Source: Coprobacter sp. (GTDB lineage Bacteria > Bacteroidota > Bacteroidia > Bacteroidales > UBA11471). Taken from it: 64,000 bases of DNA. The position numbers and the translations under genes are program-made. The notes under the pieces are model-generated. The model had not been told where the DNA came from. It saw only the letters and a list, made by a program, of their open reading frames with translations, and searched no databases. Positions within the stretch are counted from its first letter, which is position 1. Each line of letters starts with the position of its first letter. Below are positions 1 to 64,000 of this stretch, piece after piece. The stretch spans positions 1 through 64,000 of the forward strand of contig JAFTRN010000057.1 of the NCBI GenBank assembly GCA_017462265.1, written 5' to 3'.

Positions 1-82
1 CGCTGTGCAATTTGTAAACAAGTTTACATTGCGCTCGTTGGCACTATCTTTCGAGATTATTTAAGAGGTATTTTGGAATGAA

Positions 83-138
83 TTTTTCGACAAATTGCGC
101 AGGTCGTAGCGGGCTACGTCCAAGCGGTTTGACGGAAA
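83..138. repeat. Long imperfect palindrome (REP-like)
   Basis: Arms TTTTCGACAAATTGC and GCGGTTTGACGGAAAA fold back on each other, with an inner hairpin GTAG-CGGG-CTAC around 107-116. Some pairs are G-U. The first 441 bases hold no convincing gene: this palindrome, an interspersed repeat, a promoter and a leader fill them. A 45-codon frame crosses the palindrome but has no protein-like character. Confidence 0.55.
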
Positions 139-164
139 AGGCGTCCAAAAGAGCCTTAAAAAAT

Positions 165-224
165 CCGAAACTTTGTTTTTTTGAAGCCGTAATAATTTTT
201 TTAAGAAAATTTTAAACAGCTTCT
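165..224. repeat. Interspersed GAAGCCGTAATA repeat, copy 1 (left-truncated)
   Basis: It shares the core CCGAAACTTTG...GAAGCCGTAATA...AAGAAAATTTTAAACAGCTTCT with copies at 36101-36183 and 42826-42909. This copy lacks the left arm TTGTTTGAATTTTATTTT that pairs with the right end in the other two. It lies upstream of uxs. Confidence 0.75.
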
Positions 225-324
225 AAGAATATAACGAGTGCTAAGATAGCCATTTTACCGCTATTTTATTACCTGCCAATGCACTTTTATCGCATCAGGT
301 GACTATTTTCACATATTTTCTCCA

Positions 325-332
325 TATCTTTG
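325..332 (+). promoter_or_regulatory. -7 promoter box for uxs
   Basis: TATCTTTG matches the Bacteroidota -7 consensus TAnnTTTG. No clear TTTG box is seen at -33. Initiation a few bases downstream would give a leader of about 100 nt before the start codon of uxs. Confidence 0.6.
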
Positions 333-344
333 CGGTAAACAGCG

Positions 345-407
345 CATATAGTTTGTGATATAGAGCAAATGAGGCCCTCTCATTTCTTCTCCACGCCACT
401 CTATATG
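345..407 (+). promoter_or_regulatory. Structured 5' leader of uxs
   Basis: A two-tier fold is visible. Outer arms CATATAG (345-351) and CTATATG (401-407) enclose the hairpin AAATGAG (367-373) / CTCATTT (379-385). It lies between the -7 box and the start of uxs, so it would be in the mRNA leader. Any regulatory role is inference. Confidence 0.4.
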
Positions 408-441
408 GCGACATTTCAAATAAAACGACCGCTAAAAAGTC

Positions 442-1380
442 ATGAAAAAACGCATATTGGTCACCGGCGGTGCCGGATTTATCGGTTCACACCTCTGCGA
501 GCGACTGCTCAACGATGGCAATGAAGTCGTGTGTCTCGACAACTTTTTCACCGGCAACAAAGAAAACATCATTCACCTCACGAAGAATCCCTACTTCGAG
601 CTGGTGCGCCACGACATCACCATGCCCTATTTTGCCGAGATCGACGAGATATACAACCTCGCCTGCCCCGCCTCGCCCATTCACTATCAGTACGATCCCA
701 TACAGACCATCAAAGCCTCGGTAATGGGCTCTATCAACGTGCTGGGCATCGCCAAGCGCACCGGCGCCAAGGTATTGCAAGCCTCCACCAGCGAGGTGTA
801 TGGCGACCCGCAGGTACACCCGCAAGTAGAGAGCTACTGGGGCAATGTGAACCCCATAGGCATACGCTCGTGTTACGACGAGGGCAAACGTTGTGCCGAG
901 ACACTCTTCATGGACTATCACCGTCGCGAAGGAGTGAAGGTGAAAATCATTCGTATATTCAACACCTATGGTCCCCATATGCACCCGCAGGACGGTCGCG
1001 TAGTATCGAACTTCATCGTACAAGCCTTGCAAGGCAAGGACATTACCATCTATGGAAGTGGCAAGCAGACACGCTCGTTCCAATACGTCACCGACCTCAT
1101 CGAGGGCATGACTCGCATGATGGAGCGTACCGACGACGATTTCACCGGCCCCGTAAACCTCGGAAATCCGGGCGAATTTACCATGCTCGAACTGGCCGAG
1201 AAGATACTGCAACTCACCGGTTCGCGCTCGAAATTGGTATTTATGCCCCTACCCTCGGACGATCCCACCCAGCGCAAACCCGACATCACACTCGCCAAGG
1301 AACGCCTCGACTGGGAGCCCCTCGTCGCCCTCGAAGACGGCTTGCGCGAAACCATCGCCTACTTCCGCAGCATATTGTAA
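442..1380 (+). CDS. uxs: UDP-glucuronate decarboxylase (UDP-xylose synthase)
   Basis: This extended short-chain dehydrogenase of 312 residues converts UDP-glucuronate to UDP-xylose and CO2, using tightly bound NAD+, for cell-surface glycan synthesis in the cytoplasm. The Rossmann motif GGAGFIG is at residues 9-15. The active-site segment STSEVYGD is near 115-122. The YxxxK pair is Y145/K149 in SCYDEGK, the form typical of UXS rather than of dTDP-glucose dehydratases. Length fits soluble bacterial UXS without a membrane anchor. The start chosen is the first ATG before the nucleotide-binding strand. It is monocistronic: its own promoter lies upstream and a strong hairpin follows. Function is assigned by motif resemblance and is fairly sure. 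Confidence 0.9.
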
Positions 1381-1405
1381 TCGTAACAATACCATCTATT
1401 ACTAC

Positions 1406-1436
1406 AAAGCCCCACACCATCACGATGCGGGGCTTT
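1406..1436. terminator. Bidirectional terminator hairpin
   Basis: Perfect 8-bp stem AAAGCCCC (1406-1413) / GGGGCTTT (1429-1436). It serves uxs on the plus strand and possibly the convergent DUF4407-like gene, whose stop is at 1443. Confidence 0.75.
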
Positions 1437-1442
1437 ATAGTT

Positions 1443-2420
1443 TCAAATACTTTCCAATTTATCACTCATAATATCACACAAGTCCTGTATCCTTTTTTCA
1501 TTCCTTCGTTGAACAAGAACATCATAATCACATTTACTTTCATTAAATTTACTAATGATTACAAGTAATTCTATCATAAGAAAGAATACAAAAAATGCAA
1601 AATACACGACCACTGCAACAATAGATTCTTTCAAAATACGCATCAATGCGTTCAACTCCATTAGTATTCCCGGATTAGCCTCATAGAATGCGACTTGTGC
1701 CTCTATCTTTTTTTCTCGCTCCATCGATTCATTATCTATTTTTTTATCCAGCTCCACTATATATGAATTAATCGCATCTAATCGATATTTAATAGGATTA
1801 TCAACAGACACATCTTTAGATGTAGAAACCCGTTCACGAACGACCGTATCTCCCCGTTGAACATTCTGGTATGTATGAATCCATTCTTTTTTAGTTATTT
1901 GAGGTTTTCTTTGATATTCTAAATATAATTTATCCGTCAAATCACTTAAAGAATCCTTTTCGTGCCTATACTCAGCCAATCTCACATTTGACTCTTGGAG
2001 TATTTTATCTCTAATAGTTTGCACTTTATCTATAGACAGTTCATTTACAGCATTCTTTATATCATTTCCAAAAATCATATTATCTACGACCAACGCTCCT
2101 ATCAAAGACATTACAAGTCCAAGTAAAAAGCGAAATATCGCAACGAAAACATTCTTTTTTTGCATCAATATTATCTGCCTCTCCACCATCAATATAATTA
2201 TAGAGCAGACAAAACCACACACAAGAGATATTACGATATCGGTTTTCATGTATTTTGTAGGAAACATAAATCCTATAAAAAACCACAATATCATAAGTAT
2301 TATTAATGCCGAAGTATATTTTGTTAGCATTTTACGGCTTGCCGGGGTACACTCTTTCAAGATTTCCTTATCCCAACCGATAAGAAAGCAACCGACTTTA
2401 TCCCATATTCCTATTTTCAT
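1443..2420 (-). CDS. DUF4407-like multi-pass membrane protein
   Basis: 325 residues. Three hydrophobic segments lie near residues 33-53, 62-80 and 92-112. A long charged, coiled-coil-rich region of about 120 residues follows, then a fourth segment near 268-290 and a short basic tail. The N-terminus (GIWDKVGCFLIGWDKEIL) and the topology recall the DUF4407 family, whose function is unknown. The start overlaps the stop of the upstream coiled-coil gene by ATGA, so translational coupling is likely. The gene is clearly A+T-richer than uxs and the glycosyltransferase around it, which suggests acquisition as part of the unit running to about 3.85 kb. A role as membrane effector or sensor of that unit is speculation. 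The family call is moderately sure. Confidence 0.6.
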   Translation of the reverse strand: MKIGIWDKVGCFLIGWDKEILKECTPASRKMLTKYTSALIILMILWFFIGFMFPTKYMKTDIVISLVCGFVCSIIILMVERQIILMQKKNVFVAIFRFLLGLVMSLIGALVVDNMIFGNDIKNAVNELSIDKVQTIRDKILQESNVRLAEYRHEKDSLSDLTDKLYLEYQRKPQITKKEWIHTYQNVQRGDTVVRERVSTSKDVSVDNPIKYRLDAINSYIVELDKKIDNESMEREKKIEAQVAFYEANPGILMELNALMRILKESIVAVVVYFAFFVFFLMIELLVIISKFNESKCDYDVLVQRRNEKRIQDLCDIMSDKLESI

Positions 2421-2974
2421 ATAGCTTTCTCTACTTCATTTTTACAATATTCCGAAACACCTTTCTTGAAACCCTGTTCATAGGTATTTACTATAAACGA
2501 AGCACATCTGCCTCTATCAAGTATCTCCTTCTCTATTTCCTTAATCTTGGTAATATGTGAATTAAATAGCTCCAATGTTTTGTTAAGTTTTTCCGTGGTC
2601 TCAATAAAACCCGATTGACGCATATGATCTATTTGTGCATTTACCAAAAGTATTCTGTCTTCATACAGGGTCTGTAATTTACGACATAATATTTGTATAT
2701 CAGATATTATAATCTCCTTTTGCTGTTCCTTATATAATGTATCGGGATTCTCAAGAGCATCTTGTAATCCCTTCTTCTCATAATTTTCAGCCAGGCGACT
2801 ATACAATTCGTAAATCGGATAACCCGTGGTTTCAGGTTTTTCCTCACTCGTAAACAGCTTTTGAAATCTGTCACTTTGCACATCTACACTTGGTGTTGAC
2901 GATGTAGGAATATTGCTATCTAAGACATCAATATCCTCTTCTACTTTCTTTTTGAATAAATCTAAAAATCCCAT
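2417..2974 (-). CDS. Coiled-coil protein of unknown function
   Basis: 185 residues, no signal peptide. It opens with a short amphipathic stretch (MGFLDLFKKK) that could sit on a membrane. A Ser/Thr/Pro-rich linker follows (about residues 20-45), and most of the rest (60-170) is charged helix with heptad-like spacing. I do not recognise the family. The gene lies one base beyond the stop of the broken HNH gene and overlaps the downstream membrane-protein gene by four bases, so the three were transcribed together. Because the partner has a long cytoplasmic-type coiled-coil region, the two products may interact; this is inferred from context alone. Confidence 0.65.
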   Translation of the reverse strand: MGFLDLFKKKVEEDIDVLDSNIPTSSTPSVDVQSDRFQKLFTSEEKPETTGYPIYELYSRLAENYEKKGLQDALENPDTLYKEQQKEIIISDIQILCRKLQTLYEDRILLVNAQIDHMRQSGFIETTEKLNKTLELFNSHITKIKEIEKEILDRGRCASFIVNTYEQGFKKGVSEYCKNEVEKAI

Positions 2975-2975
2975 A

Positions 2976-3266
2976 CTAAATATATATTATTGGTACTTGA
3001 TAATGATTATGTCCCTTTGCATGGCAGTATTCACATAGTGTTATCAAATTAATATCATCATACTCCCACGGCCGTTTGAATTCGTTTAATCTTTAAATAA
3101 AATGATATTGTCTATGATGCACCTCGAGTTTACACCCCGAGGCACCACATATAGCACATTTATTTCCATCTTTTTGTAAAATATCGGCTCTTCTTTTCTT
3201 CCATCGAGGGTCTAATAACTGTGCGTTGTACGATCCATGTACATCTATTCTATCTTTTCTCGCCAT
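2976..3266 (-). pseudogene. HNH endonuclease, interrupted by one in-frame stop
   Basis: Reading the minus strand from the ATG at 3266 gives a 96-residue HNH-type protein if one stop is read through. An N-terminal basic segment (MARKDRID...DPRWKKRR) is followed by the zinc-knuckle pair CAIC and the catalytic stretch LEVHH. Then come the usual KRPWEYDDINLITLC region and a second CEYCHAKGH. Codon 58 is TAA (3093-3095), right after HHRQYHFI; the frame is otherwise clean to the TAG at 2976. The motifs on both sides of the stop are intact, so the break looks recent, or it could be a sequencing error. The gene starts 10 bases after the stop of the truncated lipoprotein and ends one base before the coiled-coil gene. 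Confidence 0.8.
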
Positions 3267-3276
3267 AATATATTTT

Positions 3277-3489
3277 TTATACCCCGCCCTTATTCATAAA
3301 AAAATGGACTATGAACCGTTCGTTTTTTCCAATGGCAAGAAACAATTTTTCTTTGTTGAGTGAAATTTTTACACCGTCTGATTCGGTATCATCTCCACAG
3401 CCGGCAACAAAAACGACAATCATCGATAAGCAAAGGGCTTGCAGTAAAGTGCGTATGCCCCATTTTTTACAAGTACCGATACAATCCAT
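3277..3489 (-). pseudogene. Truncated BIG2-type surface lipoprotein (N-terminal stub)
   Basis: The open frame encodes 70 residues from the ATG at 3489. A hydrophobic signal (LLQALCLSMIVVFVAGC) with lipobox VAGC predicts lipidation at Cys31. Next comes a linker and VKISLNKEKLFLAIGKNERF, which reads as the first strands of a bacterial Ig-like (BIG2) domain. The sequence then breaks off after HFF into MNKGGV and a stop. Intact relatives carry a full Ig-like domain and more, so this is only the beginning of a gene, cut at about 3297 where the A+T-rich HNH/DUF4407 unit begins. Its promoter and long leader remain. An upstream in-frame extension to 3687 was rejected because it runs through the structured leader RNA. 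Confidence 0.65.
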
Positions 3490-3543
3490 AGTATATAGTA
3501 TCAAATGCCTATAGATTCCCCGATTCGGCACAACAATAAAAAA

Positions 3544-3641
3544 CAAAAAAAGACGTGGGATTCTAAACTCTTCGCTTATCCCGGTCTTCAGGCTCTCGCA
3601 TTGCCTACGCCTCGGAATAAGCAACACAGTCAGCCCACGTC
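3544..3641 (-). ncRNA. Structured leader RNA with terminator-like outer stem
   Basis: On the minus strand, GACGTGGG (3641-3634) pairs with CCCACGTC (3559-3552), followed at once by a T-run (3550-3544). Inside, GCTTATTCC (3622-3614) pairs with GGGATAAGC (3582-3574), and AGGC/GCCT (3606-3603 / 3593-3590) closes a nonaloop. The middle helix has a T-G mismatch that is a G-U pair only in minus-strand RNA, which supports that strand. It lies between a strong promoter and the lipoprotein stub and resembles an attenuator or riboregulator. I cannot tie it to a named RNA family. Confidence 0.6.
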
Positions 3642-3825
3642 GTGCGATATTACACACGCAGCAACAATGCATACGAATATAATACACCCAACGCAGACGT
3701 CGCGGTTGCGTATCTTTTGAGGCGTTTACAAATTTGCGAGATTTGAAGACCTAAAGATTACGTTTCGTAACGTCCTTTCACCACAATGTAGTTTTTGACC
3801 CGCCACCCACAAAGGGCTGACCGGT
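3642..3825 (-). other. Upstream part of the long leader, no gene
   Basis: About 180 bases between the probable transcription start (near 3825) and the structured element. No reading frame of substance is seen. Small helices are visible: a self-complementary GACCGGTC near 3819-3826, TTACG/CGTAA near 3760-3772, and CGTGTG/CGCACG just upstream of the main element. The whole 467-base stretch 3490-3956 is otherwise gene-free. Confidence 0.45.
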
Positions 3826-3830
3826 CGGCA

Positions 3831-3862
3831 CAAAGATAAGTTGAAATACCTAAATATCCAAA
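3831..3862 (-). promoter_or_regulatory. Promoter of the leader RNA / lipoprotein unit
   Basis: On the minus strand TTTG (3862-3859) is followed after exactly 20 bases by TATCTTTG (3838-3831), a full match to the Bacteroidota -33/-7 pair. It predicts a 5' leader of over 300 bases before the lipoprotein ATG at 3489. Confidence 0.75.
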
Positions 3863-3899
3863 AAATATCCGTCTTCTTGGTTCATAAATTCTTTTATAT

Positions 3900-3941
3900 A
3901 AGTAGCGGCTCCTCGCCGATACCGACGAGGAGCCGCTACTT
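3900..3941. terminator. Strong hairpin after the GT2 gene
   Basis: Perfect 16-bp stem: AAGTAGCGGCTCCTCG (3900-3915) with its complement at 3926-3941, loop of 10. It lies just past the stop of the minus-strand glycosyltransferase. The T-run is weak on either side. Confidence 0.7.
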
Positions 3942-3956
3942 ATTATGTCGTTTGGA

Positions 3957-4967
3957 TTATTTCTTTTTGTAGTGTTTGGCGAGTTCGGCTTCGCGATCGA
4001 CTTTGCGACGGAACACCACTTTGGTAATAAATGCCCGTAGGAATCCTATGCCATAGCCGCCGAGCTGTATGGTGCAGGTCACAAGCGACAGCAAGGCTAT
4101 GGGCAGACTGCGATTGCGGATAAGCGACTCCACGAAAAGCAGGGTGTAATAGGCTCCCAGCGGTGCCATGAGCCATTGCCACCATATTCCCCCCAAGAGC
4201 ATAGCCAGCACGCCTATCACGAAACAGGCCGGTAACAGATGTACCAACTTCAACGACTCGGGGTGCAGCAGATAGAGATCGACGCGAGCCATACCGAACA
4301 CATAGACCTGACGATAGAACGAGCGGAAACTCACCCTGCGCTTGTGATATACATAGGCGTCGCGATAGAGCGCCGTGGTAAACCCGGCATCGCGTATGCG
4401 CAACGACAGGTCGATATCCTCGCCGAACATATCGGCAAATCCCCCAACTCGCTCATACACCTCGTGCGAGAATCCCATATTGAACGTGCGTGGCGTAAAC
4501 TTCTCCATCGTGCCCTTGCCGCCACGTATTCCACCCGTGGTGAAGAATGAGGTCATGGCATAGTTGATGGCCTTTTGCAATCGGGTGAACGAGCTATGTG
4601 CCGCATCGGGCCCGCCGTAGCAATCGACCGGGCTCTCGATGAGGTGGCGATGCACCGTCTCGAAATAGGCCGGCGGTATGATGCAGTCCGAGTCGAAAAA
4701 TACAAGATAACGCCCCTCGGCTCGCTCCATACCATAGTTGCGGGTGAGACTGCGTCCCGAATTGTCTTTGTAGAAATAGCGTATCGTCAGTCTATCGGCA
4801 TATTCGCCGGCCACCTCGTCGCACCGACGGGTAGAGCCATCTTCGATAAGCAACACCTCGAAGTCTTTGCAGGTCTGCACGGCAAGACTTTCGAGCAACT
4901 CACGCACCTCATCGGGGCGATTATACACCGGGATTATTATCGAGAAAAAGGGCTTGGTATCACACAT
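3957..4967 (-). CDS. Family 2 glycosyltransferase, membrane-anchored
   Basis: 336 residues. The N-terminal GT-A fold begins with IIPVYNRPDEV. It has the metal-binding DSD at residues 92-94 and the acceptor-side GEDIDLSLR at 182-190. The last third holds about three hydrophobic segments (near 235-320) and a basic tail, so the catalytic domain probably faces the cytoplasm at the inner membrane. It would transfer a sugar from an activated nucleotide donor to a surface polysaccharide or lipid-linked intermediate; the donor cannot be read from sequence. It is divergent from the acyltransferase gene across a 138-bp gap, and both likely act in envelope glycan modification. The family call is firm and the exact substrate unknown. 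Confidence 0.88.
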   Translation of the reverse strand: MCDTKPFFSIIIPVYNRPDEVRELLESLAVQTCKDFEVLLIEDGSTRRCDEVAGEYADRLTIRYFYKDNSGRSLTRNYGMERAEGRYLVFFDSDCIIPPAYFETVHRHLIESPVDCYGGPDAAHSSFTRLQKAINYAMTSFFTTGGIRGGKGTMEKFTPRTFNMGFSHEVYERVGGFADMFGEDIDLSLRIRDAGFTTALYRDAYVYHKRRVSFRSFYRQVYVFGMARVDLYLLHPESLKLVHLLPACFVIGVLAMLLGGIWWQWLMAPLGAYYTLLFVESLIRNRSLPIALLSLVTCTIQLGGYGIGFLRAFITKVVFRRKVDREAELAKHYKKK

Positions 4968-5049
4968 TTCGGGTCACACGTTAGGGGTTGTTTTCACTAT
5001 CGGCAAAGGTATATAATTCGAGAGATATTCGCAATAAATATCGAAAGTG

Positions 5050-5080
5050 TTTGCATTTTGAGGGTAAAGCCGTACCTTTA
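5050..5080 (+). promoter_or_regulatory. Promoter of the acyltransferase gene
   Basis: TTTG (5050-5053), 19-base spacer, TACCTTTA (5073-5080), one base off the -7 consensus. Initiation would leave a short leader of about 20 bases before the ATG at 5106. Confidence 0.6.
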
Positions 5081-5105
5081 CAAAACAAAACACAGCCGAC
5101 CGGCC

Positions 5106-6131
5106 ATGGAGCAAATACGTCAACGCATCGAATATATCGATATTGCCAAAGGGTTCTGCATACTCTTGGTGGTATTCGCTCACGTGCACCCTGCCACGAC
5201 CGATTATGGTATAGGGGTATTTTTCGACTCGTTCCGTATGCCGCTCTATTTCTTCTTGTCGGGTCTATTCTTCAAGACCTATACCGGTATAGGCGAATTC
5301 ACGATAAAGAAGGTCAATAATCTGATCATACCCCTGCTCTTTTTCTACGCGCTGGCCTATCTCTACGACGCCGCGTCGTGGGGCATATACACGCTCACAG
5401 CACAAGATACCGGGCTGTATGAGCGACACTCGTGGTGGCCATTCTGGGAAATCATCAGGCGAGGCACCACCTACCACAATTCACCGTTATGGTTTCTCAC
5501 GTCGCTATTCGAGGTAAACCTCTTATACTATATTATATATATAGCAACAAAAAAGACATGGGCGCGCGATATTGCCATGATAGCCATTGCCGCCGGAGGG
5601 TGGTTTCTCGCCAAGCACAATATCGTATTGCCCTACTTTCTCGGCACCACACTCGTAGCATTACCCTTTTTCCACATCGGATGCCGACTGCGCAACGCCC
5701 GGATACTCGAATACACCGCACGCGACAAGTATTGCTACATCGCACTACTACCGGCAGCGATACTCGTGTGGCTGTGGGCCGAACCTATACGCCTGCACGA
5801 ACTGATGCTCCCCCGGTCGTTTCTCACCTTCTATTTTTGCGGTATCGCAGGCACGCTCATCATACTATACATGAGCAAAGCCATCGGGCGCTTGTCGCCC
5901 ATTGCGTTTTTCGGCCGATACTCCCTCATCGTATTCGGCACGCACTGGTGTATAATACACTCCTATGGCGATATTGTCTATCGGTTGTTGCCCGAGGGAA
6001 ACGTGGCCTACCTCATTGTATTCACCCTCTCCATCGCCACCGAGATACCGATTATATACCTACTGCGCCGATATGCGCCCCGCTTTACGGCACAGCGTGC
6101 GTGTATCCCCACCACACTCTTCAAGCGATAA
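5106..6131 (+). CDS. Acyltransferase family 3 membrane protein
   Basis: 341 residues with about ten hydrophobic segments, typical of acyltransferase-3 proteins that O-acetylate surface sugars. The N-terminus has the family signature: a short charged lead (RIEYIDIAKGF) then a first membrane helix ending in the conserved His26 of FAHVHP. The ATG at 5106 was chosen because the upstream in-frame extension to 4575 is antisense to the glycosyltransferase and the promoter sits at 5050-5080. It is monocistronic, ending at a hairpin shared with efp. The substrate is not evident; proximity to a GT2 gene suggests a glycan. Confidence 0.87.
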   Translation: MEQIRQRIEYIDIAKGFCILLVVFAHVHPATTDYGIGVFFDSFRMPLYFFLSGLFFKTYTGIGEFTIKKVNNLIIPLLFFYALAYLYDAASWGIYTLTAQDTGLYERHSWWPFWEIIRRGTTYHNSPLWFLTSLFEVNLLYYIIYIATKKTWARDIAMIAIAAGGWFLAKHNIVLPYFLGTTLVALPFFHIGCRLRNARILEYTARDKYCYIALLPAAILVWLWAEPIRLHELMLPRSFLTFYFCGIAGTLIILYMSKAIGRLSPIAFFGRYSLIVFGTHWCIIHSYGDIVYRLLPEGNVAYLIVFTLSIATEIPIIYLLRRYAPRFTAQRACIPTTLFKR

Positions 6132-6133
6132 AA

Positions 6134-6160
6134 AAAAGCGACTTCGATGAAGCCGCTTTT
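6134..6160. terminator. Bidirectional terminator between acyltransferase and efp
   Basis: AAAAGCG (6134-6140) pairs with CGCTTTT (6154-6160), with inner CTTC/GAAG pairing. It lies between convergent genes and has A/T runs on both flanks. Confidence 0.7.
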
Positions 6161-6181
6161 ATCTCTATATAATAGTTATAA

Positions 6182-6745
6182 TTATTTTGCTCTTTCGAGG
6201 TATTCGCCGGTGCGGGTATCAACACGTATTTTCTCACCGGTATTGATGAAGAGGGGCACACGCACGGTGGCACCGGTCTCTACGGTAGCCGGTTTCATGG
6301 TGTTGGTAGCGGTATCGCCTTTGAGACCCGGCTCGGTGTAGGTCACTTCGAGTTCCACTTTCACAGGAAGCTCGGCGTAAAGTACGGTTTCGGTCGAAGC
6401 GTCAGAAACAACCTCTACCACCATTTCTTCTTTGAGGAAATCTACGCCGGTAATCAAGTCGCGAGCAATAGGAGCCTGTTCGAAAGTTTCTTGGTTCATA
6501 AAGATATAATCTTCACCCTCTTTATATAAGAATTGATAAGGGCGACGCTCTACGCGCACATCTTCGAGTTTCTCACCGATGTTGAAACGACGTTCCAATA
6601 CATAGCCATTAACCACATCTTTGAGTTTGGTACGCATGAAAGTGTTACCTTTACCCGGTTTTACATGCAGGAATTCGATACAGAAATAGAGCTTTCCGTC
6701 CATACGGATACAAGTTCCGTTTTTGATGTCTTGTGCATTAATCAT
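6182..6745 (-). CDS. efp: Elongation factor P
   Basis: 187 residues, the usual EF-P length: an N-terminal KOW-like barrel followed by two OB folds. EF-P binds ribosomes stalled at consecutive prolines and promotes peptide-bond formation. The tip loop KPGKGN (29-34) carries Lys32, equivalent to the lysine that is lysylated or otherwise modified in many species. The C-terminal OB fold ends in [19 protein letters not shown], the family signature. It is divergently transcribed from rpmH, with both promoters in the 171-bp gap. The assignment is certain. Confidence 0.98.
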
Positions 6746-6783
6746 AATAATATTCTGCTTATTTGTGTTATTACTTCTGACTG

Positions 6784-6814
6784 CAAAAGTAATCTAAATC
6801 AGGGAAAACACAAA
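6784..6814 (-). promoter_or_regulatory. Promoter of efp
   Basis: On the minus strand TTTG (6814-6811), 19-base spacer, TACTTTTG (6791-6784), matching the consensus. Start codon is at 6745. Confidence 0.7.
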
Positions 6815-6840
6815 AAGAATTGTGCAAAAATGATTTATCA

Positions 6841-6872
6841 TTTGGTTAATTCAAAAAAAGTCTCTATTTTTG
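6841..6872 (+). promoter_or_regulatory. Promoter of rpmH
   Basis: TTTG (6841-6844), 20-base spacer, TATTTTTG (6865-6872), a full consensus match. Start codon is at 6917. Confidence 0.75.
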
Positions 6873-6916
6873 CAGTCCGAAATTTCAGAACAAATAAACA
6901 ACAAAATACAACGGCA

Positions 6917-7069
6917 ATGAAAAGAACATTTCAACCCTCGAACAGAAAGAGAAAAAACAAACACGGTTTCCGTTCAAGAATGGCTACTGCCAACGGTCGC
7001 CGCGTATTGGCTGCTCGTCGTGCCAAAGGCAGAAAAAAACTGACCGTATCTGACGAGTACAACGATTAA
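6917..7069 (+). CDS. rpmH: 50S ribosomal protein L34
   Basis: 50 residues, very basic, beginning [19 protein letters not shown], the diagnostic L34 sequence, with the [16 protein letters not shown] core. It binds 23S rRNA in the large subunit. The ATG at 6917 gives the normal length; the longer in-frame extension to 6533 runs back through the efp promoter and coding region. The C-terminal tail (TVSDEYND) is slightly longer than in gammaproteobacteria. It is monocistronic between a consensus promoter and a strong terminator. Unlike in many bacteria, rnpA and dnaA are not adjacent; efp is. Confidence 0.97.
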
Positions 7070-7095
7070 GAAAAGTTTTTCTTAAACACATAGAG

Positions 7096-7126
7096 GGTAG
7101 ACCGTATCATACAGTCTACCTTTTTT
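7096..7126 (+). terminator. Rho-independent terminator of rpmH
   Basis: GGTAGAC (7096-7102) / GTCTACC (7114-7120) followed directly by six T. Confidence 0.85.
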
Positions 7127-7149
7127 GTTTTACCCCATTTCGCACCGAT

Positions 7150-7180
7150 TTTGTCGCTGACGAAAAAAACTGTACCTTTA
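7150..7180 (+). promoter_or_regulatory. Promoter of xseAB
   Basis: TTTG (7150-7153), 19-base spacer, TACCTTTA (7173-7180). Start codon is at 7197, so the leader is very short. Confidence 0.6.
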
Positions 7181-7196
7181 CACAAATTACAACTCA

Positions 7197-8429
7197 ATGC
7201 CCGATACACTCTCCCTATACGAACTCAATGCCACGGTACGAATCCACCTGCGCGACGCCTTGCCCCTTCGCTATTGGGTACGTGCCGAGGTGAGCGAGGC
7301 CCGCACCAACTACTCGGGACATTGCTACCTCGAATTGGTGGATAAAGACGAACAGTCGAACGAATTGCGCGCCAAGGCCCGGGCCAATATCTGGGCATCG
7401 ACCTACAAAGTACTACGCAAATACTTCAAGGAAGAGACCGGAACAGACATCGCTCCCGGTATAAAAATACTCGTGCAGGTAAGTGTCGATATGCACGAAG
7501 TATATGGTTACAGCCTCACCATACACGACATAGACGCGCGATACACGCTGGGCGACATGGCGCGCCAACGGGCCGAAATCATACGCCGACTTACCGAGGA
7601 GGGCATTATCGACATGAACCGAGAACTCTCTTGGGTGGTCGCCCCCCAACGTATCGCCGTAATATCCTCGCCCACCGCGGCCGGATATGGCGACTTCATG
7701 GACCAGTTGCACAACAACCGCCGTGGTTACAAATTCTACACCACGCTGTTCCAGGCCGTCATGCAAGGCGCGAAGACCGAGGAATCTATCATCGACGCAC
7801 TGAATCGCATCAATACACACGTGGAGCATTACGACGGGGTGGTCATCATCAGAGGCGGTGGAGCGACATCGGAGTTGAACTGCTTCGACAGCTACTTGCT
7901 GGCGCAAAACGTGGCTCAATTTCCTCTACCCATCATCGTTGGTATAGGACACGACCGCGACGAAACCGTGCTCGATCGAGTAGCCAACGTGAGAGTAAAA
8001 ACACCTACCGCCGCTGCCGAATGGCTCATTTCCCGGACCGAGGAAGCCGAGAGCCGATGGGCCGAGCTGAATCACAATCTGCTACAAATCATCGATACAC
8101 GCCTACGAAACGAGCGACAACAATTAGAGACCATAAGCCGCCACCTGCCCTTGCTCGTAGAGCGACGACTCACCCTCGAAAAAAGCCGCATGGACTACCT
8201 CGTGCCGACGTTGAAACAGGGTGTTTCCCGTCGCATCGAGCAGCATAGACAACACTTGGCTCTGCTGGAACAGGGCATACAGCTCTCCTCGCCCGAGCAT
8301 ATTCTGAAACGCGGGTTCTCCATCACGTTGAAAGACGGGAAAGCCATACGTTCGGCACAAGAACTCACGACCGGCGACAAAATCGCTACTTTTTACAGTG
8401 ATGGGTGCAGCGAATCGCAAATTTTATAG
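7197..8429 (+). CDS. xseA: Exodeoxyribonuclease VII large subunit
   Basis: 410 residues. With XseB it forms the enzyme that degrades single-stranded DNA from both ends in mismatch repair and damage processing. An N-terminal OB fold (about 5-105, with SEARTNYSGHCYLEL) is followed by the catalytic domain: VISSPTAAGYGDF near 156-168, IIRGGGA near 219-225, and GIGHDRDETVLDRVA near 255-270. A helical region that contacts XseB follows. It is the first gene of a two-gene unit, with xseB starting 10 bases downstream. Assignment is firm. Confidence 0.96.
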   Translation: MPDTLSLYELNATVRIHLRDALPLRYWVRAEVSEARTNYSGHCYLELVDKDEQSNELRAKARANIWASTYKVLRKYFKEETGTDIAPGIKILVQVSVDMHEVYGYSLTIHDIDARYTLGDMARQRAEIIRRLTEEGIIDMNRELSWVVAPQRIAVISSPTAAGYGDFMDQLHNNRRGYKFYTTLFQAVMQGAKTEESIIDALNRINTHVEHYDGVVIIRGGGATSELNCFDSYLLAQNVAQFPLPIIVGIGHDRDETVLDRVANVRVKTPTAAAEWLISRTEEAESRWAELNHNLLQIIDTRLRNERQQLETISRHLPLLVERRLTLEKSRMDYLVPTLKQGVSRRIEQHRQHLALLEQGIQLSSPEHILKRGFSITLKDGKAIRSAQELTTGDKIATFYSDGCSESQIL

Positions 8430-8439
8430 TCTATTATAT

Positions 8440-8655
8440 ATGGAAGAGAACAAAAACATTTCTTACGCCGAGGCAATTGCCGAGCTGGAACGCATCGTCG
8501 CCCGTCTGCAAGACAATTCTTGCGAAATCGATGAGTTGAAAGAGCTCACCACCCGGGCCATGACCTTGCTGAAATACTGCAAAGAAAAGCTTTTCGAGAC
8601 CGATGAGTCGCTCAAAAAGCTACTCGATGAGTGGAACGACGATAAACAGGCGTAA
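8440..8655 (+). CDS. xseB: Exodeoxyribonuclease VII small subunit
   Basis: 71 residues, an all-helical protein that packs along the helical part of XseA. The family signature is YAEAIAELERIVARLQ near residues 8-23, followed by a second helix (ELTTRAMTLLKYCKEKL). The ATG at 8440 was chosen over the upstream in-frame ATG at 8398, which would overlap the end of xseA by 32 bases and add residues unlike the family. It ends just before the gltX promoter. Confidence 0.93.
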   Translation: MEENKNISYAEAIAELERIVARLQDNSCEIDELKELTTRAMTLLKYCKEKLFETDESLKKLLDEWNDDKQA

Positions 8656-8671
8656 AACCGATAAAAATTAT

Positions 8672-8679
8672 TACCTTTG
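8672..8679 (+). promoter_or_regulatory. -7 promoter box for gltX
   Basis: TACCTTTG, exact consensus, between xseB and gltX. The -33 box is not clear. Confidence 0.6.
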
Positions 8680-8736
8680 TAACCGTTTTTAACGGTTATA
8701 CACAAGAAAATACAACTTCTAATACACCAAAAAAAG

Positions 8737-10269
8737 ATGTCCGAAAGAAAAGTTCGTGTACGTTTCGCACCCAGTCCCACAGGTGCTTTACATATCGGCG
8801 GCGTGCGTACCGCCCTCTATAACTACCTCTTTGCCAAGCAACACGGTGGAGATATGATACTCCGTATCGAAGATACCGACTCACAACGATTTGTACCCGG
8901 CGCCGAAGCCTACATCGTAGAGGCCCTCGAATGGTTGGGTATAAAATTTGACGAAGGTGTGGGCTATGGTGGAGATTTCGCCCCCTATCGCCAATCCGAG
9001 CGCAAAGAGATTTATCGCAAATACGTCAATCAGTTGCTCGATGCCGATAAGGCCTATATCGCCTTTGATACCCCTGCCGAGCTGGAAGCAAAACGCCAAG
9101 AGGTGGCCAATTTCCAGTACGACGCCACCACACGCGGAGGCATGCGCAACTCACTGACCATGAGTAAGGACGAAGTCGATGCGTTGATTGCGTCGGGACA
9201 CCCCTATGTGGTACGATTCAAGATAGAACCGGGCGAAGAGGTGGTAGTCGATGACCTTATCCGCGGCAAAGTGACCATCAACTCGTCGATTCTCGACGAT
9301 AAGGTACTGTACAAGTCGGCCGACAATCTGCCCACCTATCACTTGGCCAACATCGTCGATGACCACTTGATGGAGGTGAGCCACGTAATACGCGGTGAAG
9401 AATGGTTGCCCTCGGCACCGTTGCACGTACTGCTATACCGGGCGTTCGGCTGGGACGACACCATGCCCCGCTTTGCCCACCTGCCCCTGCTGTTGAAACC
9501 CGAGGGTAACGGCAAACTCAGCAAGCGCGACGGCGATCGCTTGGGCTTCCCCGTGTTCCCCCTCGAATGGCACGACCCCAAGACCGGCGATGTTTCGTCG
9601 GGCTATCGCGAATCGGGCTATCTGCCCGAGGCGGTCATCAATTTCCTGGCCCTGCTCGGCTGGAATCCCGGCAATGACGAAGAAATTTTCTCGATGGACG
9701 AGTTGATAAAACTCTTCTCGCTCGACCGTTGCAGCAAGAGTGGCGCCCGTTTCGACTACGAGAAGGGTAAATGGTTCAACCACAAATATCTGCAAACAAA
9801 GAGCAACGAGGAATTGGCCACCTTATTCACCCCCATATTGGCCTCACACGGCATTACCGATGTAGAGCCCGAAAAATTGGCACAAATCATCGGATTGGTC
9901 AAGGAGCGCGTCTCTTTCGTCAAAGAATTGTGGAATCAGACCACGTTCTTCTTTGTCGCCCCCGAGACTTTCAGCGCCAAAGACATCAAAAAACGCTGGA
10001 AAGCCGATACACCCGCCATACTCGAGGAACTCATCACCATACTCGAAGGCATTGCCGATTTCAGCTCGGCCTCGACCGAGAGTGTAGTCATACCCTGGAT
10101 AGAGCAGAAAGGCTACCACATGGGTAATGTGATGAACGCTTTCCGCTTAGCTGTCGTAGGCGAATGCCGTGGTCCGCACATGTTCGACATCACCGAGATT
10201 ATAGGCCGAGACGAAACGATACGTCGCCTGCGGACCGCCATGACCACCATAACGATTGCCAACGAATAA
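8737..10269 (+). CDS. gltX: Glutamyl-tRNA synthetase
   Basis: 510 residues. This class I synthetase charges tRNA-Glu, or discriminating/non-discriminating variants of it. The HIGH-type motif is [11 protein letters not shown] (12-22) and the KMSKS-type motif is KLSKR at 260-264. The C-terminal helical anticodon-binding domain is present (about 340-510). Length is in the normal range for Bacteroidota. It is followed after 18 bases by waaA and then a HAD phosphatase, all on the same strand, so read-through is likely. Confidence 0.97.
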
Positions 10270-10287
10270 TCGCCGTTCACAATCGTA

Positions 10288-11526
10288 ATGAGAAGAGCCT
10301 TATACAGTTTTGGCATTTTTTGCTACAAGCAGGTAGTGAAACTTGTCGCGTGCCGCAATGCCAAAGCCCGAAAACTTACCGACGGACAACATACGGTATT
10401 CTCTTACCTCAAAGAGCATACCGTGCCCGAAGGCGGGTATATATGGATTCACGCCTCATCGCTCGGCGAGTTCGAGCAGGGACGCCCTATCATCGAGGCG
10501 ATACGCGCCAAGTACCCCCATAAGAAAATTGCCCTCACATTTTTCTCCCCCTCGGGTTACGAGGTGCGCAAAGATTACCCGCTGGCCGACTTGGTATGTT
10601 ACCTGCCATTCGACCTACCGGGCAATGTGTCGCGTTTCCTCGATATGGTGAAACCCTCCGTGGCCATCTTCATAAAATATGAGTTCTGGGGCAACTACCT
10701 GCATCAACTACACCGACGACACATTCCCACCTACATCGTATCGGCCATATTCCGTCCCAATCAACGTTTCTTCCGCAGTTACGGCGGATTCTTCAGGAAT
10801 ATGCTCCGGTGCTTCACACACCTCTATGTGCAAGATGTCCGCTCGAAAGAGTTGCTGGCACAGCATGGCATCGTCAATGTGTCGGTCGTAGGCGACACCC
10901 GTTTCGACCGGGTCGCCGACATTCGCCGACAAGCCAAGAATCTGCCTCTCGTAAAGGCGTTCAGCAATGGGCGAGACACCCTCATCGCCGGTAGCTCGTG
11001 GCCCAAAGACGAGGATATTTTTATCGACTATTTCAATCGTCACCCCGAGTTGAAACTCATCATCGCCCCGCACGAAATACACGACGAGCACCTCACAAGC
11101 ATCATCAGTAAACTGCAACGCCCATATATACGCTATACACAAGCCGACGAGGCCGGCATCGCCAAGGCCGATTGCCTCATCATCGACTGCTTCGGACTGC
11201 TCTCATCGATATACCAATATGGTACGACAGCCTATATAGGCGGGGGATTCGGCGCAGGCATACACAACGTGCCCGAAGCTGCCGTATATGGTATTCCGGT
11301 CGTTTTCGGCCCTAATTACGAAAAATTCCGCGAGGCCAAAGCCCTCATCGCCGAGGGAGGCGCATTCACCATAGCCAACGCCGAAGAATTTGACTCGCTG
11401 ATGATGAAATTCGCCTCCGACAAAGAGTATCATACCCGGTGTGGCGAAATTGCCGGCGAGTACATTCACCGCAACACCGGCGCCACCGCCCGTATTCTGG
11501 CCGACATTGACGCCAAGTTACAATAA
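10288..11526 (+). CDS. waaA: 3-deoxy-D-manno-octulosonic acid transferase
   Basis: 412 residues, a GT30-type enzyme that adds Kdo from CMP-Kdo to the lipid A precursor at the inner membrane's cytoplasmic face. It shows a short hydrophobic N-terminus. The conserved IHASSLGEFEQGRPIIE (near 54-70) contains the catalytic base Glu, and PTYIVSAIFRPNQRFFR is the usual family stretch near 147-163. The donor-binding GGGFGAGIHNVPEAAVYGIPVVFGPNYEKF region lies in the C-terminal half. It lies between gltX and a HAD phosphatase in one transcriptional direction. Assignment is firm; the number of Kdo residues added cannot be told. Confidence 0.95.
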   Translation: MRRALYSFGIFCYKQVVKLVACRNAKARKLTDGQHTVFSYLKEHTVPEGGYIWIHASSLGEFEQGRPIIEAIRAKYPHKKIALTFFSPSGYEVRKDYPLADLVCYLPFDLPGNVSRFLDMVKPSVAIFIKYEFWGNYLHQLHRRHIPTYIVSAIFRPNQRFFRSYGGFFRNMLRCFTHLYVQDVRSKELLAQHGIVNVSVVGDTRFDRVADIRRQAKNLPLVKAFSNGRDTLIAGSSWPKDEDIFIDYFNRHPELKLIIAPHEIHDEHLTSIISKLQRPYIRYTQADEAGIAKADCLIIDCFGLLSSIYQYGTTAYIGGGFGAGIHNVPEAAVYGIPVVFGPNYEKFREAKALIAEGGAFTIANAEEFDSLMMKFASDKEYHTRCGEIAGEYIHRNTGATARILADIDAKLQ

Positions 11527-11550
11527 CGGCTATTCTCTCTATTTCCGGTC

Positions 11551-12330
11551 ATGACCAAAGCCCTGTTTTTCGATATCGATGGCACATTAGTCAGTTTTCG
11601 TACCCACGAAATCATACCCTCGGCCTACGATGCCATAGCCCTGCTACGTAGCAAAGGGGTGAAAGTATTTATCGCCACAGGGCGGCCGCTACACCTCATT
11701 CGGGGGTTGCGCGACGCACAATTCGACGGCTATATCACTTTCAACGGCAGCTACTGCATCACCGCCGACGGCAACGAGATTTATTGTAACACCATACCCC
11801 GCGACGAGTTACAACAACTCATCGCGCACGAACAGCAACACGGCCCCTACTCCTATGCCTTCATGACACTCGGCAAGGTGTACACCAATCGCATAACCGA
11901 CCGTGTGGAAGAGGTGGCCCGGCTCCTCGCGTTACCGGTACCGACAGAGGCCGATATGCACCGGGTGGCAGAGCAAGAAAAAGTGATACAAATCAATCTC
12001 TACACCGACGAGGCCGACGAATACCCCGTGATGGAGACCATACCCCACTGCTTATCGAGCCGCTGGAGTCCGCTGTTCACCGACATCAATCTACGAGGCG
12101 ACAGCAAGCAATCGGGAATAGACAAAGTTTTGGAGTACTACGGAATAGACCTCGCCGACACTATGGCATTCGGCGACGGTGGCAACGATATATCGATGTT
12201 GCGACACGTGGCCATAGGAGTAGCCATGGGCAACGCCTACGACTCGGTGAAGGCCCACGCCGACTACATCACCGACACAGTCGATAACGACGGCATCGCC
12301 AAAGCCCTCACCCACTTCGGCCTCATCTGA
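11551..12330 (+). CDS. HAD-superfamily phosphatase, Cof type
   Basis: 259 residues. HAD motif I is FFDIDGTL with nucleophile Asp8 and acid/base Asp10. Motif II is the ATGRP stretch near residue 48, and motif IV GDGGNDISML is near 208-217. The cap between motifs II and III marks the Cof/IIB group, which dephosphorylates sugar phosphates, flavin phosphates or other small phosphoesters. The exact substrate cannot be read. It follows waaA by 24 bases and ends 21 bases from the convergent ATPase gene; no clear terminator separates them. Confidence 0.9.
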   Translation: MTKALFFDIDGTLVSFRTHEIIPSAYDAIALLRSKGVKVFIATGRPLHLIRGLRDAQFDGYITFNGSYCITADGNEIYCNTIPRDELQQLIAHEQQHGPYSYAFMTLGKVYTNRITDRVEEVARLLALPVPTEADMHRVAEQEKVIQINLYTDEADEYPVMETIPHCLSSRWSPLFTDINLRGDSKQSGIDKVLEYYGIDLADTMAFGDGGNDISMLRHVAIGVAMGNAYDSVKAHADYITDTVDNDGIAKALTHFGLI

Positions 12331-12351
12331 AACGACATGAGCAGTTCGGAG

Positions 12352-13536
12352 CTAAAAGAGTTTCCGTATATCCATCGAAAAGAAATCTTCTACACCTATT
12401 CCACCATCACCGATAATAAAAGAGGTTTTAGGATTGAATATTTGTTTGAATTTATCCAAACCTACCGTATGTTTCTCGGCATTACTTTTTACTTCAATGG
12501 CCACAAGAGAATCCTTCTTTTGAAGTATAAAATCCACCTCGTCGTCGCGTTCGCGCCAATAATAAACCTCAAATCGATGAACAAAGGCCTGACTGACAAG
12601 ATATGCCCCTATTGCTGATTCAAAAATATGTCCCCACGCTTTGCGGTCTTGTATTGCTTGATTAAAGGTTAAGGGGGTGTACACCATCTTCAACGCATTA
12701 TTATAGACTTGAAATTTCGGAATACTCGCCCTTCGTCTCGACATATCCACACTATACTTCTGTAAACCACAAAGCAGTCCACTATCTTTCAACAAATTGA
12801 GATAACCCGCCAAGGTAGAAGTATTGCCGGCATCTTGCAACGAACCCAGCATCTTATTCAAGGACAGAAGATTGCCCGAATATGCCGCACCAAGTTCAAA
12901 GGTTTGTCGAAGTAGGGCCGGTTTTCCGATAGGAGTATCCATCAGTATATCTTTATTTATCGTCGCATCAATTATAGATGACTGTATATATTGCTCGAAA
13001 CGGTCATTGTCTCCAATCAACGTTGCCGCACCGGGATAGCCGCCATAATATACATATTGGTCCAAGGTAAACCCAAAACAATCACTCATCTCCCGATAAC
13101 TCCAATGACTCATGCGTATCTCCTCAAAGCGACCGGCCAACGATTCCGATAATCCTTTCTCCAATAGCACGCGACTACTACCAAGAAGTAGAACCTTGAT
13201 ATTCCGTTCATGAAACGTATCATCGTCCCACTCTTTTTTTATCACCTCGCTCCAATTGGCTATTTTTTGAATTTCATCTATAACGAGAATAACGCTTTCC
13301 CAACCATTATTCTCTTTCAAGCTACGAGTAGCCGCCCAACAATTTGAAATCCAAGCAGTATTCGTAGCCGGAACATTATCCGCCGAAAAAAATTGATACG
13401 GAATTTCTATATCTTTAAGTACTTGTCTTACCACAGTAGATTTTCCAATCTGCCGAGCACCCATTACAACTTGAATAAAGTTTCTTTCCTCTTCAAGTCT
13501 ATTCTTAATGATTTGATATTCTGTCCTTTTATACAT
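12352..13536 (-). CDS. AAA-type ATPase with DUF4143 nuclease-like domain
   Basis: 394 residues. Walker A GARQIGKS is at 26-33 and Walker B VILVIDEIQ at 82-90. The C-terminal DUF4143 domain (about 200-394) ends in a PD-(D/E)xK-like set, DEVDF (332-336) and EVKSN (348-352). This abundant Bacteroidota family (AAA_14 plus DUF4143) has no settled function. The gene is A+T-richer than the HAD and waaA genes next to it. Its 5' region carries an unusual cluster of direct and inverted TACGCA repeats between the -7 box and the start codon, suggesting autoregulation. A second, divergent member lies at 43005-44342. The family call is firm, the role unknown. Confidence 0.9.
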   Translation of the reverse strand: MYKRTEYQIIKNRLEEERNFIQVVMGARQIGKSTVVRQVLKDIEIPYQFFSADNVPATNTAWISNCWAATRSLKENNGWESVILVIDEIQKIANWSEVIKKEWDDDTFHERNIKVLLLGSSRVLLEKGLSESLAGRFEEIRMSHWSYREMSDCFGFTLDQYVYYGGYPGAATLIGDNDRFEQYIQSSIIDATINKDILMDTPIGKPALLRQTFELGAAYSGNLLSLNKMLGSLQDAGNTSTLAGYLNLLKDSGLLCGLQKYSVDMSRRRASIPKFQVYNNALKMVYTPLTFNQAIQDRKAWGHIFESAIGAYLVSQAFVHRFEVYYWRERDDEVDFILQKKDSLVAIEVKSNAEKHTVGLDKFKQIFNPKTSFIIGDGGIGVEDFFSMDIRKLF

Positions 13537-13545
13537 ACAAATACA

Positions 13546-13579
13546 TTTTACGCAGTGTATTGCGTATTTTTACGCAGTG
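13546..13579 (-). promoter_or_regulatory. Operator-like repeat cluster before the ATPase gene
   Basis: TTTTACGCAGTG occurs twice (13546-13557 and 13568-13579), 22 bp apart, about two helical turns. TGCGTA (13561-13566) and TACGCA (13571-13576) form a perfect inverted repeat in between. The cluster sits just downstream of the -7 box, where a bound protein would block transcription. Confidence 0.6.
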
Positions 13580-13587
13580 CAAATATA
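13580..13587 (-). promoter_or_regulatory. -7 promoter box for the DUF4143 ATPase
   Basis: TATATTTG on the minus strand, exact consensus, abutting the repeat cluster and 44 bases from the start codon. No -33 TTTG at the right distance. Confidence 0.6.
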
Positions 13588-13678
13588 ATTAATCTCATTT
13601 AATAATAAAAACCTCCCCGCAAAATTATTTTCCATCGTACGAAAAAAAATCAGATATATTATCGTACATAATAAAAAA

Positions 13679-13708
13679 CCTCACTCCGATATCCAAACCA
13701 AAGTGAGG
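13679..13708 (-). terminator. Rho-independent terminator of the barrel-protein gene
   Basis: Arms CCTCACT (13679-13685) and AGTGAGG (13702-13708). On the minus strand the stem is followed by a run of T's. Confidence 0.8.
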
Positions 13709-13733
13709 CTCTTATGTTAATCATAATAACACA

Positions 13734-14528
13734 TTAAAAAGTCCAACCCAATCGCAATGTCGGCGTTATTTTTATTTTCGTATCTATGCTTTTATCTTTA
13801 ACATCTATTTCATAACTACGACTCTCATAATCGTAACTGGGATCTTCCGTTTTATACTCTTCTTTGATATTATTAACAGAATTGTATTCTACCCCCAAGC
13901 CCAACTCTGTTCCTAAATATAAGCCTTTGTAAACATAGAAATCAATCCCAGTAAATAAATCTACACCAAAACCAATTGAACTCTTTTGCCCCGAACTATT
14001 TCGTCCTTTTTTCGTGTATATCGACTCATACCCATCAGAATAATTCACTTCTTTGGATTTTGCCCAACATTTTTCTAATCCAATTTGCGCACCAGCATAC
14101 AAGTCAATACGGTTATGGGTATAAAAATGATATTCATATCCTAAATCTAAATTGAACGTACTATAAGTATCGCAAGAGTATTCATTTTTTTCTTCTTCAT
14201 ACTCTTCAAGATCTTGGATATATTGTTCTTTTGCATTTTGGTAAGCATTGTCCGAATAAAAATTTTCTCTTACCGGACTTTGTGGTATTGACAAATCCTC
14301 CCTATGCTTATTTTTCAGTTTAGAAAATCCCAGATTCAGTCTTAACGTGTTTTTATCAGAGATAAAATAGCGTATTTTCAATCCATCTATTGAAAATTGC
14401 GCATCTTGAATAAAAGGATTAAATGAAACTTCAATACTTACATCTCCTTTTGTAGGAGTGTATTGCGCTTTCATAGTTCCAAATAGGCAAAATAAGCCCA
14501 TAATTGTAACGATAATTTTCTTAGCCAT
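13734..14528 (-). CDS. Secreted outer-membrane beta-barrel protein
   Basis: 264 residues. A signal peptide of about 21 residues (MAKKIIVTIMGLFCLFGTMKAQ) is followed by alternating strands and a C-terminus ending in aromatic TLRLGWTF, as expected for an outer-membrane beta-barrel. Repeated YxxGxxxGLE-type strands (DLYAGAQIGLEKC, YLGTELGLGVEY) resemble the porin/OmpW-like barrel family of Bacteroidota. An acidic stretch near residues 90-120 could be an extracellular loop. It follows the lipoprotein gene by 37 bases on the same strand, so the two may form a surface pair. Base composition is A+T-rich. The barrel prediction is fairly sure; the ligand is unknown. Confidence 0.75.
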   Translation of the reverse strand: MAKKIIVTIMGLFCLFGTMKAQYTPTKGDVSIEVSFNPFIQDAQFSIDGLKIRYFISDKNTLRLNLGFSKLKNKHREDLSIPQSPVRENFYSDNAYQNAKEQYIQDLEEYEEEKNEYSCDTYSTFNLDLGYEYHFYTHNRIDLYAGAQIGLEKCWAKSKEVNYSDGYESIYTKKGRNSSGQKSSIGFGVDLFTGIDFYVYKGLYLGTELGLGVEYNSVNNIKEEYKTEDPSYDYESRSYEIDVKDKSIDTKIKITPTLRLGWTF

Positions 14529-14565
14529 AATCTTTATGTTTTTATGTTATGTTTTGTCTATTTTT

Positions 14566-15267
14566 TCAGAAACTAATTGCTAATTTTTCCCATTTTAGAT
14601 ACCAATGGACATCATCTTCTAATGCCGATGATACAGCCGACACATACCCATTATCATGAAACGACCAAGATATTTGATAACCATCATAATTACTCATTAA
14701 ATATTGGGGGTGTACACCAAAATATTCCCCTGAATTTGCCAAAAGAGGTATAGCCCAAACATCATTACATATATCAAGTAAGATATCATCAAAATAAGAT
14801 ATTCCAAGCGATGATGGTATATCTGTATATTCATAAGTTCTAGTATAATATTCGCAGTATTCTTTTACCAGATTTCCATTATACCATTCATAATTATGTT
14901 TTATTCCATTTCTATCTATTCTTTGTATTAGTTGTCTTTTATCATCATAACTATATCTTTCCTCTCTATATCCTTCATAATATATTTCAACAATCAGACC
15001 ATCATTCAATCTACATTCATATAGAACTTCATTATCTACTTTAATAAAAATATTATTCTGCTCATATAGATACGTATAATCAACACCATCGGTACGATAA
15101 ACAGACGATAGCCTATTCTGATTATCATAATACAATGTACTATCGTCTATTTTTCTCAACCTTTTATTTGAGCTATTATTAACATACTCTATATCCGATT
15201 TTGTGCATGCGATAAGACTTGCACCGAATGTTAGCACACATAATACTCTTTTAACAATTCTACTCAT
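14566..15267 (-). CDS. Lipoprotein of unknown function with YD-type strands
   Basis: 233 residues. Hydrophobic signal and lipobox SLIAC predict lipidation at Cys21. The body has repeated short strands such as YYDNQNRLSSVYR, YSYDDKRQLIQRI and YEWYNGNLVKEY, the spacing seen in YD/RHS-like or DUF4595-like lipoproteins of Bacteroidota. No catalytic motif is visible. It lies directly upstream of the barrel-protein gene, with a shared A+T-rich composition, so the two were probably gained together and act at the outer membrane. The family call is tentative. Confidence 0.7.
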   Translation of the reverse strand: MSRIVKRVLCVLTFGASLIACTKSDIEYVNNSSNKRLRKIDDSTLYYDNQNRLSSVYRTDGVDYTYLYEQNNIFIKVDNEVLYECRLNDGLIVEIYYEGYREERYSYDDKRQLIQRIDRNGIKHNYEWYNGNLVKEYCEYYTRTYEYTDIPSSLGISYFDDILLDICNDVWAIPLLANSGEYFGVHPQYLMSNYDGYQISWSFHDNGYVSAVSSALEDDVHWYLKWEKLAISF

Positions 15268-15606
15268 TCTTACTATATTAGTTAATATTTTTCTGTTTTA
15301 TCACTCAGCATAACCTTATAATAATTAAAGAAATACAAATATTTATTTCTTTAAAGTTTTGCAAAGATATATATTACAGTCAAATAAACAAACATTTTTT
15401 TTTAAAATTTATTCAATTATTCATTTTCAAGCAAAATAACAGTTATAACAGCCTAATATCTAAATTACTCCAATAGTTCCATATTAGCTTTCAAAAATCC
15501 TCAACCAAAATCTGATTTTCGGGGAAATTTTTAATCGATGCTTATTTTTCTGAAAAATATTGGGAAATTTTTCAAAAGTTTCTACCTTTATCAACCGATT
15601 TATCCC
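15268..15606. other. A+T-rich intergenic stretch, no gene
   Basis: The region between the lipoprotein gene and the pta promoter is very A+T-rich, especially 15290-15450. I see no reading frame, RNA gene or repeat in it. It marks the edge between the A+T-rich island and the housekeeping pta-ackA unit. Confidence 0.5.
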
Positions 15607-15614
15607 TACCTTTG
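15607..15614 (+). promoter_or_regulatory. -7 promoter box for pta-ackA
   Basis: TACCTTTG, exact consensus. The leader of about 90 bases contains a small hairpin, GCGGG/CCCGC, within 15642-15659. Start codon is at 15709. Confidence 0.65.
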
Positions 15615-15708
15615 CACATAGGGAGAGAAACGGCATGTTGCGCGGGTTTATCGCCCCGCACGCCCTCCACAAAGAAAGAGAACACAACAAAATAAAATAT
15701 TATCAATT

Positions 15709-16725
15709 ATGAGTTTAATGGATGAAATCGTTGCTCGGGCCAAAGCCGACAAGCAACGCATTGTTCTTCCCGAAGGAACTGAAGAACGTACCTTGAAAGC
15801 CGCCGACATGCTTCTTGCCGACGAAGTTGCAAACATCATTCTCATCGGTGCTCCTGCCGAAATCATGGCCTTGGCCGAGAAAAACGGTCTTACCCACATA
15901 GGCAAAGCTACGATTGTAGATCCCAAAGAGCACGAGAAAAAAGCCGAGTATGCCAACTTGCTGTTTGAATTGCGCAAGAAAAAAGGCATGACCGAGGAAC
16001 AGGCCGCCAAGATGGTGGAAGACCCGCTGTACCTGGCTTGTCTGATGATAAAAGCCGGCGATGCCGATGGTGAGATAGCCGGTGCCCAAAACACCACCGG
16101 AAACGTATTGCGTCCCGCCTTGCAAATCATCAAAACCGCTCCCGGCATCAGCGTGGTATCGGGCGCATTCCTGATGTTCCTGCCCAACAACCAATATGGC
16201 GAAAACGGTGTCATGGTATTTGCCGACTGCGCCGTAACCCCCAACCCCACCGCCGAAGAGTTGGCTCAAATAGCCGTATCGACCGGCCGTACCGCCCGCG
16301 ACATTGCAGGCTACGAGCCCCGCATCGCCATGCTCAGCTTCTCGACCAAAGGCAGCGCCAAACACGAAATGGTCGATAAAGTGGTAGAAGCCACCCGCCT
16401 CGCCAAAGAATTGGCTCCCGATATGCTCATCGATGGTGAATTGCAAGCCGATGCCGCCATCGTACCCTCGGTAGGCCAAAGCAAAGCCCCGGGCAGCGAA
16501 ATCGCCGGTAAAGCTACCGCTCTCGTATTCCCCACCCTCGAAGTGGGCAACATCGCCTACAAACTCGTACAACGCCTGGCCGGTGCCGAGGCCGTAGGTC
16601 CTATCTTGCAAGGTATGGCTGCTCCCGTAAACGACTTATCGCGCGGTTGCTCAGTCGATGATGTATATAAAATGGTGGCTATCGCCTGCAATCAAGCCAT
16701 CGGTGCTAAAAAACTGAAACAATAA
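15709..16725 (+). CDS. pta: Phosphate acetyltransferase
   Basis: 338 residues, the short single-domain form. It interconverts acetyl-CoA and acetyl phosphate, the first step of acetate formation. The N-terminal stretch LMDEIVARAKADKQRIVLPEG is family-typical. The PTA domain covers the rest, including NTTGNVLRPALQIIKTAPG near 127-145 and the C-terminal VNDLSRGCSVDDVY near 305-318. The regulatory N-terminal domains of long enterobacterial Pta are absent. It is followed after 14 bases by ackA, so the two form an operon ending in a strong terminator. Confidence 0.97.
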   Translation: MSLMDEIVARAKADKQRIVLPEGTEERTLKAADMLLADEVANIILIGAPAEIMALAEKNGLTHIGKATIVDPKEHEKKAEYANLLFELRKKKGMTEEQAAKMVEDPLYLACLMIKAGDADGEIAGAQNTTGNVLRPALQIIKTAPGISVVSGAFLMFLPNNQYGENGVMVFADCAVTPNPTAEELAQIAVSTGRTARDIAGYEPRIAMLSFSTKGSAKHEMVDKVVEATRLAKELAPDMLIDGELQADAAIVPSVGQSKAPGSEIAGKATALVFPTLEVGNIAYKLVQRLAGAEAVGPILQGMAAPVNDLSRGCSVDDVYKMVAIACNQAIGAKKLKQ

Positions 16726-16739
16726 AACACACATATCCC

Positions 16740-17939
16740 ATGAAAGTACTTGTATTGAACTGTGGTTCATCATCTATCAAATACAAACTGTTCGAAACCG
16801 TAACCAAAGAGGTCTTGGCTCAAGGCGGTATCGAAAAAATCGGTCTCAAAGGCTCATTCTTGAAATTCACCCTCCCCTCGGGAGAAAAAGTAGTTCTCGA
16901 AAAAGACATACCCGAGCATACCGTGGGTATTGAGTTTATACTCGACACGCTCGTGAGCAAAGAATATGGTTGCATCGCCTCGCTCGAAGAAATCGAGGCC
17001 GTAGGTCATCGCGTGGTGCATGGCGGTGAGAAATTCAACCAATCGGTGCTCATCGACAAAGCCGTAAAAGAAAAAATCATCGAGTGTATCGACATCGCGC
17101 CGTTACACAATCCCGCCAACCTCAAAGGTATCGACGCCGTAGAGAAGATACTCCCCTCGGTACCCCAAGTGGCCGTGTTCGACACCGCGTTCCACCAATC
17201 GATGCCCGACTATGCCTATATGTACGCGCTCCCCTATGAGATGTACGAGAAATATGGCGTGCGCCGTTACGGATTCCACGGCACCAGCCACCGATACGTA
17301 TCGCGTCGCGCGTGCGAATTCCTGGGCCTCCCCTACGAAAGCCAACGCATCATCACCTGCCACATAGGCAACGGTGGCTCTATCACCGCCATCAAAGATG
17401 GTAAATCGGTCGATACCTCTATGGGCCTCACCCCGGTCGAAGGTCTCATGATGGGAACCCGTTGTGGCGACGTAGATGCCGGCGCACTCACTTTCATTCA
17501 AGAAAAAGAGGGTCTCGACGCCAAAGGCCTCTCCACCCTCGTCAATAAGCAAAGCGGTGTGATGGGAATCTCGGGTGTATCGTCGGATATGCGCGAAATA
17601 GAAAGCGCCATCGCCGAAGGCAACAGCCGTGCCCGCCTCGCCCTCTCGATGTATGAATATCGTATTGCCAAATATGTGGGCGCTTATGCCGCTACATTGA
17701 ATGGAGTAGATATAATTGTATTCACCGGCGGTGTAGGCGAGAACCAAGCCGTTACCCGCCAAGTGGTTTGCGACCACCTCGGATTCATGGGCGTAGAAAT
17801 AGATGCCGACCTCAACGCCAAATCGCGCGGTACCGAAGTAGAACTCTCTACCCCCGCGTCGAAAGTGCGTGTAGTGGTTATCCCCACCGACGAAGAGTAT
17901 ATGATTGCTTCCGATACCGAAGCCATTCTCTCGAAATAA
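16740..17939 (+). CDS. ackA: Acetate kinase
   Basis: 399 residues. It transfers phosphate from acetyl phosphate to ADP, giving acetate and ATP, and so completes the pta-ackA route of substrate-level phosphorylation. Family signatures are visible: VLNCGSSSIKYKLF at residues 4-17, VGHRVVHGG near 86-94, and GFHGTSHRYVS near 178-188. DTSMGLTPVEGLMMGTRCGDVDAG near 223-246 and the VFTGGVGEN loop near 327-335 complete the ASKHA fold. Length is normal. Assignment is certain. Confidence 0.98.
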   Translation: MKVLVLNCGSSSIKYKLFETVTKEVLAQGGIEKIGLKGSFLKFTLPSGEKVVLEKDIPEHTVGIEFILDTLVSKEYGCIASLEEIEAVGHRVVHGGEKFNQSVLIDKAVKEKIIECIDIAPLHNPANLKGIDAVEKILPSVPQVAVFDTAFHQSMPDYAYMYALPYEMYEKYGVRRYGFHGTSHRYVSRRACEFLGLPYESQRIITCHIGNGGSITAIKDGKSVDTSMGLTPVEGLMMGTRCGDVDAGALTFIQEKEGLDAKGLSTLVNKQSGVMGISGVSSDMREIESAIAEGNSRARLALSMYEYRIAKYVGAYAATLNGVDIIVFTGGVGENQAVTRQVVCDHLGFMGVEIDADLNAKSRGTEVELSTPASKVRVVVIPTDEEYMIASDTEAILSK

Positions 17940-17951
17940 GAACCTTTCATT

Positions 17952-17992
17952 TACAGGAGTGCCATAAATATTGGCATTCCTGTATTTTTTTC
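17952..17992 (+). terminator. Rho-independent terminator of pta-ackA
   Basis: TACAGGAGTGCCA (17952-17964) pairs with TGGCATTCCTGTA (17972-17984), one G-U pair, followed by a T-run. Confidence 0.9.
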
Positions 17993-18059
17993 TAAAAAGG
18001 TTTGTAACCTTTTTGCGGTAGGAGCGTCTAATATATAGAAAACCAACCCTGATAACATC

Positions 18060-19262
18060 ATGAAAAAAGCACTATTCCTCTTCGCGTTACTACTTACCGC
18101 AACGGGTATAAAGGCCCAACTATCGAGCGAGCAGATGACCGCCGACCTGCACTACCTGCGCGACACCCTGCCAACGAAACACATCAACTTGTTTTTTGAC
18201 CTCAGCCGTAAAGATTTCGAGGAACGTATCTCCGATATAGAGTCTCGCATCGGCACACTTAGCGACAACGAGCTTTACATCGAACTGATGAAAGTCGTGA
18301 AAAGCGTCGAGGACTCGCACACCTCCATCTCATTCCGCAAAGCCCGGAAATACCAACTTCCCATACATTTTCTACCGTTCAAAGAGGGCATATATGTCGA
18401 TCGAGCCGAGCGGGAAGATCTGTTATACTGCAAACTGATAGCCATCAACGGCGTAAAAATCAAAAAACTGAAATCGCTTTTCAAAGAGATAATCCACCAT
18501 AAAAACGAGGCGTTTTTCGACTATAAATTTCCACAAGACATCAGCAACGCTTTTTACTTGCAGGGACTGGGCATCGCCCCCACAACCGACTCCATCGATT
18601 TCACCTTTCGTAACGAGAACAAAGAGACCTTCACCGTCACCCTGAGGCCCAATCCCAAAGCCAAGCCGAGGATAATCGACGCCTACTACAACATACACTC
18701 GCTGAACACGGCCGCCACCGGCAAGATATACGGTGTTTCATACGACCGCGCAGGCCAATTGGCGTACCTGCACTACCACGCTTGTCGCGAAGATGCCAAA
18801 TACCCCTTTGCTCATTTCGTGAAAGATGTCATGGATACCCTCGCCCATTACAGCCCCCGCAAAATAGTCATCGACCTGCGATACAACAGCGGTGGGAGTT
18901 CTCCCATAATGAAGCCTCTTATCGACTCATTACAATGCAATTACACATCGACCGACACAAAAATATATGTAATCATAGGCAAACAGACCTTCTCGTCGGG
19001 CATACTCAACGCCATCGAATTGAAAGAGCGGTGTAATGCGACACTCGTAGGCGAGCACACCGCCGGCGAGGTCAATCATTATGGCGAGGTTCGGAAATTC
19101 ACCCTGCCTCATTCTCGCGCCACGCTACGCTACAGCACCAAATATTTCCTATGCGACGACAGCTACAACGGCGCATTACGCCCCGACAAGCTCGTACCGG
19201 TATCGGTCGATGACTTCAAGCAGGGCCGAGATAGCGCGCTCGAATACATATACAAACAATAG
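18060..19262 (+). CDS. Secreted S41-family (tail-specific-type) peptidase
   Basis: 400 residues. A signal peptide of about 20 residues (MKKALFLFALLLTATGIKAQ) directs export. An N-terminal helical part is followed by the S41 core: IVIDLRYNSGGSS near 271-283, and IGKQTFSSGILNA with the likely nucleophile Ser312 or Ser313. GEHTAGEVNHYGE then precedes the C-terminal strands. No PDZ domain stands out, so it resembles the shorter Bacteroidota S41 proteins rather than CtpA. It is followed after 6 bases by a secreted esterase, so both probably act in the periplasm or at the cell surface. The substrate is unknown. Confidence 0.85.
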   Translation: MKKALFLFALLLTATGIKAQLSSEQMTADLHYLRDTLPTKHINLFFDLSRKDFEERISDIESRIGTLSDNELYIELMKVVKSVEDSHTSISFRKARKYQLPIHFLPFKEGIYVDRAEREDLLYCKLIAINGVKIKKLKSLFKEIIHHKNEAFFDYKFPQDISNAFYLQGLGIAPTTDSIDFTFRNENKETFTVTLRPNPKAKPRIIDAYYNIHSLNTAATGKIYGVSYDRAGQLAYLHYHACREDAKYPFAHFVKDVMDTLAHYSPRKIVIDLRYNSGGSSPIMKPLIDSLQCNYTSTDTKIYVIIGKQTFSSGILNAIELKERCNATLVGEHTAGEVNHYGEVRKFTLPHSRATLRYSTKYFLCDDSYNGALRPDKLVPVSVDDFKQGRDSALEYIYKQ

Positions 19263-19268
19263 ATACAC

Positions 19269-20222
19269 ATGAAACACACATTCACCCTCTTAGTTGCCCT
19301 ACTACTGGTCGGTGCCGTATCGGCTCAGACCGTGATTATCGACGGAGTGCCCCGCGACACCTCGTTCACCCTGCACAAGACCTATCTCAAAGAGCGGAAA
19401 CGCCGCCCGCACATCGTACCCGTATATGCCTCTCTGCCCCATGGGGTGAAAGCCATCGAGGGTGTCACCTACAAGCGGGTAGGCAATCACGAACTGAAAA
19501 TGAACATCTATCGTCCCGACGACGACAAAGAATACCCCGTGCTGATGATGATACACGGGGGCGGTTGGAACTCGGGAAGTCTCGACCTGCAAGTACCCAT
19601 GGCCCAGCAAATCGCCGCTCGCGGATATGTGACCATTCCCGTAGAATATCGCCTCATTCCCGAGGCACTCTATCCCGCCGGTGTCGATGACCTCGAAGAC
19701 GCTATAACGTGGATTTATCGCAATGCGCATCGCTACGGCATAGACCGCAAGCACATCGCCGTGTCGGGCTGCTCGGCCGGCGGACAGCTCGCCATGCTGC
19801 TCGGGGCCAAAAACCGCTCGGGCAAGATAGGGGCGGTTATCAACATGGACGGTATATCATCGTTTGTCACCGACGAGTCGGTAGGGCGTTCACACCGGGC
19901 CCGCCTCGAAGGGAAAGCGCTACCGGTCGATGCCATCTGGCTGGGAGGTACCTATGCCGAGAAACAGAAAAACTGGGAGGAGGCCTCGGCCCTCTACTGG
20001 ATTTCGAAAAAATCGGCTCCCGTATGTTTTATCAACAGCTCACAACCCCGCTTTCACAACGGACGCGACACAGCCATCGCCCTGCTGAGCAAATACGGCA
20101 CATACACCGAGGTACACACCCACGACAACACGCCCCACACCTATTGGTTTTTCGAACCTTGGTTCACCCCCACCATCGAATATATCACCACCTTCCTTCA
20201 CAAAATCTTCCCCACCGAATAA
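19269..20222 (+). CDS. Secreted alpha/beta-hydrolase esterase
   Basis: 317 residues. Signal peptide is residues 1-20 (MKHTFTLLVALLLVGAVSAQ). The oxyanion motif HGGGW is at 96-100 and the nucleophile elbow GCSAGG at 167-172 with Ser169. The catalytic His is probably His290 in HDNTPHTYW. This matches the HSL/BD-FAE type of carbohydrate or lipid esterase common in gut Bacteroidota, which removes acyl groups from polymers such as xylan. Tight linkage to an S41 peptidase gene indicates one transcript, ending at a strong hairpin. The substrate is inferred only at family level. Confidence 0.87.
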   Translation: MKHTFTLLVALLLVGAVSAQTVIIDGVPRDTSFTLHKTYLKERKRRPHIVPVYASLPHGVKAIEGVTYKRVGNHELKMNIYRPDDDKEYPVLMMIHGGGWNSGSLDLQVPMAQQIAARGYVTIPVEYRLIPEALYPAGVDDLEDAITWIYRNAHRYGIDRKHIAVSGCSAGGQLAMLLGAKNRSGKIGAVINMDGISSFVTDESVGRSHRARLEGKALPVDAIWLGGTYAEKQKNWEEASALYWISKKSAPVCFINSSQPRFHNGRDTAIALLSKYGTYTEVHTHDNTPHTYWFFEPWFTPTIEYITTFLHKIFPTE

Positions 20223-20297
20223 CCCTGCGGAACCCCTTCGCGAGCTTCCCTCGCGACCCTTTACATACTAAGCCCCCAACTTTCCACGACATATAAC

Positions 20298-20340
20298 ACC
20301 ACGGGCGATGCACATCAGCGCATCGCCCGTGGTTATTTTG
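20298..20340 (+). terminator. Terminator of the S41-esterase unit
   Basis: Perfect 14-bp stem ACCACGGGCGATGC (20298-20311) / GCATCGCCCGTGGT (20320-20333), loop of 8, then TATTTT. Confidence 0.85.
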
Positions 20341-20365
20341 GTTGATATATCAGTTAGTCTATCAT

Positions 20366-20993
20366 TTGTATCCGAAGAAAATACAGCATATAGTTTTGGA
20401 GATTTCATTATGCCATCGGCATAAGATATTTTTTTATCAAAGAATACTCTCACACTCGGCATAGCCCGTACAAGTACGGCTCTGCGCTCGCTTATCGATT
20501 ATTACAGCCCCGTATAAGCCTACTTTTACTTTATAAAATAATATTGGTGTCCGATAAAAATACAGCATACAATTTGGGGGATTTCATTATGCCATCGGCA
20601 TAAGATATTACAGCCCCGTATAAGCCGATTTATCGGCGCAATGCGGGATGGAAATCGACCATTGATTTGCGATGCCGTAGGTATCAGACTATAATGATTA
20701 TCACGCCTATATATAGGTCCAATACCTAATGGCATTGGTAATACACACTCCTCATATCCCCCGCATTGCACTCGCCTACCGGCTCGCTTATGCGGGGCTG
20801 GAACATCGATTACCTAACGGCAATCTTTTTATAACACAAACTCAAGCCCCTCTTTTTATTTTATCGCATAAATTATCTTAAATCATAGATTTCTGAAGAT
20901 TTTTAAAATCTTTATCGGACACCAATAATAAAATAAGCACATTTATATCAATTACTTACAAACCAATATCGCAAGAATCTTTATCGGACACTA
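20366..20993. mobile_element. Older, interrupted copy of the TCCGATAAA element (outer)
   Basis: The left end GTATCCGAAGAAAATACAG near 20369 and the right end CTTTATCGGACAC near 20981-20993 resemble the termini of the inner element. The stretch 20378-20430 repeats at 20557-20609 with 4 mismatches in 53. ATTACAGCCCCGTATAAGCC recurs exactly (20501-20520 and 20607-20626). The inner element sits inside this one. No protein is encoded; the 20223-21184 gap holds only this, a terminator and the next gene's promoter. Confidence 0.5.
20533..20936. mobile_element. Non-autonomous MITE-like element with target duplication (inner)
   Basis: The element proper is 20542-20927. It is bounded by a perfect 17-bp inverted repeat: TATTGGTGTCCGATAAA on the left (20542-20558) and its complement on the right (20911-20927). 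It is flanked by the identical 9-mer ATAAAATAA (20533-20541 and 20928-20936), a probable target-site duplication. It encodes no transposase, so it would need one in trans. Part of its interior recurs at 63684-63721. Confidence 0.75.
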
Positions 20994-21046
20994 CTATTTT
21001 TTAGAAAAATTTTTGAATAAATCCTTTTATGATATTAAATAATTTA

Positions 21047-21054
21047 TACCTTTG
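21047..21054 (+). promoter_or_regulatory. -7 promoter box for the small lipoprotein gene
   Basis: TACCTTTG, exact consensus. It leaves a leader of about 125 bases before the ATG at 21185, in which TGGCTC...GAGCCA and GAGTTTC...GAACTC can pair as alternatives. Confidence 0.6.
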
Positions 21055-21184
21055 CGAGTGATTAGAAAAAGATATAAGGAAAATATTTCACATTATCTAC
21101 GTGTGACGTGGCTCATATACTCTTTATATCTCTTACTTTAACCTTTTTGTTGAGTTTCAGAGCCATGAACTCATTCTAAAAATT

Positions 21185-21544
21185 ATGAAAAAGCTATTAA
21201 CCATTTGCGCTGTATCTCTTGCAGCTCTGAGTTTTACCGGTTGTGGAGTAACCTCTACTTTATCCAACAATCTTTCCGAAACTAAAGTCGTATTGTCAGA
21301 AAAGAACTTCAAAGTGGTAGGCCAAGCTTATGGAGAAGCTAAATCTACTTATGTATTTGGTATGGGAGGTCTTCGTAAAAAAGCTCTCAAAAACAATGCT
21401 ATTAATGAAATGTCAAAAAATGCGAAACTCACCGGTGCTCAAACTTTAACAAATGTTACCGTTCATACCTCAATGAAGATGATAACTCCTATTTATATTC
21501 AACTCACTTGTACCGCAACTGCAAATATCGTAGAATTTGAATAG
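21185..21544 (+). CDS. Small conserved Bacteroidales lipoprotein
   Basis: 119 residues. The signal peptide ends in lipobox SFTGC, so Cys20 would be lipidated. The mature part is a compact domain with KVVLSEKNFKVVGQAYGEAKSTYVFGMGGL, then a basic helix and a final beta stretch TCTATANIVEF. I know similar small lipoproteins from Bacteroidales, annotated only with a DUF name (DUF6567-like is my best recollection). No catalytic residues are evident. It is monocistronic, with its own promoter, a long leader and a strong terminator, which suggests independent, possibly abundant expression. Confidence 0.8.
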   Translation: MKKLLTICAVSLAALSFTGCGVTSTLSNNLSETKVVLSEKNFKVVGQAYGEAKSTYVFGMGGLRKKALKNNAINEMSKNAKLTGAQTLTNVTVHTSMKMITPIYIQLTCTATANIVEFE

Positions 21545-21588
21545 TTTCTTTATTTCTCAAAAAACACATCAATTATTTTCTGAACACA

Positions 21589-21621
21589 GAACAGGTCGGT
21601 AGTGAATCTACCGACCTGTTC
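21589..21621. terminator. Bidirectional terminator hairpin
   Basis: Perfect 14-bp stem GAACAGGTCGGTAG (21589-21602) / CTACCGACCTGTTC (21608-21621), loop of 5. It separates the lipoprotein gene from the convergent GH43 gene. Confidence 0.85.
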
Positions 21622-21633
21622 TATACATTTCCC

Positions 21634-23286
21634 TTATTCCGATACGGCATACATGCCGATGATGGAGCCGGTGAAGCCGCCGCAAGAGAGGTGCGAGGCG
21701 TCGATACCGCTACATAGCTGTGTCCACGTCGTGCCATCGGTGCTGTAGTAGAAGTCGTAGGTAAATCCGTGCGACACTACACGCAGGCTCACCGGCTTGC
21801 CGTCGTGCTGTAGCGTGTGCCGGGCGAGTGTCTCCTCGCCTTTGCGACCAATCTTGTAGAGTGTTACATCATCAGCTCCCACAGCCATAAAATATTGGCG
21901 TCCCTCGTCGCGCAGGAGCAACATTCCGGCCCGCTCGCCGGCCCGGGGGCTGAATCGTACGGCCGTCGTCGCCGTGTATTTATGATGTTGCAAGCGACGT
22001 CCCACAAAGGCCGGTACTTCCTCTTTCTGACTGGTCGTGTATGGGGCGCATTGCAGTCGCAAGCCCTTGCCGGTCTTGTAATATTTCTGTGCCGAACCGC
22101 GCAACATCACCCACTCGGGGCACAGTGTCTTGCTATCGAAGTCGTCGCGCCAGGTGAAGTTGCCGTATGTAGTCGCGGCCTCGCGCGTCACCCCCTCGCG
22201 ACGTAATACCCAGGGTATGGTGTCCTTGCTCTGCGTCATATAGGGAAATCCGTCGGCACTCCACCGCACCGGCATCATGAATGTCTCCCGCCCCAGAGTC
22301 TCGAACTGTCCCTTCATAGGGCGTGTACCCAGGAACACCGCCCACCATTCACCGTTGGGGGTATCTATCAGATCGACATGGCCCGTGCAGGTCACGGGAT
22401 TGGAACGCGTGGTCTTGAGCAGTCGCTGGGTGAGCATGGGGTTACGACTCCAACGGGTGTAGGGGCCCAATACACTCTCGGCACGATACACCACCTCGGA
22501 GTGAGCCCAACTCGTACCACCCTCGGCGCACAGCACATAGTAATATCCGTTGATTTTGTAGATATGCGGACCTTCATCACGGTCGAGACGCTCCTCGGGG
22601 CCCACGCCCAGTTCGCTGAAAGGCATATCCTCGCCGTAGGTCTGCCCCGTCGCGGTGTCAAATCGCGAGATGCGTATCGCCCGGTGATTGCACCACTTGG
22701 GTTTGCCCGTCACATCTTCCTTGTGTATAAGATAGGCCGAGCCGTCATCGTCGAAGAAAAACGACGGGTCGATACCCTTGATGTCATGGAGTATCACAGG
22801 TTCGCTCCACTCGCCAAACGGGTCCTTCGTTGTAACATAGAAATTGCCCACACCTACATTGGTCGTGACCATATAATAGGTCTTGTTGTGGGGATTGTAC
22901 GAAATAGCCGGGGCATATATACCGCCGGTGTTTATCGCCTGCCCCCGCATCGACAGCAGTTGGCTCTCGCGACTGAGCACATTGCCCACCAATCGCCAGT
23001 TTACCAGGTCGCGACTATGATACAACGGTACACCGGGGAAATAGGTGAAGGTGGACATCACCATGAAATAGTCCTCACCCTCCCGACATATACTGGGATC
23101 GGAGTGCCAGCCCGGCACGATAGGATTGTAGAAACTGCTCGCGTCGGGTAGCGGATTCTCGTTATAGAAATCGTCCTGCCCCACGTATTCGAAATAGTCA
23201 AACTTGGCCGTCGTCGCCTTCTTGTTGCCTGCAACAGTCATACCACATAGCAACAGCAACGACAGGGCTAAAAATGTTTTACGCAT
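21634..23286 (-). CDS. Secreted GH43 glycosidase (xylosidase/arabinofuranosidase type)
   Basis: 550 residues from the ATG at 23286, chosen because a signal peptide (MRKTFLALSLLLLCGMTVAG) starts there; an in-frame ATG 51 bases upstream would bury it. The N-terminal five-bladed propeller carries the GH43 triad: Asp63 in HSDPS, Asp173 in GIDPSFFFDDDG and Glu238 in RDEGPHIY. The C-terminal part (about 360-550) is a beta-sandwich of the GH43_C2 kind. It would cleave alpha-arabinose or beta-xylose residues from plant hemicellulose outside the inner membrane. No SusC/SusD pair is adjacent. Specificity cannot be told. Confidence 0.92.
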   Translation of the reverse strand: MRKTFLALSLLLLCGMTVAGNKKATTAKFDYFEYVGQDDFYNENPLPDASSFYNPIVPGWHSDPSICREGEDYFMVMSTFTYFPGVPLYHSRDLVNWRLVGNVLSRESQLLSMRGQAINTGGIYAPAISYNPHNKTYYMVTTNVGVGNFYVTTKDPFGEWSEPVILHDIKGIDPSFFFDDDGSAYLIHKEDVTGKPKWCNHRAIRISRFDTATGQTYGEDMPFSELGVGPEERLDRDEGPHIYKINGYYYVLCAEGGTSWAHSEVVYRAESVLGPYTRWSRNPMLTQRLLKTTRSNPVTCTGHVDLIDTPNGEWWAVFLGTRPMKGQFETLGRETFMMPVRWSADGFPYMTQSKDTIPWVLRREGVTREAATTYGNFTWRDDFDSKTLCPEWVMLRGSAQKYYKTGKGLRLQCAPYTTSQKEEVPAFVGRRLQHHKYTATTAVRFSPRAGERAGMLLLRDEGRQYFMAVGADDVTLYKIGRKGEETLARHTLQHDGKPVSLRVVSHGFTYDFYYSTDGTTWTQLCSGIDASHLSCGGFTGSIIGMYAVSE

Positions 23287-23385
23287 AAAATATATGTTTT
23301 TGTAATTAGTAGGAAGGCTTGGCTCAAGCGTCCGCAAAAAAGTCCGTGTTTGTCCGAAACCATAAATTCAAATCGCTTCTCTGTG

Positions 23386-23393
23386 CAAAGATA
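23386..23393 (-). promoter_or_regulatory. -7 promoter box for the GH43 gene
   Basis: TATCTTTG on the minus strand, exact consensus, about 100 bases before the ATG at 23286. Confidence 0.55.
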
Positions 23394-23538
23394 GAAGTAT
23401 TTCGCTATTATCGGTGTGAAATTATTAATATTTATTGTGGACTTTTTGGTGAATAGCAGGTGGCGGTGTGTATCCCGGCGCACCAAATCCAGCCCCCCGT
23501 AAAACAAAAAAAAGCGACCTATAACAGATCGCTTTCCG

Positions 23539-23616
23539 TGGTGGGTGTTGACGGATTCGAACCGCCGACCCTCTGCTTGTAAGGCAGATGCTCTGAACCA
23601 GCTGAGCTAAACACCC
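23539..23616 (-). tRNA. trnV-TAC: tRNA-Val (anticodon TAC), copy 1
   Basis: Minus-strand cloverleaf: acceptor GGGTGTT/AACACCC, D-loop AGCTCAGCTGGTTCAGAGC, anticodon loop CTTACAA, and T-arm with GGTTCGAATCC. Discriminator A and an encoded CCA are at 23541-23539. Confidence 0.96.
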
Positions 23617-23667
23617 GATGAATATCCCCGAAGGGATAGGAGTATATATAAAGTTTATGAAAGATAG

Positions 23668-23742
23668 TGGGCGTTGACGGATTCGAACCGCCGACCCTCT
23701 GCTTGTAAGGCAGATGCTCTGAACCAGCTGAGCTAAACGCCC
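23668..23742 (-). tRNA. trnV-TAC: tRNA-Val (anticodon TAC), copy 2
   Basis: Same body as copy 1, but the acceptor is GGGCGTT/AACGCCC, a compensated base-pair change, and CCA is not encoded after the discriminator A. Confidence 0.96.
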
Positions 23743-23785
23743 GATATTCTCTCTCGGTAATCGTGGCAACGCCTTGCCATTTCCG

Positions 23786-23863
23786 TGGTGGGTGTTGACG
23801 GATTCGAACCGCCGACCCTCTGCTTGTAAGGCAGATGCTCTGAACCAGCTGAGCTAAACACCC
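23786..23863 (-). tRNA. trnV-TAC: tRNA-Val (anticodon TAC), copy 3
   Basis: Identical in sequence to copy 1, including the encoded CCA (23788-23786) and the immediate 3' flank. With spacers of about 45-51 bases, the three form one array, probably co-transcribed. The 23287-24018 gap holds no protein gene. Confidence 0.96.
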
Positions 23864-23981
23864 AATCGTGCTTTTCGACAAAAGCGAGGCAAAGGTACGA
23901 GTTTTTTCCGACAAACAAAACATTTTTCGTTTTTTTTCTCAGAAAATCGCCTTTTTCTTGGAAGAATACCCTCATTTGCAC

Positions 23982-23989
23982 TATCTTCG
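23982..23989 (+). promoter_or_regulatory. -7 promoter box for purB
   Basis: TATCTTCG, one base off the consensus, 29 bases before the start codon. Confidence 0.5.
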
Positions 23990-24018
23990 TGCCATAATAG
24001 TAACACATATACAATCCT

Positions 24019-25365
24019 ATGGAATTATCAGCCCTCACCGCCGTATCGCCTATCGACGGTCGTTATCGTAGCAAAACTTCGGTTTTGTCGGACTATTTTT
24101 CTGAATTTGCACTGATACGTTATCGTGTACGCGTCGAAGTGGAATATTTCATCGCTCTGTGTGAGCTTCCCCTGCCCCAATTACAGGGTGTGGGCAGTGA
24201 TCGTTTCGACACCTTACGCGCCATATATCGCGACTTCACGCCGGCCGATGCCGCACGCATTAAGGAAATAGAGTCGGTAACCAACCACGACGTGAAAGCC
24301 GTCGAGTATTTCATCAAAGAAAAATTCGATGCTATCGGCGGGCTCGATGCCTACAAGGAATTTATCCACTTCGGCCTCACCTCGCAAGACATAAACAACA
24401 CCTCGGTACCCCTCTCCATAAAAGAGGCTCTCGACGAGGTATATTACCCCATGCTGGGGCAACTCGTGGATATGTGTCGCGACTATGCCGAGGCCTGGGA
24501 AGATATACCCATGCTCGCCAAGACGCACGGACAACCCGCATCGCCCACCCGCCTGGGTAAGGAGATGATGGTATTTGTATATCGTCTCGACGAGCAGATA
24601 AAACTGCTCAAAGCCACTCCCATCAGCGGAAAATTCGGCGGTGCCACCGGCAATTTCAACGCCCACCGCTTTGCCTATCCCGGATATGACTGGCCCGCTT
24701 TTGCCAAGAAATTTCTCAACGAGAAATTGGGTATCGAACGTGAGATGTGGACCACACAAATCTCGAACTACGACAATCTGGCCGCACTCTTCGACGGTCT
24801 GCGTCGCATCAACACCATACTGATGGACCTCGACAAAGACTTCTGGCAATACATCTCCATGGAGTATTTCAAGCAGAAAATCAAAGCCGGTGAGGTAGGT
24901 TCCAGCGCCATGCCCCACAAGGTAAACCCCATCGACTTTGAAAATTCCGAGGGTAATCTGGGTATCGCCAACGCCATACTCGACCACCTCGCCACCAAGC
25001 TGCCCATTTCGCGCTTGCAACGCGACCTCACCGACTCTACGGTATTGCGCAACGTAGGCGTACCTCTGGGCCACATACTCATCGCTTTGCAGAGCACCAT
25101 GAAGGGCCTCGGCAAACTGCTCCTCAACGAAAAAGCCATATACGACGACCTCGACAAGATGTGGAACGTATGCGCCGAAGGCATACAGACCATACTGCGC
25201 CGCGAGGGATACCCCAAACCCTATGAAGCCCTGAAAGAGCTCACCCGCACCAACAGCGTGGTAGATGAGGCCGCCATACACGCCTTCATCGAGACACTCA
25301 ACGTGAGCGAGACCGTAAAAGCCGAGCTGCGAGCCATCACGCCCCACACCTACACCGGTTTTTAA
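24019..25365 (+). CDS. purB: Adenylosuccinate lyase
   Basis: 448 residues, a member of the fumarase/aspartase superfamily. It splits fumarate from SAICAR and from adenylosuccinate in purine synthesis. Visible signatures: the early LTAVSPIDGRY, TNHDVKAVEYF near 91-101, and HFGLTSQDINNTS near 117-129. The mobile loop SSAMPHKVNP near 295-304 contains the catalytic serine. The enterobacterial-type length and the SPIDGRY start mark the PurB subgroup. It is monocistronic with a strong terminator. Assignment is certain. Confidence 0.97.
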   Translation: MELSALTAVSPIDGRYRSKTSVLSDYFSEFALIRYRVRVEVEYFIALCELPLPQLQGVGSDRFDTLRAIYRDFTPADAARIKEIESVTNHDVKAVEYFIKEKFDAIGGLDAYKEFIHFGLTSQDINNTSVPLSIKEALDEVYYPMLGQLVDMCRDYAEAWEDIPMLAKTHGQPASPTRLGKEMMVFVYRLDEQIKLLKATPISGKFGGATGNFNAHRFAYPGYDWPAFAKKFLNEKLGIEREMWTTQISNYDNLAALFDGLRRINTILMDLDKDFWQYISMEYFKQKIKAGEVGSSAMPHKVNPIDFENSEGNLGIANAILDHLATKLPISRLQRDLTDSTVLRNVGVPLGHILIALQSTMKGLGKLLLNEKAIYDDLDKMWNVCAEGIQTILRREGYPKPYEALKELTRTNSVVDEAAIHAFIETLNVSETVKAELRAITPHTYTGF

Positions 25366-25396
25366 GAAACTGTTTAAAAAATTCTCCATACCCACT

Positions 25397-25437
25397 ACAG
25401 CCACATTGCATTTTTTTGGCAATGTGGCTGTTTTTTT
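25397..25437 (+). terminator. Rho-independent terminator of purB
   Basis: Perfect 13-bp stem ACAGCCACATTGC (25397-25409) / GCAATGTGGCTGT (25419-25431), followed by a T-run. Confidence 0.92.
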
Positions 25438-25524
25438 AACCAAAAAGATAGACAAATCGGTTTTTTATGTAAATTTGCCCTGAATTATATTACTTTTACG
25501 AACAAATCAACCTTAAGATAAGCT

Positions 25525-26073
25525 ATGAACGAGCAAATAAAGCAAATCGCACATCGGTTGAAAGGTCTGCGCGAGGTTCTCGACCTCACCGTAGCCGATG
25601 TAGCAGCCGTGTGCAACATCACCCCCGAAGAGTATAAACAGCTGGAATCGGGCACTATAGACATACCCGTAAGCATTCTGCACCAGATAGGTACGCACTA
25701 CGAGATAGACTTGTCGGCCTTGATGTTCGGCGAAGAGCCTCGCATGAACAGCTATTTTCTCACCCGCAAGGGGCACGGTGCCAGCGTACAACGCACACAA
25801 GCCTACAAATACCAATCGTTGGCGGCCGGATTTATGAACCGCAAAGCCGACCCCTTTGTCGTGACCGTAGAGCCCTCCGACGCACCCATTCACCTCAATA
25901 CCCACCCGGGACAGGAATTCAATTATGTAATAGAGGGGCGTATGACCTTACAAATAGGCGATAAGCAACTCTCTCTCAATGAGGGCGACAGCATCTATTT
26001 CGATGCCAATCGCCCCCACGGCATGAAAGCCCTCGACGGCAAACGTGTGCAATTCCTCGCCATCATTTTCTAA
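25525..26073 (+). CDS. XRE-type regulator with C-terminal cupin domain
   Basis: 182 residues. An N-terminal helix-turn-helix (about 8-62, [26 protein letters not shown]) is joined to a C-terminal cupin barrel (about 105-182) with [14 protein letters not shown] and [13 protein letters not shown], whose His and Glu could bind a metal. Such XRE-cupin proteins are usually repressors whose cupin senses a small molecule. It lies 11 bases upstream of an acyl-CoA synthetase gene, with proB further on, so it probably controls that unit and itself. The effector is unknown; a product or substrate of the synthetase is a reasonable guess. Confidence 0.9.
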
Positions 26074-26084
26074 AACGAAGCATC

Positions 26085-27740
26085 ATGTTAGAAAAATTCG
26101 TATCACAAACAAAATTCTCGTCACAAGAGGATTTTATCCATAATTTCAAGATAAACGTACCCGAAAATTTCAATTTCGGATACGACGTGGTAGATGAGTG
26201 GGCACGCGTCGCCCCCGATAAAAAAGCGCTATGCTGGACCAACGATAGAGGCGAGCACATCGATTTCACCTTTGCCGACATCAAACGCGAAAGCGACAAG
26301 ACAGCCGCCTTCTTCACCTCGCTGGGTATCGGACACGGCGATATGGTCATGCTCATACTCAAGCGCCGTTACGAGTTCTGGTTCTCAATAGTGGCCCTGC
26401 ACAAGATAGGCGCCGTAGTAATCCCCGCTACCCACCTACTCACCGAAAAAGATATTATATACCGCTGTAACGCGGCCGACATCAAGGCCATCGTAGCCGT
26501 AGGCGAGGATATAGTCACCGGGCACGTCGATCGCTCGGTTGCCGCCTCACCCTCGCTCCGACATCGCATATCGATAGGTCCGTCGGTACCCGAGGGCTGG
26601 CTCGACTTCCATGCCGGCATAGAGAGTGCCGCGCCGTTTGTGCGCCCCGAGCACGCCAACAGCAACGACGACATATCCCTGCTCTACTTCACGTCGGGCA
26701 CTACGGGCAATCCCAAAATGGTGGCCCACACATTCACCTACCCGCTGGGACATATCGTTACCGGCTCGTTCTGGCACAACCTCGACGAAACCGGCCTGCA
26801 CCTCACCCTTGCCGATACCGGTTGGGGAAAAGCCGTGTGGGGAAAACTCTACGGACAATGGATCGCCGGTGCCAACGTATTCGTCTATGACTTCGACAAA
26901 TTCACGCCCGCCGACGTACTCACCATGATAGAGAAATACCACATCACCTCGTTCTGCGCACCTCCTACCGTATTCCGCTTCCTCATACGCGAGAATATCG
27001 GCAAATACGACATCTCGTCGCTACGCTACTGCACCATCGCCGGCGAGGCACTCAACCCCAAGGTGTATGAGGAATTCTATCGCATCACAGGTATAAAACT
27101 GATGGAGGGATTCGGCCAGACCGAGACCACGCTCACCATAGCCACCTACCCTTGGGTAGAACCCAAGCCCGGCTCCATGGGCATACCCAATCCGCAATAC
27201 GACGTCGATCTGCTCACAAGCGATGGCCGCTCGGCCGAAGATGGCGAGCAGGGACAAATCGTGGTACGCACCGACAAAGGTCGCCCCATCGGCCTCTTCA
27301 AGGAGTATTATCGCGACCCCGAAAAGACTCGCGAGGCACATCACGACAATATATACTACACCGGCGACGTGGCTTGGCGCGACGAGGACGGCTACTTCTG
27401 GTTCGTAGGTCGTGCCGACGATGTAATCAAGTCGTCGGGTTATCGCATCGGTCCGTTCGAGGTGGAGAGCGCGCTCATGACACACCCCGCCGTGGTAGAA
27501 TGTGCCATCACCGGCGTACCCGATGAGATACGCGGACAGGTAGTGAAAGCCACCATCGTACTCTCGAAAGAATACAAAGACAAGGCCGGAGATGAACTTA
27601 TCAAGGAAATTCAGGACCACGTGAAACGCGTCACCGCCCCCTACAAATACCCCCGTATCGTAGAATTTGTCGATGAGCTGCCCAAGACCATCAGCGGCAA
27701 AATACGTCGTGTGGAGATACGTGACAAATCGGCTAAATAG
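26085..27740 (+). CDS. AMP-forming acyl-CoA synthetase
   Basis: 551 residues, ANL superfamily. It activates a carboxylate to an acyl-adenylate and then to the CoA thioester. The P-loop-like [12 protein letters not shown] spans about 201-212, the A5 region EGFGQTETT is near 343-351, and the hinge [21 protein letters not shown] is near 425-445. The catalytic lysine is Lys539 in TISGKIRR. The sequence is closest in look to medium-chain/ACSM-type or short-chain synthetases rather than to Acs proper. It is placed between an XRE-cupin regulator and proB, with 6 bases to the latter. Substrate not determined. Confidence 0.9.
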
Positions 27741-27746
27741 GCAACA

Positions 27747-28835
27747 ATGAGCCCATACAAACGCATAACCGTAAAGATAGGCAGTAACGTGCTCACCCGC
27801 CCCGACGGCACGCTCGATGTAACTCGTATGTCGGCACTCGTCGATCAAGTGGCCGAGCTGCATCGCCAAGGTATCGAGGTGATACTCGTATCATCGGGCG
27901 CGGTAGCCTCGGGACGTAGCGAACTGCGACGTACCCACGACCACCACATCGATGCCGTATCGGCACGGCAACTGTTCTCGGCCGTGGGACAGGTGAAGCT
28001 CATAAATCGTTATTACGAGCTCTTTCGCGAATATGGCATCGCCTGCGGACAGGTATTGACCATGAAGGAGAGCTTCTCCACCCGACGACACTACCTCAAC
28101 CAGAAGCATTGCATGACCGTCATGCTCGAGAATGGGGTTATACCCATCGTGAACGAGAACGACACCATATCGGTAACCGAGCTGATGTTTACCGACAATG
28201 ATGAATTGTCGGGCATGATAGCCACCATGATGGACGCCGAGGCGCTGATTATTCTCAGCAATATCGATGGTATATACGATGGCGCCCCCACCGACGCAAC
28301 CAGTCGCGTTATCACCCGCATACCCGCCAATCGCCGCACCGACCTGTCGCGGTACATTCAGACCGGCAAATCGACATTCGGCCGCGGAGGTATGCTCACC
28401 AAGTGCAACATCGCCCGCAAAGTAGCTCAAGAGGGTATAGAGGTGATTATCGCCAACGGTAAACGCGACAACATTCTCGCATCGGTACTCACCGACGAGA
28501 CAGCGCTTTGCACTCGTTTCCTCCCTGCCGACAAGGCCACATCGAGCATCAAAAAGTGGATTGCGCACTCCGAAGGATTTGCCAAGGGCGAGGTACACAT
28601 CAATGCCGGCGCCGCCGAACGTCTGCTCTCGGCTCACGCCACGAGCCTGTTACCCATAGGTGTGACCGACATCAAAGGCGAGTTCGAGAAAGACGACATC
28701 GTACGTATCTGCGCCCCCGACGGCACCCCGATAGGCGTGGGACGCATCGCCTACGACAGCGCTAAGGCTCGTACCCTCATCGGAACCCAAGGCGCCCGCC
28801 CCCTTATCCATTACGACTACCTCTACCTCGATTGA
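27747..28835 (+). CDS. proB: Glutamate 5-kinase
   Basis: 362 residues. It phosphorylates L-glutamate to glutamyl 5-phosphate, the first step of proline synthesis. The N-terminal amino-acid-kinase domain shows VKIGSNVL (9-16), VSSGAVASGR near 49-58, NENDTIS near 135-141 and FGRGGM near 207-212. The C-terminal PUA domain (about 275-360) is present, as in full-length ProB that is feedback-inhibited by proline. proA is not next to it. It ends in a strong terminator hairpin. Confidence 0.96.
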   Translation: MSPYKRITVKIGSNVLTRPDGTLDVTRMSALVDQVAELHRQGIEVILVSSGAVASGRSELRRTHDHHIDAVSARQLFSAVGQVKLINRYYELFREYGIACGQVLTMKESFSTRRHYLNQKHCMTVMLENGVIPIVNENDTISVTELMFTDNDELSGMIATMMDAEALIILSNIDGIYDGAPTDATSRVITRIPANRRTDLSRYIQTGKSTFGRGGMLTKCNIARKVAQEGIEVIIANGKRDNILASVLTDETALCTRFLPADKATSSIKKWIAHSEGFAKGEVHINAGAAERLLSAHATSLLPIGVTDIKGEFEKDDIVRICAPDGTPIGVGRIAYDSAKARTLIGTQGARPLIHYDYLYLD

Positions 28836-28848
28836 GACACCGCTCTAT

Positions 28849-28890
28849 ACACACCGGCGTCGCATTGCTCGTGCGACGCCGGTGTGTTTT
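28849..28890 (+). terminator. Rho-independent terminator of proB
   Basis: 16-bp stem ACACACCGGCGTCGCA (28849-28864) / TGCGACGCCGGTGTGT (28872-28887), then TTT. Confidence 0.9.
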
Positions 28891-28934
28891 CCATTGGTAT
28901 CGAATAAGATTTTCTGAAATTTCACAGTTCTGCT

Positions 28935-28966
28935 ATTGCTTTTGCCGAATATAATCGCTATATTTG
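28935..28966 (+). promoter_or_regulatory. Promoter of the nfeD-SPFH unit
   Basis: TATATTTG (28959-28966), exact consensus, with a TTG-type box at 28935-28937 about 21 bases upstream. Confidence 0.6.
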
Positions 28967-28981
28967 TTGCAAGCATAAAAG

Positions 28982-29015
28982 GTCCTGCTAACAGTATTTT
29001 ACACTGTAAGAGGAC
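28982..29015 (+). promoter_or_regulatory. Two-tier hairpin in the nfeD leader
   Basis: GTCCT (28982-28986) pairs with AGGAC (29011-29015), enclosing ACAGT (28991-28995) / ACTGT (29003-29007). It starts within about 15 bases of the predicted transcription start, so it caps the mRNA 5' end. Confidence 0.4.
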
Positions 29016-29066
29016 TAACACGACAAAAAGGGATTATAATTCATAAAAACAAAATAAATTATCACT

Positions 29067-29498
29067 ATGGATGCTTGGCTCATTTGGCTCATTATCGCGG
29101 CCGTTCTCGTACTCATCGAATTACTCACATATATGGTGGCGTCGTTCTGCCTCGCCGTCGGTTGCTTGTTTGCCATGGCGGCCTCGCTCATAGGCGGGGG
29201 TATAGAATGGCAACTCGGCACCCTCATCATAGGCACCATCGTGGCCTTTATGGTCTTTGCCCCCATCATGCGACGCTGGCACAAAGGCACGCCGGCATAC
29301 CTCAACAGCAATATGGACGCGCTGATAGGCCGTGAAGTGCGAGTAGTCGAAGATATACCTGCCGGTGGCATAGGTCGCGTGCGCATCGATGGCGACAGCT
29401 GGCAGGCACAAAGCGACGACGGACGGGAAATCGTCGCCGGCGAACGGGTGCGTGTGCTCTCCTACGACAGCATCATACTCACGGTAGAAATCATTTAG
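29067..29498 (+). CDS. NfeD-like membrane protein
   Basis: 143 residues, the short form of the NfeD family. Two or three hydrophobic segments lie in residues 5-75 (LIWLIIAAVLVLIELL; GTLIIGTIVAFMVFAPIM). A soluble OB-like beta-barrel follows (about 85-143), with DALIGREVRVVEDIPAGGIGRVRIDGDSW as signature. NfeD proteins pair with SPFH/stomatin-like proteins at the membrane, and an SPFH gene follows directly here. Function in membrane organisation or protease control is known only loosely for the family. Confidence 0.9.
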   Translation: MDAWLIWLIIAAVLVLIELLTYMVASFCLAVGCLFAMAASLIGGGIEWQLGTLIIGTIVAFMVFAPIMRRWHKGTPAYLNSNMDALIGREVRVVEDIPAGGIGRVRIDGDSWQAQSDDGREIVAGERVRVLSYDSIILTVEII

Positions 29499-29563
29499 AA
29501 GCTGTAATCTTTTAGGAAGCTCTATAAAATAACTTTATTTATAACCTCTAAAAGCAACACATT

Positions 29564-30529
29564 ATGGAAACAATTGTCTTATTGATTATCGTGGCTATCA
29601 TCGCCATTGTATTAGTTTCGGCGGGTGTAAAGGTAATCCCGCAATCCGAAACCCGCGTTATCGAACGTCTCGGACGCTTTCAAAGTGTACTCCCCCCGGG
29701 AATCAACATCATCTGGCCCTTTATCGACAAGCCCAAATCGATATATACCCGCCGCACCAACAGCATGGGACGCGCCAGCGTCGTATCGACTTGCAGTATA
29801 GACCTTCGCGAGCAGGTTTACGACTTCCCCTCGCAGCAGGTTATCACCAAAGACAACGTAACGACCGAAATCAACGCGTTGCTCTATTTCCAAATCGTCG
29901 ATCCCAAGAAATCGGTATATGAAATCGACAATCTGCCCAACGCCATAGAGAAACTCACACAAACCTCCCTGCGTAACGTAATCGGCGAGCTGGAACTCGA
30001 CGAGACGCTGACCTCGCGCGACACCATCAACTCGCGTCTGCAAACTATTCTCGACGAAGCCACCAACAAATGGGGTGTGAAGGTAAACCGCGTGGAATTG
30101 CAAGACATCACCCCTCCCGAGAGTGTGCGTGTAGCCATGGAGAAACAGATGCAAGCCGAACGTAACCGTCGTGCCGAGATATTGAACGCCGAGGGAGAAA
30201 AGAAATCGCGCATCTTACGTTCTGAGGGAGAGAAACAATCGCAAATAAATCAAGCCGAGGCCGAACGGCAAGCCGAAATTCTACGTGCCGAAGGTGAATC
30301 GCGTGCCAAGGTATTGCGCGCCGAAGCCGAAGCCGAGGCCATACGTCGCGTGACCGAGGCCATAAAAGAGTCGCAGACCGACCCGGCAACCTATATGCTC
30401 GCCACCAAATACATCGAGACACTGAGCCAGATGACCAATGGTGCCGACAACAAAACCGTGTATATTCCCTACGAAGCTACCGGCGTACTCGGTTCTATCG
30501 CCTCTATCAAAGAGATGTTCAACAAATAA
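29564..30529 (+). CDS. SPFH/Band 7 (paraslipin/QmcA-like) membrane scaffold
   Basis: 321 residues. An N-terminal membrane segment (about 4-22) is followed by the SPFH domain: VIERLGRFQSVLPPGINIIWPF and RRTNSMGRASVVSTCSIDLREQVYDFPSQQVITKDNV. NVIGELELDETLTSRDTIN and the helical AERNRRAEILNAEGEKKSRILRSEGE coiled coil come next, then a short C-terminal part. Such proteins oligomerise on the cytoplasmic membrane and organise microdomains with an NfeD partner, encoded 65 bases upstream. Family and pairing are firm; the client proteins are unknown. Confidence 0.94.
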   Translation: METIVLLIIVAIIAIVLVSAGVKVIPQSETRVIERLGRFQSVLPPGINIIWPFIDKPKSIYTRRTNSMGRASVVSTCSIDLREQVYDFPSQQVITKDNVTTEINALLYFQIVDPKKSVYEIDNLPNAIEKLTQTSLRNVIGELELDETLTSRDTINSRLQTILDEATNKWGVKVNRVELQDITPPESVRVAMEKQMQAERNRRAEILNAEGEKKSRILRSEGEKQSQINQAEAERQAEILRAEGESRAKVLRAEAEAEAIRRVTEAIKESQTDPATYMLATKYIETLSQMTNGADNKTVYIPYEATGVLGSIASIKEMFNK

Positions 30530-30549
30530 GTCTCCACACCTCTATACAC

Positions 30550-30583
30550 AACGAGGGGCGGCACCAACGTGTCGCCCCTCGTT
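30550..30583. terminator. Bidirectional terminator hairpin
   Basis: AACGAGGGGCG (30550-30560) / CGCCCCTCGTT (30573-30583). It separates the SPFH gene from the convergent GH57-like gene. Confidence 0.85.
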
Positions 30584-30598
30584 TATTCTCCATCGATA

Positions 30599-32023
30599 TT
30601 ACTCTTTCGATTTTGTCGTTTTCTTGATTTTAGGCTTAGCCTCGGATTTTTTAGGTTCGGCTTTCACCGCGGCCTTTTTAGTTACCTTCTCGGCTGTTTT
30701 AGCGGCCTTGGCCACACTCTTCTTGGTCACCTTTTCATCGTGAGTTATTTTCAACTCCTTCTTCAACAATTCAATCTCAGAAGCTTGATTACGTATGGTC
30801 GTAATCAGCGAGTTGAGCTCTTCATTTTCGATAGAATCGGGATATTGCTCTTTCACCCGCACAATAAAGTCGCTCAACACGTTCATATAGTTGGTAAACG
30901 CCTCATAGGCCGAGTCGTAGGGGCTATAATGGCTGTGAATGGCTCCATCGGCAAGGAATTTCGTACACATATAGTAGAAATGGTCGCTGGTCTGCAAGTA
31001 GTTCCAGTCTTGTTTCAATCGGCGGTCATCGCACAGACGCACCCGCTCGCCCACGGAATAGAGCTTATCGAAAGCCTCATTCTGCAATAAATTACCCAAC
31101 CAAGCACTTGTATCGCGCTCCTCATCGGCCCAGGAAATGGGGTGTAATACCGACAACGAATCTACGGGCTTCAGCTTGGATATAACCTCGGTAGGTGTGG
31201 AAAATGTGATACCCATCTGCTCGGCAAAGTAGGGTAACGCCTTCATAAACTCGAAGATACCACTCTCGCGAGGTTGCAATTCGCCGAGAGTTTCGTAGTT
31301 CATAAAGAGGTTTATTACCTGTTCTGTCTCGGGCAGAGAGTTTATCCAACCCATATATTTATCGGCCGTGAGGGGATATTCGCTCCATTCATAATTGGAG
31401 AAGCGGAACGTAATATCATCGCTCAACTTATAGTTTTTGAGCAGAAGTTTCAGCTTGGGTACAGCCGTCGAGTTATAGAGGTAGTTAGGGCTTTTCCAGC
31501 CGAGTATGTGCTTGGCCCCTTCGGTAATACAACCCTTGAATCCCATAGAGGCTATCATGCAAGCTATCTCGTCGGAATATATCAACTCGGTATTGCGGAA
31601 CACCTTAGGGCGTTGTCCGAAAAGCATCTCTATCTTATCGTCATGCTCTTTCACCTGTTTTACAAACTCATCGGGGTCGCGCAACGAGGCCAACGAGTGG
31701 GCGTATGTCTCGGAAAGGAACTCCACACAACCGGTCTTGGCCAACTCTTTCATCGAGTCGATAAACTCGGGAACATATATTTCGAGTTGTTCGAGAGCCA
31801 CGCCCGAAATAGAGAATGCCACCTTGAATTTACCATTGGAGTTTTTTATCATTTCCAACAGTATCTGATTGGCCGGCAGATAAGACCGATGCGCGATACG
31901 TGTCATGATTTCGTCGTTGTTGAAATCATCGTAATAATAGTGGTCGTTACCTATATCAAAGAAACGATAACGTTTCAGACGGAACGGCTGATGAATCTGA
32001 AAGTAGAAACAGATAGTTTTCAT
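30599..32023 (-). CDS. GH57 alpha-amylase-like protein with lysine-rich tail
   Basis: 474 residues. The GH57 barrel occupies about 1-400. It keeps IHQPFR (10-15) and the nucleophile region RNTELIY with Glu146. Where GH57 amylases have the catalytic Asp (DYETFGE), this protein has Asn242 in MNYETLGE, from a codon AAC instead of GAC. That predicts lost or altered glycan cleavage. A coiled segment (about 400-435) leads into a tail of Lys/Ala/Pro repeats (KKSVAKAAKTAEK, KKAAVKAEPKK) like histone H1, unusual for this family. It is last in the operon after a debranching enzyme and a GT4 transferase, so a role in storage-glucan handling or binding is inferred. Confidence 0.88.
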   Translation of the reverse strand: MKTICFYFQIHQPFRLKRYRFFDIGNDHYYYDDFNNDEIMTRIAHRSYLPANQILLEMIKNSNGKFKVAFSISGVALEQLEIYVPEFIDSMKELAKTGCVEFLSETYAHSLASLRDPDEFVKQVKEHDDKIEMLFGQRPKVFRNTELIYSDEIACMIASMGFKGCITEGAKHILGWKSPNYLYNSTAVPKLKLLLKNYKLSDDITFRFSNYEWSEYPLTADKYMGWINSLPETEQVINLFMNYETLGELQPRESGIFEFMKALPYFAEQMGITFSTPTEVISKLKPVDSLSVLHPISWADEERDTSAWLGNLLQNEAFDKLYSVGERVRLCDDRRLKQDWNYLQTSDHFYYMCTKFLADGAIHSHYSPYDSAYEAFTNYMNVLSDFIVRVKEQYPDSIENEELNSLITTIRNQASEIELLKKELKITHDEKVTKKSVAKAAKTAEKVTKKAAVKAEPKKSEAKPKIKKTTKSKE

Positions 32024-32050
32024 ATATTGTATTTTTTGTTTTTCTATGGA

Positions 32051-33313
32051 TTATCGTTGCATTACTTTGTGATATATATCGATGACCTTTTTGCCTGCAT
32101 ATACCCACTTTATCTCATCTACCTCCCGTTTACCCTCGACCTTGAGTTGCTCATACATAGCGGGATAGGATATAATAGAATAGATGGCGTCGGCCATGGC
32201 ATCTACGTCCCAATAATCGGTTTTTATCACGTTATTGAGTATCTCGGCACAGCCCGACTGCTTGGATATAATCGAAGGCACGCCCACTTGCATGGCCTCG
32301 AGGGGTGATATACCAAACGGTTCCGATACCGACGGCATGATATACACGTCGCTGGCTTTCAGCATTTCATACACCTGCTTACCTCGAAGGAAACCGGTAA
32401 AATGGAAGTGATCGGATATATTGCGCTGCGCCGCAAGGCGTATCATTTTGTTCATCATATCGCCGCTACCGGCCATCACAAAGCGCACATTATCGGTCTT
32501 GCGCAGCACTTGCGCGGCAGCTTCCACAAAGTATTCGGGGCCTTTCTGCATCGTGATACGACCGAGGAAAGTCACGACCTTCTCTCGGGGGTTGCGAGGC
32601 ATTTGTATCGCCATGATTTCGGGGCTGAGAGGCTCCACGGCATTGTGCACGGTCGTCACCTTGGCCGGATCTATACCATACTTCTCGATTACCGTACGAC
32701 GGGTGAGGTTACTTACCGTGATGATGTGATCGGCCCAATTCATACCATCTTTCTCTATGGCAAAGACGGTGGGGTTCACATTACCACGACTACGGTCGAA
32801 ATCGGTCGCATGCACGTGTATCACCAATGGCTTACCGGTAACTTGCTTGGCATGAATACCGGCCGGATAAGTGAGCCAGTCGTGCGAGTGTATCACATCG
32901 CAATCGTACGTGCGTGCTATCACCCCGGCTACTATCGAGTAGTTGTTGATTTCTTCGAGCAGATTGTCGGGATAACGGCCCGAAAATTCGATACAGCCCA
33001 GGTCGTTGGTGTGTAAATAGTTGAAATCGGCATATATGTGGTCGCGCAGATTGAAATACTCTTGCGGATCCATACAATTTCCTTGTCGATGAGCCACATA
33101 GTCCCACGACACGTCGCGCCAAGCGACCGGAGTATTGCCGGCGCCCACTATATGCGCAAAACTTTTATCTTCATCTCCATGAGGTTTGGGTATGACAAAA
33201 GTTATATCCATATCGCCACATTCGGCCATACCTTTTGTCAAGCCATAACTTGCCGTACCTAAACCGCCGAGGATATGTGGGGGAAATTCCCACCCGAACA
33301 TGAGTGCTTTCAT
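32051..33313 (-). CDS. GT4 glycosyltransferase, glycogen synthase-like
   Basis: 420 residues, GT-B fold. The N-terminal donor-loop motif GGLGTASYGLTKGMA (16-30) and MFGWEFPPHILGG resemble starch/glycogen synthases of the GT4/GT5 type. The C-terminal domain has VVTFLGRITMQKGPEYF near 228-244 and the EX7E-type SEPFGISPLEAMQVGVPS near 345-362. It likely extends an alpha-glucan from a nucleotide-glucose donor in the cytoplasm. It starts 11 bases after the debranching enzyme and is followed by the GH57-like gene, an arrangement I know from glycogen loci in Bacteroides. Exact donor unknown. Confidence 0.9.
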   Translation of the reverse strand: MKALMFGWEFPPHILGGLGTASYGLTKGMAECGDMDITFVIPKPHGDEDKSFAHIVGAGNTPVAWRDVSWDYVAHRQGNCMDPQEYFNLRDHIYADFNYLHTNDLGCIEFSGRYPDNLLEEINNYSIVAGVIARTYDCDVIHSHDWLTYPAGIHAKQVTGKPLVIHVHATDFDRSRGNVNPTVFAIEKDGMNWADHIITVSNLTRRTVIEKYGIDPAKVTTVHNAVEPLSPEIMAIQMPRNPREKVVTFLGRITMQKGPEYFVEAAAQVLRKTDNVRFVMAGSGDMMNKMIRLAAQRNISDHFHFTGFLRGKQVYEMLKASDVYIMPSVSEPFGISPLEAMQVGVPSIISKQSGCAEILNNVIKTDYWDVDAMADAIYSIISYPAMYEQLKVEGKREVDEIKWVYAGKKVIDIYHKVMQR

Positions 33314-33324
33314 GTGTATATAGG

Positions 33325-35274
33325 TTATATATGGTTATATTTCTTCAATAGGCTCAACACTCGTAATATCTCACCTACATTGGCGGCAAAACTTATGGCT
33401 CCGCGACCGGTGAATGGCGGGTTACCATCAAACAATTCCGAGATAGTACCTATACAATTGTTTGACATCTCCTCCTCATAACCTATAAGCATTCGCTCCA
33501 AGAACGATACGCCACTCAGGCCGAACAATCGGAGATAGGCATCGGCATAGGCGCCCATGAGCCAGGGGCGCGACGAGCCTTGATAATAGGCTTGCGCACG
33601 TTGTTCCTCATTGCCAAGGTATATCGGAGAGTACCCCATACTCTTGGGGCTGAGGGTGCGAATACCCTTCGGAGTAAGCAACTCCCGTGTCACTACATCG
33701 AGTGCTTTTTTACGCTCCATCTTCACCAGTGGCGAGTAGTCGAGCGACAGCGCAAACAGCATACTGGGGCGCACACTCCAATCGGCATAATTGGTATCGA
33801 CATAGTCGAACAAGTATCCGTAATCGTTTATAAACATATCTTTGAACGAAACAGCGGTTTTATCGGCCAGTTCATTCAACCGGTCGGCTATGGCAGCCGA
33901 TTCGGGTGTTACCAATATCTGCTCGGCGGCAAATCGCAGGGCATTGTACCACAAAGCATTGAATTCTACCAAATATCCGCTACGCGGAATCACCGGGCGG
34001 CCATCGTGCGTCACAGCATCTACCCACGAAACCGGCGTATCGTGCCCGTTGGTATAGAGTAAACCATTATCGTGTAAGAAAAGATTGGGTATTTTCGATT
34101 TTATTATCGCATCGACACATTCCGTTATCAGTCCGGCATACCGTTCACGGCAGGCCTCTACCGACACCATTTTGGCATATTGTTGCAAGGCCCATATAGC
34201 CCACAGCACAACGTCGGGCTTGTCCATATCGCGTATCACGGCATCGCGCTCGCCTTTGGCAATCCACTTGTGCAACGCTTTCGAGGCGGTAGCCATCATT
34301 TCGTGATACATATCCACGTCGTCAACGGCCAGCGTGCAACCCGGCAAGGCGATAAACATATCGCGAGCGCGCACTCCAAACCACGGATAGCCGGCCAGCA
34401 AATAATTGTCCTTACCGCGTTTGTAATAGAATTGTTGTGCCGAATTTTTGAGGCAATTATAGAAACTGGTACGATAGGTACGCACGCTCAATTCTTTATC
34501 GTAAAGCGAGGTGAGTGAACGAGGTTTCACTTCACTGATACCGGCCGAGAATATCACGCTTTCGCCCTTCTTGATAGGCACCTCGAAATAGCCCGGCACA
34601 TACAGGTCTTCTTTATAATCATAGCCCCGCTCTTGGTCTTTGATATACTCTATGCCCTTATACCAGTTGGGTTGCGACACAAATTGCGCCGCTTTGTTGA
34701 ACTGCATATAGAGCATGGGATAGCCCTCATAGAGGCGGCAAGCGATACCATTGGCCACCTCGTCGTAGTGACCGTTGAGATTTCCATTCTCCACACACAG
34801 CGCGTTGGCATTGCGGAACGCGAGGAATGGGCGGAATTGCAATTTGGTCTCGGAATGAGCATCAAGCAATGTGTAGCGTATCAGTATTCTGTTTTCGTGT
34901 GATATAAACACCTTTTCCTTGCTCAATATCACACCGCCCACACGATAAGTAGTCTTGGGTACCGACTCGCAAGTAAATTCTCTGATATATTTATGGCCGT
35001 TGGGGCTGAAACAGTCGCCTTGATACTTATGCAGCCCCAGATTGAAAGGCGCGCCATGTTGTATCACGGTTTCGTCGAGTGACGACAACAACACATGGTT
35101 CTCATTATCCATTTCGGGTATGGGAATCACCAACAGGCCATGTTGCTTACGAGTGTTACAACCCACAATCGTAGTACAATGATAAGCCCCTGATTTATTG
35201 GTTCGAAGCATTTCTTTTGGCAAGGACTGCTCGAGGTTAATCATCTGATCCTTATCAAACTTCAAATAGCTCAT
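33325..35274 (-). CDS. Glycogen debranching enzyme (amylo-alpha-1,6-glucosidase)
   Basis: 649 residues. The N-terminal GDE beta-sandwich has the typical NKSGAYHCTTIVGCNTRKQHG start (27-47). The C-terminal (alpha/alpha)6 domain has LLAGYPWFGVRARDMFIALPG near 302-322, WVDAVTHDGRPVIPRSGYLVEFNALWYNAL near 424-453, and SPKSMGYSPIYLGNEEQRAQAYYQGSSRPWLMGAY towards the end. This bacterial GDE-type enzyme removes alpha-1,6 branch stubs from glycogen. It is the first gene of the minus-strand operon with a GT4 transferase and a GH57-like protein. The -7-like box TATATTCG lies on the minus strand at 35328-35321. Confidence 0.93.
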   Translation of the reverse strand: MSYLKFDKDQMINLEQSLPKEMLRTNKSGAYHCTTIVGCNTRKQHGLLVIPIPEMDNENHVLLSSLDETVIQHGAPFNLGLHKYQGDCFSPNGHKYIREFTCESVPKTTYRVGGVILSKEKVFISHENRILIRYTLLDAHSETKLQFRPFLAFRNANALCVENGNLNGHYDEVANGIACRLYEGYPMLYMQFNKAAQFVSQPNWYKGIEYIKDQERGYDYKEDLYVPGYFEVPIKKGESVIFSAGISEVKPRSLTSLYDKELSVRTYRTSFYNCLKNSAQQFYYKRGKDNYLLAGYPWFGVRARDMFIALPGCTLAVDDVDMYHEMMATASKALHKWIAKGERDAVIRDMDKPDVVLWAIWALQQYAKMVSVEACRERYAGLITECVDAIIKSKIPNLFLHDNGLLYTNGHDTPVSWVDAVTHDGRPVIPRSGYLVEFNALWYNALRFAAEQILVTPESAAIADRLNELADKTAVSFKDMFINDYGYLFDYVDTNYADWSVRPSMLFALSLDYSPLVKMERKKALDVVTRELLTPKGIRTLSPKSMGYSPIYLGNEEQRAQAYYQGSSRPWLMGAYADAYLRLFGLSGVSFLERMLIGYEEEMSNNCIGTISELFDGNPPFTGRGAISFAANVGEILRVLSLLKKYNHI

Positions 35275-35446
35275 AGCTTTATGTTATTTTGTTTGTCTTT
35301 CTGGTATAAATTTTGATTGCCGAATATACGAAATGTTTTTTAGTAAGCCAAATTTTTAGTTAATAAAATAAAATTCATCTATTTATTTCCGATATTTCAT
35401 TCATTTTCACCACCGAAATAGAAATATGTTCTCTTCTGTTCATAAA

Positions 35447-35468
35447 AAAGCCCGGTACACCGGGCTTT
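35447..35468 (-). terminator. Terminator of the MarC gene
   Basis: AAAGCCCGG (35447-35455) / CCGGGCTTT (35460-35468), tetraloop, with a T-run next on the minus strand. Confidence 0.85.
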
Positions 35469-35486
35469 CTATACTACTGACACTGA

Positions 35487-36086
35487 TTACTCGCCAAACA
35501 TCTCCATCAACTTGGCAAAATTGCTGACAAACATTCTCACGGAAATCGCCAGCAGGATAACACCAAAAAACTTTCGCAACACATACACGAACGCCTTTCC
35601 CAGTATGCGCTCTATCTTTGTCGAGAAGCGTATCGCCAGATACACGATGACGATATTCAGCAACAGCGCGATAATGATGTTGGGGAGGCTGTACAACGCC
35701 CGCAACGAGAGCAGTGTCGTAAACGAACCGGCGCCGGCTATCAGCGGGAACACGATGGGCACCAACGTAGTTGTACCCTCGGGACCGTCGTTGCGGAATA
35801 TCTGCACCCCGAGCACCATCTCTATGGCCATGACAAACAGCACAAACGAGCCGGCAATGGCAAACGAGGATATATCTACCTGAAACAATTGCAACAACGC
35901 CTCTCCTGCAAACAGAAAGACTATAAACGTTATCAACGAGAATATAGCGGCTTTCGGTGCCGACACCTTCATTCCCTTATTATGGAAATCGATAAGCACC
36001 GGCAACAGGCCCGTTATATCTATCACCGCAAACAGTACCACAAAGGCACTAAGTGTCTCTTGCAAATTGAAATAAAGAGATGTCAT
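35487..36086 (-). CDS. MarC-family integral membrane protein
   Basis: 199 residues with six hydrophobic segments spread over the whole length, the MarC/UPF0056 pattern. The segment FAVIDITGLLPVLIDFH near 20-36 and the central PIVFPLIAGAGSFTTLLSL near 109-127 are family signatures. The name comes from the mar locus of enterobacteria, but no antibiotic-resistance role is established and the transported substrate, if any, is unknown. The gene stands alone. A palindromic interspersed repeat lies only 14 bases before its start codon, so its leader must include that repeat unless transcription begins inside it. Confidence 0.92.
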   Translation of the reverse strand: MTSLYFNLQETLSAFVVLFAVIDITGLLPVLIDFHNKGMKVSAPKAAIFSLITFIVFLFAGEALLQLFQVDISSFAIAGSFVLFVMAIEMVLGVQIFRNDGPEGTTTLVPIVFPLIAGAGSFTTLLSLRALYSLPNIIIALLLNIVIVYLAIRFSTKIERILGKAFVYVLRKFFGVILLAISVRMFVSNFAKLMEMFGE

Positions 36087-36100
36087 ACTTTCGCTTTTTG

Positions 36101-36183
36101 AGAGGTTGTTTGAATTTTATTTTGCAGAAACTTTGTTTTTTGAAGCCGTAATAAATTTTTCAAGAAAATTTCAAACAGCTTCT
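36101..36183. repeat. Interspersed GAAGCCGTAATA repeat, copy 2
   Basis: 83 bp with imperfect terminal inversion: AGAGGTTGTTTGAATTTT on the left against AAAATTTCAAACAGCTTCT on the right. The core matches copies at 165-224 and 42826-42909. It sits directly before marC. The rest of the 36087-36475 gap holds only the box before the Crp-type gene. Confidence 0.8.
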
Positions 36184-36445
36184 GAATATTTATGCACAAA
36201 GATAGTGAAAGGCGTGCGGAAAATAAAATAAATCTTATTTATTTTTATCCCGAGCCCTTTATCTACGCCTAACAGCGAAGATAAAACAAACAAGCGGAAT
36301 AATATCATGTTCGCTTGAATCTTTCACGACGAGTGCCGATTATTTTCGTACCCAGACACCAGCATACGCACACCTATTATCCCCACTACAACAAAACAAA
36401 GTATTTAATTTTGTGTTTATTAGATTGAGATTTCGATATTTTTTG

Positions 36446-36453
36446 TATTTTTG
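36446..36453 (+). promoter_or_regulatory. -7 promoter box for the Crp-type gene
   Basis: TATTTTTG, exact consensus, 22 bases before the start codon. No -33 box at standard spacing. Confidence 0.55.
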
Positions 36454-36475
36454 AATAGCAAAAAACATACCGACT

Positions 36476-37168
36476 ATGAACAGCATGTACGACATACTAC
36501 TGCAACTTCCCCTATTTCAGGGTATAAGCAGAAAGGATTTATCTACTATTTTAGAAAAAACAAAATTTCATTTCCTTAAATACCAAGCCGGTGAGAGCAT
36601 CGTGCGACGCAATGAGGAGTGCACCTATATGAAATTTATCATTTCGGGCAGTGTGAGAGCCGAGATGGTAAACAAAAGCGGAAAAATAAGGGTATCGGAG
36701 ACACTCCATGCCCCCAACATTTTATTTCCCAACCACCTGTTCGGGCGCAATACCGTTTACCCTTGCGACGTGTGGGCTTGCGACAGTTGCGGCATCATGC
36801 AGGTCGATAAGCCTACGTTCATCACGCTCATACAGAAGAATCCCGTCATCATCATCAATCTGCTCAACATACTCTCGCGCCGTTCACAGAAAAGCATCGA
36901 GACTTTCCTATCCCTCTCATCGGGTAGCATCAAGGAGCGATTGGCTTTCTGGATTCTGAGCTTCACCCAACGCAACGCTACCGACGTGCAAATACTCTGC
37001 AAGCAGAAAGACCTTTACACTTTCTTTGGTGTGCAACGAAGCCTGTTTATCAGCGCGCTCAACGAGCTAAGCGACGAGGGTATCATAACCTATACCCCGC
37101 AAAGCATACTTCTGCTCGACCGTCAGAAATTGCGCGACATACTGAGCCATGACGATCCCGAGGAGTAA
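36476..37168 (+). CDS. Crp/Fnr-family transcriptional regulator
   Basis: 230 residues. An N-terminal cyclic-nucleotide-type barrel (about 10-125; FLKYQAGESIVRRNEECTYMKFIISGSVRAEM) and a linking helix lead to a C-terminal winged helix (about 150-225; LYTFFGVQRSLFISALNELSDEGIITY). Four scattered cysteines do not form the N-terminal cluster of FNR, so a cluster-based oxygen sensor is unlikely. Crp-type proteins of Bacteroidota regulate stress and metabolism, and the ligand is generally unknown. It is monocistronic and ends at a hairpin shared with the aminotransferase gene. Confidence 0.92.
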   Translation: MNSMYDILLQLPLFQGISRKDLSTILEKTKFHFLKYQAGESIVRRNEECTYMKFIISGSVRAEMVNKSGKIRVSETLHAPNILFPNHLFGRNTVYPCDVWACDSCGIMQVDKPTFITLIQKNPVIIINLLNILSRRSQKSIETFLSLSSGSIKERLAFWILSFTQRNATDVQILCKQKDLYTFFGVQRSLFISALNELSDEGIITYTPQSILLLDRQKLRDILSHDDPEE

Positions 37169-37202
37169 TTATTATTTCGACAATACACACATCTCATAAA
37201 AC

Positions 37203-37237
37203 AGGGAAGCCCACCGCGTATCACGATGGGCTTCCCT
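37203..37237. terminator. Bidirectional terminator hairpin
   Basis: Perfect 11-bp stem AGGGAAGCCCA (37203-37213) / TGGGCTTCCCT (37227-37237) between convergent genes. Confidence 0.85.
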
Positions 37238-37253
37238 ACTAATTCTATATACT

Positions 37254-38447
37254 TTATTGCAATTTTGCCAATGCCTCTTTTATGCGGCGAAGTGCCTCTA
37301 CGAGATTCTCGTCTGAGGTCGCATACGAGAATCGCAGATACTCGGGAGCGCAGAATGCGGCACCTCCCACGGTAGCCACGTGGCCCTCTTCGAGCAGATA
37401 CATGGCAAGGTCGGCCGAGTTGTTTATCACCCGATCGCCATATTTCTTACCATAATAATAGGATACGTCGGGGAAAAGATAGAACGCGCCTTGGGGAACA
37501 TTCACCTTGAATCCCGGAATTTCACGAGCCAAATCGACCACCAAATTGCGACGACGTTCGAAGGCCACACGCATCTCTTCTACACAAGTCTGGTCGCCGG
37601 CAAATGCAGCCACCGACGCTTTCTGTGCTATAGAGCTGGGGCCCGAGGTGTATTGTCCTTGCAGTTTGTTACAAGCCTTGGCCAGCCACAGCGGTGCGGC
37701 AATGAATCCGATACGCCAACCGGTCATGGCATACGCCTTAGACACGCCATTGATGATGGCTACACGCTCTCGTACGCTCTCGAACTGGGCGATACTCTGA
37801 TGACCGCCGATATAATTTATATGTTCGTATATTTCATCGGCAATGATGATGATTTGCGGGTGCTTGGCAAGTATGTCGGCAAGAGCCTTCAACTCGTCTT
37901 GCGAATACACGCTACCCGTGGGATTGGAGGGCGAGCAGAGTATGATGGCTTTGGTATTGGGGGTAATAGCCGCCTCCAACTGTGCCGGAGTAATTTTGAA
38001 ATCTTGGTCGATACCGGCCGGTACCACCACGCTTTTTCCCTCGGCAAGTTTCACCATTTCTACGTAGCTTACCCAGCAAGGAGCCGGAATTATCACCTCA
38101 TCGCCGGGATTTACAATACAGAGTATCGCATTGCATATCGCTTGTTTAGCGCCATTTGATACCACTATCTGCTCGGGGGCGAAATCGAGATTGTTTTCGT
38201 TTTTGAGTTTGGCGCAGATGGCTTTACGCAGGTCCATATATCCGGGAACGGGCGAATAGAATGAGAAGTTATCATCGATAGCTTGCTTAGCTGCTGCTTT
38301 TATATGGTCAGGGGTGAAAAAATCGGGTTCACCCACACTGAGGTTTATAATATCCACACCCTGGGCTTTGAGTTCGTTGCTTTTCTGCGACATCACCAAC
38401 GTTTCCGAGGGTGAGAGGCTCATCAGGCGATCTGAAAGTTGATTCAT
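37254..38447 (-). CDS. aspC: Aspartate aminotransferase (class I)
   Basis: 397 residues, fold-type I PLP enzyme. It transfers the amino group between aspartate and 2-oxoglutarate. Substrate/cofactor motifs: SVGEPDFFTPDHIK near 37-50, SNGAKQAI near 97-104, and CSPSNPTGSVYS near 171-182. The Schiff-base lysine lies in SKAYAMTGWRIGF near 233-245, and the C-terminal arginine in FSYAT near 373-377. It matches the AspC subgroup of thermophile/Bacteroidota type (Ib) rather than enterobacterial Ia. Assignment to the reaction is likely, though related aminotransferases share these motifs. Confidence 0.93.
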   Translation of the reverse strand: MNQLSDRLMSLSPSETLVMSQKSNELKAQGVDIINLSVGEPDFFTPDHIKAAAKQAIDDNFSFYSPVPGYMDLRKAICAKLKNENNLDFAPEQIVVSNGAKQAICNAILCIVNPGDEVIIPAPCWVSYVEMVKLAEGKSVVVPAGIDQDFKITPAQLEAAITPNTKAIILCSPSNPTGSVYSQDELKALADILAKHPQIIIIADEIYEHINYIGGHQSIAQFESVRERVAIINGVSKAYAMTGWRIGFIAAPLWLAKACNKLQGQYTSGPSSIAQKASVAAFAGDQTCVEEMRVAFERRRNLVVDLAREIPGFKVNVPQGAFYLFPDVSYYYGKKYGDRVINNSADLAMYLLEEGHVATVGGAAFCAPEYLRFSYATSDENLVEALRRIKEALAKLQ

Positions 38448-38499
38448 TGTATTTTGTAGTTAGGAGTTATTGTAGCTGTTTTATTCTCTTTCGAGTTGG

Positions 38500-38507
38500 C
38501 AAATATA
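38500..38507 (-). promoter_or_regulatory. -7 promoter box for aspC
   Basis: TATATTTG on the minus strand, exact consensus, 53 bases from the start codon. Confidence 0.55.
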
Positions 38508-38598
38508 CAATATAATTTGCTCTTCGAAAACTTTTCTTTATTTTTTATGTACAAAATAGCAAAAAGTGCAATATTTTCGGCAAATTGAGAGCAAAATG

Positions 38599-39624
38599 TT
38601 ATTCACCGAAAAGATATTGTTGCATACCGGGCGTCATAGCTACCGCCGTCGTGACCGAATCGACGGCATAGATGAGATAGGCCTCAAGCCCGGCATGGCG
38701 GGCGGCAATCTCAAGACTGCGTTCAACACCCAGCACCATAAAGGCAGTTGCATAGGCATCGGCCGTCATGCAGTCAGGAGCAAGCACGGTAGCGCTCAGC
38801 AGATTGTGCTGTGCCGGATAACCGGTCGAGGGGTCTATGGTGTGCGCCACACGCCGACCATCGACAATGCGATAATTGCGATAGTTGCCCGATGTGGCCA
38901 TCGCTCCGTCGCTGATGGCGATAACCGCCTCTATCGCTCCGCCGGCCACATTGCCCTCGTCGGGTGTATCTATCCCCACACGCCACAACTCACCACGACT
39001 GTTGCGTCCATGGGCGGCTATCTCACCACCTATCTCCACCAGGTAGTTTTCCACCCCCTTTTCTCGTAGAAACGCGGCAACCACATCTACGGCATAACCC
39101 TTGGCTATCGCCGAGAAATTGAGTGTCATTCGAGGGTCCTCCTTATAGAGACGGCCATCGACCAACGACATTCTATCCATACCCACAAGCTGCCATAGGC
39201 TGTCTATCGTCTCGGGCGTAGGATTTATCCCGCTCTTGAAGCCGAATCCCCAGACATTCACCAATGGCGACACCGTAGGGTCGAAGGCCCCCTCGGTATC
39301 GAGAAATATCTCGCGAGAGCGATTGAACACCGTTGTAAACCAATTATCGGCCCGTGCCGTCGTATCGTTGGCATTGAAAAGGCTTATTATCGAATTTTTC
39401 TCAAAAGGCGACAGCGAGCCGTTGAAACGGCACAACTCCGCCTCGATCTGGGCCTGATAATCCTCGGTGGCCTCATACGTAAAGTGATATATGGTATTGA
39501 ACACCATACCCTCGTTGCGGTGATACTCTTTCACACTCGCAGCATCATCGCTACGCCACCATGCCACAAGGATAAAACCCGCGACACATAGCACGCACGC
39601 CAGCCAGCCTTTTTTATTTTTCAT
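38599..39624 (-). CDS. apbE: ApbE-type FMN transferase
   Basis: 341 residues. An N-terminal membrane segment (WLACVLCVAGFILVAWW) anchors it outside the cytoplasmic membrane. ApbE proteins attach FMN from FAD to Ser/Thr of target proteins such as NqrB/C and RnfG. Family motifs: NFSAIAKGYAVD near 174-185, EIGGEIAAHG near 202-211, DGAMATSGNYRNY near 243-255, HTIDPSTGYPA near 265-275, and the C-terminal DCMTADAYATAFMVLG near 287-302 with a metal-binding Asp. It is encoded between aspC and the large barrel protein; its targets are not adjacent. Confidence 0.95.
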   Translation of the reverse strand: MKNKKGWLACVLCVAGFILVAWWRSDDAASVKEYHRNEGMVFNTIYHFTYEATEDYQAQIEAELCRFNGSLSPFEKNSIISLFNANDTTARADNWFTTVFNRSREIFLDTEGAFDPTVSPLVNVWGFGFKSGINPTPETIDSLWQLVGMDRMSLVDGRLYKEDPRMTLNFSAIAKGYAVDVVAAFLREKGVENYLVEIGGEIAAHGRNSRGELWRVGIDTPDEGNVAGGAIEAVIAISDGAMATSGNYRNYRIVDGRRVAHTIDPSTGYPAQHNLLSATVLAPDCMTADAYATAFMVLGVERSLEIAARHAGLEAYLIYAVDSVTTAVAMTPGMQQYLFGE

Positions 39625-39730
39625 TATCTCACGATTTTAGAACATATCTTTCTGTCGGGTTAGGGAAGGTATATCAAGCTGAGAACGGCACCTCGCCCAA
39701 TCCCGCACGATTCTCAAAGAGCCTCAAAGA

Positions 39731-39769
39731 TAAAAAGAGAGGCCGGAAAATCAAAATGTTTCCCGACCT
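39731..39769 (-). terminator. Terminator of the TonB-plug barrel gene
   Basis: Minus-strand stem AGGTCGGGAA...TTTCCGGCCT (39769-39760 with 39749-39740). Its two G-U pairs form only in minus-strand RNA. A T-rich stretch follows. Confidence 0.75.
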
Positions 39770-39810
39770 TTCTCACTTCATATGTAATTTAGGAGATATA
39801 ATGTTCAATA

Positions 39811-42792
39811 TTAGAAACCGCCATATCCGCGAGGGCCACCACCGAATCCGCCTCGTCCGCCACGGCGCTCGTCACCGCCACCCTTACCGATAGTATTGAA
39901 CTGATAGGCAAAATAGAGCATACAGTAGCTACCCAGCGCGTTGGTTTCGGAGTCGCGTATATAAGTACCCGATACCGAGCGGTCGATATTGGTATTTTGT
40001 TGCAGTATGTCATACACCTTGAATCGTATCGTCGCATTTTTCTTGGCAAGGAATGAATAGGCGATAGAGGCATTCCAATTTACCTTGTGTTGGTTGTAAC
40101 CCTCGGCATATCCGGCCGTACCTCTATAGCGACAATCGGTACCGAATGAGAGCCCGCAGGGAAGGAACCAATCGATATTGACGTTAGCACCGAAATTCAT
40201 GGTCGATTGGTTGTTGTCGGTCTGCAAGGTATTGGTCACGAGCGAATAGTTGTAATTTCCGCCTATACTTGCATTGAACACATCACTGCTATATCGCAAC
40301 GAGAGATTTTCGCCAAAAGTATAATTACGCGAAATGTTTTTGGTATCATCGTTTTTGGCACGGACTATAATATCGTTGTAAGCGCCATCATTTTCGTAGT
40401 CCAGAGCGATGAATCCCACCGAGTTGTTATAGCGAATATTGGTATTGGAATTGAAACTGAACTTTTTGTTGCGTTTGAACGGCATATTATAGAACACACG
40501 CGCATTGGCATTCCACTCTCCGCTCACATTCACCGGAGTACGTATGCGACCACCATCGGTGGTATATATCGTCATCTCGGTAATATTGTTCTGCGTAGTA
40601 CTGGCTTCAAGGTTCACATTCAACGCCTGATAGGTATCGGGGTTGTACGAGTCGTAGCGCAACCACGCCCGGTGGTTGAACGATGATTTCAGCCCCCTAT
40701 CGCCCACATATACGTTGAGCGGATTGGTAATATCGGGAGCCTCTTGCAACTGACGAGCCGAAGGTTGCGACGAGTTACCGCGATAGTTGATGCGCAAATT
40801 TTTGTTTTTCGTGATACGATAGCGCAAGCGGAACGTCGGCGAGAAGTTGAGCGCGTAGGTCGATATGTCGTTGCCCACGTTCTTACCGAAAAGATAATGT
40901 GTCTCGCGGTGCTGATTTTCGAGATTTACACCTACATTGAAATTCATCTTGGAATATACACCACGCAACGATATTTCTCCACGATGCGTCTGATAACGGC
41001 TACGCGACACGTTGCTGTAGGTGGTATCGGCTATGGGGTTGCCCAGGGTATCAAGTTCTGCGTAATTACCATCTTCATCTATATTATAAGTATAGGCGTC
41101 GCCGTTGTTGCTGTTATAGCGATATTGGTACACAAAGTTGAGGTAGTAGTGTTTCGAGAGAGGCTCTACGTAGGTAACACGCGCGCTGTACGAAGCACCT
41201 TGCGAGATATTATCGTCTTTCTGATTGCGCAGTGAGTCGCGCACGCCCAGTCGGTAGAAATTCATCACATCGTGGGTTTCCCCATTCTCCTCGTTGCGAT
41301 TAGTGCTATAGTTGAAACTGAAACTGAATCGGCGACGAGGGTCGTTTTTGAATGCTCGGCTGAAGCTCAATCTACCCGAGAAGTTATAACCCTGTCCATC
41401 ACTACCCGAGTCGGAACGACGGTCGTTCACGCTGTCGCGATCGGCAAGTAGCGCGTCGCGACGTCCACCCATGGTCTCGGAGTAGCTGTTGCTCTCCATG
41501 TGAGATTTGTTGAAGTCGAAACGGGGCATAAATTCCAACGTGGTAAGGGTATCTATCTCCCATCGCATACGGAAATTGAGCCTCAGGTTATTACTGCGAT
41601 GTATATTTTCCGAGCGAGAATTTACAAACGACGAGCTGTCGTTGGTAAGGAAGTTCTGCTGTTCGCTTTTGCTCTCGGTGTAACGATCGGCATACATATA
41701 GCCCACGTCACCGCCTATGCGGAAAGTCTCGCTGTCGTTGCCGGTATTGAAGTTTCCTCCCAGCATACCCGACTTGCCGGTGCCTCTATTACCGCCACCG
41801 CCCATCATACGACTGCTACCCGAGAACATAGACTGTCCCAAGTCGGCAGCTCCCTGATTGTTGGTATTGTTGTAACTGCCGAGCAATGAGAATTGCGAAC
41901 TGTTTACAAAGCGATTGGCCATGGCATTGAGCTCGTACATGGGGTTCCATTCTTGCATTTCGGTACCACCACCGGCCTGCGCCGTACCAAACCAACCCTG
42001 CTTCATACCCTTTTTCACGGTAAGATTTATGACAGTCTCTTCCTCGCCATCATCTACGCCCGAGAAACGAGCCTCATCGCTTTTGCGATCGACCACCTGT
42101 ATCTTGTCTATCATATTAGCCGGGAGGTTTTTCGAGGCCACTTTGGGATCATCGGTGAAAAATTCCTTTCCATCGACAAGGATCTTTTTGATACTCTTAC
42201 CCTGGGCCGTGATATTACCATTCTCATCAATCTCCACACCGGGCAGTTTCTTGAACAAGTCCTCGGCTACGGCATTGGGTTGCGTTTTGAACGAGTCGGC
42301 ATTATATTCTACGGTATCCTCCTTGGTCACGATAGGCGGTACCACTCCCTCTACCACGGCCTCTTTCAGCATTATGGCATCGGGCTCCATCTTCACCGGA
42401 CCGAGCTTTGCCACAGGCTCTATGTTGAGTAGTTTCACCGCTTTATATAGGGGCTTGTAGCCCAAGAACGTAAAGCGCACAAGATACTCTCCGCGACGCA
42501 GATTATCGTTTCCCACCATGAACGCGCCCTCGGCATCGGTCATCGTAGCCATACCGGGCACAAGCACACTATCCTTGGCATTCAGCAAGCTCACCGATAC
42601 CGCTACCATAGGCTCGTTTTTCTCATCGAATACCGTACCGGCCACATAGAAATCGGGCTTCTTCTCTTTTTCGTTTTCTCCACGATCACCACCGGGACGA
42701 CCACCGCCCCAGCCTCCCCCGCCACCGGGAAATTGTGCAAACGCACTCAATGAAAACACAGATAACAGTAAGAGTGTGAGTATTTTTTTCAT
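39811..42792 (-). CDS. TonB-plug outer-membrane beta-barrel protein
   Basis: 993 residues. The signal peptide (MKKILTLLLLSVFSLSAFAQ) is followed by a Gly-rich segment, then a carboxypeptidase-regulatory-like beta-sandwich (about 48-140; AGTVFDEKNEPM). Next come a plug-like region (about 145-260; LKKLPGVEIDENGNITAQGKS in outline, with ILVDGKEFF) and a large barrel of the OMP_b-brl_3 type up to a Gly/Arg-rich end. No SusD partner is adjacent, so the SusC type is unlikely; related proteins lack a defined ligand. It stands alone, with an interspersed palindromic repeat 33 bases before the start. The C-terminal GGRGGFGGGPRGYGGF mirrors the N-terminal Gly stretch. Confidence 0.9.
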   Translation of the reverse strand: MKKILTLLLLSVFSLSAFAQFPGGGGGWGGGRPGGDRGENEKEKKPDFYVAGTVFDEKNEPMVAVSVSLLNAKDSVLVPGMATMTDAEGAFMVGNDNLRRGEYLVRFTFLGYKPLYKAVKLLNIEPVAKLGPVKMEPDAIMLKEAVVEGVVPPIVTKEDTVEYNADSFKTQPNAVAEDLFKKLPGVEIDENGNITAQGKSIKKILVDGKEFFTDDPKVASKNLPANMIDKIQVVDRKSDEARFSGVDDGEEETVINLTVKKGMKQGWFGTAQAGGGTEMQEWNPMYELNAMANRFVNSSQFSLLGSYNNTNNQGAADLGQSMFSGSSRMMGGGGNRGTGKSGMLGGNFNTGNDSETFRIGGDVGYMYADRYTESKSEQQNFLTNDSSSFVNSRSENIHRSNNLRLNFRMRWEIDTLTTLEFMPRFDFNKSHMESNSYSETMGGRRDALLADRDSVNDRRSDSGSDGQGYNFSGRLSFSRAFKNDPRRRFSFSFNYSTNRNEENGETHDVMNFYRLGVRDSLRNQKDDNISQGASYSARVTYVEPLSKHYYLNFVYQYRYNSNNGDAYTYNIDEDGNYAELDTLGNPIADTTYSNVSRSRYQTHRGEISLRGVYSKMNFNVGVNLENQHRETHYLFGKNVGNDISTYALNFSPTFRLRYRITKNKNLRINYRGNSSQPSARQLQEAPDITNPLNVYVGDRGLKSSFNHRAWLRYDSYNPDTYQALNVNLEASTTQNNITEMTIYTTDGGRIRTPVNVSGEWNANARVFYNMPFKRNKKFSFNSNTNIRYNNSVGFIALDYENDGAYNDIIVRAKNDDTKNISRNYTFGENLSLRYSSDVFNASIGGNYNYSLVTNTLQTDNNQSTMNFGANVNIDWFLPCGLSFGTDCRYRGTAGYAEGYNQHKVNWNASIAYSFLAKKNATIRFKVYDILQQNTNIDRSVSGTYIRDSETNALGSYCMLYFAYQFNTIGKGGGDERRGGRGGFGGGPRGYGGF

Positions 42793-42825
42793 GTCTTTAC
42801 CTATTGTTTAAACACTTTTGGGGTT

Positions 42826-42909
42826 AGAAGTTGTTTGAATTTTATTTTACCGAAACTTTGTTTTTTTGAAGCCGTAATAAATTTTTCAAGAAAATTTTAA
42901 ACAACTTCT
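42826..42909. repeat. Interspersed GAAGCCGTAATA repeat, copy 3
   Basis: 84 bp. AGAAGTTGTTTGAATTTT on the left pairs imperfectly with AAAATTTTAAACAACTTCT on the right, and the core matches the copies at 165-224 and 36101-36183. It lies 33 bases before the barrel-protein gene. Confidence 0.8.
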
Positions 42910-43004
42910 GAAATCCGGACTTTTGACTACTTACCGACAAAAAGGTTTAATCACTCATCACAATTTCCCCACATTTAACCATTAATAACATTCCCGGTAC
43001 AACA

Positions 43005-44342
43005 TCATATCATGGCTGTCATATAGAATGGTAAATACAGCAACTCATTATCCCCTATCTGAAGGTCTTTGGTATAAACCAAATAACTATTCTTTATACG
43101 AGACAAATATTTTGCTCTGAACGCATCAAGCGAGGCATGAGTTTTGTAGCCCGACGATTTAACCTCTATCGGACATATCTTATTCCCTCGAGATAACAAG
43201 AAGTCCACTTCATAAGAATGTTTCTCGTCTTTCTCGAATGTGTAATAAAACAATTTATTACCAGCGGCAGTAAGCATTTGAGCCACAAGATTTTCATATA
43301 TATACCCGAGATTTGCCTCTAATTTATCTGCCAACAATTTCTGATATATTACATTCTCGGCAAAATCTTTATCCCAAAATACCATTGTCACAAACAGTCC
43401 GGTATCCGCCATAAAAAGTTTATATTTCGACATATCTTTTGTAAGCGATAGACCTACGTTAGGATCATCGGAGTGATACGACACAAGCACAGCTTTACTA
43501 TCTTCGAGACTTATAAGCATCTCTTTCGCTGTATTATCTTCCAATGCCCCCACAATGGCATTGGTATAGTATCGAGAAGACTTTTTACTCAGTTGAGACG
43601 GGATAGCCATAAATAATTTGCTAAGTTTTCCGGTCGCATCTATTTTCAAGAAATCATCGGAATACAACTGTATAATTCTACGTTTTACGGCATCTACTTT
43701 TGCAAGATTATTGGTATCCAAATATTCATTTACAGCCTGAGGCATTCCCCCCACCAGCATATATAAGCGTAAATCTCTTTGCTTTGTTCGATGGGCTGCC
43801 CCCAATGGTATGCGTTTATCATAGAATGTCTGTATAAGTGGCAAGGTCGCCGTGTCGCCCAACGCCCATCTGAATTCTTCGAAATCCATCGGGTACATAT
43901 CTACCTGTTCCTCTTCGCTGGGGATAGTTATCCCCTTGGTATTCTGCTTGATACTAATAAGCGAGCCAGTTTCAATATAGTCATACCTACCATCTTGCAC
44001 AAGATACTTGATTGCCTGTCTTGCCTTGGGGCATTTCTGTACTTCATCAAAGACTATAACCGATCGTCTCGGCTCTAAAACCACATTGTATATAGTCTGT
44101 AATTGCAGAAATATAAGATCCAGATCCATTAAATCATCAAAAAGCGACATCACCGTTGCCGACACTTTATTAAAATCGACAATTATATACGAGGAATACT
44201 CTCGCTTGGCAAACTCTTCCACGATCGTAGATTTGCCAATACGTCGTGCACCTTGTACCAATAATGCACTTTTTCCATTCGAATCCTGTTTCCAGCTAAG
44301 AAACTTATCATATATTTTTCTCTTAAAAACTCTCTTTTCCAT
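43005..44342 (-). CDS. Second AAA-type ATPase with DUF4143 domain
   Basis: 445 residues. Walker A GARRIGKS is at 31-38 and Walker B SVIVFDEVQ near 94-102. The C-terminal nuclease-like set is EVDF (378-381) and IEVKSS (392-397). Overall build matches the ATPase at 12352-13536, but the sequences differ widely outside the motifs. The middle region (about 170-330) would be the helical DUF4143 core. Function is unknown. Its promoter region carries a 33-bp tandem repeat, one unit of which supplies the -33 box. The gene is A+T-rich compared with the large barrel gene and the ABC gene on either side. Confidence 0.9.
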   Translation of the reverse strand: MEKRVFKRKIYDKFLSWKQDSNGKSALLVQGARRIGKSTIVEEFAKREYSSYIIVDFNKVSATVMSLFDDLMDLDLIFLQLQTIYNVVLEPRRSVIVFDEVQKCPKARQAIKYLVQDGRYDYIETGSLISIKQNTKGITIPSEEEQVDMYPMDFEEFRWALGDTATLPLIQTFYDKRIPLGAAHRTKQRDLRLYMLVGGMPQAVNEYLDTNNLAKVDAVKRRIIQLYSDDFLKIDATGKLSKLFMAIPSQLSKKSSRYYTNAIVGALEDNTAKEMLISLEDSKAVLVSYHSDDPNVGLSLTKDMSKYKLFMADTGLFVTMVFWDKDFAENVIYQKLLADKLEANLGYIYENLVAQMLTAAGNKLFYYTFEKDEKHSYEVDFLLSRGNKICPIEVKSSGYKTHASLDAFRAKYLSRIKNSYLVYTKDLQIGDNELLYLPFYMTAMI

Positions 44343-44368
44343 AGCCTTACACTATTATTTTTTCGTTG

Positions 44369-44399
44369 CAAAAATAAAACATTTTTCCATTTCCCCAAA
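44369..44399 (-). promoter_or_regulatory. Promoter of the second DUF4143 ATPase
   Basis: On the minus strand TTTG (44399-44396), 19-base spacer, TATTTTTG (44376-44369). The -33 box lies in the first unit of the tandem repeat. Confidence 0.7.
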
Positions 44400-44478
44400 A
44401 TTTAAAACAGCAAATCCCCCTATTTCCCCGAAATTTAAAACAGCAAATCCCCCTATTTCCCCGAAATTTAAATGTTGC
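44388..44478. repeat. 33-bp tandem repeat (about 2.7 units)
   Basis: Units begin at 44388, 44421 and 44454, with consensus TATTTCCCCGAAATTTAAA-ACAGCAAATCCCCC. The first unit reads CCCCAAAA where the others read CCCCGAAA. No unique spacers, so not a CRISPR. It occupies the ATPase promoter region in the 44343-44677 gap; nothing else is seen there but the ABC-gene promoter. Confidence 0.85.
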
Positions 44479-44588
44479 CATATCTTAACAAAACTTAAAA
44501 TCACTTTAACAAAAAGATTTCTTGTACCATTATCTCACAGTCTCAATTAACACAAAAAGAAATCTACAATATTACCGGCCCTTGGGAA

Positions 44589-44619
44589 TTTGTTTTTGCG
44601 GGCTTTTGCATTATCTTTG
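44589..44619 (+). promoter_or_regulatory. Promoter of the ABC exporter gene
   Basis: TTTG (44589-44592), 19-base spacer, TATCTTTG (44612-44619), full consensus. Confidence 0.7.
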
Positions 44620-44677
44620 CAGTGTAATAGGTGGCAACACCCTATTCACGCCTAACCGGTAACGCACAACTATTGCA

Positions 44678-46504
44678 ATGAAAGATCTGTTCAAACTGCT
44701 ATTGAGGTTTGTCCCTCCATATAAGAAATATCTGTTTCTCAACGTTTTTTTCAACATTTTAGCCACTATACTCAGCGTATTTTCTTTTGCGCTGATTATT
44801 CCCATATTGGAAATACTTTTCAAGACCTCCGACGCCACATACACCTACATACCTTGGGGCGAAGGCGAATTGAAAGATGTGGTAATCAACAACTTCTATT
44901 GGTTGGTGACCGACCTGATGCAAACCAACGGCGCGATATGGACACTGATGGCTCTGGGTGTGTGGCTTATAATCATGACTTTTGCCAAGACCATGAGCAG
45001 CTATCTGAGTTCGGCCAGCATCATACCGTTACGTGGTGGCGTGGTACGCGACATACGCTCTTTTGTGTATAAAAAGGTGGTGAGCCTCCCTATCGGATTT
45101 TTCACCTCCGAGCGCAAAGGCGACATTATGGCGCGCATGACCGGCGACGTGGCCGAAGTAGAAAATTCGGTTATGACCTCGCTCGACATGATGTTTAAAA
45201 ACCCCATCATGATTATCGTATATCTCGGCACCATGTTTATGCTCAGTTGGCAGCTCACGCTGTTTGTACTGGTATTGCTACCCTTGGCGGGACTACTCAT
45301 GGGCAAAGTTGGCAAATCGCTGAAACGCAAATCACTCGACGCCCAGCAACAATGGGGCGGACTGATGGCACAAATAGAGGAGACTCTCGGCGGACTGCGC
45401 ATCATCAAGGCCTTCAATGCCGAAAAGAAAATCAACATGCGATTCAACAAAGCCAACGACCGATTCTACCACACCACCAATCGCATAGGTCGTCGCCAGA
45501 CACTGGCACACCCCATGAGCGAGTTTCTGGGCACCACCACCATCGCCATCGTATTGTGGTTTGGCGGTGCACTCATATTACAGGGCAACAGTGTGATCAG
45601 CGCCGGCGAGTTCATATATTACCTTATCATATTCTATAGTATCATAAATCCGGCCAAAGACCTTACCAAGGCCTTCTACACCATACAGCGAGGACTGGCT
45701 GCCATGGTGCGCGTAGATAAGATACTCGCTACCGAAAACCCGATAAAAGACCCCGAAAATCCGGTCGGACCTGTATCCTTGAACGATGCCATAGAGTATC
45801 GTGGTATACGATTCCGATACAGCGACGAGTGGGTAATAAAAGATGTGAACCTCACCATAAAGAAGGGACAGACCGTGGCGCTCGTCGGACAATCGGGCTC
45901 GGGCAAATCGACCATGGCCGACCTGCTACCTCGCTTCTACGATGTGCAAGAAGGGGATATATACATCGATGGCGTGAATATAAAAGATATGCGCGTGCAC
46001 GACCTACGCTCTATCATGGGCAACGTGAACCAAGAGGCGATACTCTTCAACGACACCTTCTACAACAACATCACTTTCGGCGTGGAAAACGCCACGCAAG
46101 AACAGGTAGAGGAAGCGGCCCGCATTGCCAACGCCCACGACTTCATCATGGCCACCGAGGAGGGCTACGACACCCCCATAGGCGACCGAGGTTGCCGATT
46201 GTCGGGCGGACAGCGTCAACGCATAAGCATCGCCCGTGCCATACTCAAGAATCCGCCTATACTCATTCTCGACGAGGCCACTTCGGCGCTCGACACCGAA
46301 TCGGAACGGCTCGTGCAAGAGGCTCTCGAAAACCTGATGAAAAACCGCACTACATTGGTCATCGCACACCGCCTATCGACCATCAAAGATGCCGACATCA
46401 TATGTGTGATGCACGAGGGAGAAATCGTAGAACAAGGTCGTCACGACGAGTTGATAGCCCGTGGCGGGTACTACAAGCATTTAGTAGATATGCAACAATT
46501 CTGA
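44678..46504 (+). CDS. ABC exporter, MsbA-like half-transporter
   Basis: 608 residues. Six membrane helices (about 18-340) are fused to one ATPase domain with Walker A VGQSGSGKST (403-412), signature LSGGQRQR (508-515) and Walker B ILILDEATSALD (about 528-539). A homodimer would export lipid or drug substrates across the inner membrane. Resemblance to MsbA suggests lipid A-core flipping, which fits an LPS-bearing Bacteroidota cell, but multidrug-type half-transporters look alike. It has its own promoter. A small gene follows after 6 bases. Confidence 0.9.
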   Translation: MKDLFKLLLRFVPPYKKYLFLNVFFNILATILSVFSFALIIPILEILFKTSDATYTYIPWGEGELKDVVINNFYWLVTDLMQTNGAIWTLMALGVWLIIMTFAKTMSSYLSSASIIPLRGGVVRDIRSFVYKKVVSLPIGFFTSERKGDIMARMTGDVAEVENSVMTSLDMMFKNPIMIIVYLGTMFMLSWQLTLFVLVLLPLAGLLMGKVGKSLKRKSLDAQQQWGGLMAQIEETLGGLRIIKAFNAEKKINMRFNKANDRFYHTTNRIGRRQTLAHPMSEFLGTTTIAIVLWFGGALILQGNSVISAGEFIYYLIIFYSIINPAKDLTKAFYTIQRGLAAMVRVDKILATENPIKDPENPVGPVSLNDAIEYRGIRFRYSDEWVIKDVNLTIKKGQTVALVGQSGSGKSTMADLLPRFYDVQEGDIYIDGVNIKDMRVHDLRSIMGNVNQEAILFNDTFYNNITFGVENATQEQVEEAARIANAHDFIMATEEGYDTPIGDRGCRLSGGQRQRISIARAILKNPPILILDEATSALDTESERLVQEALENLMKNRTTLVIAHRLSTIKDADIICVMHEGEIVEQGRHDELIARGGYYKHLVDMQQF

Positions 46505-46510
46505 TACTCT

Positions 46511-46900
46511 ATGAACACGCCGCGGCACACCTATCGACATCGTATATACGGCCGTATCCTCGGGGTACTGCTATGTATTGCGTTGCTCGGTATCCGGGGG
46601 CAAAATATAGCCCCGATCTCCACAGTCGCGACGTCCCACGCCATAGAGCATACCACCGGCACCTCATACATCGACCTCGCCGGCGATATACAGCCGTTCA
46701 TACTGCAACCCACCCAGCCGCTTACACTCAACGTGGCCGAGGTACGCACCCCGCACACCACACCGGCAGGTCTGCAACAATGCCATATACATCAATATCG
46801 TTCCACATATCAAATTCTCCGATTCGGCAGAGCCGTACAGCAAACGCTCCTATACACCCGAGGTCACTACCTCAATCGGCTGTGCCGAATGATTATTTAG
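46511..46900 (+). CDS. Small protein with N-terminal hydrophobic segment, unknown
   Basis: 129 residues. A basic start (MNTPRHTYRHR) is followed by a hydrophobic stretch (ILGVLLCIALLGI, about 15-27), so it may be anchored or exported. The rest is His/Thr/Ile-rich with no recognisable motif. It starts 6 bases after the ABC exporter stop, which argues for real translation on the same mRNA, but composition alone does not prove it. I do not recognise the family. Confidence 0.45.
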   Translation: MNTPRHTYRHRIYGRILGVLLCIALLGIRGQNIAPISTVATSHAIEHTTGTSYIDLAGDIQPFILQPTQPLTLNVAEVRTPHTTPAGLQQCHIHQYRSTYQILRFGRAVQQTLLYTRGHYLNRLCRMII

Positions 46901-47123
46901 CCATTACTTTTTCAGCTCTTTGAGCCAAGACGCCCATACCCCTAAAAAACGAGAAAAGGAGTTCCTCAAGAAAGCCTCGATTACATCGCATTTCATCGTG
47001 GGGATAAGCAACTTACTGCGTTGATGTTGATACAACCCGACAATGAATAAGCCGGGGCGTAAAACACCTATGCCTACATAGGTATAACTATCTATTACAA
47101 AAAAACATATAACACTCAAAATC
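46901..47123. other. Gap with small hairpin, no gene
   Basis: Nothing protein-like on the plus strand. CCTATG (47067-47072) / CATAGG (47077-47082) forms a small hairpin shortly before the next start codon. Confidence 0.35.
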
Positions 47124-47621
47124 ATGGAAACAAACAAATATAACAACGACTATATCGTATCAAAGAAAAACATTTCTATCATAGGTATCGTATGCCTCAT
47201 AGCCGGTGTTGCCGCCTTTTATGGCAGTACCATCACCGACAACTCCACCCTCACCATGACCATAATCGTGGTGGGACTATGCCTCGCGCTGGTAGGATTC
47301 ATCAAACTATTTATGGGGCAGAAATGCTACTACAGCAAAGAGTGCGGTAAGAAAATGCGCCTCACCCGCGTAATGTTCAATAAAGACGAGTTGAACAAAT
47401 TACAACGCTGTATCGAAGAGAAAAAGTTCGATGCTATCGGGTCCCTGCGTCGTGGCGACGATAAGTCATCGGACATACGTCTCGACATCTATAGTAGCGC
47501 CGACAAGCAGACCGCCGTGGCACAAATTATGCACTTCGTGCCCTTTGAGTACCAAGCCGCCGCACCGGCCGTCGTCCTCACCGGCCAAGATGCCGAATAC
47601 TTCATCAACCTTTTCGCCTGA
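47124..47621 (+). CDS. Two-helix membrane protein, unknown
   Basis: 165 residues. Two membrane segments (about 18-35 and 43-62) are followed by a soluble part starting with KCYYSKECGKKMRLTRVMFNKDEL, with two cysteines that could bind metal or form a bridge. A predicted alpha/beta region ends QIMHFVPFEYQAAAPAVVLTG. It looks like a conserved Bacteroidales hypothetical protein. It lies alone, closed by a hairpin next to tRNA-Leu. No function can be assigned. Confidence 0.75.
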   Translation: METNKYNNDYIVSKKNISIIGIVCLIAGVAAFYGSTITDNSTLTMTIIVVGLCLALVGFIKLFMGQKCYYSKECGKKMRLTRVMFNKDELNKLQRCIEEKKFDAIGSLRRGDDKSSDIRLDIYSSADKQTAVAQIMHFVPFEYQAAAPAVVLTGQDAEYFINLFA

Positions 47622-47678
47622 TAAAGTGATAAGGGATGCGCGTGCGCAGCCCTTATTCTTAGAATAATCAAAACAAAA

Positions 47679-47705
47679 AAAGATGTTGCAATGTGCAACA
47701 TCTTT
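47679..47705. terminator. Bidirectional terminator hairpin
   Basis: AAAGATGTTGCA (47679-47690) / TGCAACATCTTT (47694-47705), loop ATG, between the small membrane-protein gene and the convergent tRNA-Leu. Confidence 0.8.
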
Positions 47706-47714
47706 TTCACTTAG

Positions 47715-47798
47715 TACCCAGAGCCGGGATCGAACCGGCATGGAAGTGAATCCACTGGTGTTTGAGACCAGCGCGTCTACCAATTCCGCCATCTGGGC
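47715..47798 (-). tRNA. trnL-CAA: tRNA-Leu (anticodon CAA)
   Basis: 84-nt minus-strand cloverleaf: acceptor GCCCAGA/TCTGGGT with a G-U first pair, D-arm GGCGGAATTGGTAGACGC, and anticodon loop CTCAAAC. It has the long variable arm of class II tRNAs and T-arm GGTTCGATCC. CCA is not encoded. The rest of the 47622-48038 gap holds the terminator above and the manC upstream region. Confidence 0.95.
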
Positions 47799-48038
47799 TT
47801 ATAAAGCGTTGCAAAGGTAGTGATTCTTTTGTAATCGACAAGTATTTTTCAAAGTTTTTTTTATCGAGAGCTTTTTTTCTCCTGTTTTTTCGAACCCAAT
47901 CGGCCCGTTTTACGTTGTTTTTTGCGGAAGTATTCCAAAAGTGTTCCAAATGACATTTTTTGTAGAAAAAAAGGATTCTTTACCAAGAATATGCCAAAAA
48001 AAAGTATTACCTTAGCCATTGAATATTTCGACACTACC

Positions 48039-49124
48039 ATGAATACAATCAACAACCGATATTGCGTAATATTGGCCGGCGGTGTAGGCAGTCGATTCTG
48101 GCCTTTCAGTCGCACCGATCGTCCGAAACAGTTTCTCGATCTTTTCGGCATGAACAGGTCTTTGTTGCAAATGACCTACGACCGTTTTGCTACTGTCATT
48201 CCGCCCGAGAACATCTTTATCTCCACCCACGAACAATATGTAGATCTCGTATTAGAGCAGTTGCCCGAGGTGTCGCGCGACCGCATCTTGGCCGAGTCGC
48301 AACGACGCAACACCGCCCCTTGCGTGGCCTGGGCCGCCTATCATATCCGCGCGCTCTGCCCCGACGCTACACTGGTAGTGACGCCCGCCGACCACCTTAT
48401 CTTGCGACAAGACGTATTTTGCGACGCTATCGTGAAAGGTATGGAGTTTGTCGAGAACTCTCCGACCTTGCTCACCCTCGGCGTGAAACCGAGCCGTCCC
48501 GAAACCGAGTATGGGTACATACAGGTAGGCAATGAGATACACGACACGATAAGTACCGTAAAGACCTTTACCGAGAAGCCCAATCGCGATTTGGCGCAAG
48601 TGTTTGTCGATAGCGGAGAGTTTTTCTGGAACTCGGGTATATTCATTTGGAAAGTGCATACGATTATCGATGCCGTACGCCAACACCTGCCCGAGATTTC
48701 ACAACGCTTCGAGTCGTGTCTCGAAAGTTTCGGTACCCTCGACGAAGCCGAGGTCGTACAGCGCCAATTGGCCGCTTGCCCCAACATATCGATCGATTAC
48801 GGCGTGATGGAAAAGGCCTCGAATGTACATGTATTATGCGCCGAATTTGGTTGGAGCGACGTAGGCACTTGGGGCTCACTCTACGAATGTTCACAGAAAG
48901 ATGTATGCGACAACGTAGCTCTACACGGACGTGTACTATGCTATGACAGCCACCGCAACATCGTATCGGCTGCCGAAGAAAAATTGGTCATACTCGATGG
49001 TCTCAAAGACTATATCGTGACCGACTCGGAAAACGTGTTGCTCATCTGTCGTAAAGGCGAGCAACAGCGTATTCGCCAATTCGTGAACGACGCCAAGACA
49101 AAGTTTGGCAACGGATATGTGTAA
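48039..49124 (+). CDS. manC: Mannose-1-phosphate guanylyltransferase
   Basis: 361 residues. It joins mannose 1-phosphate and GTP to GDP-mannose, precursor of GDP-fucose and surface glycans. The nucleotidyltransferase signature LAGGVGSRFWPFSRTDRPKQFL is near 12-33, TPADH near 113-117, and EKPN near 180. Only the nucleotidyltransferase part is present; the C-terminal phosphomannose isomerase domain of bifunctional ManC is missing, as is usual in Bacteroidota. The ATG at 48039 was chosen because the protein-like sequence begins there; the upstream extension to 47922 has no family match. TACCTTAG at 48008-48015 may be the -7 box. Confidence 0.93.
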   Translation: MNTINNRYCVILAGGVGSRFWPFSRTDRPKQFLDLFGMNRSLLQMTYDRFATVIPPENIFISTHEQYVDLVLEQLPEVSRDRILAESQRRNTAPCVAWAAYHIRALCPDATLVVTPADHLILRQDVFCDAIVKGMEFVENSPTLLTLGVKPSRPETEYGYIQVGNEIHDTISTVKTFTEKPNRDLAQVFVDSGEFFWNSGIFIWKVHTIIDAVRQHLPEISQRFESCLESFGTLDEAEVVQRQLAACPNISIDYGVMEKASNVHVLCAEFGWSDVGTWGSLYECSQKDVCDNVALHGRVLCYDSHRNIVSAAEEKLVILDGLKDYIVTDSENVLLICRKGEQQRIRQFVNDAKTKFGNGYV

Positions 49125-49151
49125 TCCCCGGTAGCTTATTCCAATTTATAG

Positions 49152-49159
49152 TACCTTTA
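49152..49159 (+). promoter_or_regulatory. -7 promoter box for the YhcG-type gene
   Basis: TACCTTTA, one base off consensus, 20 bases before the start codon. Confidence 0.5.
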
Positions 49160-49179
49160 CAACCCAACATACAATTGCA

Positions 49180-50238
49180 ATGAGCAACGATATTGTTATA
49201 AACCGACAATTTGTCAATGACATACGAGAAATTATCGATAATGGAATAGCTACAGCATCTACTGCAGTTGCAAATGTTGCTATTTTTACTTATTGGAATA
49301 TAGGCAAACGTATCGTTGAAGAAGAGCAAGCCGGTTCTGTTCGTGCTCAATATGGCAAGAAGATTATCCCTGCTTTGGCGGAAGAACTTAGGTTAAACTA
49401 TGGGGGAGGGTATGGCAAACGCAACCTTGCATATTATCGTAAATTCTACTTAGCATTCCCTAATAGCGAGATTTTGCACACGTGTGTGCAAAATCTGTCG
49501 TGGTCACACATTCGTTTGCTGATACATGTTGAAGATGAAGAGGCAAGATTTTGGTATATGAAAGAAGCTTCGGAAGATATGTGGAGTGTGCGAACTTTAG
49601 AACGAAACATAACTACTCAATACTATGGTCGCAGATTGGCATCTCAAAGAGAGCAATTACCCTTACCTGCTCCGACCGTAGTCGATAAATCTTCTCCAGA
49701 AGCATATATCAAGAATCCGTTAGTTGCAGAATTTCTTGGATTTAATAGATATAGCAACTATTCCGAAACCGAGCTTGAACAGGCTCTGATTGATAATCTG
49801 CAACAATTCATATTGGAACTTGGTCGTGGCTTTGCGTTTGTTGATCGCCAAAAACATATTCGCACCGATTTAGGCGATTTTTATGCCGACCTCGTTTTTT
49901 ACAACTACCGAATGAAACGGTTTGTAATCTTCGAGTTGAAAACTCATGCATTAACACATGCCGATGTAGGGCAACTTGATATGTATGTGCGTATGTATGA
50001 CGACATGGTAAAAGGCGAAGATGACAACCCGACAATTGGTGTACTCCTTTGCACTGACACAGACAAAACTATCGCAAAATATTCAGTCTTACACGATAGC
50101 GAACAACTATTCGCGGCAAAATATATGGCTTATATGCCTACCGAAGAAGAGTTGCGTAAAGAAATAGAACAACAAAAACGCTTTTTCTTAGAGCAACACG
50201 GAGATAAAAAATTATCGGTATCCGACAAAGATGAATAG
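49180..50238 (+). CDS. YhcG/DUF1016-type PD-(D/E)xK nuclease-family protein
   Basis: 352 residues. An N-terminal helical DUF1016_N domain (about 10-155) has the typical YWNIGKRIVEEEQ and GGGYGKRNLAYYRKFY. A C-terminal nuclease-like domain (about 170-330) carries FYADLVFYN and FVIFELKTH, the D...ELK catalytic set. E. coli YhcG and relatives are linked to mobile DNA and restriction-like loci, but no function is settled. The gene is A+T-richer than manC and the GH3 fusion beside it, stands alone and has no toxin-antitoxin or restriction partner here. It looks horizontally gained. Confidence 0.92.
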   Translation: MSNDIVINRQFVNDIREIIDNGIATASTAVANVAIFTYWNIGKRIVEEEQAGSVRAQYGKKIIPALAEELRLNYGGGYGKRNLAYYRKFYLAFPNSEILHTCVQNLSWSHIRLLIHVEDEEARFWYMKEASEDMWSVRTLERNITTQYYGRRLASQREQLPLPAPTVVDKSSPEAYIKNPLVAEFLGFNRYSNYSETELEQALIDNLQQFILELGRGFAFVDRQKHIRTDLGDFYADLVFYNYRMKRFVIFELKTHALTHADVGQLDMYVRMYDDMVKGEDDNPTIGVLLCTDTDKTIAKYSVLHDSEQLFAAKYMAYMPTEEELRKEIEQQKRFFLEQHGDKKLSVSDKDE

Positions 50239-50281
50239 AGAGTTGGAAATTTTTTTTAAGAAAAGACTTGGCAGTAACACC

Positions 50282-53260
50282 TCAGAGTAGGGATTGATAT
50301 ATAACCGATTGTATGCGAGTGCGGATATTCATATCCATCAGCCGTGTATTCCAACGGTGAGGATATACCCGATTACAAAGGAATATATAGATAAGTTCAT
50401 TATCGGGATCTACCCAGAATGCCGTCCCTGTATAGCCGGTGTGTCCATAGACGGCTGCCGGCGCCTCGGCACAAGTAGGGCTTTTATCGGGGTCCTCGGT
50501 ATTGGGTTTGTCGAACCCCAATCCTCGACGACTGAGACTGCTCTTCTCCGTCGTAAACTCGTGTACCGTCGTAGGCTCGAAATACTCCTCCCCGCCATAC
50601 TCGCCACCGTTTTGTATCATCTGCAAAATTTTTGCCATGTCGCGTGTATTGGAAAACAGACCGGCATTTCCACTCACCCCCCCCATAAAACAAGCCAGCT
50701 CGTCGTGGGGATACCCCACAACAAGTTGTCGGCGGAACAGGTTGTCCTCCTCGGTAGGGGCTATACGACTGCGAGCAAAGCGTTGCAACGGACGATACGT
50801 GGTGTTATAGGCGCCGAGCGGTTGCAATATGCGGCTGTCGATAAAATGGTCGAGCGTCTCGCCCGAGACGCTCTCTACGATTTTTTGCAGTATCACAAAA
50901 TTGAGATCGCTGTATTTGTATCGTATATCCTTCTTGGTGACCGATAGTATATTGTGCCAGATGGTATCGCCCAACCCCCTCTCACCATACATATTTCGAG
51001 CAATCGGTATCGGATATGAACGGCTCCGCTTATCTTGAACCAACGAAGGTTTCAACCGACAATCTTTATGTGCGTACCACTCCTTATCTACTCGGATACG
51101 ATAGTCACTGTCACGCCCCCGCTTGAGCAAAGGGGCCGAACAACTATCGGGGTCAAATAGCAATTGACGCAACGATATACCGGCTGGCAGTCCGCTCTCG
51201 TGCATCAACGTCTGTCGCAGGGTAATGGCAGTGAGACCATAGTCGCGCATCTCGGGCAGGTAGAAGCACAGTGGTGCGTTGAGCCTTACCTGCTCGTGGT
51301 CGTGAAGCCACATAACGGCCGGTAACGTACCCATGGCTTTGGTAATGGAAGCCAGGTCGTAGAGGTCGGTCGGCTCCACAGTATGCGTCTTTGCGTAATC
51401 GAAGTGGCCCAACGCGCGTTCATATATTATCTTACCTCTGCGAGCCACAAGTATCTGACAGCCGGGATAGGCCATACTATCGATACCCTCCATAGCGATA
51501 CTGTCGATAAGTTGTAACCCTGCACTGCTCACTCCCACCTCCTCGGGGGTAGCGTGTCCCAGTCGGGTAGCAGGCAACAATAATCCGTCGCCCCTGCGAT
51601 AGAGCGTATCAATACTTACCGGCAGTTGTCCGCATGCGGCGTTTCCGCCAAACAGTGTCTCGGCCGCATATTCCTGCATTATATCGCTGCTCTCGTAGGC
51701 CACGACCACGGCATCGGCCTGCGTTATGAGGTCGGTATATCGGGCTGCTCGATAGGGTGTCGTAAAAAATACCAATGTCGCACGCGGTATTTTTGACAAT
51801 AGTTTTTTGGCCAATACCACCTCCTCGTCACGTGCCGAAAATATCGCAATGATTGGTCTATTATACCCCGAGAGAGTTTTCGCTATGCTCTTCAGTACCT
51901 TATCGTCGCTATCGGGCGAGAAATGGCCCTCATACGATACCGGAGCATATTCTTGCAAACGGTCGATGAATGTATCTATCTGTTTACGACCGATAGACAC
52001 CACGCCGAACGTGCTTTGTGCCAAGCCGGTATAGGGCAACAAATCCTCCTCGTTTTTCAATACGGTGACGGCTTGTGCCGAGAGTTGATGTATCAACTTT
52101 CGAGCCTCGGGCGTGTTTATCTCCTCTACGAGCGAGTCGAGCCGTATAGGCTCATTTGTCGTCACCCCCAGCATATATTTGTATTGCAATATCTTACGAC
52201 AATGCTCATCGATTACCGAGGCTTTCAACTCACCGGCTTTGTAAGCAGCGACGATACTGTTATACTCCTTGGGTAGGTCGAGAGGTTTCAACAGCACATC
52301 GTTCCCGGCCAGCAAAGCGTCGAGGGCCGGGGTCTCCGATACCGCGCCTTTCATTTCGAGCGCGTCGGTAAATATCAACCCCTCAAAACCCATTCTTTTT
52401 TGGAGCAAATCCGTCACGACCGATGCCGACAACGAGGTAGGGCTATCGGTCGTATCGAGAGCCGGCACTCGCAAATGCGCCACCATCAACCCCGACAGCC
52501 CCTCGGCTATATAGTTGCGGAATGGCATCAAATCGCAGCTATCGAGTTGCACGCGACTGCGAGCCACCATCGGCAGTGTTTTATGAGAATCCTCATGCGT
52601 GTCGCCATGACCGGGAAAATGTTTTCCGACCGACATCACCCCTTCGTCTTCCAATCCGCGGGCATAGGCTATGGCCTTGCGGCTCACAAGAGCGGCATCT
52701 TCGCCGAAAGAGCGATTGCCAATGACCGGATTTTGGGGATTACTATTCACATCGAGCACCGGGGCAAAGTTGGCATGTATGCCCATACGACGGCAAGCCC
52801 GCCCCATCTCTCGTCCGTAGGCATAGATGAGCGAGTCGTCGCGCACAGCCCCCAGTGTCATATTCCGGGGGAATGTGGGGGTATCACTCAACCGCATGGC
52901 AAGGCCCCATTCGCCGTCCATGGTGATAAGTAGGGGAATACGCGAGAGCATTTGCGCGTCACGAGTGAGCCGGGCCTGATTGCAAGCAACTCCCTTAGAA
53001 AAAAGCAAGCCCCCGACATGATATTTTTCGATAAGCTCTTTTATCTTCGTTCTATTATAATTTCCGGTATCGGTCTCTACACCGGCCACAAACAGTTGGC
53101 CTATACGCTCCTCCACACTCAAACGTTCCATTACCGCATCGACCCACCGGTTCATTTCCGCGACATCGAGGTCGGGACAGATACGGGGATTCTTTTCGGC
53201 AACGGCAGTAGTTACAGCCCACGAGAGGCATAGTATCAACACAAAAAACAATCTGCGCAT
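50282..53260 (-). CDS. GH3 N-acetylglucosaminidase / SxxK serine hydrolase fusion
   Basis: 992 residues from the ATG at 53260, chosen because a signal peptide (MRRLFFVLILCLSWAVTTAVA) starts there. The N-terminal GH3 domain has the NagZ hallmark KHFPGHGDTHEDSH (213-226) with its Asp-His dyad and nucleophile Asp299 in FTDALEMKG. A second GH3-type domain (about 400-560) follows. The C-terminal part (about 590-990) is a beta-lactamase/AmpC-fold hydrolase with SITK (Ser638, Lys641), YSDLN and HTG motifs. In Bacillus, NagZ and the AmiE-type serine amidase act in sequence on MurNAc-containing muropeptides, so this fusion probably recycles cell-wall fragments in the periplasm. The amidase identity is inference. 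Confidence 0.92.
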   Translation of the reverse strand: MRRLFFVLILCLSWAVTTAVAEKNPRICPDLDVAEMNRWVDAVMERLSVEERIGQLFVAGVETDTGNYNRTKIKELIEKYHVGGLLFSKGVACNQARLTRDAQMLSRIPLLITMDGEWGLAMRLSDTPTFPRNMTLGAVRDDSLIYAYGREMGRACRRMGIHANFAPVLDVNSNPQNPVIGNRSFGEDAALVSRKAIAYARGLEDEGVMSVGKHFPGHGDTHEDSHKTLPMVARSRVQLDSCDLMPFRNYIAEGLSGLMVAHLRVPALDTTDSPTSLSASVVTDLLQKRMGFEGLIFTDALEMKGAVSETPALDALLAGNDVLLKPLDLPKEYNSIVAAYKAGELKASVIDEHCRKILQYKYMLGVTTNEPIRLDSLVEEINTPEARKLIHQLSAQAVTVLKNEEDLLPYTGLAQSTFGVVSIGRKQIDTFIDRLQEYAPVSYEGHFSPDSDDKVLKSIAKTLSGYNRPIIAIFSARDEEVVLAKKLLSKIPRATLVFFTTPYRAARYTDLITQADAVVVAYESSDIMQEYAAETLFGGNAACGQLPVSIDTLYRRGDGLLLPATRLGHATPEEVGVSSAGLQLIDSIAMEGIDSMAYPGCQILVARRGKIIYERALGHFDYAKTHTVEPTDLYDLASITKAMGTLPAVMWLHDHEQVRLNAPLCFYLPEMRDYGLTAITLRQTLMHESGLPAGISLRQLLFDPDSCSAPLLKRGRDSDYRIRVDKEWYAHKDCRLKPSLVQDKRSRSYPIPIARNMYGERGLGDTIWHNILSVTKKDIRYKYSDLNFVILQKIVESVSGETLDHFIDSRILQPLGAYNTTYRPLQRFARSRIAPTEEDNLFRRQLVVGYPHDELACFMGGVSGNAGLFSNTRDMAKILQMIQNGGEYGGEEYFEPTTVHEFTTEKSSLSRRGLGFDKPNTEDPDKSPTCAEAPAAVYGHTGYTGTAFWVDPDNELIYIFLCNRVYPHRWNTRLMDMNIRTRIQSVIYQSLL

Positions 53261-53429
53261 AAAGGTTGTGTTTAGTTGTTGGGCGAATTTACAAAACTTT
53301 GAGGCGATAGCGGAGCAATCACCGCAAATTAACATTTATTACAAAATCTTTTCCCCCTACCCTCAAAGCCGAAAATCGTACAAAAACAGAACGTGACGCA
53401 CTTTTTTTTGAAGAAAAAGCACATTTACA

Positions 53430-53461
53430 TTTGGTTATCTCGCAAAAAGGTTGTTACTTTG
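53430..53461 (+). promoter_or_regulatory. Promoter of rplS
   Basis: TTTG (53430-53433), 20-base spacer, TTACTTTG (53454-53461), near consensus. The leader of about 75 bases lies before the ATG at 53545. Confidence 0.6.
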
Positions 53462-53544
53462 CCCCGCTTTTCGTAATCTCTGGCAGGGAATAGTGTTACC
53501 TGTTTACATTACGTTTCATACAAACATTTAATAGCTATTAAAAA

Positions 53545-53892
53545 ATGGACTTGATTAAAATTGCCGAAGAGGCGTTCGCTACCGGTAAACAACACCCCTC
53601 GTTCAAGAGTGGTGATACCATCACCGTAGCATACCGCATCAAAGAGGGTAACAAAGAGCGTATCCAACAGTATCGCGGCGTTGTTATCCGCATCTCGGGT
53701 TGCGGTGAGAAAAAGCGTTTTACAGTGCGCAAAATGTCCGACAACGTCGGTGTAGAAAGAATTTTCCCCATCGAATCGCCGTTCATCGACAGCATCACTG
53801 TAAATAAAGTGGGTAAAGTACGTCGCGCCAAATTGTACTATTTGCGTGCACTTACCGGTAAAAAAGCCCGTATCAAAGAAAAAAGAGTGTAA
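53545..53892 (+). CDS. rplS: 50S ribosomal protein L19
   Basis: 115 residues, normal for L19. It lies at the 30S-50S interface. Signatures: [29 protein letters not shown] near 20-48 and [16 protein letters not shown] in outline near 70-85, then the basic C-terminus [21 protein letters not shown]. It is monocistronic here, with its own promoter and a strong terminator; trmD and rimM are not adjacent. Assignment is certain. Confidence 0.98.
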
Positions 53893-53917
53893 GACATTCT
53901 TACTAACTCTAAAAAAT

Positions 53918-53948
53918 AAACCCGCCTCGTTGAGGTGGGTTTATTTTT
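53918..53948. terminator. Bidirectional terminator of rplS and the giant secreted protein gene
   Basis: AAACCCGCCTC (53918-53928) / GAGGTGGGTTT (53932-53942), followed by ATTTTT on the plus strand; A-rich on the other side. Confidence 0.85.
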
Positions 53949-53962
53949 GCACCAATGTTCAG

Positions 53963-56900
53963 TTATTGCTTTATATATTTCTCACCATTTACGATATAGA
54001 AGCCGGCCGGCAGATTTTCCAATGCCGTCTCCACATTATCGCCCACATATACCGCTATACCGGAGATGGTATATATGCCCGAGACCTTTACCCGCTGTGA
54101 CATAGGCTCATATTCGGTCTCGTCGATACCTGTGGTGGTCATTTCACGTTTTACCGAGAGGCGAGGATAGAGCACGCTCACGTCGTCGTTGTTGAGTTCG
54201 AGCAGTTGATTGATGCGGCTCCACCGACTGACCGACGCACCGGTTTTCTCGCCGATATTTTCACCTTCGTAATAATAATCGTCTGTGGTAGAGCTCGTAC
54301 CATAAGTCGATTCGCACACGTCTTTGCAGAATACACTCGAGCGTGTACCGCTCGTACCGGCAGGCACAAGGAGCAGCCCCATCTCTGTCTGTCCGGCTGT
54401 GATACAGGCTTTGAGATAATCGGTCATATCGACCTCGACCTGCCAATCGGCCGCCGTGTATTGATAGTCGGCACTCGGTATCCACTCAAACATTTTACGA
54501 CCACCACCCAAGGCGACATTGAATGTAGCAATCTCCTCGGCCGCTATGGCTTTATCGATAAGTTCTTTGCGCGACGCGTAAGAATCGGTACTACCGCCTA
54601 CCTCGCCCCAACCGCAATCGAAGGGGCGTATCGAAACAGCGCCGCCATTTTCCGATATCGTGAGGCGCAAGGTTGCCGATGTTATTTCATCGGCCGTAGC
54701 CCCCAAATTACTAATATCAAATTTTATACCTCCCACAAAGCCGAAATCTTGCGTTCCCGATGATGAGTTACGCACCTCAAATCCGGCCCCTGTGCCCGAT
54801 TGTCCGGTATTATTGACACGGAACTGTATATCGGCCGAGGGATAAATATGCGCCGTGATACTCGACAGGAATGTGTTAAGCGCCTGTCGCAAAGCCACAC
54901 GAGCGTCGTTTATCTCCGTCTCGGTAGCGCTTTCGGAGGTAAGTTCGGCCACAGCAATGGCTCGACTGAAAGTACTTATCGCCACACTATCGACATCGGT
55001 ATGAGCCTCCAACGTAGCGTATGCCGAGGCTATCTCTTTCAGCAACGCGTCGTAAACGGTCGAAAGTACTATCTCGGTCTTAGCCAGATTCACGGTATAA
55101 TCGTTCACATTAGCACCGAAAGTATATTTCAAGAGGAGTGTTTGTCCGGCTTCGAGATGTACATACCAACGATAAGTACTGTTTGTAAATTGATTATATG
55201 CTATCAACTTGGTATTGGCGGCATCGGGCGTCTTCGTACCATTCTGATATTGCTCATCGGTGAAAAGCGTGAGGTTGAGCGACGGCTCCTTGCTGTCATA
55301 CACATAGCCGCGAGCCGACACCTTTATGGTATAATCGCCGGTCTCGGTCACTTTTATGGGGATAAACAGCGAAGCTCCTGTCATGGCACTGCCTATGGAG
55401 GTAGCCGATTTTACCTGCACCGAACCACTTTGACCTATTCTTTTCCGATAATCGAGCTTTCCGGGGACGGTACAAGCATCATATTCATAGAGTGTCCCGA
55501 CAAAAGTATTATAGGCCTCTTCGAGTTTCACGGCGATACTATCCAACTCTTGTTGTGTACACATACCGCTATGTGCGGCATAGCGAGCCATGGCTATTTC
55601 GCGCATAAAGGGGCGATAACCTTCGGTATCGTAATAGCCGTTTACCTTTGTATATGACAATTTTTCTACAGTTTCTTGGGCAAAAGTGGTAAGCTCATCG
55701 GCCCGGGCAGCCAATACCGCCGTGTCAGGAGCCGCCTCCACCACATCGCTATCGGTACCGGCAGGTGTATAGTCTGTAAGATAATAGGCCACGGTGGTGC
55801 GTGGTTGCATCGTTGCTTTGTCGGCAAGGGTTATCTCCTCGCCGGTGGCTATGTCTATGGCTTTCTGTCCGGCAGGCAGAGCGGTAAGGTCGAGCGTATG
55901 AGTATCGCTATCGGAGCAGTTTTGTGCCACCAGATAATTGCCGAGCAACTGTTGATAGTAGTTACATAGGGTGCGCATATGTTGATAGTTACCATCGGCA
56001 TCGTAGGCCGGCTCGTCATAGGTACTTCCCGCGTCGGCCATCACCAAATGGTCGGGATAGGTAATTTTGTGATTACCGTTCCAATACACCTCGGCAATGG
56101 TGGTTGTTTTACCCGAAGGGGTATAACGCATCACATCGGGCACAAATCCTATACTGCGCACCATGGTAGGGGTAATGAGGTGTGCCCGTCCCGGTGCCGA
56201 CAAGGTATTTTCGCTGTAGAAATTCACAAATAGGTGATTGTCGCCGTGCTTAATAGCCACAACGCCCACCTGCTCATCGCCAAATACATAATCGGGTTCA
56301 CCCGGTGTACCCGGCATTTTGGCATAGTCACTGCCATGGTTCTTACCGAAAGCTATAAGTTCATCTATAGCCTCGGGCAACCAATAGCTGTTGCTGTAAT
56401 AAGGGAATAGGCGATCGCTGAGACTGCTCTCAAGAGGCATATTACCATCGATATAACTTTGCCACACATGGCCCATCAACTCTTCGTCGTCGCTGATGGC
56501 AGCTACAATAAGATTGTTGTAATAGGTCTTTCCTACCTCATAGCGGTTACGCCAACAAATAGAGCCTTCGCTTATGATTTTCTTATTGCCATCGGTCCCT
56601 ACCCAAGGATAGGCAAAATGGGCCTGACTTTTGGCATTCGTCACGGCCATTTTCAAGATTTCTTTATCGCCATCGCCTCCGGCTACCGTACCGATGAACG
56701 GGTCGTGCAAGGTCATCAGGTAAAGGCTTGTGATGCGGGGCGCCATCTGTCCGTAGCAACTGGGACAGGTCCACCCGGCCTCACGACCGTTGCCTTTGGC
56801 GGTCATCACATGGAAATGTTTTCCCCAGAAATTTTCCGATGAATTGAGGTTGGCCGGGTCACCGAGTTCGTATGTGGGATAACCTTCATCATCGGTAATC

Positions 56901-58225
56901 GAACCGTCAAATTTCGCATTTTTCGGCTTACCGGTCCAGTAATCCAATCCCACGGCCTGACGCAAGTACTCCACGCCCATGCGGGGAGCGTTGTAATAGG
57001 TCTCTTTATCGAGAGCGTAAAGGGCCAATGCCGCGCCATAGAAGCTGGCGGCTGCCTCCATCACTTGGTTGGTGATAGAGCGACGATTGGTAGTACTACC
57101 CACATCGAAACTCTCACGGAAAGCGGCTATCCACTGTTCGCGACGCGACTTCACCCCGGCTCCGAGGTCCACCTCCTTATCGAGGTAGAAATTGGTTATC
57201 TGCCCGGCACGCCACACCTGGTACATACCATAGCCCTGCAATCCAAACAGCCCGCCCCAGCCGGCATCGGCTTTCTGCGCGGTAGCCGTATTGCCTATAG
57301 CCGAGCGAGTAATATCCACGCCCTGTTTTATAAGGTTCGACGCGAGTACCATCGAGTCGATGGCCACACGCACCTTGGCGGCCAATTGTGCGGCGGTGGT
57401 ACCATACACACCTTTTTGATAGGCAGTACCCATGGCCTCCACAATATTGAAATTGTTGTTTCCATACGCCGGCTTGAAATCGTCCCCTTCGACTTGCCCT
57501 TTTATCGTTCCCGATAGCTTATTGGATATAGCCGTTTTCAACCCCTCGAGCGTGTAGGTATTACTCCTCGCCGGGGCCGTTTTATAAGAGGGTATCGAGC
57601 CTTCGACCGGCAAGTTTATCTCGGGCATGGGGTTTGTAGAGGAGCAAATGGCATAAATGGGAGGCATATCGCCCTTTAACACCCGTTGATAACCGGTAAA
57701 ATTACCCTGTGTCGCATAACCATAGTAACGACCTATGCTGCGCACCCGCAACGTGACAGCATTCTTTCCCGTGGTGAGACGGCGAGGTATAGCGTGCGTA
57801 CTGAGCGAGAATGCGCCCGGTGCTTTTTCGGTCGAGAACGATACCGCCTCGCGCGAATAGTCGTGCAAATCGTAATTATCGACTTGCAACCGATAGCGTT
57901 CGCCCTCGGTCACGCCGTCACCGCCATAGGTATAAAACGTCACATAGTTCTGCCTATCCGGATCTACTCGCACCACGACGGTAAATTCGCCGCCATATAT
58001 TCCATTATATGGTACTGCCCAAGGGTTCTCGTCCCAACGCAACGCACGACGCCCGCTCATTCCCCCAAAGCCGGAGGTTTCTTGCGGAGTATATTGTGGT
58101 GAACACGACACATAGCCGTGTTGTTGCTCACTCGTATTATTGCCCAGCCACACAATATCGGGTTGTTGTGCCGCTACTGCCATCGACACAAACAACAAGC
58201 TGATAATAAATTTATAGGCTTTCAT
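53963..58225 (-). CDS. Giant secreted multidomain protein, probably carbohydrate-active
   Basis: 1420 residues. The signal peptide (about 1-19) is followed by a beta-rich region (20-210), then an aromatic, Gly-rich helical part (about 230-560) with WGGLFGLQGYGMYQVW, like the (alpha/alpha) toroid of polysaccharide lyases. A beta-rich part (about 640-830) follows. Then come two helical FIVAR-like segments (about 860-930, 1080-1150) and a region (about 1155-1350) like the CBM96/DNRLRE sandwich, with TLRLTISENGGAVSIRPF and WQVEVDMTDYLKACI. A C-terminal tail resembles a type IX sorting domain (ISGIAVYVG...LPAGFYIVNG). No known family is recognised for the main part. A CxxC at EAGWTCPSCYGQ may bind metal. 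Function in glycan binding or cleavage is inferred from architecture only. Confidence 0.8.
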   Translation of the reverse strand: MKAYKFIISLLFVSMAVAAQQPDIVWLGNNTSEQQHGYVSCSPQYTPQETSGFGGMSGRRALRWDENPWAVPYNGIYGGEFTVVVRVDPDRQNYVTFYTYGGDGVTEGERYRLQVDNYDLHDYSREAVSFSTEKAPGAFSLSTHAIPRRLTTGKNAVTLRVRSIGRYYGYATQGNFTGYQRVLKGDMPPIYAICSSTNPMPEINLPVEGSIPSYKTAPARSNTYTLEGLKTAISNKLSGTIKGQVEGDDFKPAYGNNNFNIVEAMGTAYQKGVYGTTAAQLAAKVRVAIDSMVLASNLIKQGVDITRSAIGNTATAQKADAGWGGLFGLQGYGMYQVWRAGQITNFYLDKEVDLGAGVKSRREQWIAAFRESFDVGSTTNRRSITNQVMEAAASFYGAALALYALDKETYYNAPRMGVEYLRQAVGLDYWTGKPKNAKFDGSITDDEGYPTYELGDPANLNSSENFWGKHFHVMTAKGNGREAGWTCPSCYGQMAPRITSLYLMTLHDPFIGTVAGGDGDKEILKMAVTNAKSQAHFAYPWVGTDGNKKIISEGSICWRNRYEVGKTYYNNLIVAAISDDEELMGHVWQSYIDGNMPLESSLSDRLFPYYSNSYWLPEAIDELIAFGKNHGSDYAKMPGTPGEPDYVFGDEQVGVVAIKHGDNHLFVNFYSENTLSAPGRAHLITPTMVRSIGFVPDVMRYTPSGKTTTIAEVYWNGNHKITYPDHLVMADAGSTYDEPAYDADGNYQHMRTLCNYYQQLLGNYLVAQNCSDSDTHTLDLTALPAGQKAIDIATGEEITLADKATMQPRTTVAYYLTDYTPAGTDSDVVEAAPDTAVLAARADELTTFAQETVEKLSYTKVNGYYDTEGYRPFMREIAMARYAAHSGMCTQQELDSIAVKLEEAYNTFVGTLYEYDACTVPGKLDYRKRIGQSGSVQVKSATSIGSAMTGASLFIPIKVTETGDYTIKVSARGYVYDSKEPSLNLTLFTDEQYQNGTKTPDAANTKLIAYNQFTNSTYRWYVHLEAGQTLLLKYTFGANVNDYTVNLAKTEIVLSTVYDALLKEIASAYATLEAHTDVDSVAISTFSRAIAVAELTSESATETEINDARVALRQALNTFLSSITAHIYPSADIQFRVNNTGQSGTGAGFEVRNSSSGTQDFGFVGGIKFDISNLGATADEITSATLRLTISENGGAVSIRPFDCGWGEVGGSTDSYASRKELIDKAIAAEEIATFNVALGGGRKMFEWIPSADYQYTAADWQVEVDMTDYLKACITAGQTEMGLLLVPAGTSGTRSSVFCKDVCESTYGTSSTTDDYYYEGENIGEKTGASVSRWSRINQLLELNNDDVSVLYPRLSVKREMTTTGIDETEYEPMSQRVKVSGIYTISGIAVYVGDNVETALENLPAGFYIVNGEKYIKQ

Positions 58226-58267
58226 AAAAAGAATTTTTTATGAATACGAATATAAAAAGGGAATTAC

Positions 58268-58741
58268 TCAAAAAAGGTGTGTTTTTAATTCTAATTGTAG
58301 TAAAAATCTTTTCAACTCTACCCCATAGGCATACCCCACGAGCCTACGGCCACACCCTACCACGCGATGACAAGGTACGATCACCGCTATAGGGTTGCGA
58401 TTACAAGCCATTCCCACGGCACGCGAGCCTCCCGGTACACCTATGCGGCGGGCTACCTCCTTGTAGGTGCATGTCTCACCATAGGGTATCGCCAGCAGGG
58501 TCTGCCACACCTTGTGCTGAAAGGCCGTTCCTTGCGGAGCAAATGGCAAATCGAACGACCGCCGGACGCCTTGAAAATACTCTGTAAGCTGCTTTGCGGC
58601 ACGAGCAAGCAACGCAGTCTCTCGGTAAAAACCGGACACCGGAGCGGTAAACGATACGGCTGTAATAGCGCCGTCGCACTCCGACACCCACACCTCGCCT
58701 ATCGCCGTCGCCACTTGTATATAATAGATTGTCGTCGTCAT
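58268..58741 (-). CDS. ogt: Methylated-DNA--protein-cysteine methyltransferase
   Basis: 157 residues. It removes alkyl groups from O6-alkylguanine onto its own cysteine. The active-site motif PCHRV is at 123-127 with acceptor Cys124. The helix-turn-helix stretch GTAFQHKVWQTLLAIPYGETCTYKEVARRIG in outline lies near 71-101, with the arginine finger in GGSRAVGMACNRNPIAVIVPC. Length fits the Ogt type without the Ada N-terminal domain. It lies downstream of the DUF5723-like gene's terminator. Confidence 0.96.
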   Translation of the reverse strand: MTTTIYYIQVATAIGEVWVSECDGAITAVSFTAPVSGFYRETALLARAAKQLTEYFQGVRRSFDLPFAPQGTAFQHKVWQTLLAIPYGETCTYKEVARRIGVPGGSRAVGMACNRNPIAVIVPCHRVVGCGRRLVGYAYGVELKRFLLQLELKTHLF

Positions 58742-58747
58742 ATATAA

Positions 58748-58782
58748 AAAATGAGTGTCTCTATGGATAGAACACTCATTTT
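58748..58782 (-). terminator. Terminator of the DUF5723-like gene
   Basis: AAATGAGTGT (58749-58758) / ACACTCATTT (58772-58781), with T's next on the minus strand. Confidence 0.75.
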
Positions 58783-58789
58783 ATGATAT

Positions 58790-60226
58790 TTATTGTATAG
58801 GGAGTTCGGTATATTCCGCTTTTTTCTTTTTCAACTTCGGATCTTTCCCGAGGGGAATACTCAGCCCGAAATTGACATTGGCGGTAAGGTGATTGCCGAG
58901 GGGTATATATTCGGGGGTCACACGCATGGCCGACACCTCGGCCCCTACAAATAGTGGGCCGAGTACGAGTATGGCGCCGAACGAGTTAGAGAGGTTCGAC
59001 ACCGTCCCATTGAGACCTACCTGTATCAACGTGAGCGGTTTCAGGGTCACACTACCCATGAACGAGGTGTGGATATTGTTGTTATAAAAGCGTGTCGTAG
59101 AAAGCACACCGAACGATATTTTGTTGTTCAATATTTGATACTCGGCTCCAACCGAGAGGCGAGGCGACAACCACGAAGTACGTTTCTTGGGCGCATCACT
59201 CTCTTTCACGGTGAAAAGAGCCTCCAACTCATCACCGAGCCTATCGACCTCATCGTCGAAAGGGTTACGTTCCTCGCCATTCTCGTCGATATAATCATCG
59301 CTTCCGATATTTTCAAAGCCATCGTACACCACTTCACCTTCGGGGGTGATGGCGCGAAGGTTTTTGTTCCATTGTATGAAACCAAGGTCGGTCACAGCCA
59401 ACGACAGCACAAGGTTTTTCACCGGGGTATAGGTCACACCCAGATCAATACCCGCACCACCACCGGCCACACCCAAGTTGTCGGTATCGAAGTCGAGACC
59501 ATCGACCTCACCCTCTTCATTATTCTTCACGATCACACCCGCACAAGAGAGATCGACCACGCCGTGGCTTTGCAGGTGCCACACATCTTCGCTCATAGTG
59601 AGCGACAGCTTATCGAAATGTGCGCTGGCGCTGGCAGCGCCCACCAAGCCTTTGAGCTTGGCACCTACCGTCCATTTCTCGCCGATGCGATGCGAGTGGC
59701 CCAAGGCGACTTCGACATAGGTATTGTTCGAAGCCTCTACATCGTGAAAGTCGTAATACGAGGTCTCGCCCGAGCTACCCTCTTTCAAGAAACGGAACAG
59801 GTCTCCGGGCAAGGCCACGGCCGTAGTGCTGTGCAACTTCACATCGAAAGTGTTGAAGCCGTTCCATTTGAAAAATCCAAACGATACCAACGAGAGGTCG
59901 AAGTTCATATTCACCGCATTGCGATCATTAATACGCTTACTGAAATCCTCGGCCGACACCTTATCGCTGAGGAAGGTGTGCAACTTATCACCATCGGAGG
60001 GGTAGATAAAATCGGAGTAACTGAGGTCTGACGATGCGCCGAAATTGAGGTTCCCGAGTACAGGAATGGCCACATAACTGCGACTCGGCATGAGTGCCGG
60101 ATTGAGGTAATGACGTTGGAAAGCTCCATCCATGAAATAGGCACCCTCCAAAGTCTGCGCCGACAAAGGTATGGCCACAGTTCCCAACACGAGGGCTATA
60201 ATATGTTTCTTAAATGTATTCATCAT
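58790..60226 (-). CDS. DUF5723-like outer-membrane barrel protein
   Basis: 478 residues. The signal peptide ends near PLSAQ (residue 24). The mature part begins LEGAYFMDGAFQRHYLNPALMPSRSY, typical of a Bacteroidota family of outer-membrane proteins (DUF5723). It continues with many alternating strands and an acidic insertion near 290-330 that would be an external loop. It ends with a Lys-rich stretch after the last strand (LGLSIPLGKDPKLKKKKAEY in outline). It follows a large lipoprotein gene by 12 bases, so the two form an outer-membrane pair. Function unknown. Confidence 0.82.
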   Translation of the reverse strand: MMNTFKKHIIALVLGTVAIPLSAQTLEGAYFMDGAFQRHYLNPALMPSRSYVAIPVLGNLNFGASSDLSYSDFIYPSDGDKLHTFLSDKVSAEDFSKRINDRNAVNMNFDLSLVSFGFFKWNGFNTFDVKLHSTTAVALPGDLFRFLKEGSSGETSYYDFHDVEASNNTYVEVALGHSHRIGEKWTVGAKLKGLVGAASASAHFDKLSLTMSEDVWHLQSHGVVDLSCAGVIVKNNEEGEVDGLDFDTDNLGVAGGGAGIDLGVTYTPVKNLVLSLAVTDLGFIQWNKNLRAITPEGEVVYDGFENIGSDDYIDENGEERNPFDDEVDRLGDELEALFTVKESDAPKKRTSWLSPRLSVGAEYQILNNKISFGVLSTTRFYNNNIHTSFMGSVTLKPLTLIQVGLNGTVSNLSNSFGAILVLGPLFVGAEVSAMRVTPEYIPLGNHLTANVNFGLSIPLGKDPKLKKKKAEYTELPIQ

Positions 60227-60238
60227 TGGTAAAATATA

Positions 60239-62218
60239 TTAAAGTTCATCGAGATCCACCTCTATTTTGGCAATTTTGGCACTCAATCGCAACTGCAAAT
60301 ATTGGGTATCGCGCAGTGTACCCGATTTCAAGCCTTCGGCCAAGTCGCCTTGTACGCGCCATTTTATATGGGTGAGCGATTTCAAGGCTTCGGCCTCGGT
60401 CTCGTTCAGTTTTATCACTATCTTGTCGGTCGATGGCGTGGGGTTGTCGAGACTTGTATCGGTGGTACCGGCAATGATACCGGCTCCGCTCTCATCGCTA
60501 TCCAGTATCTCCACGGTCACGTTGCGCAATACACGATATTTGCGACCGGAGTCCTCATCGGTCACAATATCTTCGGCAGCTCCCCCCTCGGTGTCATAAT
60601 CGAGTTCCTGCATCGGTACGAGGTCGAACTGCATATCGAGAGGCAACGTAGTGGTGTAACCGGCGATAATCGAGGCCTCACGAGCCGATACATCTTGGAA
60701 TATATCGTCGAGACCGCCCTCTATATCGCTGTAGCTCAAACTGAAATTCTCGCCAAACTTCAACGGCACGGTGATGTCGGCATCGATGCTGATAACGTTC
60801 GTCTCATCGTTCAACACCACATTATGCACGGTACTTTTGTCGGTCTCGGCCGAGATATGGGCATCAAGTGTATAAGGTATTCCGGCATCGAGCAGAGCCG
60901 GCAGATTGCCCTTCACCCAGGTATAGAGGCAGTTTTCGTAATAGAAGGTCTTAGCCTCGGCATCTACCCATTCGGTCGTAGGCTCATACAGCGATACATA
61001 TATATTATTGGGTGCAGGCGTCATGCACTTGTCGGCAGCATTGTAGGCAGCCCCCTGCACATATATGGGGTCGATGGCGATGGGCGCTGATAGCATACTC
61101 TCGCCCTGCTCATCGCGAGGGTCGATAGTGAGGTGTGCCATCACCGGGATACCCATGGGGTTCACGACGCTCAACGTTATATAGGGGTTGTGCAGGTCGA
61201 GATTTATATCGTCGCTATTTAAGAAATCGGGCATAGAACCGATATTTATCGAGAACGACTCCTCAGCCGAGGCATCTACAAGGCCCGACACACGATAGAT
61301 GGTCATATCCTCGATGGTGAAATAGGTCCGCAAACTGGGCTTATCCACCAACTCTGTCGAGCCGTGCAACTCGATATTCACTATCGCGTCGCCGTGCAGA
61401 TACACCTCATTGTTTATCACATCGAGTGTATTATGGTCGATTCCGGGAGTGATTACAAAGTTATTGGTACCGTCAGCACCGAGTGCTCCGCCATATACGC
61501 CATAAATATCGAGGTGCAACTCAAATTCGCCGGTGGGTGAGGTCAGCTCAGCTATTTTCAAGTCGTGATTTTCGATAACTATCGGCGTACCGTCGTCGTT
61601 CATATCTTTCAACTCCACATAGTCGATACGGCCGGCGGGAGCCAATATCAGCATACGGGGCAACTCTATATGAAAATCTTTCAGCGTGAGCGACATATCG
61701 GAATTGCTCGACGGCTCAAGAACCTCGGCGACAAAACGTAACGTAGCCCGCTTGGGGGTATCAAACAGAATCGTATCGATACGCAATATCTCCTTGGGAA
61801 TCTCTATGTTACTGGGGTCGATGGGGGCGTGTTCCATCATCGGCACAGTGATGTGTGCCTCCACATCGCTCACACCCACAGCGATGAAACTGCGCAACTC
61901 CTCGGGCACGTCGATATAAGTGGGGTTGATTGCCGGGCTCATACCATTCACACTCTCGATGGTAAACGATGCCATAGAGGCAAATTCGGTGGTCGATGAG
62001 GCGCTTTCGGCAATGTAGTAATTGCCCTCATCATCGGTTTTCAGGTCCTCATCGTCATCGATAAGTTTCGACAGGGTGAAACGCTCCGTCTCGCCTATGG
62101 GTATGGTGACACCATTCTCGGCAAGCGTTATTTTCATGTCGATGTCTTTGTCATAAGCCATATCTACGCAACTCCACATAAGCAGAGCTGTCAATAGAGT
62201 AAGTAACAGTTTTTTCAT
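60239..62218 (-). CDS. Large surface lipoprotein, unknown
   Basis: 659 residues. The signal peptide (MKKLLLTLLTALLMWSC) predicts lipidation at Cys17. The mature protein is acidic and all-beta in appearance, with repeated sandwich-like strands such as TLRFVAEVLEPSSNSDMSLTL, FELHLDIYGVYGG and VVNPMGIPVMAHLTI. That suggests several immunoglobulin-like or carbohydrate-binding-like domains. No catalytic motif is recognised. It lies just upstream of the DUF5723-like gene and was probably transcribed with it, so the two may form a surface complex. I know similar pairs from Bacteroidales, without assigned function. Confidence 0.8.
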   Translation of the reverse strand: MKKLLLTLLTALLMWSCVDMAYDKDIDMKITLAENGVTIPIGETERFTLSKLIDDDEDLKTDDEGNYYIAESASSTTEFASMASFTIESVNGMSPAINPTYIDVPEELRSFIAVGVSDVEAHITVPMMEHAPIDPSNIEIPKEILRIDTILFDTPKRATLRFVAEVLEPSSNSDMSLTLKDFHIELPRMLILAPAGRIDYVELKDMNDDGTPIVIENHDLKIAELTSPTGEFELHLDIYGVYGGALGADGTNNFVITPGIDHNTLDVINNEVYLHGDAIVNIELHGSTELVDKPSLRTYFTIEDMTIYRVSGLVDASAEESFSINIGSMPDFLNSDDINLDLHNPYITLSVVNPMGIPVMAHLTIDPRDEQGESMLSAPIAIDPIYVQGAAYNAADKCMTPAPNNIYVSLYEPTTEWVDAEAKTFYYENCLYTWVKGNLPALLDAGIPYTLDAHISAETDKSTVHNVVLNDETNVISIDADITVPLKFGENFSLSYSDIEGGLDDIFQDVSAREASIIAGYTTTLPLDMQFDLVPMQELDYDTEGGAAEDIVTDEDSGRKYRVLRNVTVEILDSDESGAGIIAGTTDTSLDNPTPSTDKIVIKLNETEAEALKSLTHIKWRVQGDLAEGLKSGTLRDTQYLQLRLSAKIAKIEVDLDEL

Positions 62219-62383
62219 ATTATTGTAGTGTATTTCTTTTTAGAGATTAGAGGGGCGGTAAGGGGGGATTCTATCATCAACTCAAGTATTCCGGCGCAAA
62301 GGTATAGTATATTTCTGAAACAGAAGTGTTTTTTTACAAAAATCCAACAATTTTAACAACGACGAGCCTCTGCTTCACAAAAC

Positions 62384-62418
62384 AGCAAAAGGGTTGGCGC
62401 GCGCCGAACCCTTTTGCT
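62384..62418 (-). terminator. Terminator of the sorting-domain protein gene
   Basis: AGCAAAAGGGTT (62384-62395) / AACCCTTTTGCT (62407-62418), with extra GGCGC/GCGCC pairing in the loop. Confidence 0.8.
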
Positions 62419-62445
62419 AAAAGGTGTTTTTTGTGACTTACGATT

Positions 62446-63429
62446 TTATTTGATGACAAGTTTTCCGTTATCGACCACCTTACCATTCGACTCTAAGGTG
62501 AAGTTATACACTCCGCGACGCAGACGACGGGTATCAATACGCATCGATACCTCACCGGCAGGTACCGGTTGCACACTTACAACCTGACCGGCCATGTTGG
62601 AAATGACAAGGCGACGCACATCGTCAGATGCGGCCGTCTCCACGGTCACAACATCGCTTGTCGATGCCAAGGTGGGAAACACCTTCATCGCCGATGCCGT
62701 ATTAGCAACTTGTTGTACCGCCCCGGTCTCAGAATCGAGAGAGTAAATGTAATTATAATATCTTTCGTCAATATATACCTCTGATGCAAACAGATATTTT
62801 TTATCATTAATTATCCATACCTCCCACCTATCCGGCACTGCGCTTATAGATAATGTAGCGATTATTGCCCCTTCTTCCGAAATTATTTCCATACCTTTTA
62901 TCTCATTGTCTTTATCGATACGATATTTATGAATCTCCCCACTGGCATCATATTCTAAAATAGTAGTATCTATAATAGGTTCTGTTATATATCTAAAGAC
63001 TTCATATTTATCATCATTATTAAACAAATTTTGTGTCATATATAGATATTGATCTTCCAGATTAAGCCCATTATCATAATTATAATAAATTGCTTCTTCT
63101 ACTTGAATAGAAAGAGGATTTGACTCCCATTGGTCAACTATTTCCCATTCTCTATTTTCATTGCGTTCCCAAATTTGGTAACCTTCAGGTTGCACATTCG
63201 TCTGAATAGTAAATTCTCTGTCAATCTCAAAGTTCTCATTGAATAGTGTGTAAATTACTGAAGAGCCATCTGCCCGATATGTATAAGGTGTTGTTTTATT
63301 TTCGGCCGATAAATATTTAGGTAGAACAAGACAATCGTCGCTCGATCGTTGTGAATAGATTAAATTTTGGCCATTTGAAAGGCTAATTGCTCCTAATACA
63401 AGGACGAATAATAGTAGAAATTTTTTCAT
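62446..63429 (-). CDS. Secreted protein with T9SS-like C-terminal sorting domain
   Basis: 327 residues from the ATG at 63429, chosen since a signal peptide (MKKFLLLFVLVLGAISLSNG) starts there. The middle (about 25-245) is an A+T-rich, Tyr/Glu/Asp-rich beta region of unknown kind. The last 80 residues resemble a type IX secretion (type A) sorting domain: VFPTLASTSDVVTVET, then LVISNMAGQVVSVQPV and TRRLRRGVYNFTLESNGKVVDNGKLVIK in outline. No T9SS genes lie in the window. The upstream extension to 63504 was rejected. Surface display is inferred. Confidence 0.75.
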   Translation of the reverse strand: MKKFLLLFVLVLGAISLSNGQNLIYSQRSSDDCLVLPKYLSAENKTTPYTYRADGSSVIYTLFNENFEIDREFTIQTNVQPEGYQIWERNENREWEIVDQWESNPLSIQVEEAIYYNYDNGLNLEDQYLYMTQNLFNNDDKYEVFRYITEPIIDTTILEYDASGEIHKYRIDKDNEIKGMEIISEEGAIIATLSISAVPDRWEVWIINDKKYLFASEVYIDERYYNYIYSLDSETGAVQQVANTASAMKVFPTLASTSDVVTVETAASDDVRRLVISNMAGQVVSVQPVPAGEVSMRIDTRRLRRGVYNFTLESNGKVVDNGKLVIK

Positions 63430-63529
63430 AACGTATAATTTTTTAGTTTGTAAAATTTCTGCAAAAATAAGTAATATGACAAGATTACAAAAACATTCTT
63501 TCAAAAAATTTTGTTATCGTTACCAAAAC

Positions 63530-63782
63530 ACCCGATAAAGAATCCTCTCTTCGGCCTGTCTCGCCCTACGATAGTGGCCCCGACCGGCAAAACGTAGGGT
63601 CGCTTGGACCAATACCATTTTGCAGGATTGTGACCTCCCTGCCGTAGGGACGCACGGTTCGTGCGTCCGTGGGAAATTGAGCGCTCCTCATACACCCCGC
63701 ATTGCGTTCGCCTACCGGCTCACGTATACGGAACCGGGAAATCAAATGTTTACATAGATTTCGAAAATCTTTATCAGACACC
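63530..63782. mobile_element. Relative of the 20.5-kb MITE-like element (degenerate)
   Basis: CTCCTCATACACCCCGC...CCTACCGGCTC (63684-63721) matches 20748-20785 with 4 mismatches in 38. The right end AAAATCTTTATCAGACACC (63764-63782) matches the element's right end with one change. The left end is unclear. A perfect hairpin GGACGCACG-GTT-CGTGCGTCC lies at 63648-63668. No gene is seen in 63430-63844. Confidence 0.55.
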
Positions 63783-63810
63783 GATGATTATATTCCTACC
63801 GATTTTTGAG

Positions 63811-63818
63811 TATCTTTG
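63811..63818 (+). promoter_or_regulatory. -7 promoter box for the HAD gene
   Basis: TATCTTTG, exact consensus, 26 bases before the start codon at 63845. Confidence 0.6.
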
Positions 63819-63844
63819 CACAAATAATAAGACACAGAAACGTT

Positions 63845-64000
63845 ATGATCAAAACTATAATATTCGACTTCGGCGGAGTGGTAGTACCCATCTCGCGCGA
63901 CAAAGCGGTGAAAGCTTTCGAACAAATAGGACTTACCGACGCCGATACCCGGCTCGACAAATACCACCAAACGGGTATATTCCAAGACCTCGAGGAGGGA
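63845..64000 (+). CDS. HAD-superfamily hydrolase, partial at window end
   Basis: Only the first 52 codons are in the window. MIKTIIFDFGGVVVPISRDKAVKAF shows HAD motif I in the form DFGGV, with nucleophile Asp8, followed by a helical cap region (IGLTDADTRLDKYHQTGIF). The pattern fits the HAD-IA/beta-phosphoglucomutase-type or related phosphatases, but the group cannot be settled without the rest. It has its own promoter just after the degenerate mobile repeat. Confidence 0.85.
   Translation, partial: MIKTIIFDFGGVVVPISRDKAVKAFEQIGLTDADTRLDKYHQTGIFQDLEEG

What the first reader, a model, noticed from the sequence alone, without database searches (positions are those of the whole stretch)
3544..3862. 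Long structured leader RNA under a perfect Bacteroidota promoter
The minus strand has TTTG-N20-TATCTTTG, then about 180 gene-free bases. Next comes a three-tier fold (outer 8-bp stem with T-run, 9-bp middle helix, tetramer-stem hairpin) before a lipoprotein stub. The middle helix has a G-U pair that is only possible in minus-strand RNA. The arrangement resembles an attenuator or a stand-alone regulatory RNA. I could not match it to a named family.
Basis: partly seen in the sequence, partly recalled or inferred. Interest (0 to 1): 0.75.

Follow-up and report, generated by a model that had tools for sequence, protein, structure and literature searches.

The report
Multicopy attenuator-like leader RNA of Bacteroidales
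The window holds one copy of a previously uncatalogued, elaborately folded RNA of about 285 bases that about a quarter of sampled Bacteroidales genomes carry, in up to nine copies at the E-value cut used, almost always just upstream of an interchangeable accessory gene that it probably switches on and off.

Summary
In detail: on the minus strand TTTG-N20-TATCTTTG (3862-3831) starts a ~285-nt RNA whose 3' part (3641-3552) folds in three tiers and ends in seven T's. Covariation confirms the three tiers. The "gene-free" 180 bases form a second large hairpin whose loop pairs with the 3' loop through three long-range helices; own-partner complementarity scores 41.9, swapped 29.9. No Rfam family matches. 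The RNA occurs in 91 of 393 Bacteroidales genomes, up to nine copies at the cut used, and was not found in about 389 sampled non-Bacteroidales genomes of the phylum. In 170 of 180 copies an ORF starts downstream, median 67 nt after the T-run. Promoter boxes are enriched before the RNA, not between T-run and ORF. A hairpin loop ending ~22 nt before the start codon is complementary to the terminator's 3' strand, copy by copy (permutation z 13.6). Near-identical leaders precede unrelated genes. In the window it heads a 2.57-kb insert absent from five relatives. Best reading: a cis-acting transcription-attenuator leader of accessory operons. Transcription, switching and signal are untested.

The parts
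3831..3862 (-). promoter TTTG-N20-TATCTTTG
   Evidence: TAnnTTTG lies upstream of 156 of 171 copies, 184 hits vs 34 expected
3797..3829 (-). 5' hairpin D0 (GGTCAGCCC...GGGTGG), variable among copies
3767..3779 (-). segment a (GAAAGGACGTTAC): can pair with the local arm H1 (3756-3764) or with the 3' end ACGTCTTTT; possible antiterminator strand
   Evidence: covarying pairs a/P1-3' 49/49 and 47/49 paired, versus 37/49 and 46/49 for a/a'; MFE
3712..3758 (-). 5' domain D1: stem ATCTTT/AAAGAT closing a large loop o5 (3751-3745 GGTCTTC), hairpin A (3744-3730, loop TCTCGCA), i5 (3725-3719 ACGCCTC)
   Evidence: own-vs-swapped complementarity to the 3' loop 41.9 vs 29.9; A stem covaries
3705..3709 (-). 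GCAAC, pairs with GTTGC 3625-3621 (helix P4)
   Evidence: 49-50 of 50 paired at most positions, few compensated variants
3644..3692 (-). variable hairpin D2 between the two domains
3552..3641 (-). 3' domain D3: P1 (3641-3634 / 3559-3552), middle helix M (3622-3614 / 3582-3574), i3 (3613-3607 GAGGCGT), hairpin B (3606-3590, loop TGCGAGA), o3 (3589-3583 GAAGACC)
   Evidence: 94.6-94.7% of cells paired, 17-19 of 24 pairs with double changes, 0/500 shuffles; models R1/R2
3544..3551 (-). T-run, making P1 an intrinsic terminator
   Evidence: 133 of 144 copies have at least 6 T in the 9 nt after P1
3505..3531 (-). D4: hairpin between terminator and start codon, loop GGGGAATCTA, complementary (imperfectly in this copy) to TAGAATCCC 3565-3557 of the terminator 3' strand
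   Evidence: own-vs-swapped permutation z 13.6 in 176 copies; stem stronger than control in 65% vs 26%; site ends median 22 nt before ATG
3277..3489 (-). first downstream ORF, 70-aa lipoprotein stub; aligns with the first ~60 aa of a 540-aa Big_2 lipoprotein behind copy L129
1443..3266 (-). rest of the same-strand insert: 57-aa HNH-like ORF (3093-3266; HNH by eye, no Pfam match), 185-aa ORF (2417-2974), DUF4407 protein (1443-2420)
   Evidence: insert absent between the flanking genes in five relatives

Best explanation
It is a cis-acting leader RNA that controls an accessory operon by premature transcription termination. Transcription starts at the TTTG/TAnnTTTG promoter (sequence shown, start site inferred). 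The nascent RNA folds into two big hairpins, D1 and D3, whose loops lock together through helices o, K and i (covariation shown; simultaneous formation inferred). When P1 forms, RNA polymerase stops at the T-run (inferred from P1 plus the U-tract). When P1 is prevented, for example because its 3' strand is taken by segment a at the 5' end, polymerase reads on into the operon, which shows no TAnnTTTG box of its own in the gap. In the read-through mRNA the freed 3' strand of P1 can pair with the loop of hairpin D4 just before the start codon, which may hold the leader in the ON state or tune translation (pairing shown by covariation, effect inferred). The fast-changing yet complementary o and i helices probably keep paralogous leaders in one cell from mispairing (inference). 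The signal that flips the switch is unknown.
For: Compensatory changes in all D3 helices. Long-range o/K/i pairing: own 41.9 vs swapped 29.9 (sd 3.6), own partner best of all in 92 of 141; kissing loop of 7 bp paired in all but one cell of about 50 copies, with several pair types. Strong U-tract. TAnnTTTG upstream of 156/171 copies and not enriched between terminator and gene, 6 found vs 11.8 expected. ORF downstream in 170/180 copies, median 67 nt. D4 loop matches its own P1 3' strand. P1 3' strand has a second covarying partner, segment a.
Against: No transcript, 3'-end or reporter data. Segment a also pairs locally (H1), so an antiterminator is not established. No conserved ligand pocket, leader peptide or trans factor was identified. 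Promoters without TAnnTTTG in the gap were not excluded.
Confidence: 0.55

Rival explanations
1. A stand-alone small RNA. It is always terminated at the T-run and acts in trans; the GAYUCCC stretch at the foot of P1 is its seed, and the D4 hairpin loop in the 5' UTR of the neighbouring gene is its main target.
For: Strong terminator, compact closed fold, D4 loop complementary to the seed, and multicopy sRNA families that bind near start codons are known in Bacteroides (FopS, PMC11697453).
Against: No TAnnTTTG enrichment for a separate mRNA start in the gap. The seed is half buried in P1. Seed sequences are shared by many paralogues, so specificity in trans would be poor, whereas pairing in one molecule needs none.
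Confidence: 0.22
2. A metabolite-binding riboswitch class: as the best explanation, but with a small ligand bound by D1/D3 as the signal. (A sub-case of the leader reading.)
For: One conserved fold in front of many unrelated genes is typical of second-messenger riboswitches (general knowledge); conserved GCAACG and kissing loops.
Against: Much of the RNA is variable, including the o and i helices; no gene function common to the downstream genes (63 Pfam families among 129 proteins).
Confidence: 0.12
3. A leader of a cassette or mobile system in which the RNA itself guides exchange of the downstream genes, for example a bridge-RNA-like guide with two specificity loops.
For: Two loops, each with two variable segments around a constant hairpin; leaders 80-91% identical precede unrelated genes with similarity limits near the promoter and at T-run/D4; the window copy heads an insert missing in five relatives.
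Against: The variable segments pair with each other; 7-mers of o and i are hardly commoner in own flanks than those of other copies (76 vs 67.8); no recombinase recurs next to the copies; no copy found in the viral contigs, plasmids and phages searched.
Confidence: 0.06

Closest known systems
Transcription attenuators and riboswitch leaders with an intrinsic terminator
   Same: Promoter, structured leader, terminator, then gene without a detected promoter box of its own
   Different: ~285 nt; two interlocked loops with rapidly changing complementary helices; extra hairpin before the start codon complementary to the terminator strand; unrelated genes downstream
FopS / GibS paralogous sRNAs of Bacteroides (PMC11697453)
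   Same: Multicopy RNA family in Bacteroidaceae
   Different: FopS act in trans on susC-like mRNAs via a common seed; no sequence comparison with FopS was made here; this RNA sits just upstream of a gene in nearly every copy
GOLLD, ROOL and OLE RNAs (PMC12286853)
   Same: Large ornate bacterial RNAs; kissing loops are discussed in that paper
   Different: This RNA is shorter and no Rfam model matches it
Type III toxin-antitoxin loci (ToxIN type)
   Same: Pseudoknotted RNA plus terminator upstream of a gene on the same strand (general knowledge)
   Different: Single, not repeated, RNA; downstream genes are not one toxin family
IS110 bridge RNA
   Same: Two loops carrying paired variable segments (general knowledge)
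   Different: No recurring recombinase beside it; the segments are complementary to each other and not enriched in flanks

Membership tests
Any Rfam 15 family | Covariance-model match | tested here: not met
   No gathering hit in the window outside tRNAs; no hit at E<=10 for 3400-3960; 19 homologue loci gave 10 hits at E<=10, all far below their families' gathering scores
Transcription attenuator leader | Promoter upstream, intrinsic terminator, gene downstream without its own promoter | tested here: met
   motif level only
Transcription attenuator leader | Mutually exclusive antiterminator pairing | tested here: inconclusive
   Segment a covaries with the P1 3' strand, but also with H1
Transcription attenuator leader | Condition-dependent termination in vivo | not testable with these tools
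   needs Term-seq or reporters
FopS sRNA family | R1 seed and homology to GibS | not tested
   sequence not fetched; only the description read
IS110 bridge RNA | Encoded beside an IS110-type recombinase | tested here: not met
   No recurrent recombinase-like cluster among 984 neighbouring ORFs by blastp clustering; no IS110 profile search was run on them
Type III toxin-antitoxin | Tandem RNA repeats before one toxin family | tested here: not met
   single RNA unit in the full-length alignment; 63 Pfam families downstream

The most novel reading that the evidence does not exclude
A new class of riboregulator: a self-interlocking leader RNA with a private complementary code in each copy, carried as an exchangeable promoter-sensor-terminator module to the front of unrelated accessory operons, with a second pairing that links the terminator strand to the start-codon region of the gene it controls.
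Probability: 0.4. Interest if true: 0.9.

Novelty: new variant of a known kind. Interest (0 to 1): 0.78.

Why it matters
If right, a quarter of sampled Bacteroidales genomes share an undescribed RNA switch in front of accessory, often exported, proteins, which would give one handle on when these gut bacteria express horizontally acquired genes. The fast-changing, always matched helices would also be a natural set of orthogonal RNA locks.

Tried and rejected
Known RNA families: none. blastn in 40 relatives finds matches in only two other genomes, because the sequence evolves fast; the covariance model was needed. Protein-coding reading: an overlapping GTG ORF (3277-3687) reads through the T-run, but compensatory helix changes and recurrence as a fold in 91 genomes speak against it. 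DNA-guide reading: no clear excess of o/i 7-mers in own flanks. Common mobile enzyme next to copies: none seen. Viral, plasmid, phage copies: none (one exact pattern and two blastn queries only). Target-primed insertion: the flank is complementary to, not a repeat of, the RNA 3' end, so it does not fit. A published screen (PMC8040213) lists thousands of candidate structured RNAs from human microbiomes; its tables could not be read, so an unnamed entry there may overlap this family.

Full report
OBSERVATION. The minus strand of 3862-3544 has TTTG-N20-TATCTTTG and, after about 180 bases, a fold of outer stem P1 (8 bp, followed by seven T), middle helix M (9 bp, one U-G pair) and an AGGC/GCCT hairpin. 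Folding is far better than shuffles: z -4.3 for the 3' part, -7.1 for 290 nt. Rfam 15 has no match here and none above threshold in 19 homologue loci.

HOMOLOGUES. blastn in 40 relatives found copies in two other genomes. A covariance model of the 3' domain from four sequences (R1) found full-length matches in 91 of 393 genomes of the order, up to nine per genome at E<=0.01. A phylum draw of 395 genomes gave matches only in two genomes of this order, so none in the roughly 389 from elsewhere. After removing duplicates I worked with 180 distinct copies. The pattern demanded one loop-B sequence, so variation in that loop is under-sampled in those loci.

STRUCTURE. In two sets of 82 and 71 distinct copies, 94.6-94.7% of cells of the D3 helices form standard pairs, 17-19 of 24 pairs have changes on both sides, and 0 of 500 shuffles reach this; sliding the partners destroys it. 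These alignments were fitted to the model, which leans towards it, but the slid and shuffled controls differ widely. The 180 bases upstream form a second big hairpin (D1). Its loop (o5, hairpin A, i5) is complementary to the loop of the 3' domain (i3, hairpin B, o3): complementarity score 41.9 for own partner, 29.9 for swapped partners (sd 3.6), own partner best in 92 of 141. The loop A-loop B pairing (7 bp) is kept in all but one cell with C-G, U-A, G-C and A-U types. In 17 genomes with several copies, a copy's loop fits another copy of the same genome as well as its own in only 1 of 66 tests. Among 132 pairs of copies 78-98.5% identical, o and i change at 0.29-0.36 per site, as fast as or faster than the free hairpin D2 (0.27), though both strands must change. 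The pairs are not independent, so I read this as suggestive of diversifying selection, not as a test of it. Whether M, P1 and o/K/i exist together, or are alternative states, is not known.

GENE CONTEXT. An ATG-started ORF (at least 60 aa, or shorter if cut by the contig end) lies downstream on the same strand in 170 of 180 copies, median 67 nt after the T-run, bulk 42-104. No formal control was run for this distance. TAnnTTTG occurs 184 times in the upstream stretch of 171 copies versus 34 expected, and 6 times versus 11.8 expected between T-run and ORF. The U-tract is strong: at least 6 T in 9 nt in 133 of 144. So the gene appears to depend on read-through of a terminator. First downstream proteins look exported in 110 of 170 (simple hydrophobicity and lipobox rule) versus 132 of 400 background ORFs; they match 63 Pfam families, BspA-type LRR most often.

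SECOND PAIRING. Between terminator and start codon lies a hairpin (D4) whose loop is complementary to the 3' strand of P1 of the same copy, e.g. CAGACTCCCG/CGGGAGTCTG in L155. Own mean 17.9 versus permuted 15.5, z 13.6, 176 copies; a stem around the site is stronger than in shuffles (65% vs 26% above threshold); the site ends a median 22 nt before ATG. In the window copy this pairing is imperfect and the gene behind it is a truncated remnant of a Big_2 lipoprotein, which fits decay but is one case. P1's 3' strand has a third possible partner, segment a near the 5' end, which covaries with it (49/49, 47/49) better than with the alternative a' (37/49, 46/49), though a also pairs locally.

EXCHANGE. 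Leaders 80-91% identical over about 300-430 nt stand before unrelated proteins, the similarity starting near the promoter and ending at T-run to D4 (example alignment). In five relatives the two genes that flank the window copy lie about 47-110 bp apart; the window has 2.57 kb between them, the RNA and its same-strand ORFs. At a second site two relatives have RNA plus one gene between a phosphorylase-like gene and hisS, where the window's genome has another gene, apparently msrA, and no RNA (gene names by eye). The window's genome has a second copy (C1:135974) with a changed, still matching kissing loop, before an MBOAT-like gene (name by eye).

INTERPRETATION. Shown by sequence: a conserved structured RNA, its pairings, promoter boxes, a terminator-like stem with U-tract, position before genes, exchangeability. 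Inferred: that P1 terminates, that read-through feeds the operon, that segment a is an antiterminator, that D4 pairing acts on the read-through mRNA. D4 is transcribed after the termination decision, so its role should be post-transcriptional or locking. I give 0.55 to the cis attenuator reading with the signal left open, 0.12 more to the same reading with a small ligand, and 0.22 to an RNA acting in trans.

NOVELTY. No curated family matches. As a mechanism it is a leader with a terminator, a known kind; its architecture, private codes and module-like spread make it a new variant. An unnamed overlap with published metagenomic RNA screens cannot be ruled out.

Noticed in passing
1381-3954: 2.57-kb insert between an epimerase gene and a glycosyltransferase gene that are adjacent in five relatives; its ORFs of note are all on the minus strand behind the RNA.
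   Followed up: yes
3093-3266: 57-aa HNH-like ORF (by eye, no Pfam match) next to the truncated lipoprotein; the insert seems to be decaying.
   Followed up: partly
3900-3943: Near-perfect long inverted repeat (AAGTAGCGGCTCCTCG...CGAGGAGCCGCTACTT) between the glycosyltransferase gene and the RNA promoter, probably that gene's terminator.
   Followed up: no
23539-23863: Three tRNA-Val (TAC) genes in a row on the minus strand.
   Followed up: no
L191:890-977 and L175:933-1020: The 3' domain also scores on the opposite strand (28-35 bits), since it is nearly palindromic in some copies; the sense strand scores much higher.
   Followed up: partly
L060, L082, L058, L171, L032, L026: Small HTH-like proteins (MHIGxLI...GRTVTWFAxxL...; call by eye) recur behind the RNA in distant genomes; they could be regulators of the leader.
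   Followed up: no
L048, L059, L069, L071, L100, L108, L116, L146: Small cysteine-containing proteins with the N terminus ELQSRREFFKKAAKGALPILG recur behind the RNA, resembling secreted peptide precursors.
   Followed up: no
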